Shown piece by piece: positions 1-42,314 of a stretch of 42,314 bases of DNA. The notes under the pieces were generated by a model, which saw only the letters and a program-made list of their open reading frames with translations, did not search any database and was not told the origin of the DNA. Both the position numbers and the translations under genes were made by a program. Origin of the DNA: a virus; IMG/VR virus record IMGVR_UViG_3300047678_000197, positions 1 to 42,314 of that record, one strand, 5' to 3'. How positions within the stretch are numbered: position 1 is the first letter of the stretch; each line of letters begins with the position of its first letter.

Positions 1-1
1 C

Positions 2-226
2 CTGCATCGCGTCCCCGACCGCACCGCAGCCGGCGTGCTGGCGGCGCTGGTGATCGGCGATCAGGCCGCCATCACGCGCGACGACTGGGACTTGTTCCGC
101 ACCACGGGCGTCGCGCATCTGATGTCGGTTAAAAGGACCGGCTGTAACGGATTTGACGACAATCTGTCTTTGAAGGACCGGACACTTGAACGCTACCCCG
201 AAGGTCATCTCCTACACGCGCTTTAG
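2..226 (+). pseudogene. comEC: comEC 5' portion, interrupted by the prophage
   Basis: This is the internal part of the host competence gene comEC/rec2, whose product is a multi-pass inner-membrane protein that carries single-stranded DNA into the cytoplasm during transformation. The reading frame enters from outside the window. It encodes the conserved competence-domain stretch with ALVIGDQAAI, DWDLF, RTTGVAHLMS. Host sequence ends at about base 127. The frame then runs 33 codons into phage DNA (VKRTGCNG...) and stops at 224-226. The missing continuation (ISGLHVTM...) is found at 42191 onward. As integrated, the gene is split and should not make a working channel. The family assignment rests on the conserved motif order, and the in-frame repair across 42 kb makes it nearly certain. 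Confidence 0.93.
103..147. other. attL: attL, left attachment site of the prophage
   Basis: This is the left junction between comEC and the phage. The only bases shared by the two junctions are TCG, at 125-127 here and 42188-42190 on the right, which suits the very short crossover of serine integrases. The phage-side half contains GCTGTAA at 141-147. Its reverse complement, TTACAGC, occurs in the phage half of attR (42166-42172), so the rebuilt attP is an imperfect inverted repeat of about 45 bases. The integrase gene begins about 60 bases to the right, the usual arrangement. The exact crossover dinucleotide within TCG cannot be fixed from sequence. Confidence 0.85.
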
Positions 227-1931
227 CTCTGCCGGCCAAGCCGATGGCGATAGCGAACGCCGTCAAGTTGAAGCAGCCGCCGCCTATGCCAAGCGCCATG
301 GCTTACAAATTGACGAAGAACTGAGCTTCCAGGACTCTGGCGTCTCGGCATACGACAGGTCAAACCTGGACAAGGGTGCTTTAGGCGCCTTCTTGGGCAA
401 GGTCAAGACAGGCGAAGTTGCCTCCGGGTCCATCCTGCTGATCGAGAACTTTGACCGGCTGTCGCGCGCCATCCCGCTGGACGCCTTGGCCCTGTTCACG
501 GCCATCATCAATGCCGGCCTGACGATCATCACGCTGCACGACGAGCAGAAATTCAACCGCGAGACGCTGGACAAGAACCCGTTCTTGTTGATGACCGTCT
601 TCATGGAGGCGATCCGAGCCAACAGCGAGTCGAAGACCAAGTCCAAGCGCGTCAAAGAAGCCTGGGGAGAGAAGAAGAAGCACGCCATCGCCTCAGGCAA
701 GGTGATGAGCAAGAAGACGCCTTACTGGATCACGACCAAAGCTGACAGGTCAGGCTTCGAGCTGGTTCCAGAGCGCGCTGAAGTCCTGCTTTGGCTGATC
801 ACTGAGTCGGAGAAGGGCGTAGGCAACAACACCCTGCTCAAGATGCTCCACGACAGAGGTGTGATGGCTTGGTCGAAGTCAGGCAGCTGGCAGCCGTCCT
901 ACCTACAAAAGATGCTGAGGAACCCGGCGTTGCACGGTGGCATCCGTCTCAACGGTGAGATCGTCAAAGGGTACTACCCACCCTTGATCGAGGAAGACCG
1001 GTTCTATCGGCTGCAAGGCCTCAGAACAGACCGAGCAACAACTCAGGCCACCAGCGGTCGAGGTGAGACTCTCAGCAACTTGTTCTCAGGCCGACTGAAG
1101 TGCGGCTACTGCGGCTTCGCCTTCGCCATCAGTGGGTACAAGGAGCAAGCGCGGAACCCGAACCGCAAGGGCTACGAGCGCAAGTACATGGGTTGCCATG
1201 GCGCCAGGATCAAGGAACCCAAGGCCTGCCCCAAGGCGACGATCTGGTTTGTGGATGAGTTTGAGCCCAAGGTCTTGTTCTGGCTCACACAGCTCGACGT
1301 GTCTCAGCTCGTGGGCGATGACAGCTCAAAGCTTGACCAAGAAAAGCTGAACCTAGCCACGTTGACTGGGCTGCTTCTGGAAAGCGAGCGGCGCGCCGGG
1401 AACATCGCAAAAGCCATTGAAGAGGGTGATGCGCCAGCAACCCTGGTCAAGCGGCTGAAAGAGCTGGAGGCTGAAAAGTCCAAGCTCAAGGCGCAGGCAG
1501 CCGAGCAGCAGCAGCGGGTCAACGCTCTGAGCGCGCATCAGGTCAGCGGTCAGGACCGGATGGAGAAGCTACTCAAGCTGTTCAAGAAGCTGAAGGACCC
1601 AACAAAGGAGTTGCAGCAGCTTGAAGCGAAGTTGAAGACAGCAACCAAGGCCACGACACGGCGCCCGGCCGCTGACCCCGCCGTCATTCAGGCGCTGACC
1701 ACCGAGCTTGAAGTCCTGACTGCGAACCTAGCGCCGAAGGTCGTCGAGCTACGGCGCACACGTCAGCAGCTTGCCGCGCTGCTCGCCGGCGTAGTCGAGA
1801 AGATCACCTTCTACCCCCTTGGACCCTCGCCGAAGGGCTCAAAGGAAGACCGCTACTTCGTGGTGACCTTGAAGAGCGGAAGCAGCTTCGAGGTGGACGA
1901 TTCAGCCCGCGAGGAGCATGTCGCGCCCTAG
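186..1931 (+). CDS. int: Large serine recombinase, phage integrase
   Basis: This 581-residue protein catalyses site-specific integration between attP and the attB in comEC. The N-terminal resolvase domain (about 1-150) has the YTRFS motif at 10-14, with Ser14 as the expected nucleophile, and the downstream motif FDRLSR. It is followed by the recombinase domain (about 180-290). A zinc ribbon has cysteines in KCGYCG and a second cluster around YMGCHG and ACPKA. A long charged coiled coil (about 400-530) is typical of serine integrases that need a directionality factor. The start is TTG, chosen because GAAGGA lies 8 bases upstream and the protein then begins just before the catalytic motif. The gene abuts attL, so it is lost from neither junction. 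Confidence 0.95.
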   Translation: MNATPKVISYTRFSSAGQADGDSERRQVEAAAAYAKRHGLQIDEELSFQDSGVSAYDRSNLDKGALGAFLGKVKTGEVASGSILLIENFDRLSRAIPLDALALFTAIINAGLTIITLHDEQKFNRETLDKNPFLLMTVFMEAIRANSESKTKSKRVKEAWGEKKKHAIASGKVMSKKTPYWITTKADRSGFELVPERAEVLLWLITESEKGVGNNTLLKMLHDRGVMAWSKSGSWQPSYLQKMLRNPALHGGIRLNGEIVKGYYPPLIEEDRFYRLQGLRTDRATTQATSGRGETLSNLFSGRLKCGYCGFAFAISGYKEQARNPNRKGYERKYMGCHGARIKEPKACPKATIWFVDEFEPKVLFWLTQLDVSQLVGDDSSKLDQEKLNLATLTGLLLESERRAGNIAKAIEEGDAPATLVKRLKELEAEKSKLKAQAAEQQQRVNALSAHQVSGQDRMEKLLKLFKKLKDPTKELQQLEAKLKTATKATTRRPAADPAVIQALTTELEVLTANLAPKVVELRRTRQQLAALLAGVVEKITFYPLGPSPKGSKEDRYFVVTLKSGSSFEVDDSAREEHVAP

Positions 1932-2111
1932 CAACACACCCCCCTTTAGAGGGGGATTCGCAATTGATTGCGATTACTGAACTTATCCACAGGGAAGCAT
2001 AGTGGGAACACAGCTGAAAACCCTGGATTTGTTGTCCGACAAGAACTCTGTCGTTGTGGCGTAACGCTGACCGACTTTTCCTTGATGGCTCAACGATTTA
2101 CTGTGAACAGT

Positions 2112-2123
2112 GTGACATGTCAC
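2112..2123. promoter_or_regulatory. 12-base palindrome, possible operator
   Basis: GTGACATGTCAC is a perfect palindrome in non-coding DNA downstream of the integrase. Such sites often bind dimeric regulators. No matching second copy was noticed and no regulator can be assigned to it. Confidence 0.3.
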
Positions 2124-2300
2124 TATGCAACGGCGCATAAAATCTATGTGCTATCAACGACTTAGACGTTAGGACCCTTAAGTCCAAGGGTGTGGATAAG
2201 TCAGGCTGCGGTGAGATGTAAGTGACCCCCAAACCGGGACCACCACTCCAAAGCGCTTCTCTTAGAATGGGGCATCCCACCTAGCTTGTCGGAGCAGCCC

Positions 2301-2399
2301 ATGGCCTCAGTCAACAAAGTGGGAAAGTGGATCCCCAAGCAGCGCTCGCGACGCTGCCGGGGTCCTAGTGCAACACGCCTTCACAGGGGCACACCATGA
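2301..2399 (+). CDS. Possible 32-residue basic peptide
   Basis: A short frame begins with ATG at 2301 behind GGAG and encodes a very basic peptide starting MASVNKVGKW. Its stop overlaps the start of a nine-codon frame (ATGA at 2396-2399) that ends just before the 2430 hairpin. Tight spacing and the ribosome-binding site make translation possible, for example as a small directionality factor or a leader peptide. The region could equally be non-coding RNA. I do not recognise the sequence. Confidence 0.25.
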   Translation: MASVNKVGKWIPKQRSRRCRGPSATRLHRGTP

Positions 2400-2429
2400 A
2401 AAAGCGATTCCCTATCAGGAGATAGGACG

Positions 2430-2461
2430 CTCCTGCCGGCTTTGGCTATGGCCGGCAGGGG
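2430..2461. terminator. Strong stem-loop, probable terminator between convergent units
   Basis: CCTGCCGGC at 2432-2440 pairs perfectly with GCCGGCAGG at 2451-2459. Two further pairs (one G-T) extend the stem to 11 pairs around a 10-base loop. A long T-run is missing on both strands; only CAGTTT follows on the plus strand. The position between the integrase end and the late-operon end fits a terminator, though it might be a processing site. Confidence 0.5.
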
Positions 2462-2565
2462 CAGTTTAAGGTTTTCCACCATTTGGTGATAGCCAGGAAC
2501 ACCCGACCACGGGGTCTTTTGCTGCGATGCAACAAGGGAACCCAGGTCGGGTTTCCTTAGTGGGT

Positions 2566-2763
2566 TCACTGACCTTTGGTCGCCAAGCTCTGCGTAGTCA
2601 GGAAGCGCAGGATGATGTTGCCGACCACGTTGATGACCATGGCCGAGCCCTGCGGCAAGGTGCCTGTGAAGGCATTCGCAAGCTCCATCGCGCCCGTGAT
2701 GATGTTGAACCAGACAGTCTTCGACTTCAGGGCGCCGGCAAGTGATGTGAGGAAGTTGTCCAT
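2566..2763 (-). CDS. Small membrane protein, possible holin
   Basis: The protein has 65 residues starting MDNFLTSLAG. I chose ATG at 2763 because GGAG lies six bases upstream; a TTG twelve bases earlier has no such site. A central hydrophobic region (about FNIITGAMELANAF and AMVINVVGNIILRFLTT) could span the membrane once or twice. Similar short proteins are common at the end of tail modules in proteobacterial phages, beside lysis genes. It is the last gene of the leftward late block, directly after a protein shaped like XhlA, so a role in host lysis is plausible. No endolysin lies next to it, and the holin role is inference from position and shape only. Confidence 0.55.
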   Translation of the reverse strand: MDNFLTSLAGALKSKTVWFNIITGAMELANAFTGTLPQGSAMVINVVGNIILRFLTTQSLATKGQ

Positions 2764-2781
2764 GGGAAGCTCCAAAGGGCT

Positions 2782-2787
2782 TATTTA
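2782..2787 (-). promoter_or_regulatory. TAAATA element before the holin-like gene
   Basis: Minus-strand TAAATA overlaps the stop codon of the XhlA-like gene and ends 18 bases before the ATG at 2763; A follows it. Confidence 0.5.
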
Positions 2788-3048
2788 GCCGAAGAACTTC
2801 TTCAGGGCGAACTCCGCGATCACAAGCAGCACGGTTCCCATGCCAACGTACTTTGCAATCGTCAGGTTGATGTTGTTGATCTTGGTCAGCAGCTCGTCGA
2901 GTTTGGCTGACATCTCAGCTCTCATGGAGTGAACTTCGCGCTTCAAGGAGCCGAAGTCATCCTGCTTGAAAGAAGCAAAGTTCTCGCGTTGGTTCATGAT
3001 GTTTTGCTCTGCTCTTGTCACGCGATCTCTCAGGTCTTCGTTGTCCAT
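2785..3048 (-). CDS. Coiled-coil protein with C-terminal membrane anchor, XhlA-like
   Basis: This 87-residue protein begins MDNEDLRDRV. The start at 3048 is preferred because AAGGA sits five to six bases upstream, while the ATG at 3054 touches that site. Residues about 1-60 are charged and heptad-like (coiled coil). Residues about 65-83 (YVGMGTVLLVIAEFAL) form one membrane span, followed by a lysine-rich tail. This layout matches the XhlA family of haemolysin/holin-associated phage proteins, which sit at the cytoplasmic membrane. Its stop codon overlaps the TAAATA element that precedes the next gene. Function in lysis is inference. Confidence 0.6.
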   Translation of the reverse strand: MDNEDLRDRVTRAEQNIMNQRENFASFKQDDFGSLKREVHSMRAEMSAKLDELLTKINNINLTIAKYVGMGTVLLVIAEFALKKFFG

Positions 3049-3070
3049 GTTCATCCTTCAATTACGGATT

Positions 3071-3076
3071 TATTTA
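3071..3076 (-). promoter_or_regulatory. TAAATA element before the XhlA-like gene
   Basis: Minus-strand TAAATA followed by A ends 22 bases before the ATG at 3048. Confidence 0.55.
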
Positions 3077-3105
3077 GGCAAAGACCCTAGGAATTCGGAC
3101 TGACC

Positions 3106-4389
3106 TCATAAAGTGTTGGTTGGGATGATGCAGACGTTGTTGAAGCCTTGAACGACCGTCACGATGTCCTCAAAGGATGACTGCAGCATCAGGGTCTCTG
3201 ACCTTGGTGTCAGCCTCAAAACGCCATTGCCTTCACTAACCCACTCTGTCCATTCCACAGTCACGTTGAGAATGCTTGCATCGCTCTCGACGGTGGCAAC
3301 ACGTAGGGTGAAGCTATAGGTGGTCGTGTTAGAGATCGACTGAACAAGCTTGCGAAGGCGATGAAGCGCCGCCGTAGTTCCCTGTGTCTCGTTGATCGTC
3401 ATCACCTGTTTGCGCAGCCGACCGAAATTCGAGACATGAGCCTGCGTCTCGTTGATCGCAGTGATGAAGGCACGTGCGCGGTTGAAGGAAGCTGCAACGG
3501 CTTCGAACTCGGCCATGCTGACGGTGACGTTCCGAGCGCGTCTCAGGAAAAATGCGTTGCCTTGTGTCTCAGAGTCCACGAAGGCGACGACACGCAGGCG
3601 AGCCAAGTTGGCCGTCATCGCCTCAAGCTCAGAAACAGTCATCGCCGCAGAGCGAGCACGCCTGATGTCTGATGACAAGACCTCAGACTCCGCCAAGGAA
3701 GTGATCAGCCCACGTGCACGTTTGACCGCCACAGCAATAGCCTCGACCTGCGCAACCGCAAAGGCAAAGGTTTTCTGGCCGTAACCTGTGAGCTCTATCG
3801 TGTAGGTAATGACTTCGCTGAGCGCTGAGACGACGTTTCGTGCGCGCTTGAGAGCTACAGCGTGAGTGACGCCTTCAGTGATAGCTGCCTGAGCTAGCTG
3901 GCGCTGGCGGTTGACGCTGAAGCTATAGCCGACAGCTTCAGCTAGAGAGATCGTTGCCGACCTCAGGCGATTGAGAGCTACTGAGTGAGTCTGTGTTTCA
4001 GCGATAGTGCCTACAAGGCCGCGAGCACGATTCGCTGCGAGGCCGAAGGTCATAGTCTCAGTAGCAGACGCAACGAACCCGCGAGTACGGCGAAAGCTTG
4101 CGGCGTGAGCTTCAGCGACTGCGATGCTCAAGCTGGCCGGGCGAATCCTCGATGCCGCAAACACTTGTGCGAGAGTCTCAGCGGATGTAGCCGCTAAGGC
4201 ACGTTGCCTTTTAAGCGCGGTTGCCTGACTGATAGCTTCAGCAATGCTTGCCGATGCAGACCGTGTGCGCTGCAGAGCGGTCCCATGACTAATCCCTTCA
4301 GCCACCGCGAAGGCAAGAGTTTTACTTGAGCCTACAGCCTGCGGAAACGAGGCAATCGGCAGCGAGGCCCACGGAGCTGCAGCCCACAT
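3106..4389 (-). CDS. Phage protein built from about sixteen 20-residue repeats
   Basis: This 427-residue protein is unrecognised in function. Residues about 36-360 consist of roughly sixteen tandem units of 20 residues (two units have one or two extra). They follow the pattern x-A-L-x-R-x-R-x4-S-I-A-E-x5, with examples ALNRLRSATISLAEAVGYS, ALKRARNVVSALSEVITYT and NFGRLRKQVMTINETQGTT. The near-invariant features are the R-x-R pair and a Glu about eight residues later. Alternating polar and hydrophobic positions suggest two beta strands per unit, as in a solenoid or fibre shaft (inference). The last 70 residues are not repeated and could form a tip domain. It starts four bases after the preceding tail-fibre gene stops and lies in the tail-fibre/lysis part of the late block. 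It may be a tail spike or fibre; a virion role is likely but unproven. Confidence 0.75.
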   Translation of the reverse strand: MWAAAPWASLPIASFPQAVGSSKTLAFAVAEGISHGTALQRTRSASASIAEAISQATALKRQRALAATSAETLAQVFAASRIRPASLSIAVAEAHAASFRRTRGFVASATETMTFGLAANRARGLVGTIAETQTHSVALNRLRSATISLAEAVGYSFSVNRQRQLAQAAITEGVTHAVALKRARNVVSALSEVITYTIELTGYGQKTFAFAVAQVEAIAVAVKRARGLITSLAESEVLSSDIRRARSAAMTVSELEAMTANLARLRVVAFVDSETQGNAFFLRRARNVTVSMAEFEAVAASFNRARAFITAINETQAHVSNFGRLRKQVMTINETQGTTAALHRLRKLVQSISNTTTYSFTLRVATVESDASILNVTVEWTEWVSEGNGVLRLTPRSETLMLQSSFEDIVTVVQGFNNVCIIPTNTL

Positions 4390-4392
4390 GGC

Positions 4393-4719
4393 TTACCTCG
4401 CCGCTAGCTTGATGAGTGCGCGCATCACGCCAGCCATGTCCTTGACAGCGGCACGAAGCTGAGCCGTCGTAGCTGTGTCGGCACCGTCAATGATCGTCTG
4501 CATCCGGCTATACGCGGCCAGGGCCGCAATTCTCTGCGCAGGTAGCAATGTTGACGCTGCGTCATCGGCATCGCTTATTGTCTTGGCAGAGGCAATTTCA
4601 GCGGCTGTAGCTGGGCGGCTGCTATCAAGGAAGTCAATCCTAAAAGCGCCATTGCCCAGGTCAGAGGCTCCGACACAGCCAGAGCCGATTACCGTTGGAA
4701 GCGAAGTGATCATGCTCAT
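4393..4719 (-). CDS. Small tail-associated protein of unknown function
   Basis: The protein has 108 residues starting MSMITSLPTV. The start at 4719 overlaps the stop of the upstream gene (ATGA) and has GGAGAGG about eight bases before it, so earlier in-frame starts are unlikely. The N-terminal half resembles the short beta-rich ends of fibre proteins (GAFRIDFLDSSRP). The C-terminal half is alanine-rich and probably helical. Translational coupling to the 387-residue fibre protein suggests it works with it, perhaps as a fibre assembly partner. I do not recognise a family. Confidence 0.6.
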   Translation of the reverse strand: MSMITSLPTVIGSGCVGASDLGNGAFRIDFLDSSRPATAAEIASAKTISDADDAASTLLPAQRIAALAAYSRMQTIIDGADTATTAQLRAAVKDMAGVMRALIKLAAR

Positions 4720-5879
4720 GCTAAAACCTCTCCGAATAAGCCTTGAGTGCTTCCAGGCTCTGGCGTTGTTGAGCCATACCAAGCGGTATTGCTGCCGCCA
4801 ACGTCTGAGGCCTCAAGCCAGCAGTACTTGTGATAACCAGTCACCGCCTGTTTGACCAAGGCGCAAGTGATCTGGCGAAAGTCACCACCAGCACCGCTTG
4901 GCAAGTTCGTCTGACGGCCAATCGACTCAGAAGCCGTAGCCGATGTCGAGTCCTCTCCGATCCCGCAGCGGATGCCGACGCCTGAGTTGCCGCCTGCGAG
5001 ATGAAATGCAGTGACCTTGAGCAGCGTGTCTTGACCTACAACAATCTCAACTTGGTTTGCCGAGTCGGCATTGGCTTGGCGCCACGTGTTGGTCGAATAG
5101 CTCCAGCTTCCTGATCCTAGCTTCTGTAGAGTGCGCGGAACTTGGTTGTAGACATTCCAGACGAAGCGCTTTGCAATGCTGTCCTCGGTCGCCGTTGTGG
5201 ATGTCGTGCGAATGGTTCCAAGCAGCAGACGTGTCTTGTCACCGCTCTTGCAAAGCCGCCCGTCTTGTCGAGTGACAGCGGTTGCTCTTGTTGAATCGTT
5301 GGTCCACGAAAGCAGCTCAAGCGCCAACACGCCGCTGCTGAGATAGCCGAACACGTCATACGGACGGCCGCTTGTCACGGTTCCTAGAGCGAGGGAAACC
5401 TCAGTGAAAGACGTAGGCACCCACCGAGCGCCGTCCCACAAGCAAACACAGTTGTGGACATATGGCGTGTAGTAGATCGTCGTAGCGCCGGTCACGTCGC
5501 TGCTCGTCATCGGAACGCCGGTGGTCAGGGTCAGCCGACCGCCAGGGATCGTCGCTTGAAGCAGCGCCTCAATCCGGTTGCCAAAGCCTGCCGTAGCCGT
5601 CACTGTGACAATGGTTGCGCTCGTCAAGCTGATGGCGCTGCCGGTGCTGCTGTCCTCTAGGGTGCCGCGAGCCAGCGATGTGCCAGAGTGCGTGTAGACG
5701 CAACCTGTGCGTACCTCCCACGCCGTGCCGTCAGAGAGAAGCACGTCAAAGCTCTTACCATCGTCGCCCGCTACAAACCCGCGATTGCCAGTTGTAGCCG
5801 TGCTAACTGTCAGCGCGCTCGATGTGCTAGGCGTGTTGCTAACCGCGCACTGAACGCGATTCTTGTGAGTGATTGGCAT
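4716..5879 (-). CDS. Tail fibre/tail protein
   Basis: The protein has 387 residues. The first about 100 residues (HKNRVQCAVSNTPSTSSALTV..., then FAVLLSDG-like and WEVRTGCYTHSG-like strands) match the N-terminal module found in many phage tail proteins of Proteobacteria, with the GTLEDSSTG turn. The rest is Ser/Thr/Gly-rich and probably beta-structured, ending in a domain with LGSGSWSYSTN and KYCWLEASDVGG that may bind a surface ligand. It lies between the Gp80-like fibre protein and the small coupled gene, with a GGTGAG ribosome-binding site three bases before the ATG. The receptor-binding role is inference. Confidence 0.7.
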   Translation of the reverse strand: MPITHKNRVQCAVSNTPSTSSALTVSTATTGNRGFVAGDDGKSFDVLLSDGTAWEVRTGCVYTHSGTSLARGTLEDSSTGSAISLTSATIVTVTATAGFGNRIEALLQATIPGGRLTLTTGVPMTSSDVTGATTIYYTPYVHNCVCLWDGARWVPTSFTEVSLALGTVTSGRPYDVFGYLSSGVLALELLSWTNDSTRATAVTRQDGRLCKSGDKTRLLLGTIRTTSTTATEDSIAKRFVWNVYNQVPRTLQKLGSGSWSYSTNTWRQANADSANQVEIVVGQDTLLKVTAFHLAGGNSGVGIRCGIGEDSTSATASESIGRQTNLPSGAGGDFRQITCALVKQAVTGYHKYCWLEASDVGGSNTAWYGSTTPEPGSTQGLFGEVLA

Positions 5880-5890
5880 CTACTCACCGC

Positions 5891-6298
5891 TTAAGAGATC
5901 GTGACTGTCAACTGACCGATAGCGATTGAGGCCGTGTCACCCGAGAGCACGTTCTTAGCAACCGTCAAGACACCGTAGCCAATGACGTTTCCTGCAGTAG
6001 AGGCATCGTAAAGAATGCCGTATGTCATATTGGAGCCGCTCGCCCAATCCGCGCTCGCCGTGGGGAATGTAATTGCTGCGGCATTAGTAATTGAACCCGC
6101 AGATGCGGAGCCCCACGTTGCGCCAGAAGTTGTGACACGTGCATAAGAGCCACCGGATGGCTCTGTAATGTTCGTAGGCGGGTTGCCGTTTGCTGGAGTC
6201 GTGCTTGAGAGGCCAACGTATGCGACCTGTGTACCGAAGGCGGTCTTGCCGACCTGCGCTTCGAGGATCTTGTTTGCTTGAGTAATCGATGCTGGCAT
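5891..6298 (-). CDS. Gp80-like tail fibre protein
   Basis: The 135-residue protein has the hallmarks of the phage tail-fibre Gp80 family: an N-terminal helix (ITQANKILEAQVGKTAF), the strand VAYVGLSSTTP, the central SYARVTTSGATWG, then TFPTASADW and a terminal beta-rich part. The family consists of small structural proteins at the distal tail. It is the first gene of a three-gene run (this gene, the 387-residue fibre protein, the small partner). Its leader has a TAAATA element and a perfect 16-base palindrome. Confidence 0.75.
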   Translation of the reverse strand: MPASITQANKILEAQVGKTAFGTQVAYVGLSSTTPANGNPPTNITEPSGGSYARVTTSGATWGSASAGSITNAAAITFPTASADWASGSNMTYGILYDASTAGNVIGYGVLTVAKNVLSGDTASIAIGQLTVTIS

Positions 6299-6322
6299 GT
6301 CAGCTTCCTTAGTGATGTAGAA

Positions 6323-6338
6323 AGCGCCTTAAGGCGCT
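6323..6338. promoter_or_regulatory. Perfect 16-base palindrome in the leader of the fibre genes
   Basis: AGCGCCTTAAGGCGCT is a perfect palindrome lying just downstream (in the leftward direction) of the TAAATA element at 6343-6348 and about 25 bases before the fibre gene start. It could be an operator that blocks the start of transcription, or form a hairpin at the 5' end of the message. Confidence 0.45.
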
Positions 6339-6342
6339 GATC

Positions 6343-6366
6343 TATTTACCTTGGAAGCGGTAAATA
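6343..6366. promoter_or_regulatory. Divergent pair of TAAATA elements between fibre gene and HNH gene
   Basis: TAAATA occurs on the minus strand at 6343-6348, pointing at the Gp80-like gene, and on the plus strand at 6361-6366, pointing at the HNH nuclease gene. The two copies are 12 bases apart and back to back. This is the only place where the motif is paired, and it is exactly where transcription must diverge. Confidence 0.55.
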
Positions 6367-6469
6367 CCTCTGCCATCTGCAATGGATGGTAATTCAGCAG
6401 CAGATGACCGGGTTTTGCAAGACTCGGTCATCACCCAACAAGCTGCTGAATGAAGCTGTTGAGCTGACT

Positions 6470-7117
6470 ATGAATTACCAAGCCCACTACGACCGGCTCA
6501 TCGAAAGAGCCAAGATGCGCATCTATGGCAGAGACGTCTATACAGAGCGCCATCACATCATCCCTAAGTGCATGGGTGGAGATGACTCGAATGCAAACCT
6601 TGTTAAGCTTTTGCCTGAAGAGCATTTGTTTGCGCACAGACTGCTATGCAGAATGTACCCAGAGAACAACAAACTCGCACTTGCCGTAATGAGATGCGCA
6701 GCAAATCACAAAGGACGTGAAGCTCGGCAGTTGTTCAAAATGGATCGCACGCGTGCAGCCTTGGCGCAACGCGGACGCACACTGTCTGACCAACATAAAG
6801 CGAACATTTCTGCCGGCTTGTTAAGCAGAACAGCTGAGGACCGTAAGAGAACTCGAAAGCTGCAATCAGCTTCAACAATTGGTCAGCCCAAATCCGAAGA
6901 GCATCGCCGCAAGATTGCGAAGTCTCTATTGGGAAAAACGCACAGTCAAGAACATCGTGAGAAAAACAGTGCGGCACAAAAACGGCAAATTCGAGTCCCC
7001 CATACGCAAGAGACCCGAGCGAAAATCGCTGCTGGGAACAAGGGAAGAAAGAATTCGCCAGAATCTATTGAAAGGATGAGAGCAGCCTATGCCCGCCGTA
7101 AAGCTCTTACCTCGTAA
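6470..7117 (+). CDS. HNH homing endonuclease with NUMOD3 repeats, copy 1
   Basis: The likely protein is 215 residues starting MNYQAHYDRL. A longer frame from 6386 exists, but the start at 6470 is shared with the second copy at 27396. The HNH core is ERHHIIPKCMGG...NLVKLLPEEHLFAHRLL (about residues 23-60), which cuts DNA using a metal ion. The C-terminal half has several NUMOD3-type DNA-binding repeats (LSDQHKANISAG, KSEEHRRKIAKS, HSQEHREKNSAA, HTQETRAKIAAG, SPESIERMRAA). The gene lies on the plus strand in an otherwise leftward tail block and overlaps the end of its neighbour by 11 bases, as expected of a mobile intergenic homing gene. Its own TAAATA element lies about 100 bases upstream. Confidence 0.88.
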   Translation: MNYQAHYDRLIERAKMRIYGRDVYTERHHIIPKCMGGDDSNANLVKLLPEEHLFAHRLLCRMYPENNKLALAVMRCAANHKGREARQLFKMDRTRAALAQRGRTLSDQHKANISAGLLSRTAEDRKRTRKLQSASTIGQPKSEEHRRKIAKSLLGKTHSQEHREKNSAAQKRQIRVPHTQETRAKIAAGNKGRKNSPESIERMRAAYARRKALTS

Positions 7118-7478
7118 CCTCGCGATTGAGGGTAATGGTACCTCGCGCTGGCTTATACACCTTCCCTGCAGCAGAGATCACCTCAAGGTCAAAGACAAGC
7201 TCAAGCGAGTCATCATCCTTTTCATTGAATCTGATTCCCGTCGTGTCACTTGGTGAAATGGTCCACGTCAGCACACCTCCAACAGCATTAGTCAAAGCAA
7301 GCTTGCTATTGGCAAGCGTTGCGTTGATCTCTGCAGCGGTGGCGCCGTAGGTCTTTCTAACCTGCAGCCTTGCGTCGAAACCTGTCAGGTTGAATGCAAG
7401 CCCGTCAACGTCTTTCAAAGTGAAGGTCTGTGTCAGCGAGGAACCTTGGTCGGCTACTAGGTTAATGATGTTGCTCAT
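7107..7478 (-). CDS. Small beta-rich phage tail protein
   Basis: This 123-residue protein resembles short structural proteins common in phage tail modules: MSNIINLVADQGSS, a strand TFTLKDVDGLAFNLTGF, then ARLQVRKTYGA and an Ig-like finish LEVISAAGKVYKPARGTITL. The fold is probably a small beta sandwich on the tail or baseplate. No ribosome-binding site is visible. The TAAATA element overlapping the upstream stop ends only five bases before the ATG, so a near-leaderless message is possible. Its 3' end overlaps the convergent HNH gene. Confidence 0.65.
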   Translation of the reverse strand: MSNIINLVADQGSSLTQTFTLKDVDGLAFNLTGFDARLQVRKTYGATAAEINATLANSKLALTNAVGGVLTWTISPSDTTGIRFNEKDDDSLELVFDLEVISAAGKVYKPARGTITLNREVTR

Positions 7479-7483
7479 GGTGC

Positions 7484-7489
7484 TATTTA
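7484..7489 (-). promoter_or_regulatory. TAAATA element before the 123-residue tail gene
   Basis: This copy overlaps the DUF4376 gene stop and ends only five bases before the ATG at 7478, the shortest spacing seen; G follows. Confidence 0.4.
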
Positions 7490-8020
7490 AGGCCAGACGA
7501 TGGCTCTGACAGCATCAACCGTTTCAGCAGCATCAATAGCAGCCCGTAGTTCTCTTGCTGTTCCGTGCGCTTTTTGTGTTCTTTGTCCAAGCATCAGGCC
7601 CATTTGCAGCAGCTTCGGCAAGTCAAGGTCAACAACCTCGTTATTAGCCAGGGTCCATGAGATGCTGACCGGCTGCTTTGTCGCCTTCATGATCTGAGCA
7701 TGCGTGATCGAGTCAGAGATTGCTTGCCTGTCCTGGGGTCTTCCCTGAAAGACACCGTAAGGCGTCTCAAGGTGAGAATCGATGACCGCTGCGCGAGCAG
7801 CTTTGATCTCGGCCCACTTGTCAGCTCGTGCCTCCTCAAGGCTGCAGGCATTCACCCACGTAAAAGCCTCGTCAATCCAGTGCAGCTCCACGCCTGCGTG
7901 AGGAGGCTCAGGCCAAAAGACAGGCTCGTCTGAAACGAATACTCCTGCGTGCTCATGCTCGGACACCTCCAATCGAACAATCTTGGTGCCGTCAAGCACC
8001 GCATAAGTCTTTGTCATCAT
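7487..8020 (-). CDS. DUF4376-type tail fibre-associated protein
   Basis: The protein has 177 residues and two adjacent possible starts (8020 and 8017). The C-terminal part from about residue 65 (ADKWAEIKAARAAVID, ETPYGVFQGRPQDRQAISDSI, TKQPVSISWTLANNEVVDLDL, LAQMG-like helix) fits the DUF4376 domain found in phage tail-fibre and assembly proteins. The N-terminal part (VLDGTKIVRLEVSEHE, WIDEAFTWVNA) is the short adaptor that often precedes it. It overlaps the stop of the giant tip protein (ATGATGA), so the two are translationally coupled. It may help fibre assembly. Confidence 0.75.
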   Translation of the reverse strand: MMTKTYAVLDGTKIVRLEVSEHEHAGVFVSDEPVFWPEPPHAGVELHWIDEAFTWVNACSLEEARADKWAEIKAARAAVIDSHLETPYGVFQGRPQDRQAISDSITHAQIMKATKQPVSISWTLANNEVVDLDLPKLLQMGLMLGQRTQKAHGTARELRAAIDAAETVDAVRAIVWP

Positions 8021-11000
8021 GGCAATGTTCCTGGTGTTCCGTGGTTGATGCGCACGAACTTGGTTGCCATAGCGACTCGACCGTTGGAGTCGGTGACGTA
8101 GCAGGTCAAGTAGGCATCGTTGTATTGGTTGGTGCCCGAGCTTTTCAGGTACACAGTTGCGCTGTTGGCGCCGCCTTCAATCGCCACCTCGCCAGTGATG
8201 TACGGGTAGTCCACTGCCAATGTCCAGTTGTAGGTATAGCTCGCTAAGCCGCCACTTGGGGTAGCCGTGCTGCTGAAAGCACCCGAGATTGCTCCGTTGC
8301 TTACAGAGGATGAGGAGCCGCCCGAAGCGCTTGCTGAGTACGTGTCAAACTTGGCGTTGATTAGCAGTTCGGCGCCGTCCCATCTCAGGTTGTTGCCCGC
8401 AGGATTGCCGATGCTGAGTTTTGGCGTTCCAGATCCCATGCCGATCCAGAATCCGGTGCCTGTGTTGTACGCCGTTTGACCACTTTTTAACGATCCAGAT
8501 GAGCTGATCACGGCGTTTCCGAGCTCAGCAGATAGTGCGCTCAGGGAACCGATGGAAGCTGTCTTAATCTGTGCGATGTCAATAGCCGCGGACGCGATGT
8601 AGGTCGACGCATTTGCTGCTGTGATTGGGTTTAGAGCTCGCACAGACGTCTGATCTGTGTACCCGCTAGAAGCCCAAGGACCCGGAACTGTCGTGTTTGC
8701 GGCAACCTCTTCAACTTGGCAGCGAGCGACGAACATATAGCTGTTGCTTGAGCCGCTGTTCGTGTCAAGCTTTCGCACCATCAACCGAATGAATGCAGTA
8801 CCACTCGGCATGTCTCCGTATGAGCTTATCCGCTTAAATGTGTCGATAGTTTTTCCACCGTACGCTTCTGCGGCGTTATATGGTGACGTACCACTGATGC
8901 CATAGGTGTTGGTGAAGATGGTACCGGCCGCGTCGTAGAGATATGCAAAGATGATCACCGTGGCCCGATGTGCGCCCGTGTATGCGCTCAGGACATAGCG
9001 CTTACCGACTTCAACAGGAATAGGCGGACTTTGCCACTCGCAATAGTTGTTGCTGTCTCCGGTTCTGTTGCTTTGATACGCATAGAGCACGTCAGAACCT
9101 GGAGCACCAGCCGGCACAAGTTGATAGTCAGAGTTGAGGTTAACCCCCTGTGCGCCTATTGCTATACCGCTATTGACAAGGGACCATCCGTTGAGCCCGT
9201 TACTAAAGTCAGCGTTATAGAGAACGTTTGCTCCGAGCGGCAACACAGAATTGTTGACTGTCACGCCAGAAGTTCCAGCTCCTTGCAGGACGCCAGCGCT
9301 GTCTACAGTGATGCTGCTGTTCCTTAGTGCGTTATCAGCATAGGACGCTGTGAGAGGAACAGCGGCGCTAAAAACAACGGTACCTGCGCTGTTCTTAATC
9401 GTTAAGTCACGCGTGTCTATCCTGCTGGCTGTCACTGTGCCGGCAACCAGCCTGTCACCTGTGATTGTGTCTGCCGCAATATTGCTGGCTGTGATCGTGT
9501 TTGCCGCAATATTTGAGCTAGTAATCGTGCTTGCAGCGATCTTGCCGCCTGTAATCGTGTTTGCTGCGATCTCATTAGCTGTCAGCGTTCCGGCTGCAAC
9601 CTTTGCAGCCGTGATCGTTCCATCGACAAGCAAGTTTCCGTCATTCGCGCGCTCGATGCGAATGTCCTGTGCCGCCTGCAATACAGATGATGAGCCAAAG
9701 CCGTTGTACTGAAACCAAACACCAATCTTGACTGAGCGGCAGTGCGCAGGGATTACGCGACCCGTTCCCGGGCCGATCTGTCCGCCACAACGAGTAAACA
9801 CGCCTTCGGGTGGTGTGTAGCCGTAGACATAGCCAGCTAAGGTTCCACCCCAAGGTGGTGAAATGTCCCCACCAGGGATTCTGTTGCCTGCTCCGTCGTA
9901 CATGTCGACAAAGATGTACATGTTGCGGTCATTGCCACCAGCAACGTACAAGTTTGCGCTAACGAAATACACTTTTTGCGGATCTATGACAAGAGGTCTT
10001 GAGAAGACTTGTGCATTCGCGCTTCCAGTGCTGTTTGCAAAGTAGTTTGCGCCTACTGATCCCGTCGCATCAGTTCCAATCCCAATCGAAACACCAGGGC
10101 CTTGGATGGACCAAGCGCTGATGTCCTCAACAGCAGGGTCGTCGTTCAAAGCCTGACCACGCGAAGTGACAAGCAGCTTGTCTGTCCTGATTGCACCTGC
10201 GGCGATCTCTGCAGCGCTGATTGCGCCTGCCTGAATTTTTCCTGCAACTACGCTATTTGCGCCTAGTTCATTTGCTGTCACAGCGCCTGCGGCAAGCTTG
10301 GCTGTGGTCACCGCGCCGGCAGATAGCTCAGTAACCGTTATCGCGTTTGCAGCGATCTGGCTAGCTGTGATCGTGTCTGCAGCAATGTTGGCCGCAGTAA
10401 TCGTGTTCGCGGCGATCTTGGAGCCAGTGATCGTTCCGTCAACAATCAAAGATGCTGCGATGGCCTCCTCGACACGGAAGTCCTGCAGGTCAGTGACTCC
10501 CGTTGTGTTGTAGTTCGCGTAAAGCTCCAGATAGCCTGAGACAGTTGTAGAGTCGGTCGTGACGGTGCCGACATATCGCGTCCACGTGGTGGAAGGAGCA
10601 AACGACTCAAGGTTTCCAGTGGAGGTCGGAACAATATACGTTCCGCTCGTATTGGCGCCGTCGCGTTGCCAGAGACGAATGTACGCAAAGCCAGAACCTG
10701 ACGTGCGGCGTAGATATGCTGAAACCCGATAGGTCCGGCCTGGTGCTAATGGAAAGACGCGTGATTGAATTGCGCCAGCATTTGTGAACCGCGCGGCGCT
10801 GCGATTTGAGACGCCATCAGTAATCGTTGTGTAGCTTGGCGCCGCACCAAATGTGCCTGTCCAAGCGCTGGCATCAATGAATGAAGGATCATCATTAAGT
10901 GCAGCGCCTTGACCTGTGACAAGGAGCTTGCTCGTCGTGATAGCGCCTGCAGAAATTTCAGTGGCGCTCACCGCGCCTGCCGCGATCTTGCCGGCGATGA

Positions 11001-14000
11001 TCGCGTTGGAGGCGATTTCGTTGGCGGTCACAGCACCCGTCGTCAGCTTTGTTGTGGTTACTGAGCCCGCAGCAAGCTCAGCGGTAGTGATTGCGCCGGA
11101 GGCAATCTCGTTTGCAGTGATCGTGTCAGCTGCAATCTTCGCTGCCGTTATGGCGCCTGCTGCAATCTTTGCGGTGCTGATCGAGCTATCCGTGATCTGC
11201 GTTGTCGTGATTTGACCGGTTAGCTTTGCTGCAGCAAGGTCCGCAATCTGCGAATTGCTTAGCGTGCCTGTGATGTCAACAGCAGGCACTGAGGAGACAT
11301 AGGAGGTGCCGTTCCAACGGTAAGCCTTGCCGTCGGTGGTGTTGAAGATGACGCGCGTGCTGAGCGTCCCAGGTACAGAGGACACAACACCTACAGGTTC
11401 GATGCCAGAAGCGAACTTGGCCGTTGTGAGTGTTGAGTCCGCAATTTGTGAAGCAACGATAGTTCCGGTGATTTTGGCTGCGGCGATTGCTGCAAGCTGG
11501 GAGTCACTCAGCGTGCCTGTGATGTCTGTTGATGGAACCGTTGCAATGAAGGCTGAGCCGTCATAACGATATAGCTTGCCGTCACCTGTTAGCAGAACAA
11601 TGCGGCCCGTGACGTTGCCGGTAGTTGGCAGGGAGCCAAGAACTTCGATAGGACGTAAGGTCGAAGCAAACTTCGCGATAGTCACGGAGCCATCAGCGAT
11701 GCCTGAAACAGGGGGAATCGTTGCTTGCCAGGCGCCACCAACATAAGAGTAGAGCTGGCCGTCCGTCTGGTTGTAGACGATGCTTGGACCTGTGTAGCCG
11801 GTTGGAGACGGTAAGCTCGACACCTCAGGAATGCCGGCGCCTGCCAAGGCTGCGCCGCTGATCTGCGAGCTGACATTCAAGCCTGAGCCGTCTAGAGGCT
11901 TGCTGAAGGTGTCATAGGCTGCGAGCTTGTAGTAGTAGGTCGTGCCAAAGTCAGCTTGGTCAGACAGGTAGTTGTCGCCTGTGTCATAGAGCAGGTTGCC
12001 CGAAGCTGGCGTGAAGCCTGATGTAGTCGAGCGCCAAACCAAGACGCCTTTTAAGTCGGTGTCAGCCGGCTTTGCAAAGCTGATCTTGATGTTGCCGATA
12101 CCACCGACAAGCGCGATGCTCGACAACGCAGCCGGCGCAGGGTTCGACAGGGTTGCGGCCGCCGCAGACGCCAAGGCGTTCAGCGCGTCACGTGTCTGGA
12201 CATCGATGCGGACAGAGCGACGTGGGCCACCGTCATCCAGGTTCTTGCTGAAGGTGTAGGTGTAGGTCTGGGTTGTTCCAGGTTGGACAGTAGGAACAGT
12301 CTCGGTGCGCAGCAACGTGCCACCCGTTGTGTAGACCTTGACAACGAAGTCCTTGACCGCTGGGTTCTTACCCAAGTTGCTTGATGGGTTCGTCCAGACA
12401 ACCGTCAGGTCTTGGCCTGTAAAGCTAGTGCCACCACCTAAGACAGACAGGCCTGTGACGCTTGCTACAACAGGAGTTGTCGAGCCGCTGAGGTCAACGC
12501 CGTAGGATGTCGAGACAACAGGTGAAGGCAGGCCCCACTTGGAGATCGAGTAGACGTTGATGTCATAGGTGCCGGTCGTGACGTTTTCAATAGTGAAGAA
12601 CGCGGTGCCGATCTCATCTAGCTGAGTCCATGCCTCGCCGCGCTTCCGGTACTGAACGGTGAACTTCGATGCGTCTGTCGGTCGAGTCCAAGAGACGTAC
12701 AAGTCACGGAAGACCGTGTCAACAGCCGAAGCAGCTTGCAGGATGACAGTCAAGCCTGTGACAGGACCAGGAACCGTGTTGCGTGTGGTATCGCTGAAGA
12801 CCTGAGCTGTAGTGCTGACGCCAGTCTCAACACGTGAGTACTTGGTTGGGTCGTACTGAAGCGCCGAGACCTCGAAGAAGCCGTCTTTGTCCTCTTTGAT
12901 GTCCACCACGCGGAACAGGCGAGGAACGATGTTGCCGCTGACAATCACGTCGGCGCCTGGAGGCACGGTTTGAGAGAACGCGGCTGTCACGCTGAGGACC
13001 GTGTAGCTGCCAGGACCGTTGGCGACCGTCCGTTGCTGGGTTGTCTTGCCGTCCGCAAGCAGCACGTCAATCAGGTTTGTGCCGCTGGTGATCGTGACCG
13101 GGCGGTCTAAGGTGACGGTTGTTGAAGTTGCCGAAACCACCTTCGCTGCCAAGAGCGAGTTGGCATAGTCGGTGTCCATCACCTTGATGACGGTTCCTGG
13201 CTCGACGTTCACATGGCTCAGCGGCGCACGGTAGGAAACCATGTCCGTGTTGCGAAGCTCAGTGTCAACGGCCCAACGTGCTACCCGACGCGCTTGACCT
13301 TCAGACGTGCATCCCCATGCGACGATGTCCGTCACGTTGTAAGGATAGCTTGTGCTGTCGTCGTAGTAGAGGACAGAGGTCTGTTGCCACCCGTTAGTGA
13401 GGTCGTTGTATGCAACACGTGCCGCTGTGTGGCGCGTAGAACCATCAGAAGAGGAGTAGCTGAAGCCTTCCTCAGAGATGTTGGACTTCGTGACGAGCAC
13501 AGAGGCTGCTGTTGGCCTGTCTTGAACAAGCTTGATCAGGCCGCCTGACGAATAGACAACGGCGTTGAAGGTGGAAGCCAGCATCTGGACCATCTTCCAC
13601 ATGTCGTCCATCTGGGTCAGTTGCGAGTTGAACCTGAAGCGAGGCTCATAGACGGTGCCAGTAGCTGTTGTGACAGGCACCAGCTCGTCGCAGTACACGG
13701 ACGCAGCGTAGAAGGAGGAAAAGTCGATGCCGGCAGGGTCAATGAAGTCACCTGCACCGTACCGCTTATTTGTCAGCAAGTCATAGAGATGCCAGACCGG
13801 GTTGTCTGTCCAGTACAGCGTTCCCGTTGTGGTGTGGTCCCACATGCGGGTCGTGCTGTTGTAGGACCATGTCTTTGTCGCAGACATGGCGCCTGAAGGA
13901 ACGCCTGTGTAAACGCGAGTTGCAGCGTTGTAGTTCGACGGCACCGCACACAGAATCCCGATGAAGTCAAACGTCTGCGGGGACGCATCAGGCGCTGTGC

Positions 14001-14727
14001 GTGCGTCATAGGACAGCGCGACATAAGCAGAGTGCGGATAGGTCTGCTTAACGTCCTGAATCTCAGTCAGGCGGTAGAAGGTGGTCTTGTCTGAGACACG
14101 GGCAGGATTGACAGCATCCGCCGTTAGGCGCTCGACCTTGATGTCCCATGTTCCAGAGCCGCTTGGCCGTGGCACGTAGTAGGACTTCTCAAACCCAGGC
14201 TCAGCCTTGCCTGTGACGCCGTCATTGATGATCGCGACCCAGGTGCCAGAAGAGGTCAGCTTTGCGGAGACCTGGACTGATACTGAAGTTGGTTGGGGCG
14301 TTCCCGAGTCATCAACGCTCTGCAAGCCGACAGGGAACTGCACGTCCACCCTGACCGCGTCGATGTTGGAGCTAGACGTTGTCCGCGTGACGGGTGCGCC
14401 GGCCTTGACCTCGCTGTTGACTGAGAAGCTCGCCTCAGCCGCTGAAAACCCTGGAACGTAGGTTTGGCTAGCAGTGCCGAAGCGTTGCTCGACCTTGATG
14501 TTTGGATAGTTGAACAGTCCTGAAACTGCGTCCTGCAGCGCTGTGTTCTTGAAAAAGACAGACTTGCCAGGATTGGTACCATCAGCGAGGCCAACGCACT
14601 CACCTTCAGAGATTAGGTGAACAACTCGGGCAACTTCGATTGACTGAAGCTGAGCCGCAGCCGGTACTAGCCCGGTGCTGTCGTAGTCGTATTGAAACTC
14701 GCGTTCTGTGCTGTCAAACTTTGGCAT
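8017..14727 (-). CDS. Giant tail tip/host-specificity protein, J-like
   Basis: The 2236-residue protein is about twice the length of lambda J. Residues 1-640 form the conserved hub part of J proteins (EVARVVHLISEGECVGLADG, later VRWAVD-type and PGTVIKVMD, ending VSALQYDPTKYSRVE). Residues about 650-960 hold two to three fibronectin-III-like domains (LYVSWTRPTDASKFTVQYRK; IKISFAKPADTDLKGVLVWR). The remainder alternates three blocks of decapeptide repeats with beta-sandwich domains resembling carbohydrate-binding modules, each introduced by ALNDDP (at about 1290 and 1535 for the clear cases). A J protein sits at the tail tip, contacts the host receptor and triggers DNA release. It follows genes I, K, L and M in lambda order. 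The enlarged C-terminal half probably sets host range. Confidence 0.92.
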   Translation of the reverse strand: MPKFDSTEREFQYDYDSTGLVPAAAQLQSIEVARVVHLISEGECVGLADGTNPGKSVFFKNTALQDAVSGLFNYPNIKVEQRFGTASQTYVPGFSAAEASFSVNSEVKAGAPVTRTTSSSNIDAVRVDVQFPVGLQSVDDSGTPQPTSVSVQVSAKLTSSGTWVAIINDGVTGKAEPGFEKSYYVPRPSGSGTWDIKVERLTADAVNPARVSDKTTFYRLTEIQDVKQTYPHSAYVALSYDARTAPDASPQTFDFIGILCAVPSNYNAATRVYTGVPSGAMSATKTWSYNSTTRMWDHTTTGTLYWTDNPVWHLYDLLTNKRYGAGDFIDPAGIDFSSFYAASVYCDELVPVTTATGTVYEPRFRFNSQLTQMDDMWKMVQMLASTFNAVVYSSGGLIKLVQDRPTAASVLVTKSNISEEGFSYSSSDGSTRHTAARVAYNDLTNGWQQTSVLYYDDSTSYPYNVTDIVAWGCTSEGQARRVARWAVDTELRNTDMVSYRAPLSHVNVEPGTVIKVMDTDYANSLLAAKVVSATSTTVTLDRPVTITSGTNLIDVLLADGKTTQQRTVANGPGSYTVLSVTAAFSQTVPPGADVIVSGNIVPRLFRVVDIKEDKDGFFEVSALQYDPTKYSRVETGVSTTAQVFSDTTRNTVPGPVTGLTVILQAASAVDTVFRDLYVSWTRPTDASKFTVQYRKRGEAWTQLDEIGTAFFTIENVTTGTYDINVYSISKWGLPSPVVSTSYGVDLSGSTTPVVASVTGLSVLGGGTSFTGQDLTVVWTNPSSNLGKNPAVKDFVVKVYTTGGTLLRTETVPTVQPGTTQTYTYTFSKNLDDGGPRRSVRIDVQTRDALNALASAAAATLSNPAPAALSSIALVGGIGNIKISFAKPADTDLKGVLVWRSTTSGFTPASGNLLYDTGDNYLSDQADFGTTYYYKLAAYDTFSKPLDGSGLNVSSQISGAALAGAGIPEVSSLPSPTGYTGPSIVYNQTDGQLYSYVGGAWQATIPPVSGIADGSVTIAKFASTLRPIEVLGSLPTTGNVTGRIVLLTGDGKLYRYDGSAFIATVPSTDITGTLSDSQLAAIAAAKITGTIVASQIADSTLTTAKFASGIEPVGVVSSVPGTLSTRVIFNTTDGKAYRWNGTSYVSSVPAVDITGTLSNSQIADLAAAKLTGQITTTQITDSSISTAKIAAGAITAAKIAADTITANEIASGAITTAELAAGSVTTTKLTTGAVTANEIASNAIIAGKIAAGAVSATEISAGAITTSKLLVTGQGAALNDDPSFIDASAWTGTFGAAPSYTTITDGVSNRSAARFTNAGAIQSRVFPLAPGRTYRVSAYLRRTSGSGFAYIRLWQRDGANTSGTYIVPTSTGNLESFAPSTTWTRYVGTVTTDSTTVSGYLELYANYNTTGVTDLQDFRVEEAIAASLIVDGTITGSKIAANTITAANIAADTITASQIAANAITVTELSAGAVTTAKLAAGAVTANELGANSVVAGKIQAGAISAAEIAAGAIRTDKLLVTSRGQALNDDPAVEDISAWSIQGPGVSIGIGTDATGSVGANYFANSTGSANAQVFSRPLVIDPQKVYFVSANLYVAGGNDRNMYIFVDMYDGAGNRIPGGDISPPWGGTLAGYVYGYTPPEGVFTRCGGQIGPGTGRVIPAHCRSVKIGVWFQYNGFGSSSVLQAAQDIRIERANDGNLLVDGTITAAKVAAGTLTANEIAANTITGGKIAASTITSSNIAANTITASNIAADTITGDRLVAGTVTASRIDTRDLTIKNSAGTVVFSAAVPLTASYADNALRNSSITVDSAGVLQGAGTSGVTVNNSVLPLGANVLYNADFSNGLNGWSLVNSGIAIGAQGVNLNSDYQLVPAGAPGSDVLYAYQSNRTGDSNNYCEWQSPPIPVEVGKRYVLSAYTGAHRATVIIFAYLYDAAGTIFTNTYGISGTSPYNAAEAYGGKTIDTFKRISSYGDMPSGTAFIRLMVRKLDTNSGSSNSYMFVARCQVEEVAANTTVPGPWASSGYTDQTSVRALNPITAANASTYIASAAIDIAQIKTASIGSLSALSAELGNAVISSSGSLKSGQTAYNTGTGFWIGMGSGTPKLSIGNPAGNNLRWDGAELLINAKFDTYSASASGGSSSSVSNGAISGAFSSTATPSGGLASYTYNWTLAVDYPYITGEVAIEGGANSATVYLKSSGTNQYNDAYLTCYVTDSNGRVAMATKFVRINHGTPGTLP
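9430..11235 (-). repeat. Three blocks of degenerate 30-bp repeats inside the tip-protein gene
   Basis: Within the J-like gene the coding strand repeats a unit of about 30 bases encoding decapeptides such as ITAAKIAADT, ITANEIASGA and VTANEIASNA. The three blocks lie at about 9430-9640, 10170-10430 and 10920-11235, with ordinary sequence between them. Each block probably forms a beta-helical or triple-stranded shaft segment. The similarity between blocks would also allow recombination that adds or removes domains. Confidence 0.8.
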
Positions 14728-14751
14728 CTAGGTCCCACTCTCTGTGGAACC

Positions 14752-14757
14752 TATTTA
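14752..14757 (-). promoter_or_regulatory. TAAATA element before the J-like gene
   Basis: Minus-strand TAAATA followed by GG lies in the short gap after gene I and ends 24 bases before the ATG at 14727. Confidence 0.55.
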
Positions 14758-14768
14758 CCTATCCGGGC

Positions 14769-15341
14769 TTAACTCAGCTGACCGACCGTAATGCCCTGGC
14801 TGATAACCGTTGAGCCTGCCCGACCTACTCGACCGTAGACGAGCGGGACAGGTCCACCCTGCTGCGTCTGATTGGCGCCGCCTGTGAAGAAGAAGTTGGG
14901 ATTGCTCTCGCTATCAGCCATGCTCGGAATTCTTGGCTTTGGAGCTAGCAAGCCCTGCACGCCGGCTGAAACAAGGCTCATACCCAAGCCCATGCCCAAC
15001 ATCTGCCAACCGGTTGGGTTGGCTCCCCACGAGATGTAGATCAGCACAATGCCGATGATGATCTTGACGACGTTGCTCTTACCTTTGACCGCTGGGAAGT
15101 AATGAACCTCCGTCACGCTGCCTAGATGTTGGTGAGCTTGCTCGGCTGTGATCGAGTTTGACTTGTCTTTCTCAGGCTTGCCTAAGGTCACGATCCACTC
15201 GCCGTCCGCAATGTGCTGCTTGAACTCATCGCCAAGCTGCAAGACAACACCTTGCGTCAGCAAGTAAGGGGTTGCAGCGTTGTACTGGTGCTTCTTTCCA
15301 AACTTCTTAGCGAGCGAGCCGTGAAAGACGACGTTGATCAT
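14769..15341 (-). CDS. Tail assembly protein I (lambda gpI-like)
   Basis: The protein has 190 residues. The N-terminal ubiquitin-like half (VVFHGSLAKKFGKKHQYNA, EWIVTLGKPE) is followed by a hydrophobic segment (about 92-135: VVKIIIGIVLIYISWG, MLGMGLGMSLVSAGVQGLL) and the conserved end SNPNFFFTGGANQTQQGGPVP-type with LVYGRVGRAGS. These are the marks of lambda gpI, which works with J and K in building the tail tip. Its start overlaps the stop of the K-like gene by four bases, and it is followed by J, the exact lambda order. Confidence 0.9.
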   Translation of the reverse strand: MINVVFHGSLAKKFGKKHQYNAATPYLLTQGVVLQLGDEFKQHIADGEWIVTLGKPEKDKSNSITAEQAHQHLGSVTEVHYFPAVKGKSNVVKIIIGIVLIYISWGANPTGWQMLGMGLGMSLVSAGVQGLLAPKPRIPSMADSESNPNFFFTGGANQTQQGGPVPLVYGRVGRAGSTVISQGITVGQLS

Positions 15342-16051
15342 GTGAGAGCCTTGTGCCTGATTACCTTGTGCAGGTATTTACAATCTTTCGACATGCTTGA
15401 CACACCTGATAGCTGGCCGAAGGCGTGATGCAGCAGGTCATCACCGCCTAGGTAGACGCCGATGTGATTTGTGAACCGCGCTCCTCTACGGAAAAGCAGC
15501 ACATCAGAAGGTCTAGCCTGCTCGAAGGAAACTTCGATAAAACCCCACTTGGCCCATAGGTCATCAATCAAAGTCTCACCGTTGTTGAACCAGTCCCAAT
15601 CACGAGGGCACGACGGCAGCACAATGCCATGATTGCTTTGCATGTAGTCCGTCATCAACGTCAAGCAGTCGTTGGCGTTGAAGACAAACTCTCTTTCCTC
15701 AAGAGCTGGCCGAAAGCTTGTGCCGCCAAAGAAGACCGGCTCTGACACGGTCAACCCATCGCAGTAGACAATGGCAAAGGGAATGTCTAGCTCGACCTGG
15801 CACTCCATGTCTGCTTTGGACGGCGCTCTTGGGTCAACACCTTGCACGCTGAACAGCTTTGTGTGCGAGTGGACAACGTACTGAACAGCGTCCTCAGCCC
15901 AAGCTGGATGCTCAAGCGCAAGATCAAAGCTCTCTTCAGGCGTGGCTGACTTGTTCTCACAAGGGATGAACAGCTCATCAACCACGATGCCGCAGGCTTC
16001 TTGAGGAAAGCAGCGCGAGACGTGCTCGTTAAACTCCAACAGGTTCTTCAT
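15338..16051 (-). CDS. Tail assembly protein K, JAB peptidase plus NlpC/P60 domain
   Basis: This 237-residue protein has two domains. Residues 1-120 are a JAB/MPN metallopeptidase with EACGIV, VVHSHT and the SKADMECQ segment supplying the zinc-binding His and Asp. Residues 120-237 are an NlpC/P60 cell-wall hydrolase with the catalytic Cys in NANDCLTLM and the His in FTNHIGVYLGG. Lambda gpK has the same two-domain layout and acts at the tail tip, probably opening peptidoglycan during DNA entry. Since no separate endolysin was found, this is the only recognisable peptidoglycan hydrolase of the phage. It overlaps the L gene by four bases. Confidence 0.92.
   Translation of the reverse strand: MKNLLEFNEHVSRCFPQEACGIVVDELFIPCENKSATPEESFDLALEHPAWAEDAVQYVVHSHTKLFSVQGVDPRAPSKADMECQVELDIPFAIVYCDGLTVSEPVFFGGTSFRPALEEREFVFNANDCLTLMTDYMQSNHGIVLPSCPRDWDWFNNGETLIDDLWAKWGFIEVSFEQARPSDVLLFRRGARFTNHIGVYLGGDDLLHHAFGQLSGVSSMSKDCKYLHKVIRHKALT
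15375..15380 (-). promoter_or_regulatory. TAAATA element inside the end of gene K, before gene I
   Basis: The copy is within K codons (CKYLHK) and ends 33 bases before the gene I ATG at 15341. It may be functional or chance. Confidence 0.3.
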
Positions 16052-16584
16052 CCGGTATTAAGCCCAACGCCAGGAAAGCCATAGTCACGAAGCACCATCC
16101 TTCGTGGAAGGCGAACACCCGGCCTATCAATGGCCCAGCACAGCTCGAACTGGATTGCTGAGTTTGTGTGCATTACCTTGCGGTTGATGATGAAGCGATC
16201 CACAGACAGCACCTGTGTAGGGTCAGCAAGCGCGTTGCCGGCTGCAAAGTTGACCGCATCGATGTACTTCGCGAAGACACGCGTTCTCGTCAGCGGGCAG
16301 TTGACCAAGTCACCCGCAGCGATGACGGCCGCCTGCATCGCACGATGCGTGTTGTCCACCGTCAGCATTGGACGTGGCGCAGCAGAGCTAGTAGCTTTTG
16401 ACCATCCTTCACCCACGACAGGAATGCCGGCATACGGCACGCCGTTGAAGGTGACTGCCGCGCCAAGCTCGTTGGTGTTGGGTGTGAAGTAGAAGATGCC
16501 TTGGCTGCTTGAGGTTGCGTCGAGCGAATAGAGCTCGACAATGGCGCCTGGGCTGGAGAGTTGAACGTCTTGAGCTACTGTCAT
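16048..16584 (-). CDS. Minor tail protein L, shortened at the C-terminus
   Basis: This 178-residue protein matches the phage minor tail protein L family: DVQLSSPGAIVELYSLDAT, FYFTPNTNELGAAVTFNG-type and FELCWAIDRPGVRLPRRMVLRD. Lambda L carries a C-terminal domain with four cysteines that bind an iron-sulfur cluster. Here the protein ends at RDYGFPGVGLNTG, just where that domain would begin, and only two scattered cysteines remain, so the cluster is absent. It sits between M and K with four-base overlaps on both sides. L forms part of the tail tip complex with M, I, K and J. Confidence 0.87.
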   Translation of the reverse strand: MTVAQDVQLSSPGAIVELYSLDATSSSQGIFYFTPNTNELGAAVTFNGVPYAGIPVVGEGWSKATSSAAPRPMLTVDNTHRAMQAAVIAAGDLVNCPLTRTRVFAKYIDAVNFAAGNALADPTQVLSVDRFIINRKVMHTNSAIQFELCWAIDRPGVRLPRRMVLRDYGFPGVGLNTG

Positions 16585-16937
16585 GCTAGGTCGAACTCCG
16601 TTTGCACCTGGATGGTGACGCTGTACAGATTGCCTGATGAGATGTTGATGCTCATGCCATCAGGGTTGACGCTGAACTTTGAAGCTGAAGCAGCGCCAGG
16701 AGGTGTGTAGTCAAAGGTGCTCCATGAGCCGATGCCATCAATGAAGGAGATCAGGCTTGTGAAGTCGGTCAGGCTCAGGTTGTCGTAGGCAATGGTGCCT
16801 TTCCAACCGGCAGCATTCAGGCCATCAGGGACGCGCTGTGAGAACCCATCACCCATGCGAAGCTCGCGCCGACGGTAAGTGCGCTGGAAGTTGGTACCTC
16901 CCTGCGAGATGTAGCTTTGAAGTGGTAGCGATGCCAT
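16581..16937 (-). CDS. Minor tail protein M
   Basis: The protein has 118 residues. The motif order RRRELRMGDGFSQRVPDGLN, FIDGIGSWSTFDYTPP and SVTIQVQTEFD identifies the lambda gpM/phage minor tail family. M joins the tape measure protein to the tail tip. It lies between the tape measure gene and L as in lambda, with a three-base gap to the former and a four-base overlap with the latter. Confidence 0.9.
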   Translation of the reverse strand: MASLPLQSYISQGGTNFQRTYRRRELRMGDGFSQRVPDGLNAAGWKGTIAYDNLSLTDFTSLISFIDGIGSWSTFDYTPPGAASASKFSVNPDGMSINISSGNLYSVTIQVQTEFDLA

Positions 16938-16940
16938 GTC

Positions 16941-19160
16941 TTATCTCCGAACCTGATTGAGCTTGCCGCCAGGACGTAGGGCGTCGTTGAGTGCTTTGGC
17001 AACTTGGACATCAACCACACCTTTCATCTGCTGCGCCAATGCCGCACGGTCAGACGGATTGCCGGCATCGCCGTTCATGGTGATGGTCACGGGCGTGTGG
17101 ATTTCTACGTGGGTGGTGCCACCTGAACCAGCAACGCCAAGCTTGCCGTCGGCTCCGCGCTTCAAAGGCATGATTGCTTCAGGTCCAGCCTCGCCCATGA
17201 CGCCAGTGCGACCGCCTGACATGCCAAATGCCGTAGCTTGGTCAACGACGCCGCCACCTGCGAAGAACTCGACACCGTTGCTGAAGGCGCCGCCTTTGGC
17301 AAATGCGCCTGCTGAGTTGGCAGAGCTTGCATCTGCGTAACCGCCTGCACCAGCGCTGGCACCGAAGGCCATGCCGATAAGACCGACGATGGCGCGTTGC
17401 ATCGCGATCTTGGCAAGGTCGGCGATGATGCTGCGCGTGAAGTCCTTGAAGTTCAGCTTTCCAGTAGTGACGAAGCTATCAAGCGCACGGGTCATGTTGC
17501 CTGCGGTAGCGCTGAAAGCGTCCCTGGCCGTGTCCGCTGCGGTGCCTGCGCTCTTCTTGTAGCGGTCGAATGCGTCTTCCCAGCCGTACTTGAAGGTTGA
17601 CTGACGGTCGCGCTCTGCGCCTTCGTCAGACTGCATGGTCTGCTCGTCACCCTTGAGGCGCCTGAGCACTTGAAGCTTCTTCTCTAGGACGCGAATCTCA
17701 TCCTGTGTTGCTTTGCCGCTGTTTGCGGTTGCAAGCTCTGTCTCTGCTTGCTGGATGTTGTAGTCCATCAAAGCAAGAGTCACGTCGTTCTGAGTCGCGC
17801 CAAACTGCGACAGCACACGGATAGAGATGCGGTTCTTCTCAACCGTGCGCGTCGATGCTTGGGCTCTTTCTTCTTCGGCGTCAATCAGCTTGTCGGTGGC
17901 TTCCTTTGCCTTGTGAGCAGCCTCTTCCTGATCAAGGAAGTACTTGCGGATGTCTTCACCTTCCTTGATGCGAAGGCGTTGACGTTCCTGAGCGATCCGC
18001 ATCGCTTCCTTGTATTCATTCGTAGAGGTCGGGTCAGTTGCCTTGGCTTCCTTTGCGTCCTTACCTGCTGGACGGTTGCCTTCATCCTTCCTGCCACTCA
18101 GCACACCGTCACGGTTGACAGACTCAGCCTCCATCGCGCGAAGCATGTCGCGCCGTGCTCCTGCAAGCTCAGCTGTACGTTGCTTCAGGTTCTCAGAAGC
18201 ACGCTGGTATGCAATCGAAGTTGGATCGCCTTTTGAGGCAGCGTCCATGCCCTTAACCGCAGCGGCATAGTTGCTCTCTGCTGTGCTTAAGGTGTCAGAC
18301 TTGGTTTCACTGTTGGTTGACCCACCAAGCAACCGACGAGTCAACGAGGCCACTGCTTCGCTCGCCTTGGTCGCCCAATCAACAAACTTGGTCATTCCTG
18401 GCAAGGCCCACGTAGCTATCGAGTTGCCTACACCCTTGAATGCAAGCCCAAGCTTCGCAACCTTGTCGTTGTACTCGTCTGAGTTCTTTGCAAGCTGCGT
18501 GCTGATCAAGGCGTTGGTCTTGACCATGTAGTCATACATTTCGCCTTTGCTCTCAGCGGCTTCTTTGACAACCGTGCGTAGCTTGTAGTACTCGTTGCCA
18601 AGAAGCTGAATTGCAGCGCCTTCGGCCTTTGCGGCGTTGGCTGACTTGTCTACAGCGAGGATGATTTCCTCTTGGAGCTGAAGCATCGACTTCTGCTCGC
18701 CGCTGGCGTCCTTCGTGTTAATGCCAAGCTCTTTCAAGGCAACCGCAGCACGTCCTGATGCTTCGTCTTGTCTTGCAAGCTTGGCGCCTAAGCGCTCAGC
18801 CGATGACACAAGCTCCTCAGCCGATGAGCCAGCCATCTTCGCCATCGCGTCAAGCAACGAGAGCCTAGAAGCCGCAACGTTGCTACGGTTGGCAAGATCG
18901 TTCATCCTGTCACCGGCTTCGATTGCCTCGTCTCTAAGCTTTGCGAAGGCCAGGTAAGCAGTCCCTGCAGCGGTTGCGACAGCAAGCACAGCACCAGCGC
19001 CCATCTGCGCCTTTGATGACAGGCCCTCAAAAGCAGACTTCAGCGAGTCAGTCTCGCCGTTGGCCTTCTTGCTTTCAGCAGAAACTTGCTTTAGCTTGTC
19101 TTGCGCTTTGTCGAGCTGATCCGTGGATGCTCGAAAGAATAGGTCTACTAGCTGTGTCAC
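16941..19160 (-). CDS. Tail tape measure protein
   Basis: This 739-residue protein sets tail length and is expelled into the host during DNA entry. The N-terminus is a coiled coil (DQLDKAQDKLKQVSAESKK). A hydrophobic stretch follows at about 54-72 (MGAGAVLAVATAAGTAYLAF). Long helical regions run to about 560. The C-terminal lambda-type domain (AFSATAGNMTRALDSFVTTG, FKDFTRSIIADLAKIAM) is followed by a glycine-rich hydrophobic part (FAKGGAFSNGVEFFAGGG, GEAGPEAIMPLKRG). Using the general rule of about 1.5 angstrom per residue, the tail would be near 110 nm (inference). Its first base overlaps the last base of the T frame. Confidence 0.93.
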   Translation of the reverse strand: MTQLVDLFFRASTDQLDKAQDKLKQVSAESKKANGETDSLKSAFEGLSSKAQMGAGAVLAVATAAGTAYLAFAKLRDEAIEAGDRMNDLANRSNVAASRLSLLDAMAKMAGSSAEELVSSAERLGAKLARQDEASGRAAVALKELGINTKDASGEQKSMLQLQEEIILAVDKSANAAKAEGAAIQLLGNEYYKLRTVVKEAAESKGEMYDYMVKTNALISTQLAKNSDEYNDKVAKLGLAFKGVGNSIATWALPGMTKFVDWATKASEAVASLTRRLLGGSTNSETKSDTLSTAESNYAAAVKGMDAASKGDPTSIAYQRASENLKQRTAELAGARRDMLRAMEAESVNRDGVLSGRKDEGNRPAGKDAKEAKATDPTSTNEYKEAMRIAQERQRLRIKEGEDIRKYFLDQEEAAHKAKEATDKLIDAEEERAQASTRTVEKNRISIRVLSQFGATQNDVTLALMDYNIQQAETELATANSGKATQDEIRVLEKKLQVLRRLKGDEQTMQSDEGAERDRQSTFKYGWEDAFDRYKKSAGTAADTARDAFSATAGNMTRALDSFVTTGKLNFKDFTRSIIADLAKIAMQRAIVGLIGMAFGASAGAGGYADASSANSAGAFAKGGAFSNGVEFFAGGGVVDQATAFGMSGGRTGVMGEAGPEAIMPLKRGADGKLGVAGSGGTTHVEIHTPVTITMNGDAGNPSDRAALAQQMKGVVDVQVAKALNDALRPGGKLNQVRR

Positions 19161-19597
19161 TAACTGTTCTCCTCGCTAGCGGCGGCTTGCAGCCACGCGC
19201 TGTCCATCCGCTTCACGAGGCGTACCTCCCACGGTTCTATGCTTTGCCTTGTCAAGCGCAGGTACGCTTCAACTTCGACCCAGCTAAACGGCTCGAAGCC
19301 ATTCATACCTTGGCGTCTTGCACCACTATTTAGGTCATAGAACAGCTGGAGGTAGTAGTCAGCTCCTTTGAGAAGCCTTGGCGCTGTTAGCTCGTTCCTG
19401 GCGTGCGTCTTTGCCGTCTCAGGAAAGCTGACGGTGTTCTGAACTTTTGTGTAGTGCTCAAAGAGTGAACCGCCTTCTTTCTGCTTATGCAGTCGGACGG
19501 CCCACTTCACATAGTTCTCAAGACCGTCCGCGAGCGCTACGAAAAAAGTTCTTGCGCTCAGAGCGAAAGCCGACAACCTGCTCACGAATCCAAGCAA
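19160..19597 (-). CDS. Tail assembly chaperone T frame, expressed by frameshift
   Basis: This frame has no good start of its own; its first possible codon is TTG at 19597, inside the G gene. It overlaps G by about 80 bases and continues 122 codons beyond the G stop. The T part (ENYVKWAVRLHKQKEGG, then GFEPFSWVEVEAYLRL, IEPWEVRLVKRMDSAWL) resembles the C-terminal half of phage G-T chaperone proteins. In lambda-like phages the G-T fusion binds the tape measure protein and recruits tail tube subunits. The frame relation here requires a +1 or -2 shift. The run of six T at 19547-19542 (coding strand) is the likely slip site. Confidence 0.82.
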   Translation of the reverse strand: MLGFVSRLSAFALSARTFFVALADGLENYVKWAVRLHKQKEGGSLFEHYTKVQNTVSFPETAKTHARNELTAPRLLKGADYYLQLFYDLNSGARRQGMNGFEPFSWVEVEAYLRLTRQSIEPWEVRLVKRMDSAWLQAAASEENS

Positions 19598-19907
19598 GGC
19601 CTTCCATCTTCATCAGCTCAAGGGCACGCTCTGGTGAATAGGCACCATCAAACGCGGTGTCATCCGACCAGCCAGCGATGGATGCTGCTGTCAGCTCATG
19701 CGCCATGTCCATGTTTGTCACGTTTTCAGTGACAGGGTCGGTGCTCTCACCAAGCTTGACGCGACGGCGAGCGAGCTCGATCACCTTCGCACGGTATGCA
19801 TCCGAGTCTTCAGGAAGCACGTGTAGGAAGATGCCTGTCGGGCCGTTGACAGGATGGATAAGCTCAAGCTTTGCAACGTCAGGGAGCGCCCAATCTTTGA
19901 GGCCCAT
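19518..19907 (-). CDS. Tail assembly chaperone G
   Basis: The protein has 129 residues and sits directly after the major tail protein gene, before T and the tape measure, which is the fixed position of tail assembly chaperone G. Features are GIFLHVLPEDSDAYRAKVIELARRR and WIREQVVGFRSERKNFFRSA at the end. The product made without frameshifting is G; the shifted product is G-T, needed at a low ratio. The ATG at 19907 is two bases before the tube gene's stop ends on the other side. Confidence 0.82.
   Translation of the reverse strand: MGLKDWALPDVAKLELIHPVNGPTGIFLHVLPEDSDAYRAKVIELARRRVKLGESTDPVTENVTNMDMAHELTAASIAGWSDDTAFDGAYSPERALELMKMEGLAWIREQVVGFRSERKNFFRSARGRS
19541..19550 (-). promoter_or_regulatory. 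Likely programmed frameshift site in the G/T overlap
   Basis: The coding strand reads AAC-TTT-TTT-CGT in the G frame, ten codons before the G stop. After slipping by -2 (or skipping one base, +1) the ribosome reads TTC-GTA-GCG, which is the T frame. A -1 slip as in lambda would not reach T. Homopolymer runs are classic slip sites, and a -2 shift is known for the corresponding genes of phage Mu. Confidence 0.55.
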
Positions 19908-19910
19908 CGC

Positions 19911-20822
19911 TTAGTTCCTCGTCATCACGATGTTGCTGCCCGAAGTGCCGTCATACAGCGCTTCAAAAGGCATGCTCAACATGATCGGGCCGGAGCCGTT
20001 GATAGTCTTCGTTGCGCCCGTGTACTTGATGTTTGGCAGCAAGAACTGAAGAGTGTTCGTACCGTTGTCTAGCTTTAGGTCAAGCGAAGACGCGGTGCTT
20101 CCGACGAACTTGTTGTACATCGTCGAGTCTTCAAACAACACCGTTGCTGTACCAGTGATCTTGCAGCGAGCCGTTGTGAAGTCACGGACCGTGTTTGACA
20201 TGATCACGAAGTTCTTAGCGTGCGAGTTGTCAACGTCGAGCTGTAGAGCTGAAACGTAGCCGATGGCTGAGCCACCTTCTTTGATGAAGCCTGATGCGCC
20301 GTAGTCAGTAAAGGGATTTTTGACCGTTGCTGATGTGAACGTTGCGCCGGTAAAGGTCGTGCCTGAGAGCGCGGATTGGTTTTGACCGATAAGGTCAAAC
20401 TTTCCGGTGACGATGCCTTGCGAAGGAACGTTCAAGCTGAACTTGTCGGCAATCATGCCGTTGTAGACGCGATACTGAGGAAGGTCTAGCTGCTGCTCTT
20501 CCATCGCGAATGCCTTGCGTGTCGAGCCAACCTTGAGGACGTTTGTTGTCCAAGCGCCTTGAAGCAACGACTCAAACAGCGGGTCGTAGTAGCCGTGCGT
20601 CAAGTTGACATCGACTGAGCCTGCGACTTGAACGTTGCCGCTCAAATTGAAGCGGGCCATGCGGTCGGAGCGAATCGAGTTGTCCTCGTAGGCGTCACGT
20701 GTCATGTTCACGCTCCAAGAGGTGAACGGCAGCTCTGCGAATGCTGGTGTGGCCGGTGTGGTGCCGAAAGTTGCTTCAGCGATGAAGCCAACGCGTGAAC
20801 GTGTGCCTGTGGAAATAGTCAT
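19911..20822 (-). CDS. Major tail (tube) protein
   Basis: This 303-residue protein forms the tail tube, by position and content: GTRSRVGFIAEATFGTTPATPAF at the N-terminus is typical of tail tube proteins of siphophages, followed by TSWSVNMTRDAYEDNSIRSD, many beta strands and the end SMPFEALYDGTSGSNIVMTRN. Residues about 150-200 (VKNPFTDYGASGFIKEGG, ALQLDVDNSH) fit the conserved core. It has its own TAAATA element 24 bases before the ATG and a GGAG ribosome-binding site, as suits a protein needed in many copies. Confidence 0.88.
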   Translation of the reverse strand: MTISTGTRSRVGFIAEATFGTTPATPAFAELPFTSWSVNMTRDAYEDNSIRSDRMARFNLSGNVQVAGSVDVNLTHGYYDPLFESLLQGAWTTNVLKVGSTRKAFAMEEQQLDLPQYRVYNGMIADKFSLNVPSQGIVTGKFDLIGQNQSALSGTTFTGATFTSATVKNPFTDYGASGFIKEGGSAIGYVSALQLDVDNSHAKNFVIMSNTVRDFTTARCKITGTATVLFEDSTMYNKFVGSTASSLDLKLDNGTNTLQFLLPNIKYTGATKTINGSGPIMLSMPFEALYDGTSGSNIVMTRN

Positions 20823-20846
20823 TTATGTGCTCCGACATTAATGACT

Positions 20847-20852
20847 TATTTA
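20847..20852 (-). promoter_or_regulatory. TAAATA element before the tail tube gene
   Basis: Minus-strand TAAATA followed by A ends 24 bases before the ATG at 20822, in a true intergenic gap. Confidence 0.58.
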
Positions 20853-20855
20853 TCC

Positions 20856-21266
20856 TTAGGTGGAAGTTCTGAAGGAGCTCCATCTAATAACGACGGGCAC
20901 GACATACCAGCTCTCAGCTTGATAGGCTGTTTGCTGATAGACCATGCGTGTGAGCACGTTGTCCACGCCTGACATGACACGAAACCCACGCGGGAAAGCA
21001 GCCATCACGGCAGCAGCCATCGCATTTGAGGCCGATGTGCCAGCCCCTTGCGGGTAAAAGAGGTCAACCTGTGCCAGCCCTTGATGCTCATCGAGGCCGT
21101 TTGGACCTACTGAGATTGCGTTTGGCTCAGCCGTCAACAGGCTGAGTCGGCTCCAAAGTGCGCCTTTGGCCGGCGCAATCTGTGTGTTCTCATCCTGCAA
21201 AGCTGGAAGGTTTGCAACCGTTAAGAGCTGCGTCTTCAGCAGGGTTCTAACAATGTCATAGTTCAC
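20856..21266 (-). CDS. Tail terminator-like protein (DUF4128 type)
   Basis: This 136-residue protein begins with GTG in a GTGA overlap with the upstream gene stop. Its sequence (YDIVRTLLKTQLLTVANLPALQDENTQIAP, then a strand ending WYVVPVVIRWSSF) fits the DUF4128 / tail terminator group. Such proteins cap the tail and join it to the head. It lies between the HK97 gp10-like gene and the tail tube gene, the expected place for the gpU-like function. Confidence 0.78.
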   Translation of the reverse strand: MNYDIVRTLLKTQLLTVANLPALQDENTQIAPAKGALWSRLSLLTAEPNAISVGPNGLDEHQGLAQVDLFYPQGAGTSASNAMAAAVMAAFPRGFRVMSGVDNVLTRMVYQQTAYQAESWYVVPVVIRWSSFRTST

Positions 21267-21574
21267 TTCTTCAACCCAGCTTTCTCAGCAGCTACTTCGC
21301 TGATCTGGTCAGCTTCGAGCATCGTTGTCCTCATCATTCCGCGAGGAGCCATGTGAGGTGTTCCGTACTCGACATAGGACGCGTAGTCGGCCACGTTGTA
21401 GATTTCGATGTCCGTAGCCAGCATGGTGAAACCCCAAGAGGCTTGCAGGTGGCCAGAATCGACAGGCGTGCGGGCCTTCACACGCTCCATGAACTCGACG
21501 CCCCATTGGGACTTGAACTTGCGCAGCTTCGTGTCTAAACCAGCGAAGACGCCTTCAATCTCACCGTTGGTCAT
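21263..21574 (-). CDS. HK97 gp10-like head-tail joining/tail completion protein
   Basis: The protein has 103 residues starting MTNGEIEGVF at an ATGA overlap, with TTGGAG six bases upstream. The family signature is clear: FMERVKARTPVDSGHLQASW followed by ADYASYVEYGTPHMAPRGMM. Proteins of this family (HK97 gp10, lambda Z-like) complete the tail end that attaches to the head. It is coupled to both neighbours by four-base overlaps. Confidence 0.87.
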   Translation of the reverse strand: MTNGEIEGVFAGLDTKLRKFKSQWGVEFMERVKARTPVDSGHLQASWGFTMLATDIEIYNVADYASYVEYGTPHMAPRGMMRTTMLEADQISEVAAEKAGLKK

Positions 21575-21903
21575 ACGCACTCCAACTTGTAGATGATGGC
21601 GATGCCGGCAGGATTGGTGACCGAAACAGTCATGACTCGAAAGGTGCCCTGAGAGGACACAACGTCGTCGCCTACAAGCGGCGGCTTGCTTACCGTGGCC
21701 TGAAGCAACAAGGTCTTCATGGTCGAAGCGGCGTTGCTGACACCAGGAAGCCTTGAGCTCGTGATGTTCTCGCTCCTGCTGCTGATGAACACGCCCTTAC
21801 CTGAGGTGACCGATGCACCCTGGCGCTTGATTGAGACTGACTGACCAACCTCAGCGATGAGCGCAGCAATCTCTTGGGCAAAGGCTTTGTCAAAGATTCC
21901 CAT
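21571..21903 (-). CDS. Head-tail adaptor protein, FII-like
   Basis: The 110-residue protein has strands such as SVSIKRQGASVTSGKGVF and KPPLVGDDVVSSQGTFRVMTV, consistent with the small beta-barrel head-tail adaptors (lambda FII / HK97 gp7-8 group). It sits in the fixed position between the head completion protein and the gp10-like protein. The exact family is inferred from order more than from sequence. Confidence 0.68.
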   Translation of the reverse strand: MGIFDKAFAQEIAALIAEVGQSVSIKRQGASVTSGKGVFISSRSENITSSRLPGVSNAASTMKTLLLQATVSKPPLVGDDVVSSQGTFRVMTVSVTNPAGIAIIYKLECV

Positions 21904-21906
21904 TGC

Positions 21907-22419
21907 TTAGCCTCTTACGACCCTGAAGCTCATTGATGAGCCGTTCAGGTACGGCGAAAGCAGCAGGTTCACCTTGCGCAGCGCTGAGCTGGTGGCCGAG
22001 GAAGGCGAGAAGTACTCGACTTGCTTCTCAACACCTTCTGCCTTGATGCGCTTACTCTTGACGTTGCCTGCTTCTGATGCAGGACCCGTGGCGTCAGAGC
22101 TTGCGTTTAGCAAGGCGAGCTCAGCGGTTGCATAGCCAAGGACAGGCGGCACGCCAGAGACATTCCGGCCATTGCGGTCCGTAAAAGGTGTGCGGGGGAA
22201 CAGCAGAGCTTGAGAGCTGTTCAGCAGCGTGGACGGAAACGACGCTCCGTACAGCGTGTCCAGGTCGCGTGAGGCACGACGTAGCGCTACCTCTTGATCG
22301 TCAAGGCTTGACCAAGCATCGCTACCACCGAAGCTTAGAAAGTATGACGTTGCATCTGCGACTGAGATGTAGGACTCAGCGGTTGAGAGGCCAGCGCCGG
22401 TTTCGACGATCAGCGTCAT
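21907..22419 (-). CDS. Head completion/connector protein, DnaT-like family
   Basis: The protein has 170 residues. The N-terminus MTLIVETGAGLSTAESYISVADATSYF and the segment EVALRRASRDLDTLYG, FPRTPFTDRNGR match the phage family annotated as DnaT-like ssDNA-binding proteins, which sit directly after the capsid gene and act as head-tail connectors or head completion proteins. The end LRKVNLLLSPYLNGSSMSFRVVRG fits. An AGGA site lies six bases before ATG. The DnaT label is historical; a structural role is more likely given the position. Confidence 0.75.
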   Translation of the reverse strand: MTLIVETGAGLSTAESYISVADATSYFLSFGGSDAWSSLDDQEVALRRASRDLDTLYGASFPSTLLNSSQALLFPRTPFTDRNGRNVSGVPPVLGYATAELALLNASSDATGPASEAGNVKSKRIKAEGVEKQVEYFSPSSATSSALRKVNLLLSPYLNGSSMSFRVVRG

Positions 22420-22422
22420 TGC

Positions 22423-22575
22423 TTATTCCTTAGCAGGCTTTTTGGCCTGAAGCGCCGTCAACAGGGCCTTGACTTCTGCGAGCTCTAACAGCACAAGCGC
22501 AAGCTGCTCTTTCATCTCAATGCGGTGCTGGTTCTCAATGTGCTGCGTCATAGCAGCGTTGCGTGGGTCGGACAT
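22423..22575 (-). CDS. 50-residue coiled-coil protein
   Basis: A short gene between the capsid terminator and the connector gene encodes 50 residues starting MSDPRNAAMTQHIENQHR. The middle (KEQLALVLLELAEVKALLTAL) is a leucine-rich helix and the end is lysine-rich. An AAGGAGA ribosome-binding site five bases before the ATG and a TAAATA element 23 bases upstream support expression. It restarts transcription after the terminator, so it heads the head-tail joining operon. The function is unknown. Confidence 0.72.
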   Translation of the reverse strand: MSDPRNAAMTQHIENQHRIEMKEQLALVLLELAEVKALLTALQAKKPAKE

Positions 22576-22598
22576 CGGTTCTCCTTGGTCAGGTCACC

Positions 22599-22604
22599 TA
22601 TTTA
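22599..22604 (-). promoter_or_regulatory. TAAATA element after the capsid terminator
   Basis: This copy lies about ten bases past the capsid terminator and ends 23 bases before the ATG at 22575, where transcription must restart. Confidence 0.6.
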
Positions 22605-22613
22605 TCTGTAGAG

Positions 22614-22650
22614 CAAGAAAAAGGGCCAACCCTTTCGAGTCGGCCCTTGT
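22614..22650 (-). terminator. Intrinsic terminator after the major capsid gene
   Basis: On the minus strand AAGGGCC (22648-22642) pairs with GGCCCTT (22627-22621), followed by TTTCTTG to give a run of five T interrupted by C. It starts about 15 bases past the capsid stop. It would partly insulate abundant capsid mRNA from the connector and tail genes, which restart at the TAAATA element at 22599-22604. Confidence 0.78.
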
Positions 22651-22664
22651 CTGAAGCCAGCGGC

Positions 22665-23666
22665 TTACAGGTTGTGAACGATTGCGGCGACGCCGACGTT
22701 CTTGTCTTGGAAGACCTTCGTCCAGTTCGATGCAGTTGCGAGAGCCGCACCTGTTGGGACTGCCGAAACCGAGCCTGCCCATGCAGTACCTGCAACGTGG
22801 AAGGAGAAGCGGTCACGAGCAAACATCGTCTCGACACCCATGCCGTTACCAGCAGCAGGTGCACGATCGAATTCGATCGGGATGTCTTCAGCAGCAACAC
22901 CCATGGCGATGCCACCTGGACGAACGACGTACGACGTGTAGACCAGACCTGAAGTCGTGCCTGCACGAACCGGTGCCTTGTCGTCAACGATCAGGGTGTA
23001 GCCGAGGTACGTGCCGAAGCCGATGTCTTGCGTCGATGTAGGCATGAACGTGATCAGGTTAGCCTTCTGCATCGCTGCAAAAGTCTTGCTGTGAATCACG
23101 AGACCACCTGCACCAGCGTTGTCGCCCCAAGCATTCGTCACAGCATCGATCAACGCGTCTGTACCGAACTTCGTTGCTGAAGTGACTGAGCCTGTTGCTT
23201 CTGCAGCGATGGTGTGAACCAAGTTTGCAGCGTTCGTCTCGTTGATCGTGCCAGCGAGCACGTTCATCAACTCAGCCTGCCGGTCAGAGTTTTGACGAGC
23301 AGCGAGCTGTGTAGCGATAGCGGCAACTGGGTCAGAGCCTGCCAAGATGCCGGCGAGGTCTGCGCTCTGGTATGAGCGGTTACGCATGACGCGAACAGCA
23401 ACCTGCGAGCCAGCCGTGATCTTCTCAGGCGTAGCGATAACGGTTGCGTCGTCAGACGGAACGTTTGCAGATGTTGAGTCGTTGTCGATGTTCTTCCAGA
23501 ACGGAAGATTGAACGCAACTGATGGGCCTGCGAGGTATGCAGACAGAGTCGGGTTGAGCGTCACTAAGCCAGAAGCGATGAGCTTGTTAGCTTGGACGGA
23601 CTGCTCGGAGAGGTATCCGGCGAAGACTGAAGGGACAATGATGTCCGAAATGCGTGTGTAGGCCAC
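22665..23666 (-). CDS. Major capsid protein
   Basis: The 333-residue protein has the form of HK97-fold capsid proteins of this phage group: MAYTRISDIIVPSVFAGYL at the start, VAFNLPFWKNID, the helix RQNSDRQAELMNVLAGTINE, then LVIHSKTFAAMQKANLITF and GYTLIVDDKAPV, RPGGIAMG. It begins with GTG at 23666, seven bases after AAGGAG. It follows the scaffold gene and precedes a strong terminator. The leader is unusually long and structured, with two hairpins between the TAAATA element at 23795-23800 and the start. Confidence 0.93.
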   Translation of the reverse strand: MAYTRISDIIVPSVFAGYLSEQSVQANKLIASGLVTLNPTLSAYLAGPSVAFNLPFWKNIDNDSTSANVPSDDATVIATPEKITAGSQVAVRVMRNRSYQSADLAGILAGSDPVAAIATQLAARQNSDRQAELMNVLAGTINETNAANLVHTIAAEATGSVTSATKFGTDALIDAVTNAWGDNAGAGGLVIHSKTFAAMQKANLITFMPTSTQDIGFGTYLGYTLIVDDKAPVRAGTTSGLVYTSYVVRPGGIAMGVAAEDIPIEFDRAPAAGNGMGVETMFARDRFSFHVAGTAWAGSVSAVPTGAALATASNWTKVFQDKNVGVAAIVHNL

Positions 23667-23729
23667 TTTGGGCTCCTTGAGTAATTAGTTACGACGGAAT
23701 GCACAAGCATTTGGAATCGTCGTAGACTC

Positions 23730-23778
23730 ATCACAAAGGGTCCGTAGGACCAGCCAACGCTATTGAACGTAGTTCAAT
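23730..23778 (-). promoter_or_regulatory. Two hairpins in the capsid gene leader
   Basis: Between the scaffold and capsid genes the minus-strand leader can fold ATTGAAC-TAC-GTTCAAT (23762-23778, seven pairs) and GGTCC-TAC-GGACC (about 23736-23748, five pairs); both loops are TAC. A structured leader on the most abundant message may stabilise it or tune translation. They could also be weak terminators after the scaffold gene, but T-runs are missing. Confidence 0.5.
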
Positions 23779-23794
23779 TTAATTGGGTGCGGCT

Positions 23795-23800
23795 TATTTA
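23795..23800 (-). promoter_or_regulatory. TAAATA element before the capsid leader
   Basis: Minus-strand TAAATA followed by A lies 128 bases before the GTG at 23666. The intervening leader contains two hairpins. Confidence 0.55.
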
Positions 23801-23824
23801 CCGCGGTTGTTTAGAAATTGCTCT

Positions 23825-24583
23825 TCAGATGTTGAGGGTCTTGCCCGCAGCCGCAGCAAATGCCTTCGCCAAGGTCGGGTTAGAACGTACAAGCTCCATC
23901 TGCTTAGTGATGTTGAGAGTCGGTACCATCCAAGGATTGGCGATGCCTTGCGGGCCGGCATTAGGCTTAGCGCCTGTTCCAGAGATCGTCTTCGCTGTGA
24001 AAGCTGGCGCGAATGTTGGATTTGCCTTCAGCTCTGCGAGCAAGTCAGAAACCGTTGCAGGCTTGACGCCGTCAGCAAGCATCTCTGTACCGTCAGCAGC
24101 AAGGACCGTCAACGTCACCTTGCCGTCAGCGTCGAGCGTTGACTTGATGCGTGCACGAACATGCGGCTCTAGAAGATCAGAGACGCCTTCAGCTTCACGG
24201 ATTGCCTTGCTGACCACGCTTGATGTCTTGGCAACAAGTTCGCGCTGTTCCATGGCAGCGATGCGTTGATCGCGCTTCTCAATCTCTGCTTGTGCTTGCC
24301 TGCGGACAGATTCCACATCGCCCGACTTTGCCGCTGCCTCATCAGCCACACGCTGGGCGTCTGCGGCTTGTTGTGCGAGGGTCTTGAGCTTTTCAAAGCC
24401 GCCAAGCTCGTTGATTTGCTTCTGCAGATCGCTGTGCTTACCAAGCAGCTCTTTGTTCTTGCTGAGGACCGGCTCTTTATGCTTCTCAGCGAAGGCAAGT
24501 AGCCGTTCCTGGACTGTTGGGTCAGCTAGGACCGTGGTGAAAGATTCGTCAAGTCCGTCAAATGCAGATAGGTCAACTGTCAT
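23825..24583 (-). CDS. Head scaffold protein
   Basis: The 252-residue protein matches phage scaffold/minor structural proteins by layout: an acidic N-terminus (VDLSAFDGLDESF), a coiled coil from about 38 to 120 (NKELLGKHSDLQKQINELGG, AEIEKRDQRIAAMEQRELVA), and a C-terminal part rich in Pro, Gly and Ala with a basic/hydrophobic end. It lies between portal and capsid, the standard place for a scaffold that guides capsid assembly and then leaves. It has a TAAATA element overlapping the portal stop, 25 bases before its ATG, and an AAGGAGA site. Confidence 0.82.
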   Translation of the reverse strand: MTVDLSAFDGLDESFTTVLADPTVQERLLAFAEKHKEPVLSKNKELLGKHSDLQKQINELGGFEKLKTLAQQAADAQRVADEAAAKSGDVESVRRQAQAEIEKRDQRIAAMEQRELVAKTSSVVSKAIREAEGVSDLLEPHVRARIKSTLDADGKVTLTVLAADGTEMLADGVKPATVSDLLAELKANPTFAPAFTAKTISGTGAKPNAGPQGIANPWMVPTLNITKQMELVRSNPTLAKAFAAAAGKTLNI

Positions 24584-24608
24584 GTAGGTTTATCTCCTTG
24601 TTGACAGC

Positions 24609-24616
24609 TATTTATA
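24609..24616 (-). promoter_or_regulatory. TATAAATA element before the scaffold gene
   Basis: This copy extends to TATAAATA, the exact octamer of T4 late promoters. It overlaps the portal stop and ends 25 bases before the ATG at 24583. Confidence 0.6.
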
Positions 24617-26120
24617 ATTTTTCCCCTATCACTGCATCTTTCGCTGGCTCAGGCTTGACTGGCTCAACTAGCTTTGGCTCAGGCACTTTGATCTTGGCCG
24701 TCGGGTCAAGAACGTTGCGGCGCTTTGCTTCAGCGACCACCGTCTCAGCATCAATGACGCCAAGCTTGTGAGCCTCAAGGACAGAGCTAAAGGTAGTGTC
24801 GCTGGCATAGTCAGACGCAAACTCGGTGTTGACCTGAGCGAGAGCTGTTGGCTGCTCTGAGATGTACTCCGCGGTGAATGCAAGGCTGCCGTTGATAGCG
24901 TCTTGCAGGGCTAGAGCCCAGGACTTGACTGTCGAGTTGGCCTCAGCGGCGTTCACGGACTTTTCAGTGGCTGTGACACCGCCTGGTGTGGAGGTGCATA
25001 GCGTCGTGCCAAGCTTTTCCATTTCTTGGACCAGGGAGTCCAGGTTCGCCCGAGCCGCTGCTAGAGCTGCGCCAGTGACCTCAATCCACTGGACATCTGC
25101 GTTCGGGTCGACCGCCATCACCCCAGAGTTGACGGCGATGCGCATCTCTTGCGGGTTGCCGCTCGTATCTAGTTCCTGCGGCCCCATTCCCTTAGCAAGC
25201 AGGAACGGGATCGATGCAACGTGCACGCTGTTCTGATAGTCGCTGGAGCACTGCCAGTGCTGGACATTGACGTCAGCAAGGTCCTGCAGCGGCGGGCGAC
25301 CCATGAAGAAGCTCGTGCGGTTGACGTTGACCGGGATGACAGGAATTGCCGTGACGCCGGCAAGCACGCCGCTGTCGATGAGTCGCCATGTCGTGCCAAC
25401 CTCATCTTCGCGATAGACAGCAAACATGACTTCGGTGTTTGGGTCCTGCTTGAAGATTCGGACTTGGCGATAGCCGCTGCCGCCAAAGCCATCCGCTGAC
25501 GGCTCCCAGACTTCTTCCTCATAGCGGAAGTAGCTGAGGCGCTGTGTCCCACCGAAGTCAGCGCTTCGAGCGTCGAGGACCTTCGTTGCTGGGATGCCGA
25601 CCCAGTAAGGGCGAGCGCCGGATGCGTTCTTGTCTGCGAGGGTCTTGTATTCCTCAGGAACCCTTGAGTGGTCGACCAGGATGAATGTGATGCCGTGGTT
25701 GATGGCGTCCTGCAGCACGTCCTTCGCAAACTGGGTCAGGTTGCGGCCCTGAGCGTCGATGTCGTCAAAAAGTAACTGCATCGGCAGGCTGGGCTTCTCG
25801 ACATGAATGTCCTTTGAGAAGACCTTGCCTACAGCAGACTGGATCGAGCTCTTGTAGTAGTTGTGCAGGGTCGAGCGAGCAAGACGGCGCTTGTAGTTGT
25901 CGAGCGGCTCCTCTGCATTCCTAGGCAGATATGTCTCTCCTGCTAGGCGCATGCCGGCAGTGCCAGACCAGAGCGTGTCTACCTGCATCCAGAGAGCGCG
26001 CTGAACAGCTAACAGCGGGGTTGGCGCAGAGACCTGAGACGTTGCCGTTCCAGGAAAGAACGAGGCGAGCTGGTCAGCCGGCGAAGTAATCGTTCCCAGC
26101 GCTAGTGGAGTAGTAGCCAT
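24612..26120 (-). CDS. Portal protein, DUF4055 type
   Basis: The 502-residue protein starts MATTPLALGT at 26120. A longer frame from 26162 would run through the TAAATA promoter element, so I reject it. Conserved features of DUF4055 portals are LPRNAEEPLDNYKRRLARST, FAKDVLQDAINHGITFILVDH, PYWVGIPATKVLDAR, IPVIPVNVNRTSFFMGRPPLQDLADVNV and GVTATEKSVNAAEANST. The portal is the dodecameric ring through which terminase packs DNA. Unusually the terminase genes are not adjacent; they lie more than 10 kb away on the other strand. Confidence 0.92.
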   Translation of the reverse strand: MATTPLALGTITSPADQLASFFPGTATSQVSAPTPLLAVQRALWMQVDTLWSGTAGMRLAGETYLPRNAEEPLDNYKRRLARSTLHNYYKSSIQSAVGKVFSKDIHVEKPSLPMQLLFDDIDAQGRNLTQFAKDVLQDAINHGITFILVDHSRVPEEYKTLADKNASGARPYWVGIPATKVLDARSADFGGTQRLSYFRYEEEVWEPSADGFGGSGYRQVRIFKQDPNTEVMFAVYREDEVGTTWRLIDSGVLAGVTAIPVIPVNVNRTSFFMGRPPLQDLADVNVQHWQCSSDYQNSVHVASIPFLLAKGMGPQELDTSGNPQEMRIAVNSGVMAVDPNADVQWIEVTGAALAAARANLDSLVQEMEKLGTTLCTSTPGGVTATEKSVNAAEANSTVKSWALALQDAINGSLAFTAEYISEQPTALAQVNTEFASDYASDTTFSSVLEAHKLGVIDAETVVAEAKRRNVLDPTAKIKVPEPKLVEPVKPEPAKDAVIGEKL

Positions 26121-26143
26121 CGGTAAGAGACCCTTAAATGGTC

Positions 26144-26149
26144 TATTTA
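26144..26149 (-). promoter_or_regulatory. TAAATA element before the portal gene
   Basis: Minus-strand TAAATA followed by G ends 23 bases before the ATG at 26120 and heads the head-gene operon. Confidence 0.58.
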
Positions 26150-26167
26150 CAAAGGCGGACAACTCCT

Positions 26168-26181
26168 AGCCGTGCACGGCT
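26168..26181. promoter_or_regulatory. Perfect 14-base palindrome between divergent operons
   Basis: AGCCGTGCACGGCT is a perfect palindrome midway between the portal promoter (TAAATA at 26144-26149, minus) and the accessory-gene promoter (TAAATA at 26223-26228, plus). Its place between divergent units makes it a good operator candidate. A nearby direct repeat of ATCGATTT (about 26193-26210) may also matter. Confidence 0.45.
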
Positions 26182-26222
26182 TCAAATCACATCGATTTCT
26201 ATCGATTTTGTTTATAGGACCA

Positions 26223-26228
26223 TAAATA
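26223..26228 (+). promoter_or_regulatory. TAAATA element before the accessory operon
   Basis: Plus-strand ATAAATACTTC ends 31 bases before the ATG at 26260. The 11-base word is shared with the element at 39342, on the opposite strand. Confidence 0.58.
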
Positions 26229-26259
26229 CTTCTATCGAACAAATGAAAAAGGAGCTTCG

Positions 26260-26490
26260 ATGAACCTCACAACCAAAGACTTAACGACGATTGAGGCCAC
26301 CGCCAACAATCTCAGGAAAGCAAGGCAAGACATGCTGCGCTACGGCTTGTTGACCGCTGACTCTGCGTATGACGCACAGCTTAAGGCGCTAAGCAACCGC
26401 TGCCAGAAGGCTGGATACAAGCTCGCAGGAGAACTACTGGCAAATCCCGTTCGTCTGGAAGACAACGGCACCGACTCGACAACTGACTAA
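26260..26490 (+). CDS. Small helical protein, first accessory gene
   Basis: The 76-residue protein starts MNLTTKDLTT behind a strong AAAAAGGAG site and a TAAATA element 31 bases upstream. It is predicted to be mostly helical (ATANNLRKARQDMLRYGLL, AQLKALSNRCQKAGYKLAGEL) with a polar tail. I do not recognise a family. It begins the plus-strand run of accessory genes that reads to the terminator at 29361. Confidence 0.62.
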   Translation: MNLTTKDLTTIEATANNLRKARQDMLRYGLLTADSAYDAQLKALSNRCQKAGYKLAGELLANPVRLEDNGTDSTTD

Positions 26491-26519
26491 CAACAACCGC
26501 CAACCTAGGAGACAACCAA

Positions 26520-26993
26520 ATGGCACAAAAACTCGTCGTCCCAATGGACACACATACCGTCTACATGATCTGCAACCCGCTCATCAACTCGGTCTACTAC
26601 GGCTTTACCAAGCTTGACATCAACATGCGGTTTCGTGACCACATGAATGCGCTGGTCAGTGGGTATCACTACAGCAAAGAGCTGCAAGCCGCATTCAACC
26701 GTAACCCTCTTGGGTGGACCGTCCACCAAATTGCGAAGCTTCCTGAATGGGAAGCTGACGCTCTTGAAACTGATCTGATTGAAGGCGACATGTTCTGCTT
26801 CAACGTTCAGAAGAATCCACGCAAGGTGAAAACCGTTCCTTGCCAGATCACTTTGGATCAACTGATTCAAGTTCAAGAGTTGCTTAATGCTGGCGACAAG
26901 TATCAATACCACATCGCTCGAATCACAGGCGTTACTCCTTCCATCGTGTCCCAAATCTCTCGCGGCGTGCATTCGCTTCAGGGGGCAGTATGA
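26520..26993 (+). CDS. Putative GIY-YIG homing endonuclease with degenerate motif
   Basis: The 157-residue protein has a GIY-YIG-like N-terminus: TVYMI at 13-17, SVYYGFT at 24-30 and the conserved Arg region MRFRDHMNAL at 36-45, then ALETDLIEGDMF which may provide the catalytic Glu. The first motif is VYM rather than GIY. The C-terminus from about 110 is a helix-turn-helix (LIQVQELLNAG, IARITGVTPSIVSQISRG) for DNA binding. This nuclease-plus-HTH layout fits free-standing homing endonucleases. It has an AGGAG site and overlaps the next gene start (ATGA). Activity is uncertain. Confidence 0.62.
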   Translation: MAQKLVVPMDTHTVYMICNPLINSVYYGFTKLDINMRFRDHMNALVSGYHYSKELQAAFNRNPLGWTVHQIAKLPEWEADALETDLIEGDMFCFNVQKNPRKVKTVPCQITLDQLIQVQELLNAGDKYQYHIARITGVTPSIVSQISRGVHSLQGAV

Positions 26994-27193
26994 AAGTAAT
27001 CCTCACAAACATCCTTTGGGCGAGTAAGGCGACAGGACAGGAGCTCAACGGTCCTAAGCGCCTAGTCATCGAGCTAGAGCCTGAGGACGGCGTCACAACA
27101 CAGGTTCAGCTTGACGAGCACCTCCAAGCGAGGTTCCTGGACAACGAGGACACAGCATTGGCAGTTTCCTCATACACATGGGAGCTGACATGA
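26990..27193 (+). CDS. Small acidic protein of unknown function
   Basis: The 67-residue protein begins MKVILTNILW at an ATGA overlap with the GIY-YIG-like gene and ends with another ATGA overlap. It is mostly beta with an acidic middle (RLVIELEPEDGVTTQVQL). Translational coupling at both ends shows it is part of a tightly packed operon. No family is recognised. Confidence 0.6.
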   Translation: MKVILTNILWASKATGQELNGPKRLVIELEPEDGVTTQVQLDEHLQARFLDNEDTALAVSSYTWELT

Positions 27194-27399
27194 CTTCATT
27201 TATGACTAAGGAGCAACTAGAGCGCTTCAACCTTGCTGAAAAGACCAACGACGAGCTTCGTGAGCAGCTAAAGACCGTTGTCGTTGAGCTTCGCAATGAG
27301 GTCTCCAACGTTGAGCAACGGCTTGCCGGAAAGGTGATTGCTGACTCGATTAAGGAGCTTCGGGCTCGCGGTGCTTATCCCAAGCCAGAAGACAAATGA
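27190..27399 (+). CDS. Small coiled-coil protein of unknown function
   Basis: The protein has 69 residues starting MTSFMTKEQL; the ATG at 27190 overlaps the upstream TGA and has GGGAG six bases before it. An in-frame ATG twelve bases earlier is less well placed. The body is a coiled coil (LREQLKTVVVELRNEVSNVEQRL). Its own stop overlaps the start of the second HNH gene. The role is unknown. Confidence 0.58.
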   Translation: MTSFMTKEQLERFNLAEKTNDELREQLKTVVVELRNEVSNVEQRLAGKVIADSIKELRARGAYPKPEDK

Positions 27400-28016
27400 A
27401 CTATCAGGCTCATTATGACAGGTTAGTTGATAGAGCCAAACAGCGCACATACGCTGAAGGCGTCTATACAGAACGTCATCATATTTTGCCTAAATGCATG
27501 GGAGGCGATGATTCGATAAGCAATTTAGTAAATCTATTGCCTGGAGAGCATCTTTTTGCGCATCGGTTGTTATGCCGCATCTACCCCAATCGTCCTGGAC
27601 TGGCATATGCGGTTAGCAAATTAGCAGGCGGTCGTATTGGGCGCGAGTCAAGGCGGTTGTATGAAATGGACAGGAAGCGCTATTCATGGGTTGCTAGAAA
27701 TCCTTCCGCTGAGACTCGCGCAAAACTCTCGAACGCAGCGAAAAATTGTTCACCGGAAAAGCGAGCCAAGCTGTCCGCTGCTGCACTGAAGCAAAAGGAG
27801 TTCTCTCCTGAGACTCGCGCAAAGCTTGTAGCTGCTCAAAGAAACAAAGCTCCGATGTCAAAAGAAGCTAGAGCCAAAATTTCAGAAGCTAGGCGCAATA
27901 GGCCGACGTCTCCAGAGACCCGCGCAAAGCTTTCTGCAATTTCCAAGAAGCAGCAGGCGGAATTGAGAGCGAGGCGCAATACTGACACCAGTTTGTCGGC
28001 AACAGTATCTCCCTAA
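27396..28016 (+). CDS. HNH homing endonuclease with NUMOD3 repeats, copy 2
   Basis: This 206-residue paralogue is related to the nuclease at 6470: both begin MNYQAHYDRL and share VYTERHH and EHLFAHRLLCR. The HNH core (ERHHILPKCMGGDD...NLVNLLPGEHLFAH) is intact. The C-terminal half has about five regular NUMOD3 units of the form SPETRAKLsxAxxxx, more uniform than in copy 1. The A+T-rich codon use differs from the flanking genes, suggesting recent arrival. The start overlaps the upstream stop, so it is expressed with the accessory operon, and a hairpin-rich segment follows it directly. Confidence 0.88.
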   Translation: MNYQAHYDRLVDRAKQRTYAEGVYTERHHILPKCMGGDDSISNLVNLLPGEHLFAHRLLCRIYPNRPGLAYAVSKLAGGRIGRESRRLYEMDRKRYSWVARNPSAETRAKLSNAAKNCSPEKRAKLSAAALKQKEFSPETRAKLVAAQRNKAPMSKEARAKISEARRNRPTSPETRAKLSAISKKQQAELRARRNTDTSLSATVSP

Positions 28017-28020
28017 TTAA

Positions 28021-28137
28021 GATAGTTTTACTATCTCCTAACCTAAATTGATTTGATTTAGGGAGATTCTCAGGTCGCAAGACCTGAGTTTCTGGCGGTC
28101 CTCGCCAGAACCACTCCGCAGAGCCGCAAGAAGCGGC
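28021..28137 (+). ncRNA. Array of consecutive hairpins upstream of the secreted HExxH gene
   Basis: About 117 bases can fold into at least four adjacent stem-loops separated by a few bases: ATCTCC..CTAAA/TTTAG..GGAGAT (28033-28067, alternative to GATAGT/ACTATC at 28021-28035), CTCAGGTC-GCAA-GACCTGAG (28069-28088, eight pairs with a GNRA tetraloop), TTCTGGCG/CGCCAGAA (28090-28110, eight pairs), and GCCGC/GCGGC (28123-28137). The ribosome-binding site AAGGAG of the next gene follows at once. The first two stems are mutually exclusive, as in a switch. It could be a riboregulator, an RNA-processing element or the scar of a mobile element. No known RNA family is recognised. Confidence 0.6.
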
Positions 28138-28153
28138 CAAAGGAGTTAGTTAG

Positions 28154-28660
28154 GTGAAAAAAATAATTGCGGCTTTAATAGTCGCCTGCGCTAGCTTTGC
28201 CTGTCAAGCGCAAGCATGTGAGAAGGTCGAGATTCAAGTTCTCCCTTTCACAGTTCAAACAAACTTCGACAAAACGATGCCTGAGCTCGTTAAGCTCGGC
28301 CTAGGCGGTGAGGTCGGCATGGTCCTGACGCGCAGCTCGACTACCTTCAAGGACTGCAAGCTAACGGTCGGGTTCAAAGACCCTGTCCTCTATGTTGCGA
28401 GCGAGCTCAAGGCGAACCGCTGCGCTTTCAACCACGTGCTGAATCACGAGCAAGAGCACGTGCGCATCTATCAGGCAGGTCTCGCCAAAATGGAAGACAA
28501 GCTCAAAGCTCGCATCGAAGCAGGAGAGCATCCGTTCAAGGCGGGAGAAGCTGAGATTGCCGCAATCAGGGCTCAGCATCAGACGTTTGACTCGCCCGAA
28601 GAGTATGCGCTCAATGAGACGGTCTGCAGAAAGCAGATTGTCGCGCTGACGGGAAACTAA
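28154..28660 (+). CDS. Secreted zincin-like protein with HExxH motif
   Basis: The protein has 168 residues and begins with GTG, eight bases after AGGAG. A signal peptide (KKIIAALIVACASFACQAQA) is probably cut before Cys22 or nearby. The mature part carries HEQEH at 98-102 within HVLNHEQEHVRIYQAGL, the zinc-binding motif of metallopeptidases, and paired cysteines typical of periplasmic proteins. It resembles uncharacterised secreted zincin families (DUF922-like, uncertain). Phage genes with signal peptides often alter the lysogen's surface or assist lysis. It sits behind a hairpin array that may regulate it. Protease activity is inference from the motif. Confidence 0.68.
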   Translation: MKKIIAALIVACASFACQAQACEKVEIQVLPFTVQTNFDKTMPELVKLGLGGEVGMVLTRSSTTFKDCKLTVGFKDPVLYVASELKANRCAFNHVLNHEQEHVRIYQAGLAKMEDKLKARIEAGEHPFKAGEAEIAAIRAQHQTFDSPEEYALNETVCRKQIVALTGN

Positions 28661-28765
28661 GTACTATACTGAGTTTGTATAGACTGGTTCACGGGAGTAG
28701 AAACTCTTATTAGGATCTAACTATCAACACCTCGTTGATACTTAGCAACCTCATCGGAGTTTCAA
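28661..28765 (+). promoter_or_regulatory. Intergenic region with two inverted repeats
   Basis: CTATAC/GTATAG (about 28664-28682) and TATCAAC-ACCTC-GTTGATA (about 28723-28741) lie between the zincin gene and the 166-residue gene. The second forms a seven-pair hairpin 25 bases before the start, so it could affect translation of the next gene or bind a regulator. A host-type promoter is possible but no clear -35/-10 pair is evident. Confidence 0.4.
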
Positions 28766-29266
28766 ATGACCTACTGCGTCGTGATCCCCAGCGCTGACAA
28801 GTTTGCGGCAGTCATCAACGGCAAGCTCTTCGGAGTTTCGCGCCACATCGACTACTGGGCACATCATCAGAAGCTTGGCGATCTCAAGACCCTCGCCGCT
28901 CTGAACATCACGCTCTTCGTGCACACCGACGCCGAAGGCAAGGTCACCGAGTGCATCGAGGCTGAAGCCCTGGGCAAGGGGAAGAGCTACAAGACGGCCA
29001 CCCGCTACGTTGAGCAGCTCGATGCATCCGCCCTTCAGCTCGTTGCCGAGGCATTCGCCCTCGTGCATCCCAAGGCTGAGCCGGCCAAGCTGCCAGTCAA
29101 TGACCCGGCATTCAATCCCGACGCCAACACGCCTGAAGGCTTGGCGCTGCTGACCGCCGCCGCACATCAAGAGCTTGCACGGTTGGAATCTGAAGAAGCT
29201 GCGGCCAATGACTCACAAGCCGTAGCCACCGCAATGGGTCCGTCCAAGCGTCGCAAGGCCAAGTAG
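28766..29266 (+). CDS. Unknown phage protein, last gene of the accessory operon
   Basis: The 166-residue protein begins MTYCVVIPSADKFAAVINGKLFGV behind CGGAG. The N-terminal 80 residues look like a small alpha/beta domain, the middle is helical and the tail is rich in Ala, Glu and basic residues (SKRRKAK). Its codon use is more GC-rich than that of the HNH gene upstream. A very strong terminator lies 95 bases after the stop. No family is recognised. Confidence 0.62.
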   Translation: MTYCVVIPSADKFAAVINGKLFGVSRHIDYWAHHQKLGDLKTLAALNITLFVHTDAEGKVTECIEAEALGKGKSYKTATRYVEQLDASALQLVAEAFALVHPKAEPAKLPVNDPAFNPDANTPEGLALLTAAAHQELARLESEEAAANDSQAVATAMGPSKRRKAK

Positions 29267-29360
29267 TTCTAGGCGGCGCACTCATACCTGCTGCAGCGGG
29301 ATAAGTCCATTTCGGGAGGTTTGTTGGATAAGCCGCCACCGTAAACCCCCAAAATTCACA

Positions 29361-29395
29361 GCGGCCAAGAAACTAAAGTTCTTGGCCGCTTTTTT
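29361..29395 (+). terminator. Strong intrinsic terminator of the accessory operon
   Basis: GCGGCCAAGAA at 29361-29371 pairs perfectly over 11 bases with TTCTTGGCCGC at 29379-29389 around a seven-base loop, followed by six T. This is a textbook Rho-independent terminator for the plus-strand genes that end at 29266 and it faces the convergent gene ending at 29402. Confidence 0.93.
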
Positions 29396-29401
29396 CGGTC
29401 G

Positions 29402-30133
29402 TCAATTGGCAGAGTTGATGAAGTCGATGATCTGCTGAATTTCAGTGATGGTGGTGTCGAACCACTCTTTGCCTGGCGCATTCTCACGCCATTTTCCACG
29501 TGCCTTCAGGACGTTAGGAGCAGCAGACTCTGTGGGACCAACTCGGCGCACTTGCCACCGACCCAGGATTACAGGGTTCTCAAACATAGCGGAGCCTTTG
29601 CACTGCTGCGAGACCCGTTCCTCCAAATCCTTGATGGTCTTTCCGATCTTGATAGGGAACGGTGCGCCTTGAACTACCAGGGTAGGAAAGCTGAAAGCGT
29701 ATATCCAGCCTTCAAATTCATCTGTTCCTTCATCGCCGTCGGCAAGAGCAGCTTCTTCAAGCTCAACGTCTGAGATATCTGCAACGGTTTTCGATCTAAA
29801 AACACCGTCGCCTAGCCTGACGAAGATTTCACGCTCTCTCACGAGGAGCGACACGTAAAACTTGATCAGCGAGTGCAGGTAGTCAGTCTTATCTGACTGC
29901 GCTTTTTTAACCTTGATGCTCTGTTGCTCAGGAGTAAGGTACTTGTCGATTACCTTTTGCGCTAAGTCTGTCAGTCGGAAGCTGAGTTCACCAGACGTTT
30001 CTGGCATTTCCTGAATTTCAGGGATCACCGTATATCTGCCGAAGTGATAGCAGAACTTTCCCGTCGGCTCGAATGGTATTGCCAGTGCGGGCTGAGATGG
30101 AGCTGAAACTGGATTTATCCCAATAGCATTCAT
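29402..30133 (-). CDS. T5orf172/GIY-YIG-fold nuclease-like protein
   Basis: The protein has 243 residues. Residues about 140-235 carry a GIY-YIG fold of the T5orf172/MUG113 type: GWIYAFSF at 142-149, IKIGKT at 161-166, Arg173 in ERV, and Glu223 in GKEWFD as the expected metal-binding residue. The N-terminal 130 residues are helical (FRLTDLAQKVIDKYLTPEQQ, YLHSLIKFYVSLLVRE) and of unknown role. It lies alone on the minus strand beyond the accessory terminator, as expected of an independently expressed cargo gene in a lysogen. Roles in DNA damage, homing or defence are all possible. Confidence 0.7.
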   Translation of the reverse strand: MNAIGINPVSAPSQPALAIPFEPTGKFCYHFGRYTVIPEIQEMPETSGELSFRLTDLAQKVIDKYLTPEQQSIKVKKAQSDKTDYLHSLIKFYVSLLVREREIFVRLGDGVFRSKTVADISDVELEEAALADGDEGTDEFEGWIYAFSFPTLVVQGAPFPIKIGKTIKDLEERVSQQCKGSAMFENPVILGRWQVRRVGPTESAAPNVLKARGKWRENAPGKEWFDTTITEIQQIIDFINSAN

Positions 30134-30172
30134 GTTTTGCTCACCGAAAGCCCGTAATGATTTGTGGTAATG

Positions 30173-30361
30173 CTAGCCTATCTGGATAAGCAATTCAAGC
30201 GTCGCATTATCGAAATCTGTTCGACCAGAACGCGTAGGATTCGATTCATTCCCGAGATTCGAGTGAACCCACGAACGAGGAATTTCCTGGCTAGTACTTA
30301 ACTGAGATGGTGATGCAACTGGTGTACTAAGTTGAGCAGGAGATTTAAGATCTTCTATCAA
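30173..30361 (-). CDS. Possible 62-residue protein upstream of the GIY-YIG gene
   Basis: A TTG-started frame encodes a Ser/Pro/Gln-rich peptide (SPAQLSTPVASPSQLSTS) followed by WVHSNLGNESNPTRSGRTDFDN. There is no clear ribosome-binding site. It precedes the GIY-YIG gene by 39 bases on the same strand and could be a leader peptide or not translated at all. Confidence 0.28.
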   Translation of the reverse strand: MIEDLKSPAQLSTPVASPSQLSTSQEIPRSWVHSNLGNESNPTRSGRTDFDNATLELLIQIG

Positions 30362-30378
30362 AACTTCGGCTGCACACT

Positions 30379-30963
30379 ATGTTCACCGTCGGTCATCGTC
30401 CCTCACATACTGGCAAGGTCACGACAACGACTCCCCTCAAGGATATCGAGCACGTGGCCGCCATCAAGGAGCTGCTGAGAGACCGGCCTCGGGACTTGGC
30501 GCTCTTCGTCATGGGCTGCAACACGGCCTTCAGAGCCGGTGACCTGCTGTCCTTGGAGCGCTCAGACCTGAAGCTGCTGCCTGACGGGCGCTACGAAGTG
30601 ACCGTCATCGAAGGCAAGACCCGCAAGCTCAGGCAGGTGGTGCTCAACCTCCCAACCTCACAGGTGCTGCAACGCCACTTGGACAGCTCGTCAGGGTTCT
30701 ACGTGTTTTCTGGGCAGAGGGGAAAGCTCAGCGTTTCTTGGCTGACCCGGATGTTGAAGCAGTGGGCCGATGAGGTCGGCGTTGAAGGTCGGATTGCGAG
30801 CCACACGCTGAGGAAGACCTTCGTCAGGCTGCAGCACGACAAGTTCGGCACCTCGCTGACTACCCTGATGCATGTCCTGAACCATTCCTCAGAGCGTCAA
30901 ACACTCGCCTACATGGGCTTGCTCGCCGAGGATGTCAGCCAAGCCTACGCCCACGCGATTTGA
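30379..30963 (+). CDS. Short tyrosine recombinase (catalytic domain only)
   Basis: The 194-residue protein has the complete catalytic set of tyrosine recombinases: Arg52 (TAFRAGDLLSL), Lys80 (EGKTRKLRQV), His142-x-x-Arg145 (SHTLRKTF), His169 (LNHSS) and Tyr178 (TLAYMGL). It lacks the N-terminal arm- and core-binding domains of phage integrases. Since integration is explained by the serine integrase, this enzyme may resolve dimers, invert DNA or mobilise a cargo segment. No Shine-Dalgarno sequence is evident before the ATG. Its last 29 bases overlap a convergent gene. Confidence 0.88.
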   Translation: MFTVGHRPSHTGKVTTTTPLKDIEHVAAIKELLRDRPRDLALFVMGCNTAFRAGDLLSLERSDLKLLPDGRYEVTVIEGKTRKLRQVVLNLPTSQVLQRHLDSSSGFYVFSGQRGKLSVSWLTRMLKQWADEVGVEGRIASHTLRKTFVRLQHDKFGTSLTTLMHVLNHSSERQTLAYMGLLAEDVSQAYAHAI

Positions 30964-31333
30964 GCCGGCCCATGCTCCAACCCTGAGCGAGGTACTCAGG
31001 GACCTTGTCATGCTCGACAAGGATGTTGTCATCGCCTCTGTGCATCGCGGTTCTCTTCGGCACGTAGCTCGTAGCTGAGGGTTTGCGTCCGACACGAAGC
31101 ATCGTCCAGCCAGCGAGCTCATGCGCTTGCTGTTCCTCAAGCGTCACGAGCTTCCTCTCGGTGCCTCTGAGCATCGTGCGCCGCTGACCCTTGGTGAACT
31201 TGCGGGCTGTGATGACAACTGTCTCAGGCGCGCTCACCTTTGCTGAGTCGAGCGAGCGCCGTCTGATGGTGACGGGAGCCCTTGAAAATGCCTCAAGGTC
31301 TTCACGCGTGAGGTCTGAGATGTGTACGAGCAA
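30935..31333 (-). CDS. Unknown protein with GW-x-x-GR C-terminal motif
   Basis: The 132-residue protein starts with TTG at 31333, eight bases after GGAG. It is basic, with RRRSLDSAKV, then GTERKLVTLEEQQAHELAGWTMLRVGRK, and ends VPEYLAQGWSMGRLKSRGRR. The GW-x-x-GR element resembles short DNA-binding segments at the ends of HNH nucleases. The gene converges on and overlaps the tyrosine recombinase gene. Its function is not known. Confidence 0.55.
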   Translation of the reverse strand: MLVHISDLTREDLEAFSRAPVTIRRRSLDSAKVSAPETVVITARKFTKGQRRTMLRGTERKLVTLEEQQAHELAGWTMLRVGRKPSATSYVPKRTAMHRGDDNILVEHDKVPEYLAQGWSMGRLKSRGRRLG

Positions 31334-31379
31334 GAAAGTACTCCTTTGAAGTACTTATCTATGCTCCCACGAGAGCGTG

Positions 31380-31452
31380 GACCACCGGGAGGACTCGAAC
31401 CTCCAACGACCATGTCGCACGTTCAACTAACGCCACGACTGAGATGTCCACA
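31380..31452 (-). ncRNA. tRNA-like element, degenerate
   Basis: On the minus strand a perfect T-arm, GGAGG-TTCGAGT-CCTCC (31404-31388), is followed by GGTGGTCC, as at the 3' end of a tRNA. Upstream GGCGT-TAGTTGA-ACGTG could be a poor anticodon arm, but position 33 is not T and the 5' acceptor matches only partly. It is either a decayed tRNA gene or another structured RNA upstream of the TTG-started gene at 31333. I cannot assign an amino acid. Confidence 0.4.
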
Positions 31453-31703
31453 AGAAGGTATCAGTCAGCCTGGTGTAGCACCAGACCTTGTCATGGCGGT
31501 GGAACGCTGTGTTTACCAGTTTCACCACGGTGGGGTAAGGTGCAAATGGGGGCATGCTTCAGCACTTCAAGGGTGCTCGTGCCGCACTGAACCGCAGTGG
31601 CGCTAGAGTGATGGTGAACGAGGGTCAACCCTACCGTCTACGCTGCCTGGGAAGTCGGGGCAGTAGGCTACGGAGCACCATAGACTCACTATGGGAGCTG
31701 GCT

Positions 31704-32654
31704 ATGACGGAATGGACTGACGAGGAGCTTGCCGCAGCCGTAGCTGCATACAGAGACATGCAGCGGTGTGAGGCCGAGCGCAAGCCGTACTCAAAAAAGA
31801 ATTTCTACAGAGAGCTGGCTGCCCGCTTCCGCCGAACGGACAAGGCCTTCGAGTTCCGGATGCAGAACATTTCTGCGGTGCTGCAAGAGCTTGAGCAACC
31901 GTGGGTGCCAGGCCTCAAGCCGGCGGCCAACGTCGGTACCAACGTCAAAGACCGGATCGTTGCGTTGCTCCAGCGGCCTTCCCGGCTTCCCAACGTCAAG
32001 GACCAGGCCGCATACAAGGCCAAGCTGCCCGCAATGCGCGATTGGCTGATCAGGGTGGCGCGCGCCCGAAAGAAGGTGATTTACAGCGATGTCATGCACG
32101 TCTTCGACATCGACAGGTTCAGTCTGCGGCACGCAATGGACTACCTTGGCCACGAAGCCGACAACAGGGACGAGCCGATCATCACCGCACTCATTGTCAG
32201 CAAGGGAAGCGGTCATTGCTCGAAGGGGCTGGAGGCGGAGTTCGGTGTCGTAGATGACGAGGCTGAGCGCCAGCGCCTCTACAGCTACTGGGAAAAGAGA
32301 GAGGCTGACCCTTCTGCGCAAGAGTCCGAAGGTGACCTGGCGGTGAAGGCTGCGAGGTTTGCTAGCGTCGAAGTCCGGCCAGATCAAGCCGCTTTTCGAG
32401 GTCGGGTCTTCAAGTCATGCCAAGGACGATGCGTGATCAGCGGCTGTGACATCGGCAAGGCGCTGGACGCCGCTCATCGAATCGGACGCCACTGGAAGTC
32501 AGGGGACAACGCGGCGACCGACGGCTTCCTCCTGCGCAAGGACCTACACGCACTGTATGACGGTGGCCTGCTGAAGATCACGGATGCAGGCGTTGTCGAT
32601 TGCAACCTCGACCACTACCGGCAGTTTCATGGCCTTTCGCTGGCCCTGGACTAG
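31704..32654 (+). CDS. HNH nuclease resembling restriction endonucleases
   Basis: The likely protein is 316 residues starting MTEWTDEELA; GGGAG lies six bases before this ATG, and the longer frame from 31554 is less credible. Residues 1-75 (WTDEELAAAVAAYRDM, YSKKNFYRELAARFRRT, EFRMQNISAVLQELEQPWVPGLKPA) match the N-terminal domain found in many HNH-type restriction enzymes. The C-terminus is an HNH_2-like nuclease (CVISGCDIGKALDAAHRIG, DGFLLRKDLHALYDGG), with Asp at a position that is usually Asn. It is probably a defence or superinfection-exclusion cargo gene of the prophage (inference). No methylase gene was seen, so it may attack modified DNA. Confidence 0.78.
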   Translation: MTEWTDEELAAAVAAYRDMQRCEAERKPYSKKNFYRELAARFRRTDKAFEFRMQNISAVLQELEQPWVPGLKPAANVGTNVKDRIVALLQRPSRLPNVKDQAAYKAKLPAMRDWLIRVARARKKVIYSDVMHVFDIDRFSLRHAMDYLGHEADNRDEPIITALIVSKGSGHCSKGLEAEFGVVDDEAERQRLYSYWEKREADPSAQESEGDLAVKAARFASVEVRPDQAAFRGRVFKSCQGRCVISGCDIGKALDAAHRIGRHWKSGDNAATDGFLLRKDLHALYDGGLLKITDAGVVDCNLDHYRQFHGLSLALD

Positions 32655-32893
32655 GTCCGCAACGCCGCCAACACTGCTGCTAGCTCCTGAGCGACTGCCT
32701 CGTCAATCTGCGGGACGCAGGTCGCCGTTGAGCCGCTCACCAGCTCGCCGACTCTTTCACTGACCGCGTGGGCACAGGCCGATGCTTCGTGCCCAGGCAA
32801 GAGCCGCAAGAGCTCGTGAACCGTGATCGACAAGACTTGCTGACGCGCTGCCAAGGATTGGACGACGAGGGCGAGTTGGACGGTGTCTGACAT
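32651..32893 (-). CDS. 80-residue helical protein, convergent with the HNH gene
   Basis: This small gene starts MSDTVQLALVVQ with GGAGG five bases before the ATG and ends with a four-base overlap of the convergent HNH gene. The product is almost all helix (LAARQQVLSITVHELLRLLPGHEASA). The antisense overlap with the nuclease 3' end could tie the two genes together, and an anti-nuclease role is conceivable but unsupported. Confidence 0.55.
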   Translation of the reverse strand: MSDTVQLALVVQSLAARQQVLSITVHELLRLLPGHEASACAHAVSERVGELVSGSTATCVPQIDEAVAQELAAVLAALRT

Positions 32894-33271
32894 GGTTGCC
32901 TCCTAGGAAGATCGTAGTCATGCAAGCCTGTCCGGCAAGGACCGGAAGGTGTGCACACCGACGGGCTAAGCGGCCCTAACACGCAGGTGCTTGCAAAAGT
33001 CAGCACGTGCTTGTAGACTGGCCATGCTGCTCAGTCAGCCTCAACCCGCAAAACCGCAAAATCATTAATCCGCTAATCCGCTAATCCGCTAATCCGCTAA
33101 TCCATTAATCTGCGAATCCATTATTCGAATCCGTTAATCCATCAAATTCGTTAATCCATCAAATCCGCTAACCCACTAATCCATTAAACTGAAAATCTAA
33201 TTAGCTTAATCAAAATGCTGGCGCTTCCAATCTTAATGGTTGCTCCGTCGGGTCCGATTAGGCTTTAAATT
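32894..33271. other. Intergenic region holding an 8-bp repeat array
   Basis: These 378 bases between the divergent 80-residue gene and the PadR-like gene contain no gene. The left part has small inverted repeats (CCGGcaaggaCCGG-like at about 32933). The right part is the octanucleotide array, then A+T-rich DNA leading to the GTG start at 33272. Confidence 0.6.
33046..33190. repeat. Degenerate tandem array of the octamer TAATCCGC
   Basis: Four exact copies of TAATCCGC (33066-33097) are followed by about ten diverged units such as TAATCCAT, TAATCTGC, GAATCCAT and AAATCCGC up to about 33190, and preceded by two weaker units. The period is eight bases with occasional nine-base steps. It lies 80-220 bases before a PadR-like regulator gene. 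It could act as multiple binding sites, as iterons, or as a slippage-prone spacer that changes expression. Confidence 0.88.
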
Positions 33272-33595
33272 GTGAAGCTACAAGAGTCAAAGACACATTC
33301 GTCCGCCGTAGCACCTAGGGAACTTAAGGCACTTCGCCTCTTGATCGACCACCCAAATGGTCTTTATGGTTCAGAGTTTGTCTCCAAGTCTGACGGGTTT
33401 ATCAGCCGTGGAACAATCTACACAACCTTAGAGCGATTGGTCGAGAAAGGGTACGTGCGTGAAGTCGAACAGGAACCTACGAGCGAATACCAACTTCGTC
33501 GGACTAAGCATTTTATTACTGGCCTAGGTCAGCGCGCAGTGCAAGAGTACTGCCAGCTAATGGGCTTTCAGATGCTTGGACCGGCACACGCTTGA
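33272..33595 (+). CDS. PadR-like winged-helix regulator
   Basis: The 107-residue protein starts with GTG. The winged helix covers residues about 15-80: RELKALRLLIDHPNGLYGSEFVSKSDG, then FISRGTIYTTLERLVEKGYVREVEQE as recognition helix and wing, as in PadR-family repressors. The short C-terminal helix (LGQRAVQEYCQLMGF) would make the dimer. It is followed after nine bases by a membrane protein gene, so the pair is probably one operon controlled by this protein through the upstream octamer array (inference). Confidence 0.75.
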   Translation: MKLQESKTHSSAVAPRELKALRLLIDHPNGLYGSEFVSKSDGFISRGTIYTTLERLVEKGYVREVEQEPTSEYQLRRTKHFITGLGQRAVQEYCQLMGFQMLGPAHA

Positions 33596-33604
33596 AAGTT
33601 TGAA

Positions 33605-34183
33605 ATGGGATTTGAGGGAAATTTGCTACAAAAGCTGGAGAGTCGCTTTCCAGCACTAAGGAAGGTTGGCCATCGCGCCGCCGGCCGCTCTTACGCACGG
33701 CACTATGCTCAACGTGAGCTAGGTATCAAGAGCTTTGTCGAGCGTTGGCGGTTTTCCAGGGATTATGATCGCTACTATGTTCACTTCTTCGGCCTGGCGC
33801 AGATCGCGAATAAGTCAAGTTCACATCTGTCGGAAGAGTCAATAGTACAAGGCGTGACAAGCGTCGCACTAGAACAAGCTCACTATTCGTACTTAAATCA
33901 AGGCAGCAAAGTACGGGCAAGTATCAAGCTTAGCTCTTCGGTCCGTCGGCTAAATGCACTAAATGACTTGTTGCCGAACCCAGGGTTGCGGAAGAAGAAC
34001 GTGAAATTGCTTGCGGATCAAGAAGCTTTCCTGCGGGAGTTGGTTGACCGTGGCTGTTTCAAAACTGCGAGTTGGCAAACCTTCTGCACATACGTTCTTT
34101 GGTTCTGGTATTCCTTCCGTGGCGTGATTGCTGCGGCTGTTGCAATAGGTGCTGCCGCTGCACGTCGAAGCATCGGCGGCTAG
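33605..34183 (+). CDS. Unknown protein with C-terminal membrane segment, partner of the PadR-like gene
   Basis: The 192-residue protein starts MGFEGNLLQKLESRFPALRK. Residues 1-140 are soluble, helical and basic (YARHYAQRELGIKSFVERWRF, RRLNALNDLLPNPGLRKKN). One or two membrane segments lie at about 152-185 (SWQTFCTYVLWFWYSF, GVIAAAVAIGAAAA). I do not recognise the family. The regulator-plus-membrane-protein pair is a pattern seen in phage cargo such as superinfection exclusion or toxin modules, which is only a hypothesis here. Confidence 0.6.
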   Translation: MGFEGNLLQKLESRFPALRKVGHRAAGRSYARHYAQRELGIKSFVERWRFSRDYDRYYVHFFGLAQIANKSSSHLSEESIVQGVTSVALEQAHYSYLNQGSKVRASIKLSSSVRRLNALNDLLPNPGLRKKNVKLLADQEAFLRELVDRGCFKTASWQTFCTYVLWFWYSFRGVIAAAVAIGAAAARRSIGG

Positions 34184-34199
34184 ACGGTGAGCAGGCTGG

Positions 34200-34562
34200 T
34201 GACCTTCACTAGCCCGCTTTTCATGCTTACCAGAATGGCGTACCTGCGCCTTCTGTGCCTCGTCATCGGTCTTCAGCGAGGTGTTCCATGGCTTGATGGT
34301 GTTGAAGAGCACGCCATGGAACCGTCAACATCAACATGGTTTGGCCTGCAAAGAAGGTGTGCGAGCGGGTGCTGCACCTTCTCGATGAGCTCGGCGTAGT
34401 CTTTGATGTCCTTGTCAGCAATCTTGCGTGCTGTACAGGTCGGGCACCGCGGTGAGCTTGAGGTAGTTGACAGTGGTCTTGGGCTCGAGAACCTGCACGC
34501 GGTAGGTCAGTAGACTGTCATGTCCTCGGGCAGGTAGTCGATGTCCTGGTCGCCGTAGCAAC
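34200..34562 (-). pseudogene. Remnant of a broken gene on the minus strand
   Basis: Minus-strand fragments in different frames follow one another: YGDQDIDYLPEDMTV, then TYRVQVLEPKTTVNYLKLTAVPDL, then KIADKDIKDYAELIEKVQHPL, then LFNTIKPWNTSLKTDDEAQKA. Each looks like real coding sequence and is cut by stops or shifts, as in a gene with several frameshifts. The parent family is not recognised. There is no intact gene in these 360 bases. Confidence 0.45.
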
Positions 34563-34565
34563 CTT

Positions 34566-34802
34566 CTAACGGGTGGTCTTCCGGCGTGGTGGCCGCTTGC
34601 TGGGAGGTTCCTCAGGAGCTTGTCCAGCACCTCCGAAGACCAAGAATACCAAGCCGCCTAGGACCAGGATGGCCAGCACGGCGATGAACAACTGCGCACC
34701 TACGGCGTGCTCGTCAAAGAGGGGGACGAGCTTGTCTGCGAGGGTCCCGAGTGCGGTGACCACTACCGAGAGCGCGATGGTCCACGCAGCCTTGTCATTC
34801 AT
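34566..34802 (-). CDS. Small two-span membrane protein
   Basis: The 78-residue protein starts MNDKAAWTIALSVVVTALG; the ATG at 34802 has AGGGAGG before it. Two hydrophobic segments (WTIALSVVVTALGTL and LFIAVLAILVLGGLVFLVFGG) are joined by a short charged loop. The tail is Pro- and Arg-rich (PPRRKTTR). The form suits a class II holin, but the gene stands apart from other lysis genes and next to a degraded gene. Function is open. Confidence 0.55.
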   Translation of the reverse strand: MNDKAAWTIALSVVVTALGTLADKLVPLFDEHAVGAQLFIAVLAILVLGGLVFLVFGGAGQAPEEPPSKRPPRRKTTR

Positions 34803-35380
34803 GGGCGCCTCCCTGCAGATGTTGTTCACCGAGGGCGTGGGGCAGTGGCATCACGGGATTCATGCGTAATAGCTTAGGGCCTCCATCAGCAGATGGATGT
34901 GCACAAGCCTGTGGGTAGCCGGTGCACAGCCGGTGCCTTGCGCGGGATGACTTCATAGGACAGCCAGGAACGCCGTTCTCGCCCTGTGCACAAGGTGTGA
35001 GGTGGTCCGCTTCACCCGGGCTGGTTGGGCGGCTCTTTGCGTGTTTCATGGCTGACAGCTTAGGACACGCCAGGAAGCCAGCAACCCGCGAACGCGGAAG
35101 ATCGCGCATCGCAATGCATTGCAGTTGATGTGGGCGGATCGCGAGCCGTACATGCCGAAGTGACGGTCAATCGGGTGCCTCCTAGTGAATGTCTCTGCTC
35201 CTAGGCGCTCGCACCGAGGATGTGCCGTAGTTGATGTAGTGCATTGCGATGCACGATCTAGTGAGCTGGCCCAGCAAGCCATAGGCATCCATCTGCATGT
35301 CGGTGAAGAACTGATCTGCCGTGTGCTCGTGCAAGAAGTTCTCGCGAAGTGCCCAACGCGACCTCTACTTTTCAGCCGAC

Positions 35381-35408
35381 AGATAGGGCTTGGACTGGCC
35401 CTGGATCG
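35381..35408. repeat. 28-base direct repeat, left copy
   Basis: The 28 bases starting AGATAGGGCTTGGACTGG are repeated exactly at 35528-35555, 147 bases further on. The unit contains GGGC/GCCC ends in imperfect symmetry. Exact conservation in otherwise unconstrained DNA suggests a protein-binding site, for example for terminase. Confidence 0.85.
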
Positions 35409-35527
35409 CCGCTCTGGCTGACCGAAGCCTCAAATCAGCCTTCCCAGCGTGAGCTCACACGCGATCACGGGCTTGGAAAAGGCTTTTTGACGGTTCCGAG
35501 TGACTTCCGACCAGTTTGTTGCCAGCC

Positions 35528-35555
35528 AGATAGGGCTTGGACTGGCCCTGGATCG
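35528..35555. repeat. 28-base direct repeat, right copy
   Basis: This is the second exact copy of the unit at 35381-35408, lying about 650 bases upstream of the small terminase gene. Confidence 0.85.
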
Positions 35556-35737
35556 TCAGCCCCAGTTCACCATCTGAAACTCGGTCGTCGTTATACAAAA
35601 TACGACAAGGTCGGTGACCGTCACGTGCAGGATGAGCCCTTATCTGGCGTATGACAAGCTTTTAAAGAGCGTTCGAGCCCTGTGAGGATAAGGGTTATGT
35701 CGCCGTAAGAAAAGCTTATGAGACGCTCAACACGGGG

Positions 35738-35764
35738 CTTGGTCAACCTTGGTGCGTGACCAAG
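35738..35764. promoter_or_regulatory. Inverted repeat CTTGGTCA/TGACCAAG
   Basis: Perfect eight-base arms are separated by 11 bases, which contain a further TTGGT. The centre-to-centre spacing of the arms is close to two helical turns, as in operators for dimeric repressors. Confidence 0.5.
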
Positions 35765-35784
35765 TAATAGCTCAGCATATTGAA

Positions 35785-35810
35785 GGCATAATAGTAATAG
35801 CCATTATGCC
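35785..35810. promoter_or_regulatory. Inverted repeat GGCATAAT/ATTATGCC
   Basis: Perfect eight-base arms are separated by ten bases. The left arm recurs as a single GGCATAAT at 35873-35880 and a related GGCATTAT at 35916-35923, suggesting an array of sites for one regulator. Confidence 0.5.
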
Positions 35811-35888
35811 TGTCCAAGAGCCGGGCTAGGCGAGTGACTGGCGACTGTTAGAAAATAGTGGCATATTGACAGGGCATAATCTAGATCG

Positions 35889-35906
35889 TTATCTGAAGTC
35901 AGATAA
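35889..35906. promoter_or_regulatory. Inverted repeat TTATCTGA/TCAGATAA
   Basis: Perfect eight-base arms are separated by two bases, and ATTATCTGAAG recurs at 35919-35929. It overlaps the region where a promoter starting from TTGACA at 35866-35871 would have its -10 box, so binding could repress that promoter. Confidence 0.5.
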
Positions 35907-36179
35907 TGTTTGATCGGCATTATCTGAAGCTGAGCTGGCTAAGAGTAGACCAATTTCACGGGGCGACTGTCTTTTTCACCATGTGATAAAAAACGCTGGA
36001 AAGTTTTTGACAAGCAACAGTGACGGTTTCACCGGTTGTTTGAGGTCTTCACCCAAGCCGTTCAATCCGGTTTCATGTGAGCGCTGATCCGGTTGTTTGG
36101 TGACGGTGCAATCGGTGTCAAGACATCCGTCCGCAGGCCGTTGTTGAACCGCCTATGCCTGAGTTAGTGGCTCCCCGAG

Positions 36180-36185
36180 TAAATA
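36180..36185 (+). promoter_or_regulatory. TAAATA element before the terminase operon
   Basis: Plus-strand TAAATA ends 22 bases before the terS ATG at 36208, at the right edge of the repeat-rich control region. Confidence 0.58.
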
Positions 36186-36207
36186 TGCTCTTTGGAGTAC
36201 TACTCAT

Positions 36208-36636
36208 ATGGCCATTCGTTCTAATTCCTTCCAGCCTAAGCCGCAGAGCGGGTGGCGTGTCCGTTTATCTGATTGGAAGCAGAAGTGGGCTACACGTGAT
36301 GTGCAAGAGGTTCACGAAGAGATTGAGAACTATGTCTACGGCTGTGCTGTAGCTGGTATGAAAATGAGTGCCATTGCGCACTACTTCGGAATTGAAAAAA
36401 ATCTCTTTGACCGTGCTTATGGCGATGTTTGGCGTGCAGGTGCCGCCGAGCTTGAAGGTCAGGTAACGGAAAACACTCTTGGCTCGTTGATGGCGAGCAA
36501 CATTCCCGTTGCGAAGATTTATCTCACGAAGACGTGGGGTGGCCGAGCTGAAAATGATTCTGTTGACATCGATGCCGGTGATAGCACAGTCACGGTCAAC
36601 ATTCGGCGTGCTGTGCGCGAGCAGACGGAGGAGTAA
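36208..36636 (+). CDS. terS: Terminase small subunit
   Basis: The 142-residue protein has a DNA-binding helix-turn-helix around residues 50-75 (YGCAVAGMKMSAIAHYFGIEKN), then TLGSLMASNIPVAKIYLTKTWGG, similar to small terminases that recognise the packaging site. Its position two genes before the large terminase supports this. GGAG lies ten bases before ATG, and a TAAATA element ends 22 bases upstream. Confidence 0.8.
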   Translation: MAIRSNSFQPKPQSGWRVRLSDWKQKWATRDVQEVHEEIENYVYGCAVAGMKMSAIAHYFGIEKNLFDRAYGDVWRAGAAELEGQVTENTLGSLMASNIPVAKIYLTKTWGGRAENDSVDIDAGDSTVTVNIRRAVREQTEE

Positions 36637-36915
36637 GTGCCTTCAGGTGTTTATGACCGAAGCTACATTTCATTCAAGCTCAAGAAGAAAGTTAAGCCGA
36701 AGCTTGACCTTGATGAAGAGGTAGTTCCTGGGTTGAGGCGAAGGCATGTGCGCGAATTTGTGCGTGGGCTGGTTGCAATTAGAAATAAGTGGATTGCCGA
36801 TCAGCGCGGGTTAAAGGTTCGTGCTGCGTGGGAGCGAAAGACGCCTGAGCAAAAAGCTGAGTATTCAGAGCGGATGAAGCGTTGGCGTGCTGAGAGGGAC
36901 GCAGAAAAGCGCTAG
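36637..36915 (+). CDS. Small basic protein between the terminase genes
   Basis: The 92-residue protein begins with GTG directly after the terS stop, with GGAGG before it. It starts MPSGVYDRSYISFKL, a leader seen in small phage proteins and at the start of some HNH nucleases. It is rich in Lys and Arg (RRRHVREFVRGLVAIRNKW). It lacks a nuclease motif. It might assist DNA binding by terminase. Function is unknown. Confidence 0.6.
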   Translation: MPSGVYDRSYISFKLKKKVKPKLDLDEEVVPGLRRRHVREFVRGLVAIRNKWIADQRGLKVRAAWERKTPEQKAEYSERMKRWRAERDAEKR

Positions 36916-36932
36916 GAGCAATTAATAAGGTC

Positions 36933-38225
36933 ATGCAACTTGACCTAGAGCTCCTTCCCCATCAAATAGATTTCATCGAAGACACCACCACACGTGACCT
37001 TGCGTTAGTTGGTGGTCGTGGCTGTGGCAAGACCTACAGCTTGTGTTTAAAGCTGATTACTCTGGCTGCGTTACACGCGGGTTATGTCGGAGCCGCGCTA
37101 AGTCCAACAGGACCGATGGCGACCAAGACAATCATTCCTGGGATGCTCGATGCTTTGGAGCAGCATGGCGTCAAGTACAGATACAACCGGTCAGAGCGGA
37201 AGTTTGTCCTGTACTTTGGGCGCAAGCAAACAATCATCTACGTACTGTCCGCCGAGAACATCCGCGACGGGCTGGGCTTGAACCTCGCCTTCTTCGGCAT
37301 CGATGAGTGCGACACGATCAACGAGACGGTCGCCCTGGAAGCATGGCGCAAGCTGAAAGGCGCTCTGCGTAGCGGCGTTGAAAAACATCGGCAAGCCGTT
37401 GCGGTGAGCACGCCTGAAGGTTTCGGGTTCCTGTACCGGCACTGGGTCAAGGAGCTCACACCTGAGAACCAGGATGACAGGCGCCTGATTCGCGGTAAGG
37501 GGACGGACAACGTTTTCCTCGACGCGTCCTTCTTCGATGACCTGCGGGCTACCTACCCGGCCGCTTACCTTGCGGCCTACATCGACGGGGAGTTCGTCAA
37601 CCTGACCAACGGCCCGGTCTACAACGAGTGGGACAACCAGCTCAACAACACCAACATGACGTTGGCTGACCTGCCTGAGACGGTGAAAACCATCCACATA
37701 GGCATGGACTTCAACGTCTTAGGCGACAAGAGCCGCGGCATCTCCATCGTTGCCGTTGCGGTCCTGAATCAGACGCCTTATGTCATCGGCGAGCACTACG
37801 GGTCAGGGACCACCAAGGAGGCGATTGCTCAGATCAAGAAGGCCTATCCGGGCAAGCGGATCATGTGCGCCCCGGATGCCTCAGGCGCTGCTGAGAAGAC
37901 ATCAGCTTCGGACTCAGACATCGCGCAGCTCCAGAAGGCTGGGTTCGTCTGCATGAACAAGCCTGCGAACCCGATCATCCGCAACCGCGTCAACTCGGTG
38001 AACGCGCAAATCCTGAACGGCAAGGGCGAGCGGCGCCTGAAGGTGAACGTCGCGAAGTGCCCCATCCTGGCCGAGTGCTTGACCCAGCAGCCATGGGACG
38101 AGAAGACAGGGAAGCCGAAGAAGGACGGGATGCTGGACGGTCCGTTGGACGCCTTGGGCTACGTGATCTACGCGAACTGGCCGGTCAAGAGCATCGACTT
38201 TGCCGGCGGAACGCTACAAGTGTGA
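36933..38225 (+). CDS. terL: Terminase large subunit
   Basis: The 430-residue packaging motor has Walker A VGGRGCGKT at about 28-36, Walker B LAFFGIDECD at about 116-125, and the C-terminal nuclease with Asp in HIGMDFNV, Asp in CAPDASG and the final Asp in DGPLDALGYVIY. It cuts concatemeric DNA and drives it into the prohead through the portal. It is preceded by terS and the small basic gene with short spacings, and no portal gene follows. Instead a convergent early gene ends 31 bases on. Confidence 0.94.
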   Translation: MQLDLELLPHQIDFIEDTTTRDLALVGGRGCGKTYSLCLKLITLAALHAGYVGAALSPTGPMATKTIIPGMLDALEQHGVKYRYNRSERKFVLYFGRKQTIIYVLSAENIRDGLGLNLAFFGIDECDTINETVALEAWRKLKGALRSGVEKHRQAVAVSTPEGFGFLYRHWVKELTPENQDDRRLIRGKGTDNVFLDASFFDDLRATYPAAYLAAYIDGEFVNLTNGPVYNEWDNQLNNTNMTLADLPETVKTIHIGMDFNVLGDKSRGISIVAVAVLNQTPYVIGEHYGSGTTKEAIAQIKKAYPGKRIMCAPDASGAAEKTSASDSDIAQLQKAGFVCMNKPANPIIRNRVNSVNAQILNGKGERRLKVNVAKCPILAECLTQQPWDEKTGKPKKDGMLDGPLDALGYVIYANWPVKSIDFAGGTLQV

Positions 38226-38255
38226 CGGTTTAAGGCATCCGCCTTGTTGACCGTC

Positions 38256-38462
38256 TTATCTCGCGAATGCTTCGTAGATTGTCTGAGCTGGTCGGCCTAG
38301 GGCTGCTAGGCGCGCGACCTGCTTGACCTTGAATGCCAAGGCTTCGGCCAACCTAGCTTCGCAGCGTGCTTCCCAGCCGTCGTACTTGAAGCATTGGTCA
38401 ATGTCGTTGGCCGATATTTCGATGCAGTAAAGCTCTTCGTGCGCTAAGTTCTTCATTCTCAT
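38256..38462 (-). CDS. Small early protein, unknown
   Basis: The likely protein is 68 residues starting MRMKNLAHEE, with GAGGAG six bases before the ATG at 38462; ATG at 38468 is an alternative. It is helical with two cysteines (ANDIDQCFKYDGWEARCEARLAEAL). A TAAATA element ends 20 bases before the start. It converges on terL. No family is recognised. Confidence 0.6.
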   Translation of the reverse strand: MRMKNLAHEELYCIEISANDIDQCFKYDGWEARCEARLAEALAFKVKQVARLAALGRPAQTIYEAFAR

Positions 38463-38482
38463 GGTCATCTCCTCGTTGGTCA

Positions 38483-38488
38483 TATTTA
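38483..38488 (-). promoter_or_regulatory. TAAATA element before the 68-residue early gene
   Basis: Minus-strand TAAATA followed by T ends 20 bases before the ATG at 38462, in the gap after the 222-residue gene. Confidence 0.52.
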
Positions 38489-38505
38489 GCCAAGGAGGCA
38501 TGGAT

Positions 38506-39174
38506 TTATAAATTCTGCATCTCAGGATCAAATGTTTGTTGCTCACGCATCTTAGTAAAGCGCTCTGCGTTGTAGTTGTTCAGCTCTTCGCGCTTTGGCT
38601 TCTGTGCAGCAAGGATCGCTTGCCGTTCTTCGCGTGTGACCAGCTTCTTCTTAGTTCCTGGCTTCTTGACCAAGCGCTTGAATCCCAGGTTATCGAAGAC
38701 CTCGGCATACTCGACAGTTGAAGCAACAATCTCTGGCAGGTCGGCCAGAACTTGGAGGTATTCTGAAGCGGTGACTGCGTTCCGCTTGCCTAGGATGGCT
38801 ACGGTGCGCATCGCAAGCTGGTCAACTGCGGCTTTGGACGGCGCCCATGAAGTTTTGATCTTCGTGCGCGTGATCGGGTCATGGCAGCCGATCTGTACTT
38901 GGGCGAAAAGCTTGCGCCAAATGCGTGTGGCCGGCTTGCCATAAGCCTTTGTCAGCGCGAGTGGGCTCATGCAGATGCGAACCTGCTTGAAGTCGTGGTT
39001 GTAGCTGAACTCTGTGATTAAGGATTGGTCTGTGAACTGAGCGCCTGCTTCTACGGCAAGGGTCGGGTCAAGCTCGACACGAGAGATTGCTTGTAAGAGG
39101 GGTGAGAGAAACTCTGTGATGAACAGAGCTGAGCGCTCAGTGTTGAGGCGCCATGGACGAACTTGGGTTTGCAT
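38506..39174 (-). CDS. Unknown early protein with a long structured leader
   Basis: The 222-residue protein starts MQTQVRPWRLNTERSALF behind AAGG. The N-terminal half looks like an alpha/beta domain (LITEFSYNHDFKQVRICMSPLALTKAYG), the middle is helical (AVDQLAMRTVAILGKR, SEYLQVLADLPEIVAS) and the C-terminal 60 residues are basic and coiled (KKPGTKKKLVTREERQAILAAQ). It may bind nucleic acid. Its 5' leader of about 165 bases can form a pseudoknot-like fold, which suggests translational control. No family is recognised. Confidence 0.65.
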   Translation of the reverse strand: MQTQVRPWRLNTERSALFITEFLSPLLQAISRVELDPTLAVEAGAQFTDQSLITEFSYNHDFKQVRICMSPLALTKAYGKPATRIWRKLFAQVQIGCHDPITRTKIKTSWAPSKAAVDQLAMRTVAILGKRNAVTASEYLQVLADLPEIVASTVEYAEVFDNLGFKRLVKKPGTKKKLVTREERQAILAAQKPKREELNNYNAERFTKMREQQTFDPEMQNL

Positions 39175-39225
39175 AATAAGCCTTCTTAATAGAATTTCGA
39201 TTGCTGGTTGATCCTTACGCTGCTT

Positions 39226-39335
39226 CCTAGGTCAGCGGTTAATGCACTTTGAGGACGATCAGCCTTCAACAAAAGACTTAGGACCTAGGAGAGATCAAAA
39301 CCGGCAATCAGCTGATCGTCTTCAAAGTACATTAA
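39226..39335 (-). promoter_or_regulatory. Interleaved inverted repeats in an mRNA leader, possible pseudoknot
   Basis: Two pairs of complementary segments interlock: 39239-39262 with 39312-39335 (24 bases, 22 matches plus one G-T) and 39226-39233 with 39282-39289 (CCTAGGTC/GACCTAGG, eight matches). In the leftward transcript the order is B', A', B, A, so both stems can only form together as a pseudoknot. The element begins six bases after the TAAATA at 39342-39347 and ends about 50 bases before the ATG at 39174. It may be an autoregulatory RNA or overlapping operator sites. Confidence 0.7.
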
Positions 39336-39341
39336 CGGAAG

Positions 39342-39349
39342 TATTTATA
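39342..39349 (-). promoter_or_regulatory. TATAAATA element before the pseudoknot leader
   Basis: The minus strand reads TATAAATACTTC, again the full octamer. The interleaved inverted repeats begin six bases downstream, so a transcript from here would carry the whole folded leader of the 222-residue gene. Confidence 0.58.
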
Positions 39350-39361
39350 AAAGTTGCGACT

Positions 39362-39381
39362 GTCTAGCGGAAAACGAAGAT
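39362..39381. repeat. 20-base inverted repeat, left arm
   Basis: GTCTAGCGGAAAACGAAGAT is present here and as an exact reverse complement at 39756-39775, inside the frame at 39465-39857. The arms enclose 374 bases. Confidence 0.88.
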
Positions 39382-39398
39382 TAGTCTTCTGAATAAAT

Positions 39399-39446
39399 CC
39401 TAGCGGTTTTTATAGAGAAGATAGAACCTATATGGAAACCGCTAGG
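39399..39446. repeat. 11-base inverted repeat CCTAGCGGTTT/AAACCGCTAGG
   Basis: Perfect 11-base arms at 39399-39409 and 39436-39446 enclose 26 A+T-rich bases. Related words TAGCGGAAAA (39365) and AAAACCGCTA (39457) flank it, making four copies of a TAGCGG-plus-A/T-run element within 100 bases. They may be iteron-like sites of an origin, or a terminator of the leftward gene at 39465. Confidence 0.6.
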
Positions 39447-39464
39447 ACCTACTACTAAAAACCG

Positions 39465-39857
39465 CTATCGCCAACTTCCAGCCAGGCGAGTCGAAATGCG
39501 GCTGTACCCAGGCGCATCGAACGAGCATGGCTTGAGAGCGCCGTCAGGCGCGAGCAGTGATTGAGATATGACAGCCGACTTGGCAAGCAAGATCGGCTTC
39601 ACGGCGCATGCCATCACACGGGTCAGCCTTGCGGCTTCGATGACAAGCATCGCCGTGTGGCCGTCAGCGCCGGTTGGTTGAGAGGTTGTGGTTGCGGGTG
39701 CGCCTTGCGGCGCAAATGAGCGCTCAGCACGCAGGACAAACCGTTCAGCAGATTCATCTTCGTTTTCCGCTAGACGGCCAATCTTCCAGACCGTCACCAA
39801 TGCCCTAAATCTGCCCCAGGAGCTGCGATTTTCGATGGCCGGCACCTGCACCGGCAC
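39465..39857 (-). CDS. Possible 130-residue protein
   Basis: A GTG-started frame encodes MPVQVPAIENRSSWGRFRALVTVWKI-type sequence, then ESAERFVLRAERSFAPQG and a C-terminal part with many Ala and Leu (HTAMLVIEAARLTRVMA). Composition looks plausible for a protein, but the ribosome-binding site is weak and the family is not recognised. It contains the right arm of the 20-base inverted repeat. Confidence 0.45.
   Translation of the reverse strand: MPVQVPAIENRSSWGRFRALVTVWKIGRLAENEDESAERFVLRAERSFAPQGAPATTTSQPTGADGHTAMLVIEAARLTRVMACAVKPILLAKSAVISQSLLAPDGALKPCSFDAPGYSRISTRLAGSWR
39756..39775. repeat. 20-base inverted repeat, right arm
   Basis: This is the exact reverse complement of 39362-39381. 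On the minus strand it reads as codons for RLAENED in the 130-residue frame. Confidence 0.88.
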
Positions 39858-39930
39858 CCGGTAAACATAATGCCGGCATGGGCCATTTCAAGCGTTTTCC
39901 TGGCAGTAACACAGTCACCTTCCAGATGCG

Positions 39931-39961
39931 AAAACAGCCACCAAAACGGCAGCTGTTTTTC
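39931..39961 (-). terminator. Hairpin after the DUF669 gene, probable terminator
   Basis: AAAACAGC (39931-39938) pairs with GCTGTTTT (39952-39959), eight perfect pairs around a 13-base loop. It begins 16 bases past the DUF669 stop in the leftward direction. The T-run is part of the stem on the minus strand, while the plus strand has five T followed by C, so it may work in both directions. Confidence 0.55.
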
Positions 39962-39976
39962 TAGTTCGTGACTTGC

Positions 39977-40549
39977 TTAGAAGGGCATCGTCTTCGCCAG
40001 CTCTTCAGCCTCTTTGCGACGCTGTGCGTAAAGCTCGCGAGCCCGCTCTGCTGACAGCATGGGCTTCGCCGAAGCAGTTGTGGGGACGGGCGCAGGTGCC
40101 GCGACCGGCTCTTCGTGCTTCTTAGGCTCCTCAATGCTCACCAGCTCAGGCGGGTACAGCCAGTTGCTAGGGCGAAAGTTGCGCGCCGAGTTCTTCGCTT
40201 CGAAGCCGTCCTTTGCCTTGCTCTCGTAAACACGTGCCGTCAGAGCCTTGTTGCACAGCGCTTCGGTGGTCAGCTCGTCAGTGATGTTGAGAGCCTTGCA
40301 CAGGGAGTGAAGCTCGTTGTAGGCGCGCTGCTGCACAGCGTCATCGTAGTGGTCGATATTCAGCATCACCCAGAAGCGACGATTTTTGTATGGGCCATCC
40401 AGCACCTGGAAGGTCAGATTCAGGGCGTGACCGCCCTTGGTCTTCTTCTGTTCGGTGCCGATGATCATTACGACATAGTCGTCGGTAGGGATCAGGTCGA
40501 ACTGGCGCTTGGGCTTGAAGTTGGGGTCAGGGATAAAGTTCAGTTTCAT
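39977..40549 (-). CDS. DUF669 protein, probable ssDNA-binding replication protein
   Basis: The protein has 190 residues from the ATG at 40549 (MKLNFIPDPNF); the longer frame runs through a tRNA-like element and is rejected. The core QFDLIPTDDYVVMIIGTEQKKTK, ALNLTFQVLDGPYKNRRFWVMLNI and YNELHSLCKALNI fits DUF669, an OB-fold group found beside phage replication genes. The C-terminal tail is Pro/Ala-rich, then basic, ending EELAKTMPF, an acidic/hydrophobic end like that of SSB proteins. It probably binds phage DNA during replication. It is the only replication-type gene recognised. Confidence 0.82.
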   Translation of the reverse strand: MKLNFIPDPNFKPKRQFDLIPTDDYVVMIIGTEQKKTKGGHALNLTFQVLDGPYKNRRFWVMLNIDHYDDAVQQRAYNELHSLCKALNITDELTTEALCNKALTARVYESKAKDGFEAKNSARNFRPSNWLYPPELVSIEEPKKHEEPVAAPAPVPTTASAKPMLSAERARELYAQRRKEAEELAKTMPF

Positions 40550-40622
40550 GGCAATAACCGTCGGTTGACGCTGCCTGACAACCTTGTCAGTACAACGCGC
40601 CACGTCCCGGTAAGACGTTGAC

Positions 40623-40692
40623 GGGCGCTTCAACTGGGAATCGAACCCAGTAAGCAGACAGATGTCTGCCGCCGCCACCGGCGTTTTGAAGC
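40623..40692 (-). tRNA. tRNA-like gene with short anticodon loop, amino acid undetermined
   Basis: The minus strand folds as a cloverleaf: acceptor GCTTCAA/TTGAAGC (seven pairs), D-arm CGCC-GGTGGC-GGCG, anticodon arm GCAGA-CATCTG-TCTGC, variable TTA, and T-arm CTGGG-TTCGATT-CCCAG. The body is 66 bases, shorter than normal. The anticodon loop has six bases (or four if the next pair forms) instead of seven, and no base separates the D and anticodon stems. CCA is not encoded (G-CCC follows). It could be a non-decoding tRNA-like RNA. It lies between DUF669 and the 103-residue gene. Confidence 0.65.
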
Positions 40693-40705
40693 GAAGTGAG
40701 TCAGG

Positions 40706-41017
40706 TCAATAAGTCAGACCGCTCACATCACACGGGCTGCGATACTTTTGCTCAGCCACATTGAGCAGGCGCCGAAAGTCGAAGCGTGTGGGCGCCTTGA
40801 TACTTGCCAGTTCATGCAAGCCGACTTCATCGCCATACTCTTCAAGCTTCTTGCGCAGCCCGTCGATGAACTCCTGAGTCAATGGCTTGGACAGGTGCCA
40901 TTCAACCCACGCTGGAAAATTCGGGTCGGTGGGGTCCAAACAGCCGTCGTTAAGATCACGGTCAACGATTGGTTCAGGATCGTCGACCGCTTCCATGAAG
41001 TTGCGGTCGTTAGCCAT
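40706..41017 (-). CDS. Acidic early protein, unknown
   Basis: The 103-residue protein starts MANDRNFMEAVDDPEPIVD directly after the upstream stop, with AAGGTGG five bases before the ATG. It is strongly acidic at the N-terminus and has a helical middle (LTQEFIDGLRKKLEEYGDEVGL). It belongs to a run of four small coupled genes. No family is recognised. Confidence 0.62.
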   Translation of the reverse strand: MANDRNFMEAVDDPEPIVDRDLNDGCLDPTDPNFPAWVEWHLSKPLTQEFIDGLRKKLEEYGDEVGLHELASIKAPTRFDFRRLLNVAEQKYRSPCDVSGLTY

Positions 41018-41233
41018 TTAAGCCACCTTCTCGAACATCACGAAGTAGTGCCCGACGGTCAGCTTGTAGTCCGCGTTGTAAAACCCGTTGCGGACGAGCT
41101 TCATGCTGATACCCGGCAGGTGGCTGATCAGACGATCCCCCACCTGCATGCGGCACACCTTGAAAAACAAAGCGTTGGAATCCAGGTGAGTGGTCAGGTG
41201 GGTCGTTTTCGGCTTGCGTGCAGGATTGCTCAT
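41018..41233 (-). CDS. Small early protein, unknown
   Basis: The 71-residue protein starts MSNPARKPKTTHLTTHL at an ATGA overlap with the upstream gene. Beta strands are likely (ALFFKVCRMQVGDRLI, SMKLVRNGFYNADYKLTVGHYFVMFEKV). It has the size and shape of small phage proteins that modify host enzymes, but no family is recognised. Confidence 0.6.
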   Translation of the reverse strand: MSNPARKPKTTHLTTHLDSNALFFKVCRMQVGDRLISHLPGISMKLVRNGFYNADYKLTVGHYFVMFEKVA

Positions 41234-41424
41234 GCGGTCCTCCACACCAAAACGTCAAAGCTCTCGCTGAACTGCACGCGATACTTTTCCTTCGGGTGAC
41301 GAAGCTGACGAGCACTGATCGCAGAGCTCAGCGCGATAAGCTTCTCGCCATCTGCCATGCCAGCGTGAAAATACCATCCAGGAGACAGCGTGCCCAGAGG
41401 CCATTGGTAGACTTGATACTTCAT
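41230..41424 (-). CDS. Small early protein, unknown
   Basis: The protein has 64 residues starting MKYQVYQWPLGTLSPGWYFHAG, two bases after the preceding gene's stop and with GAGG upstream. It is aromatic-rich and probably beta, ending ESFDVLVWRTA. It overlaps the next gene by four bases. Its function is unknown. Confidence 0.6.
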   Translation of the reverse strand: MKYQVYQWPLGTLSPGWYFHAGMADGEKLIALSSAISARQLRHPKEKYRVQFSESFDVLVWRTA

Positions 41425-41425
41425 C

Positions 41426-41695
41426 TCAAGCCTCCCGAACCAGATAGACAAAACCGCTAGCCTTCTTCACCTCAACGCGGCCTTGGCCTTTGTCGTTGTA
41501 GTTCTTGCGTGCAGCATATGCGCGCTGATTGAAGGTCTTGTCGTCCTTGCCCACCTGAAACGAATCACCAACTTGCGTCAGGCGCTCGAACGGGTACTTC
41601 GACTTCTTCTGCTTGACCTGAAAGGTGATCTCACCAGCCTTCCAAACCTTGTATGCATCAGCAGCCGAGTTGTTGCTATTACTATCTTGAGTCAT
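41426..41695 (-). CDS. First gene of the early operon, unknown
   Basis: The 89-residue protein starts MTQDSNSNNSAADAYKVW; the longer frame has no better start. After a polar leader it has VWKAGEITFQVKQKKSKYPFERL, VGDSFQVGKDDKTFNQRAY and RVEVKKASGFVYLVRE, a small basic beta/alpha protein that could bind DNA. It follows the tRNA gene on the same strand by about 85 bases and heads four coupled genes. No family is recognised. Confidence 0.6.
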   Translation of the reverse strand: MTQDSNSNNSAADAYKVWKAGEITFQVKQKKSKYPFERLTQVGDSFQVGKDDKTFNQRAYAARKNYNDKGQGRVEVKKASGFVYLVREA

Positions 41696-41779
41696 TTCAA
41701 AGCTCCACAGCGTGTCATGCCGCCGCCTAGGTGCAAACCACACAGGCTAACGACAGGCCAGGTCCGCAAGTCCTGGCTT

Positions 41780-41857
41780 TGGTGGATCGGGTGGGAGTCG
41801 AACCCACGATGACCGCCCCTGTACGGGACGGCGCTTTGGCCGCTAAGCTACCGATCC
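41780..41857 (-). tRNA. tRNA gene with expanded anticodon loop, amino acid undetermined
   Basis: The minus strand gives a full cloverleaf: acceptor GGATCGG/CCGATCC (seven pairs), TA, D-arm GCTT-AGCGGCCA-AAGC, anticodon arm CCGTC-CCGTACAGG-GGCGG, variable TCATC, T-arm GTGGG-TTCGACT-CCCAC, discriminator A and an encoded CCA. The anticodon loop has nine bases if the normal five-pair stem forms, or five if two further C-G pairs close. The centre reads GTAC, so GTA (Tyr) and TAC (Val) are both possible and neither has T at position 33. It stands at the head of the early operon. Confidence 0.82.
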
Positions 41858-42165
41858 AGGCCGATATATGCCGCGCCCCTTGCGAAGCGCGCGCATACTC
41901 GACTGCTGATGCAAATTGTTAAAGAGAGGCGCAGCCGCAAACCAAACCCTGGGTGGGTCGTCCTCGTTGCAGCGCATTCCTCGGACTGTACAGATTCAAT
42001 CTGACTTTGAATACTGAGAAATGCCCTAAGCCGACAGATTTTTGAATTTACGTCGCGCTGAGCCCACGTGAATCAAGCTTTTAGCCTCGTGAGCCTGTGA
42101 GTTTGGCGGCAATAACCCGTCCGCGAGAATGTCCAACCGGTTAAAATCCGCGTTGCACGAATGGT
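41858..42165. other. Intergenic region between the early tRNA and attR
   Basis: No gene is seen in about 310 bases. The leftward early operon probably starts here. On the minus strand TTGATT followed 18 bases later by TAAATT (about 42075-42048) is a weak promoter candidate. The word CGGTTAAAA at 42138-42146 also occurs beside the attL core (126-134), which may be a second integrase contact. Confidence 0.5.
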
Positions 42166-42207
42166 TTACAGCGGTATCGTTTTATCCTCGATCTCGGGGC
42201 TGCACGT
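42166..42207. other. attR: attR, right attachment site of the prophage
   Basis: Phage DNA ends at about 42187, and comEC resumes in frame at the shared TCG (42188-42190). The phage half contains TTACAGC (42166-42172), the mirror of GCTGTAA in attL, and TTTTA near the core as in attL (TTAAAA). The rebuilt attB reads CATCTGATG-TCG-ATCTCGG, which encodes HLMSISG. Confidence 0.85.
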
Positions 42208-42314
42208 CACGATGTTTGCCTGGGCCGCGGGCTTGGCTGTGGCCTGGTGCTGGCGCCGCAGTTCTTGGCTGATGCTGCGCGTTCCCGTCCCGCTGGCCGC
42301 GCGCTGGGGAGGGC
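42188..42314 (+). pseudogene. comEC: comEC 3' portion, partial at the window end
   Basis: The frame SISGLHVTMFAWAAGLAVAWCW continues exactly from the left fragment and carries the conserved SGLHVTM motif and a membrane span of the ComEC competence domain. It has no start of its own nearby and leaves the window open. In the lysogen this part is cut off from its promoter. Confidence 0.93.

Follow-up and report, generated by a model that had tools for sequence, protein, structure and literature searches.

A 138-nt element (39199–39336, minus strand), whose complementarity would give two interleaved helices, one of about 26 pairs and one of about 29, was located upstream of a 222-residue gene in the virus record IMGVR_UViG_3300047678_000197, all 42,314 bases of which were taken as the window. 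The most likely reading, to which we assign a probability of roughly 0.45, is that this element folds, in the gene's own transcript, into a 5′-terminal RNA structure acting in cis. It is based on the excess complementarity, leader position, and free ribosome site observed here; the start site, folding in the cell, and effect on expression are inferred. The strands follow one another in the order A, C–B, A′, B′–C′, so named that A pairs with A′ in helix H1 and the B and C segments pair with B′ and C′ in helix H2. The coding score identified the element as non-coding, and the strong score of the gene that follows agrees with the original prediction that the pairs lie within an untranslated leader.

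H1 is composed of a 5′ arm (A, 39311–39336, minus) and a 3′ arm (A′, 39238–39263, minus), which were found by inverted-repeat search and are separated by a 47-nt loop. The 26-nt arms match exactly at 24 positions, giving 24 Watson–Crick pairs, while the two differences become one G-U wobble and one A·C mismatch (39321/39253) whichever strand is read; H1 hence has no strand preference. This stem alone was evaluated at −35.8 kcal/mol. It is the top inverted repeat of the window with a score of 20, compared with a maximum of 15 and a mean of 12.0 for the best repeats of 100 dinucleotide-shuffled windows. The long pair had been described as 24 bases with one clear mismatch and as very unlikely to arise by chance, and both statements hold for H1 once the wobble is added. 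The ATG present in each arm opens a short frame starting with M(Y/H)FEDDQ, one of 15 codons on the minus strand (39285–39332) and the other of 41 codons on the plus strand (39242–39367). These frames are probably due to chance, the alternative being a leader peptide.

The shorter pair, B, was also found where it had been placed (39225–39233 with 39282–39290), though with 9 bp instead of the 8 originally given, and its rarity did not stand when it was considered alone. A complementarity between loop and flank of at least 9 bases occurred in 18 of 1000 shuffles (1.8%), and one of at least 8 bases in 83 of 1000 (8.3%), so that pair B alone is weak. A longer, imperfect helix that the original prediction had missed nevertheless has this pair as its core. 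This helix, H2, joins a 5′ part within the H1 loop (39275/39276–39310, minus), which holds B (39290–39282) and C (39309–39300), to a 3′ part (39198–39236, minus) that lies after H1 and before the ribosome site and holds B′ (39233–39225) and C′ (39208–39199). Over half of the H1 loop is thus complementary to the segment between H1 and the ribosome site. The pairing beyond B comprises GATTGCCGG (39309–39301) with CCAGCAATC, located directly 5′ of the ribosome site, together with TTGATC/GATCAA. H2, which contains bulges, has 29 pairs when read on the minus strand and 30, of which 4 are GU, when read on the plus strand, and the register near B differs from strand to strand.

The net gain of H2 pairing over local folding was −21.9 kcal/mol on the minus strand and −27.1 kcal/mol on the plus strand. 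Given H1, such gains were equalled by 9 of 4000 shuffles of the same pieces for the minus strand and by 0 of 4000 for the plus strand, which bears out the claim that the interleaved complementarity exceeds chance. Native segments placed in the same geometry reached the minus-strand gain in 7 of 4000 cases, and the next-best interleaved partner of any other inverted repeat in the window gave only −16.1. With free choice among the inverted repeats of each shuffled window, −22.1 was reached in 9 of 104 windows and −27.1 in 1 of 104. H2 is therefore significant conditional on H1, and only moderately so over the whole window. A control using raw duplex energy, in which 16% of native segments were as low, was set aside because this energy depends on G+C content, and was replaced by the net gain over local folding.

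Folding of the leader gave −54.4 kcal/mol, whereas its shuffled versions gave −39.2 ± 4.0 (z −3.8). DNA folding parameters yielded the same excess (z −4.0), so that RNA is not singled out as the folding molecule; nor is the minus strand singled out, because H2 has the better score when the plus strand is read. This plus-strand advantage fits poorly with a role in the leader only, and is the main point for which such a role does not account. An intrinsic terminator or attenuator was rejected, as no U run follows H1 or H2 on either strand. Simultaneous formation of the full H1 and H2 is topologically demanding, since each exceeds two turns, which obliges the 3′ strand to thread its way through the loop. 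The two helices could lie next to each other, connected by a short joint at either end (0–1 and 1–4 nt) and by a long one of up to 18 nt that spans H1. That this 138-nt phage RNA is a compact regulatory RNA of undescribed shape, built of two such interlocked helices, is nevertheless improbable. A partial contact is easier than the full H2, either through the 9-bp core or as a loop–loop interaction with a small local hairpin, CGCTG-10-CAGCG (39218–39237, minus), found by folding. The loop of this hairpin carries the B′ sequence, so that it is an alternative to H2 that would give the loop–loop contact. H1 and H2 may also be alternatives to each other.

The 222-residue gene (38506–39174, minus) has a coding score of 50.5, reflecting its codon usage. 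Its protein matched no family above the cut-off, no resemblance to a single-stranded DNA-binding protein (SSB) or RNA binder was found, and an AlphaFold model made without an alignment was unusable (pLDDT 46). No relatives were detected in phages, plasmids, viral contigs, or species genomes, where the contig scans required a shared 8-residue peptide that relatives of about 60% identity could escape. Between the element and the gene lies an A+U-rich tail (39175–39198, minus; 18 of 24 bases), recognized from its sequence and folding, which carries a Shine-Dalgarno-like AAGAAGG (about 39190–39180) 6 nt 5′ of the ATG. This ribosome site pairs with neither H1 nor H2, and simple sequestration is therefore not seen.

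The -10-like sequence TATAAATA (39349–39342, minus) lies 5 nt upstream of H1, in agreement with the earlier description of the element as starting just after it. It is recognizable by eye, is absent from the matches of the consensus scan, and is accompanied by a poor -35. A transcript starting from it would begin near 39336–39337, at the first base of H1. Further upstream, a terminator-like repeat, AAAACAGC-13-GCTGTTTT (39931–39959), is flanked by T runs on both sides and has a loop longer than the terminator scan allows. It is likely a two-way intrinsic terminator at the boundary between the 222-residue gene and its upstream neighbour, an SSB-like gene of the DUF669 family. Its position behind the SSB-like gene makes a separate promoter for the 222-residue gene probable. 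Five CTAGCGG-type sites cluster in both orientations within 39362–39775, four of them in a control region at 39362–39470 and the fifth at 39767, and a 32-nt inverted repeat of 91% identity (39362–39393/39744–39775) is also located there. One of the sites overlaps the -35 position of the TATAAATA promoter, which may place this promoter under protein control. Tandem 8-bp repeats AATCCGCT/AATCCATT with a core similar to the CTAGCGG sites were also observed at 33043–33197, preceding a PadR-like ORF (33272–33595) recognized by eye.

The surrounding genome is that of a tailed phage, encoding terminase, portal, capsid, and tape-measure proteins. Its structural genes show less than 60% identity to those of known phages, and the phages related to it by terminase, capsid, portal, or SSB all fall below the same value, so that their leaders are not comparable. 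DNA comparison detected no relatives of the leader in the collections searched, nor did DNA patterns yield a homolog there, whether built on the arm, on the loop, on the CTAGCGG repeat, or on the inner stem at its given spacing. Sixteen contigs containing the inner 10-bp stem were rejected, as they shared nothing else and appeared coding-like; matches to the arm pattern were rejected because they lay on one strand only, and the short matches that BLAST gave in phages and plasmids were attributed to chance. A tRNA was the sole Rfam match at gathering score when the region and the window were scanned, and no covariance model matched inside the element even at an E-value of 5. These collections thus offered no relative of the gene or the leader from which covariation could be read.

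Several other features of the window were observed. A stretch of about 1.3 kb (34830–36200), in which no coding signal is convincing, lies 5′ of the genes that precede the terminase; it holds a second long inverted repeat (35099–35118/35240–35259), whose score no shuffle reached, as well as a 29-nt sequence repeated exactly and in direct orientation at 35380 and 35527, and is possibly an origin or packaging site. Two HNH/NUMOD3 homing-endonuclease genes (6470–6660 and 27396–27586) are 71% alike in DNA, and a GIY-YIG gene occurs at 26520. The phage also encodes both a large serine recombinase (186–1931) and a separate tyrosine-integrase-like gene (30379–30963).

A role in the leader is thus favored by the rank of H1 among inverted repeats, the folding excess, the significance of H2 given H1, the absence of coding signal, and the location 5 nt after TATAAATA, together with the terminator-like repeat and the repeated CTAGCGG sites upstream. 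The lack of relatives, the stronger plus-strand H2, the topology, the poor -35, and the excess under DNA parameters were counted against it. The last of these was counted in favor of a function at the DNA level, in which the element would be part of a replication origin, a protein-bound operator array, or a recombination site and the hairpin a cruciform or single-strand structure. We regard this as unlikely, though the neighbouring region is A+T-richer and contains the five CTAGCGG-type sites and the 32-nt inverted repeat, B′ abuts an AGCGGTT copy of the CTAGCGG motif, the SSB-like gene adjoins the element, and a turn of the cumulative GC skew falls at 39719. This turn is weak and close to the contig end, a mere fragment of the motif lies inside the element itself, and 26-bp arms around a 47-nt spacer are unlike operator and resolvase sites as generally known. 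Slightly less credence is given to a small antisense RNA, transcribed on the plus strand from near 39202 and containing both helices, that would regulate the 222-residue mRNA in trans or in cis, on the model of the antisense RNAs known from phages and from plasmid copy control. The higher gain of H2 on that strand, with its 4 GU pairs, argues for such an RNA, as does a weak sigma-70-like site, TTTGCA-16-TAGAAT (39168–39195, plus), which ends right before the outer end of H2. This site was one of 3 found by the promoter scan against 1.0 expected by chance, and its 9/12 match is within chance; moreover, the RNA would leave the ribosome site uncovered, no terminator directly follows 39336, and H1 favors neither strand.

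The original prediction had further proposed that the leader senses its own protein product or another ligand, which would make it a pseudoknot repressing translation in the manner of T4 gene 32. The general layout is the same, with a possible pseudoknot followed by a short A+U-rich segment containing the ribosome site, but the helices are far longer than those of T4 and the 222-residue protein is unlike any SSB or RNA binder, which makes this proposal very unlikely. Least credible is an element that has no present function and arose as an inverted duplication, neutral or recent, or was left behind by a small mobile element. A recent copy fits the arms, as they differ by only two bases and both open with an ATG reading M(Y/H)FEDDQ; a single event nonetheless leaves the interleaving of H2 unexplained, no copy was present in the other viral or bacterial contigs searched, and there is no clear target-site duplication.

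In the preferred reading, a cis-acting leader structure, RNA synthesis would start at about 39336 and H1 would form once 39238 is transcribed, after which its loop would pair with the segment directly 5′ of the ribosome site to give H2. H1 would most likely set the stability and processing of the mRNA, its 5′-terminal stem shielding the transcript from 5′-end-dependent decay, and a near-perfect duplex of more than 22 bp would suit RNase III as a substrate. Pairing in H2, in full or as its 9-bp core only, would fix the region beside the ribosome site in one of two states. According to PMC5371410 and references therein, mRNA is stabilised by 5′-terminal stems, and RNase III needs a duplex of about 22 nt and cuts phage RNAs, such as the lambda N and cIII leaders.

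Known phage systems resemble the present leader to different extents. The T4 and RB69 gene 32 operator likewise has a pseudoknot, here only a candidate, located 5′ of an unstructured A+U-rich segment with the ribosome site. The T4 gene 32 pseudoknot is about 28 nt, in contrast to the 138-nt element, and has as its ligand the SSB that gene 32 itself encodes (PMC535899, PMC3014915). Interleaved helices 5′ of the ribosome site are present here as complementarity only, and the downstream SSB that helps to define a gene 32-type operator is lacking, as the 222-residue protein has no SSB match and the SSB-like DUF669 gene is located upstream; the likeness to gene 32 is one of layout only. Phage P1 has an antisense RNA, c4 (PMC8546580). 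The two cases may be alike in that a structured RNA with sequences complementary to the leader would regulate a phage gene. Here, however, the loop and its target are adjacent within one transcript, and the region has no Rfam family match. The leaders stabilised by 5′ stem-loops or processed by RNase III (lambda N, cIII, and T7 early RNA) possess a long near-perfect stem at or near the start of an early phage mRNA, 5′ of a free ribosome site, and H1 would occupy the corresponding place if transcription starts from TATAAATA as predicted; the H1 duplex reaches the minimum of at least about 22 bp for this class. We know of no such leader in which a similarly long second helix is interleaved. If the hairpin alone forms, the element would be an ordinary stability or processing element of this class, whereas the formation of both helices would place an early phage gene under the control of a leader pseudoknot of unusual size.
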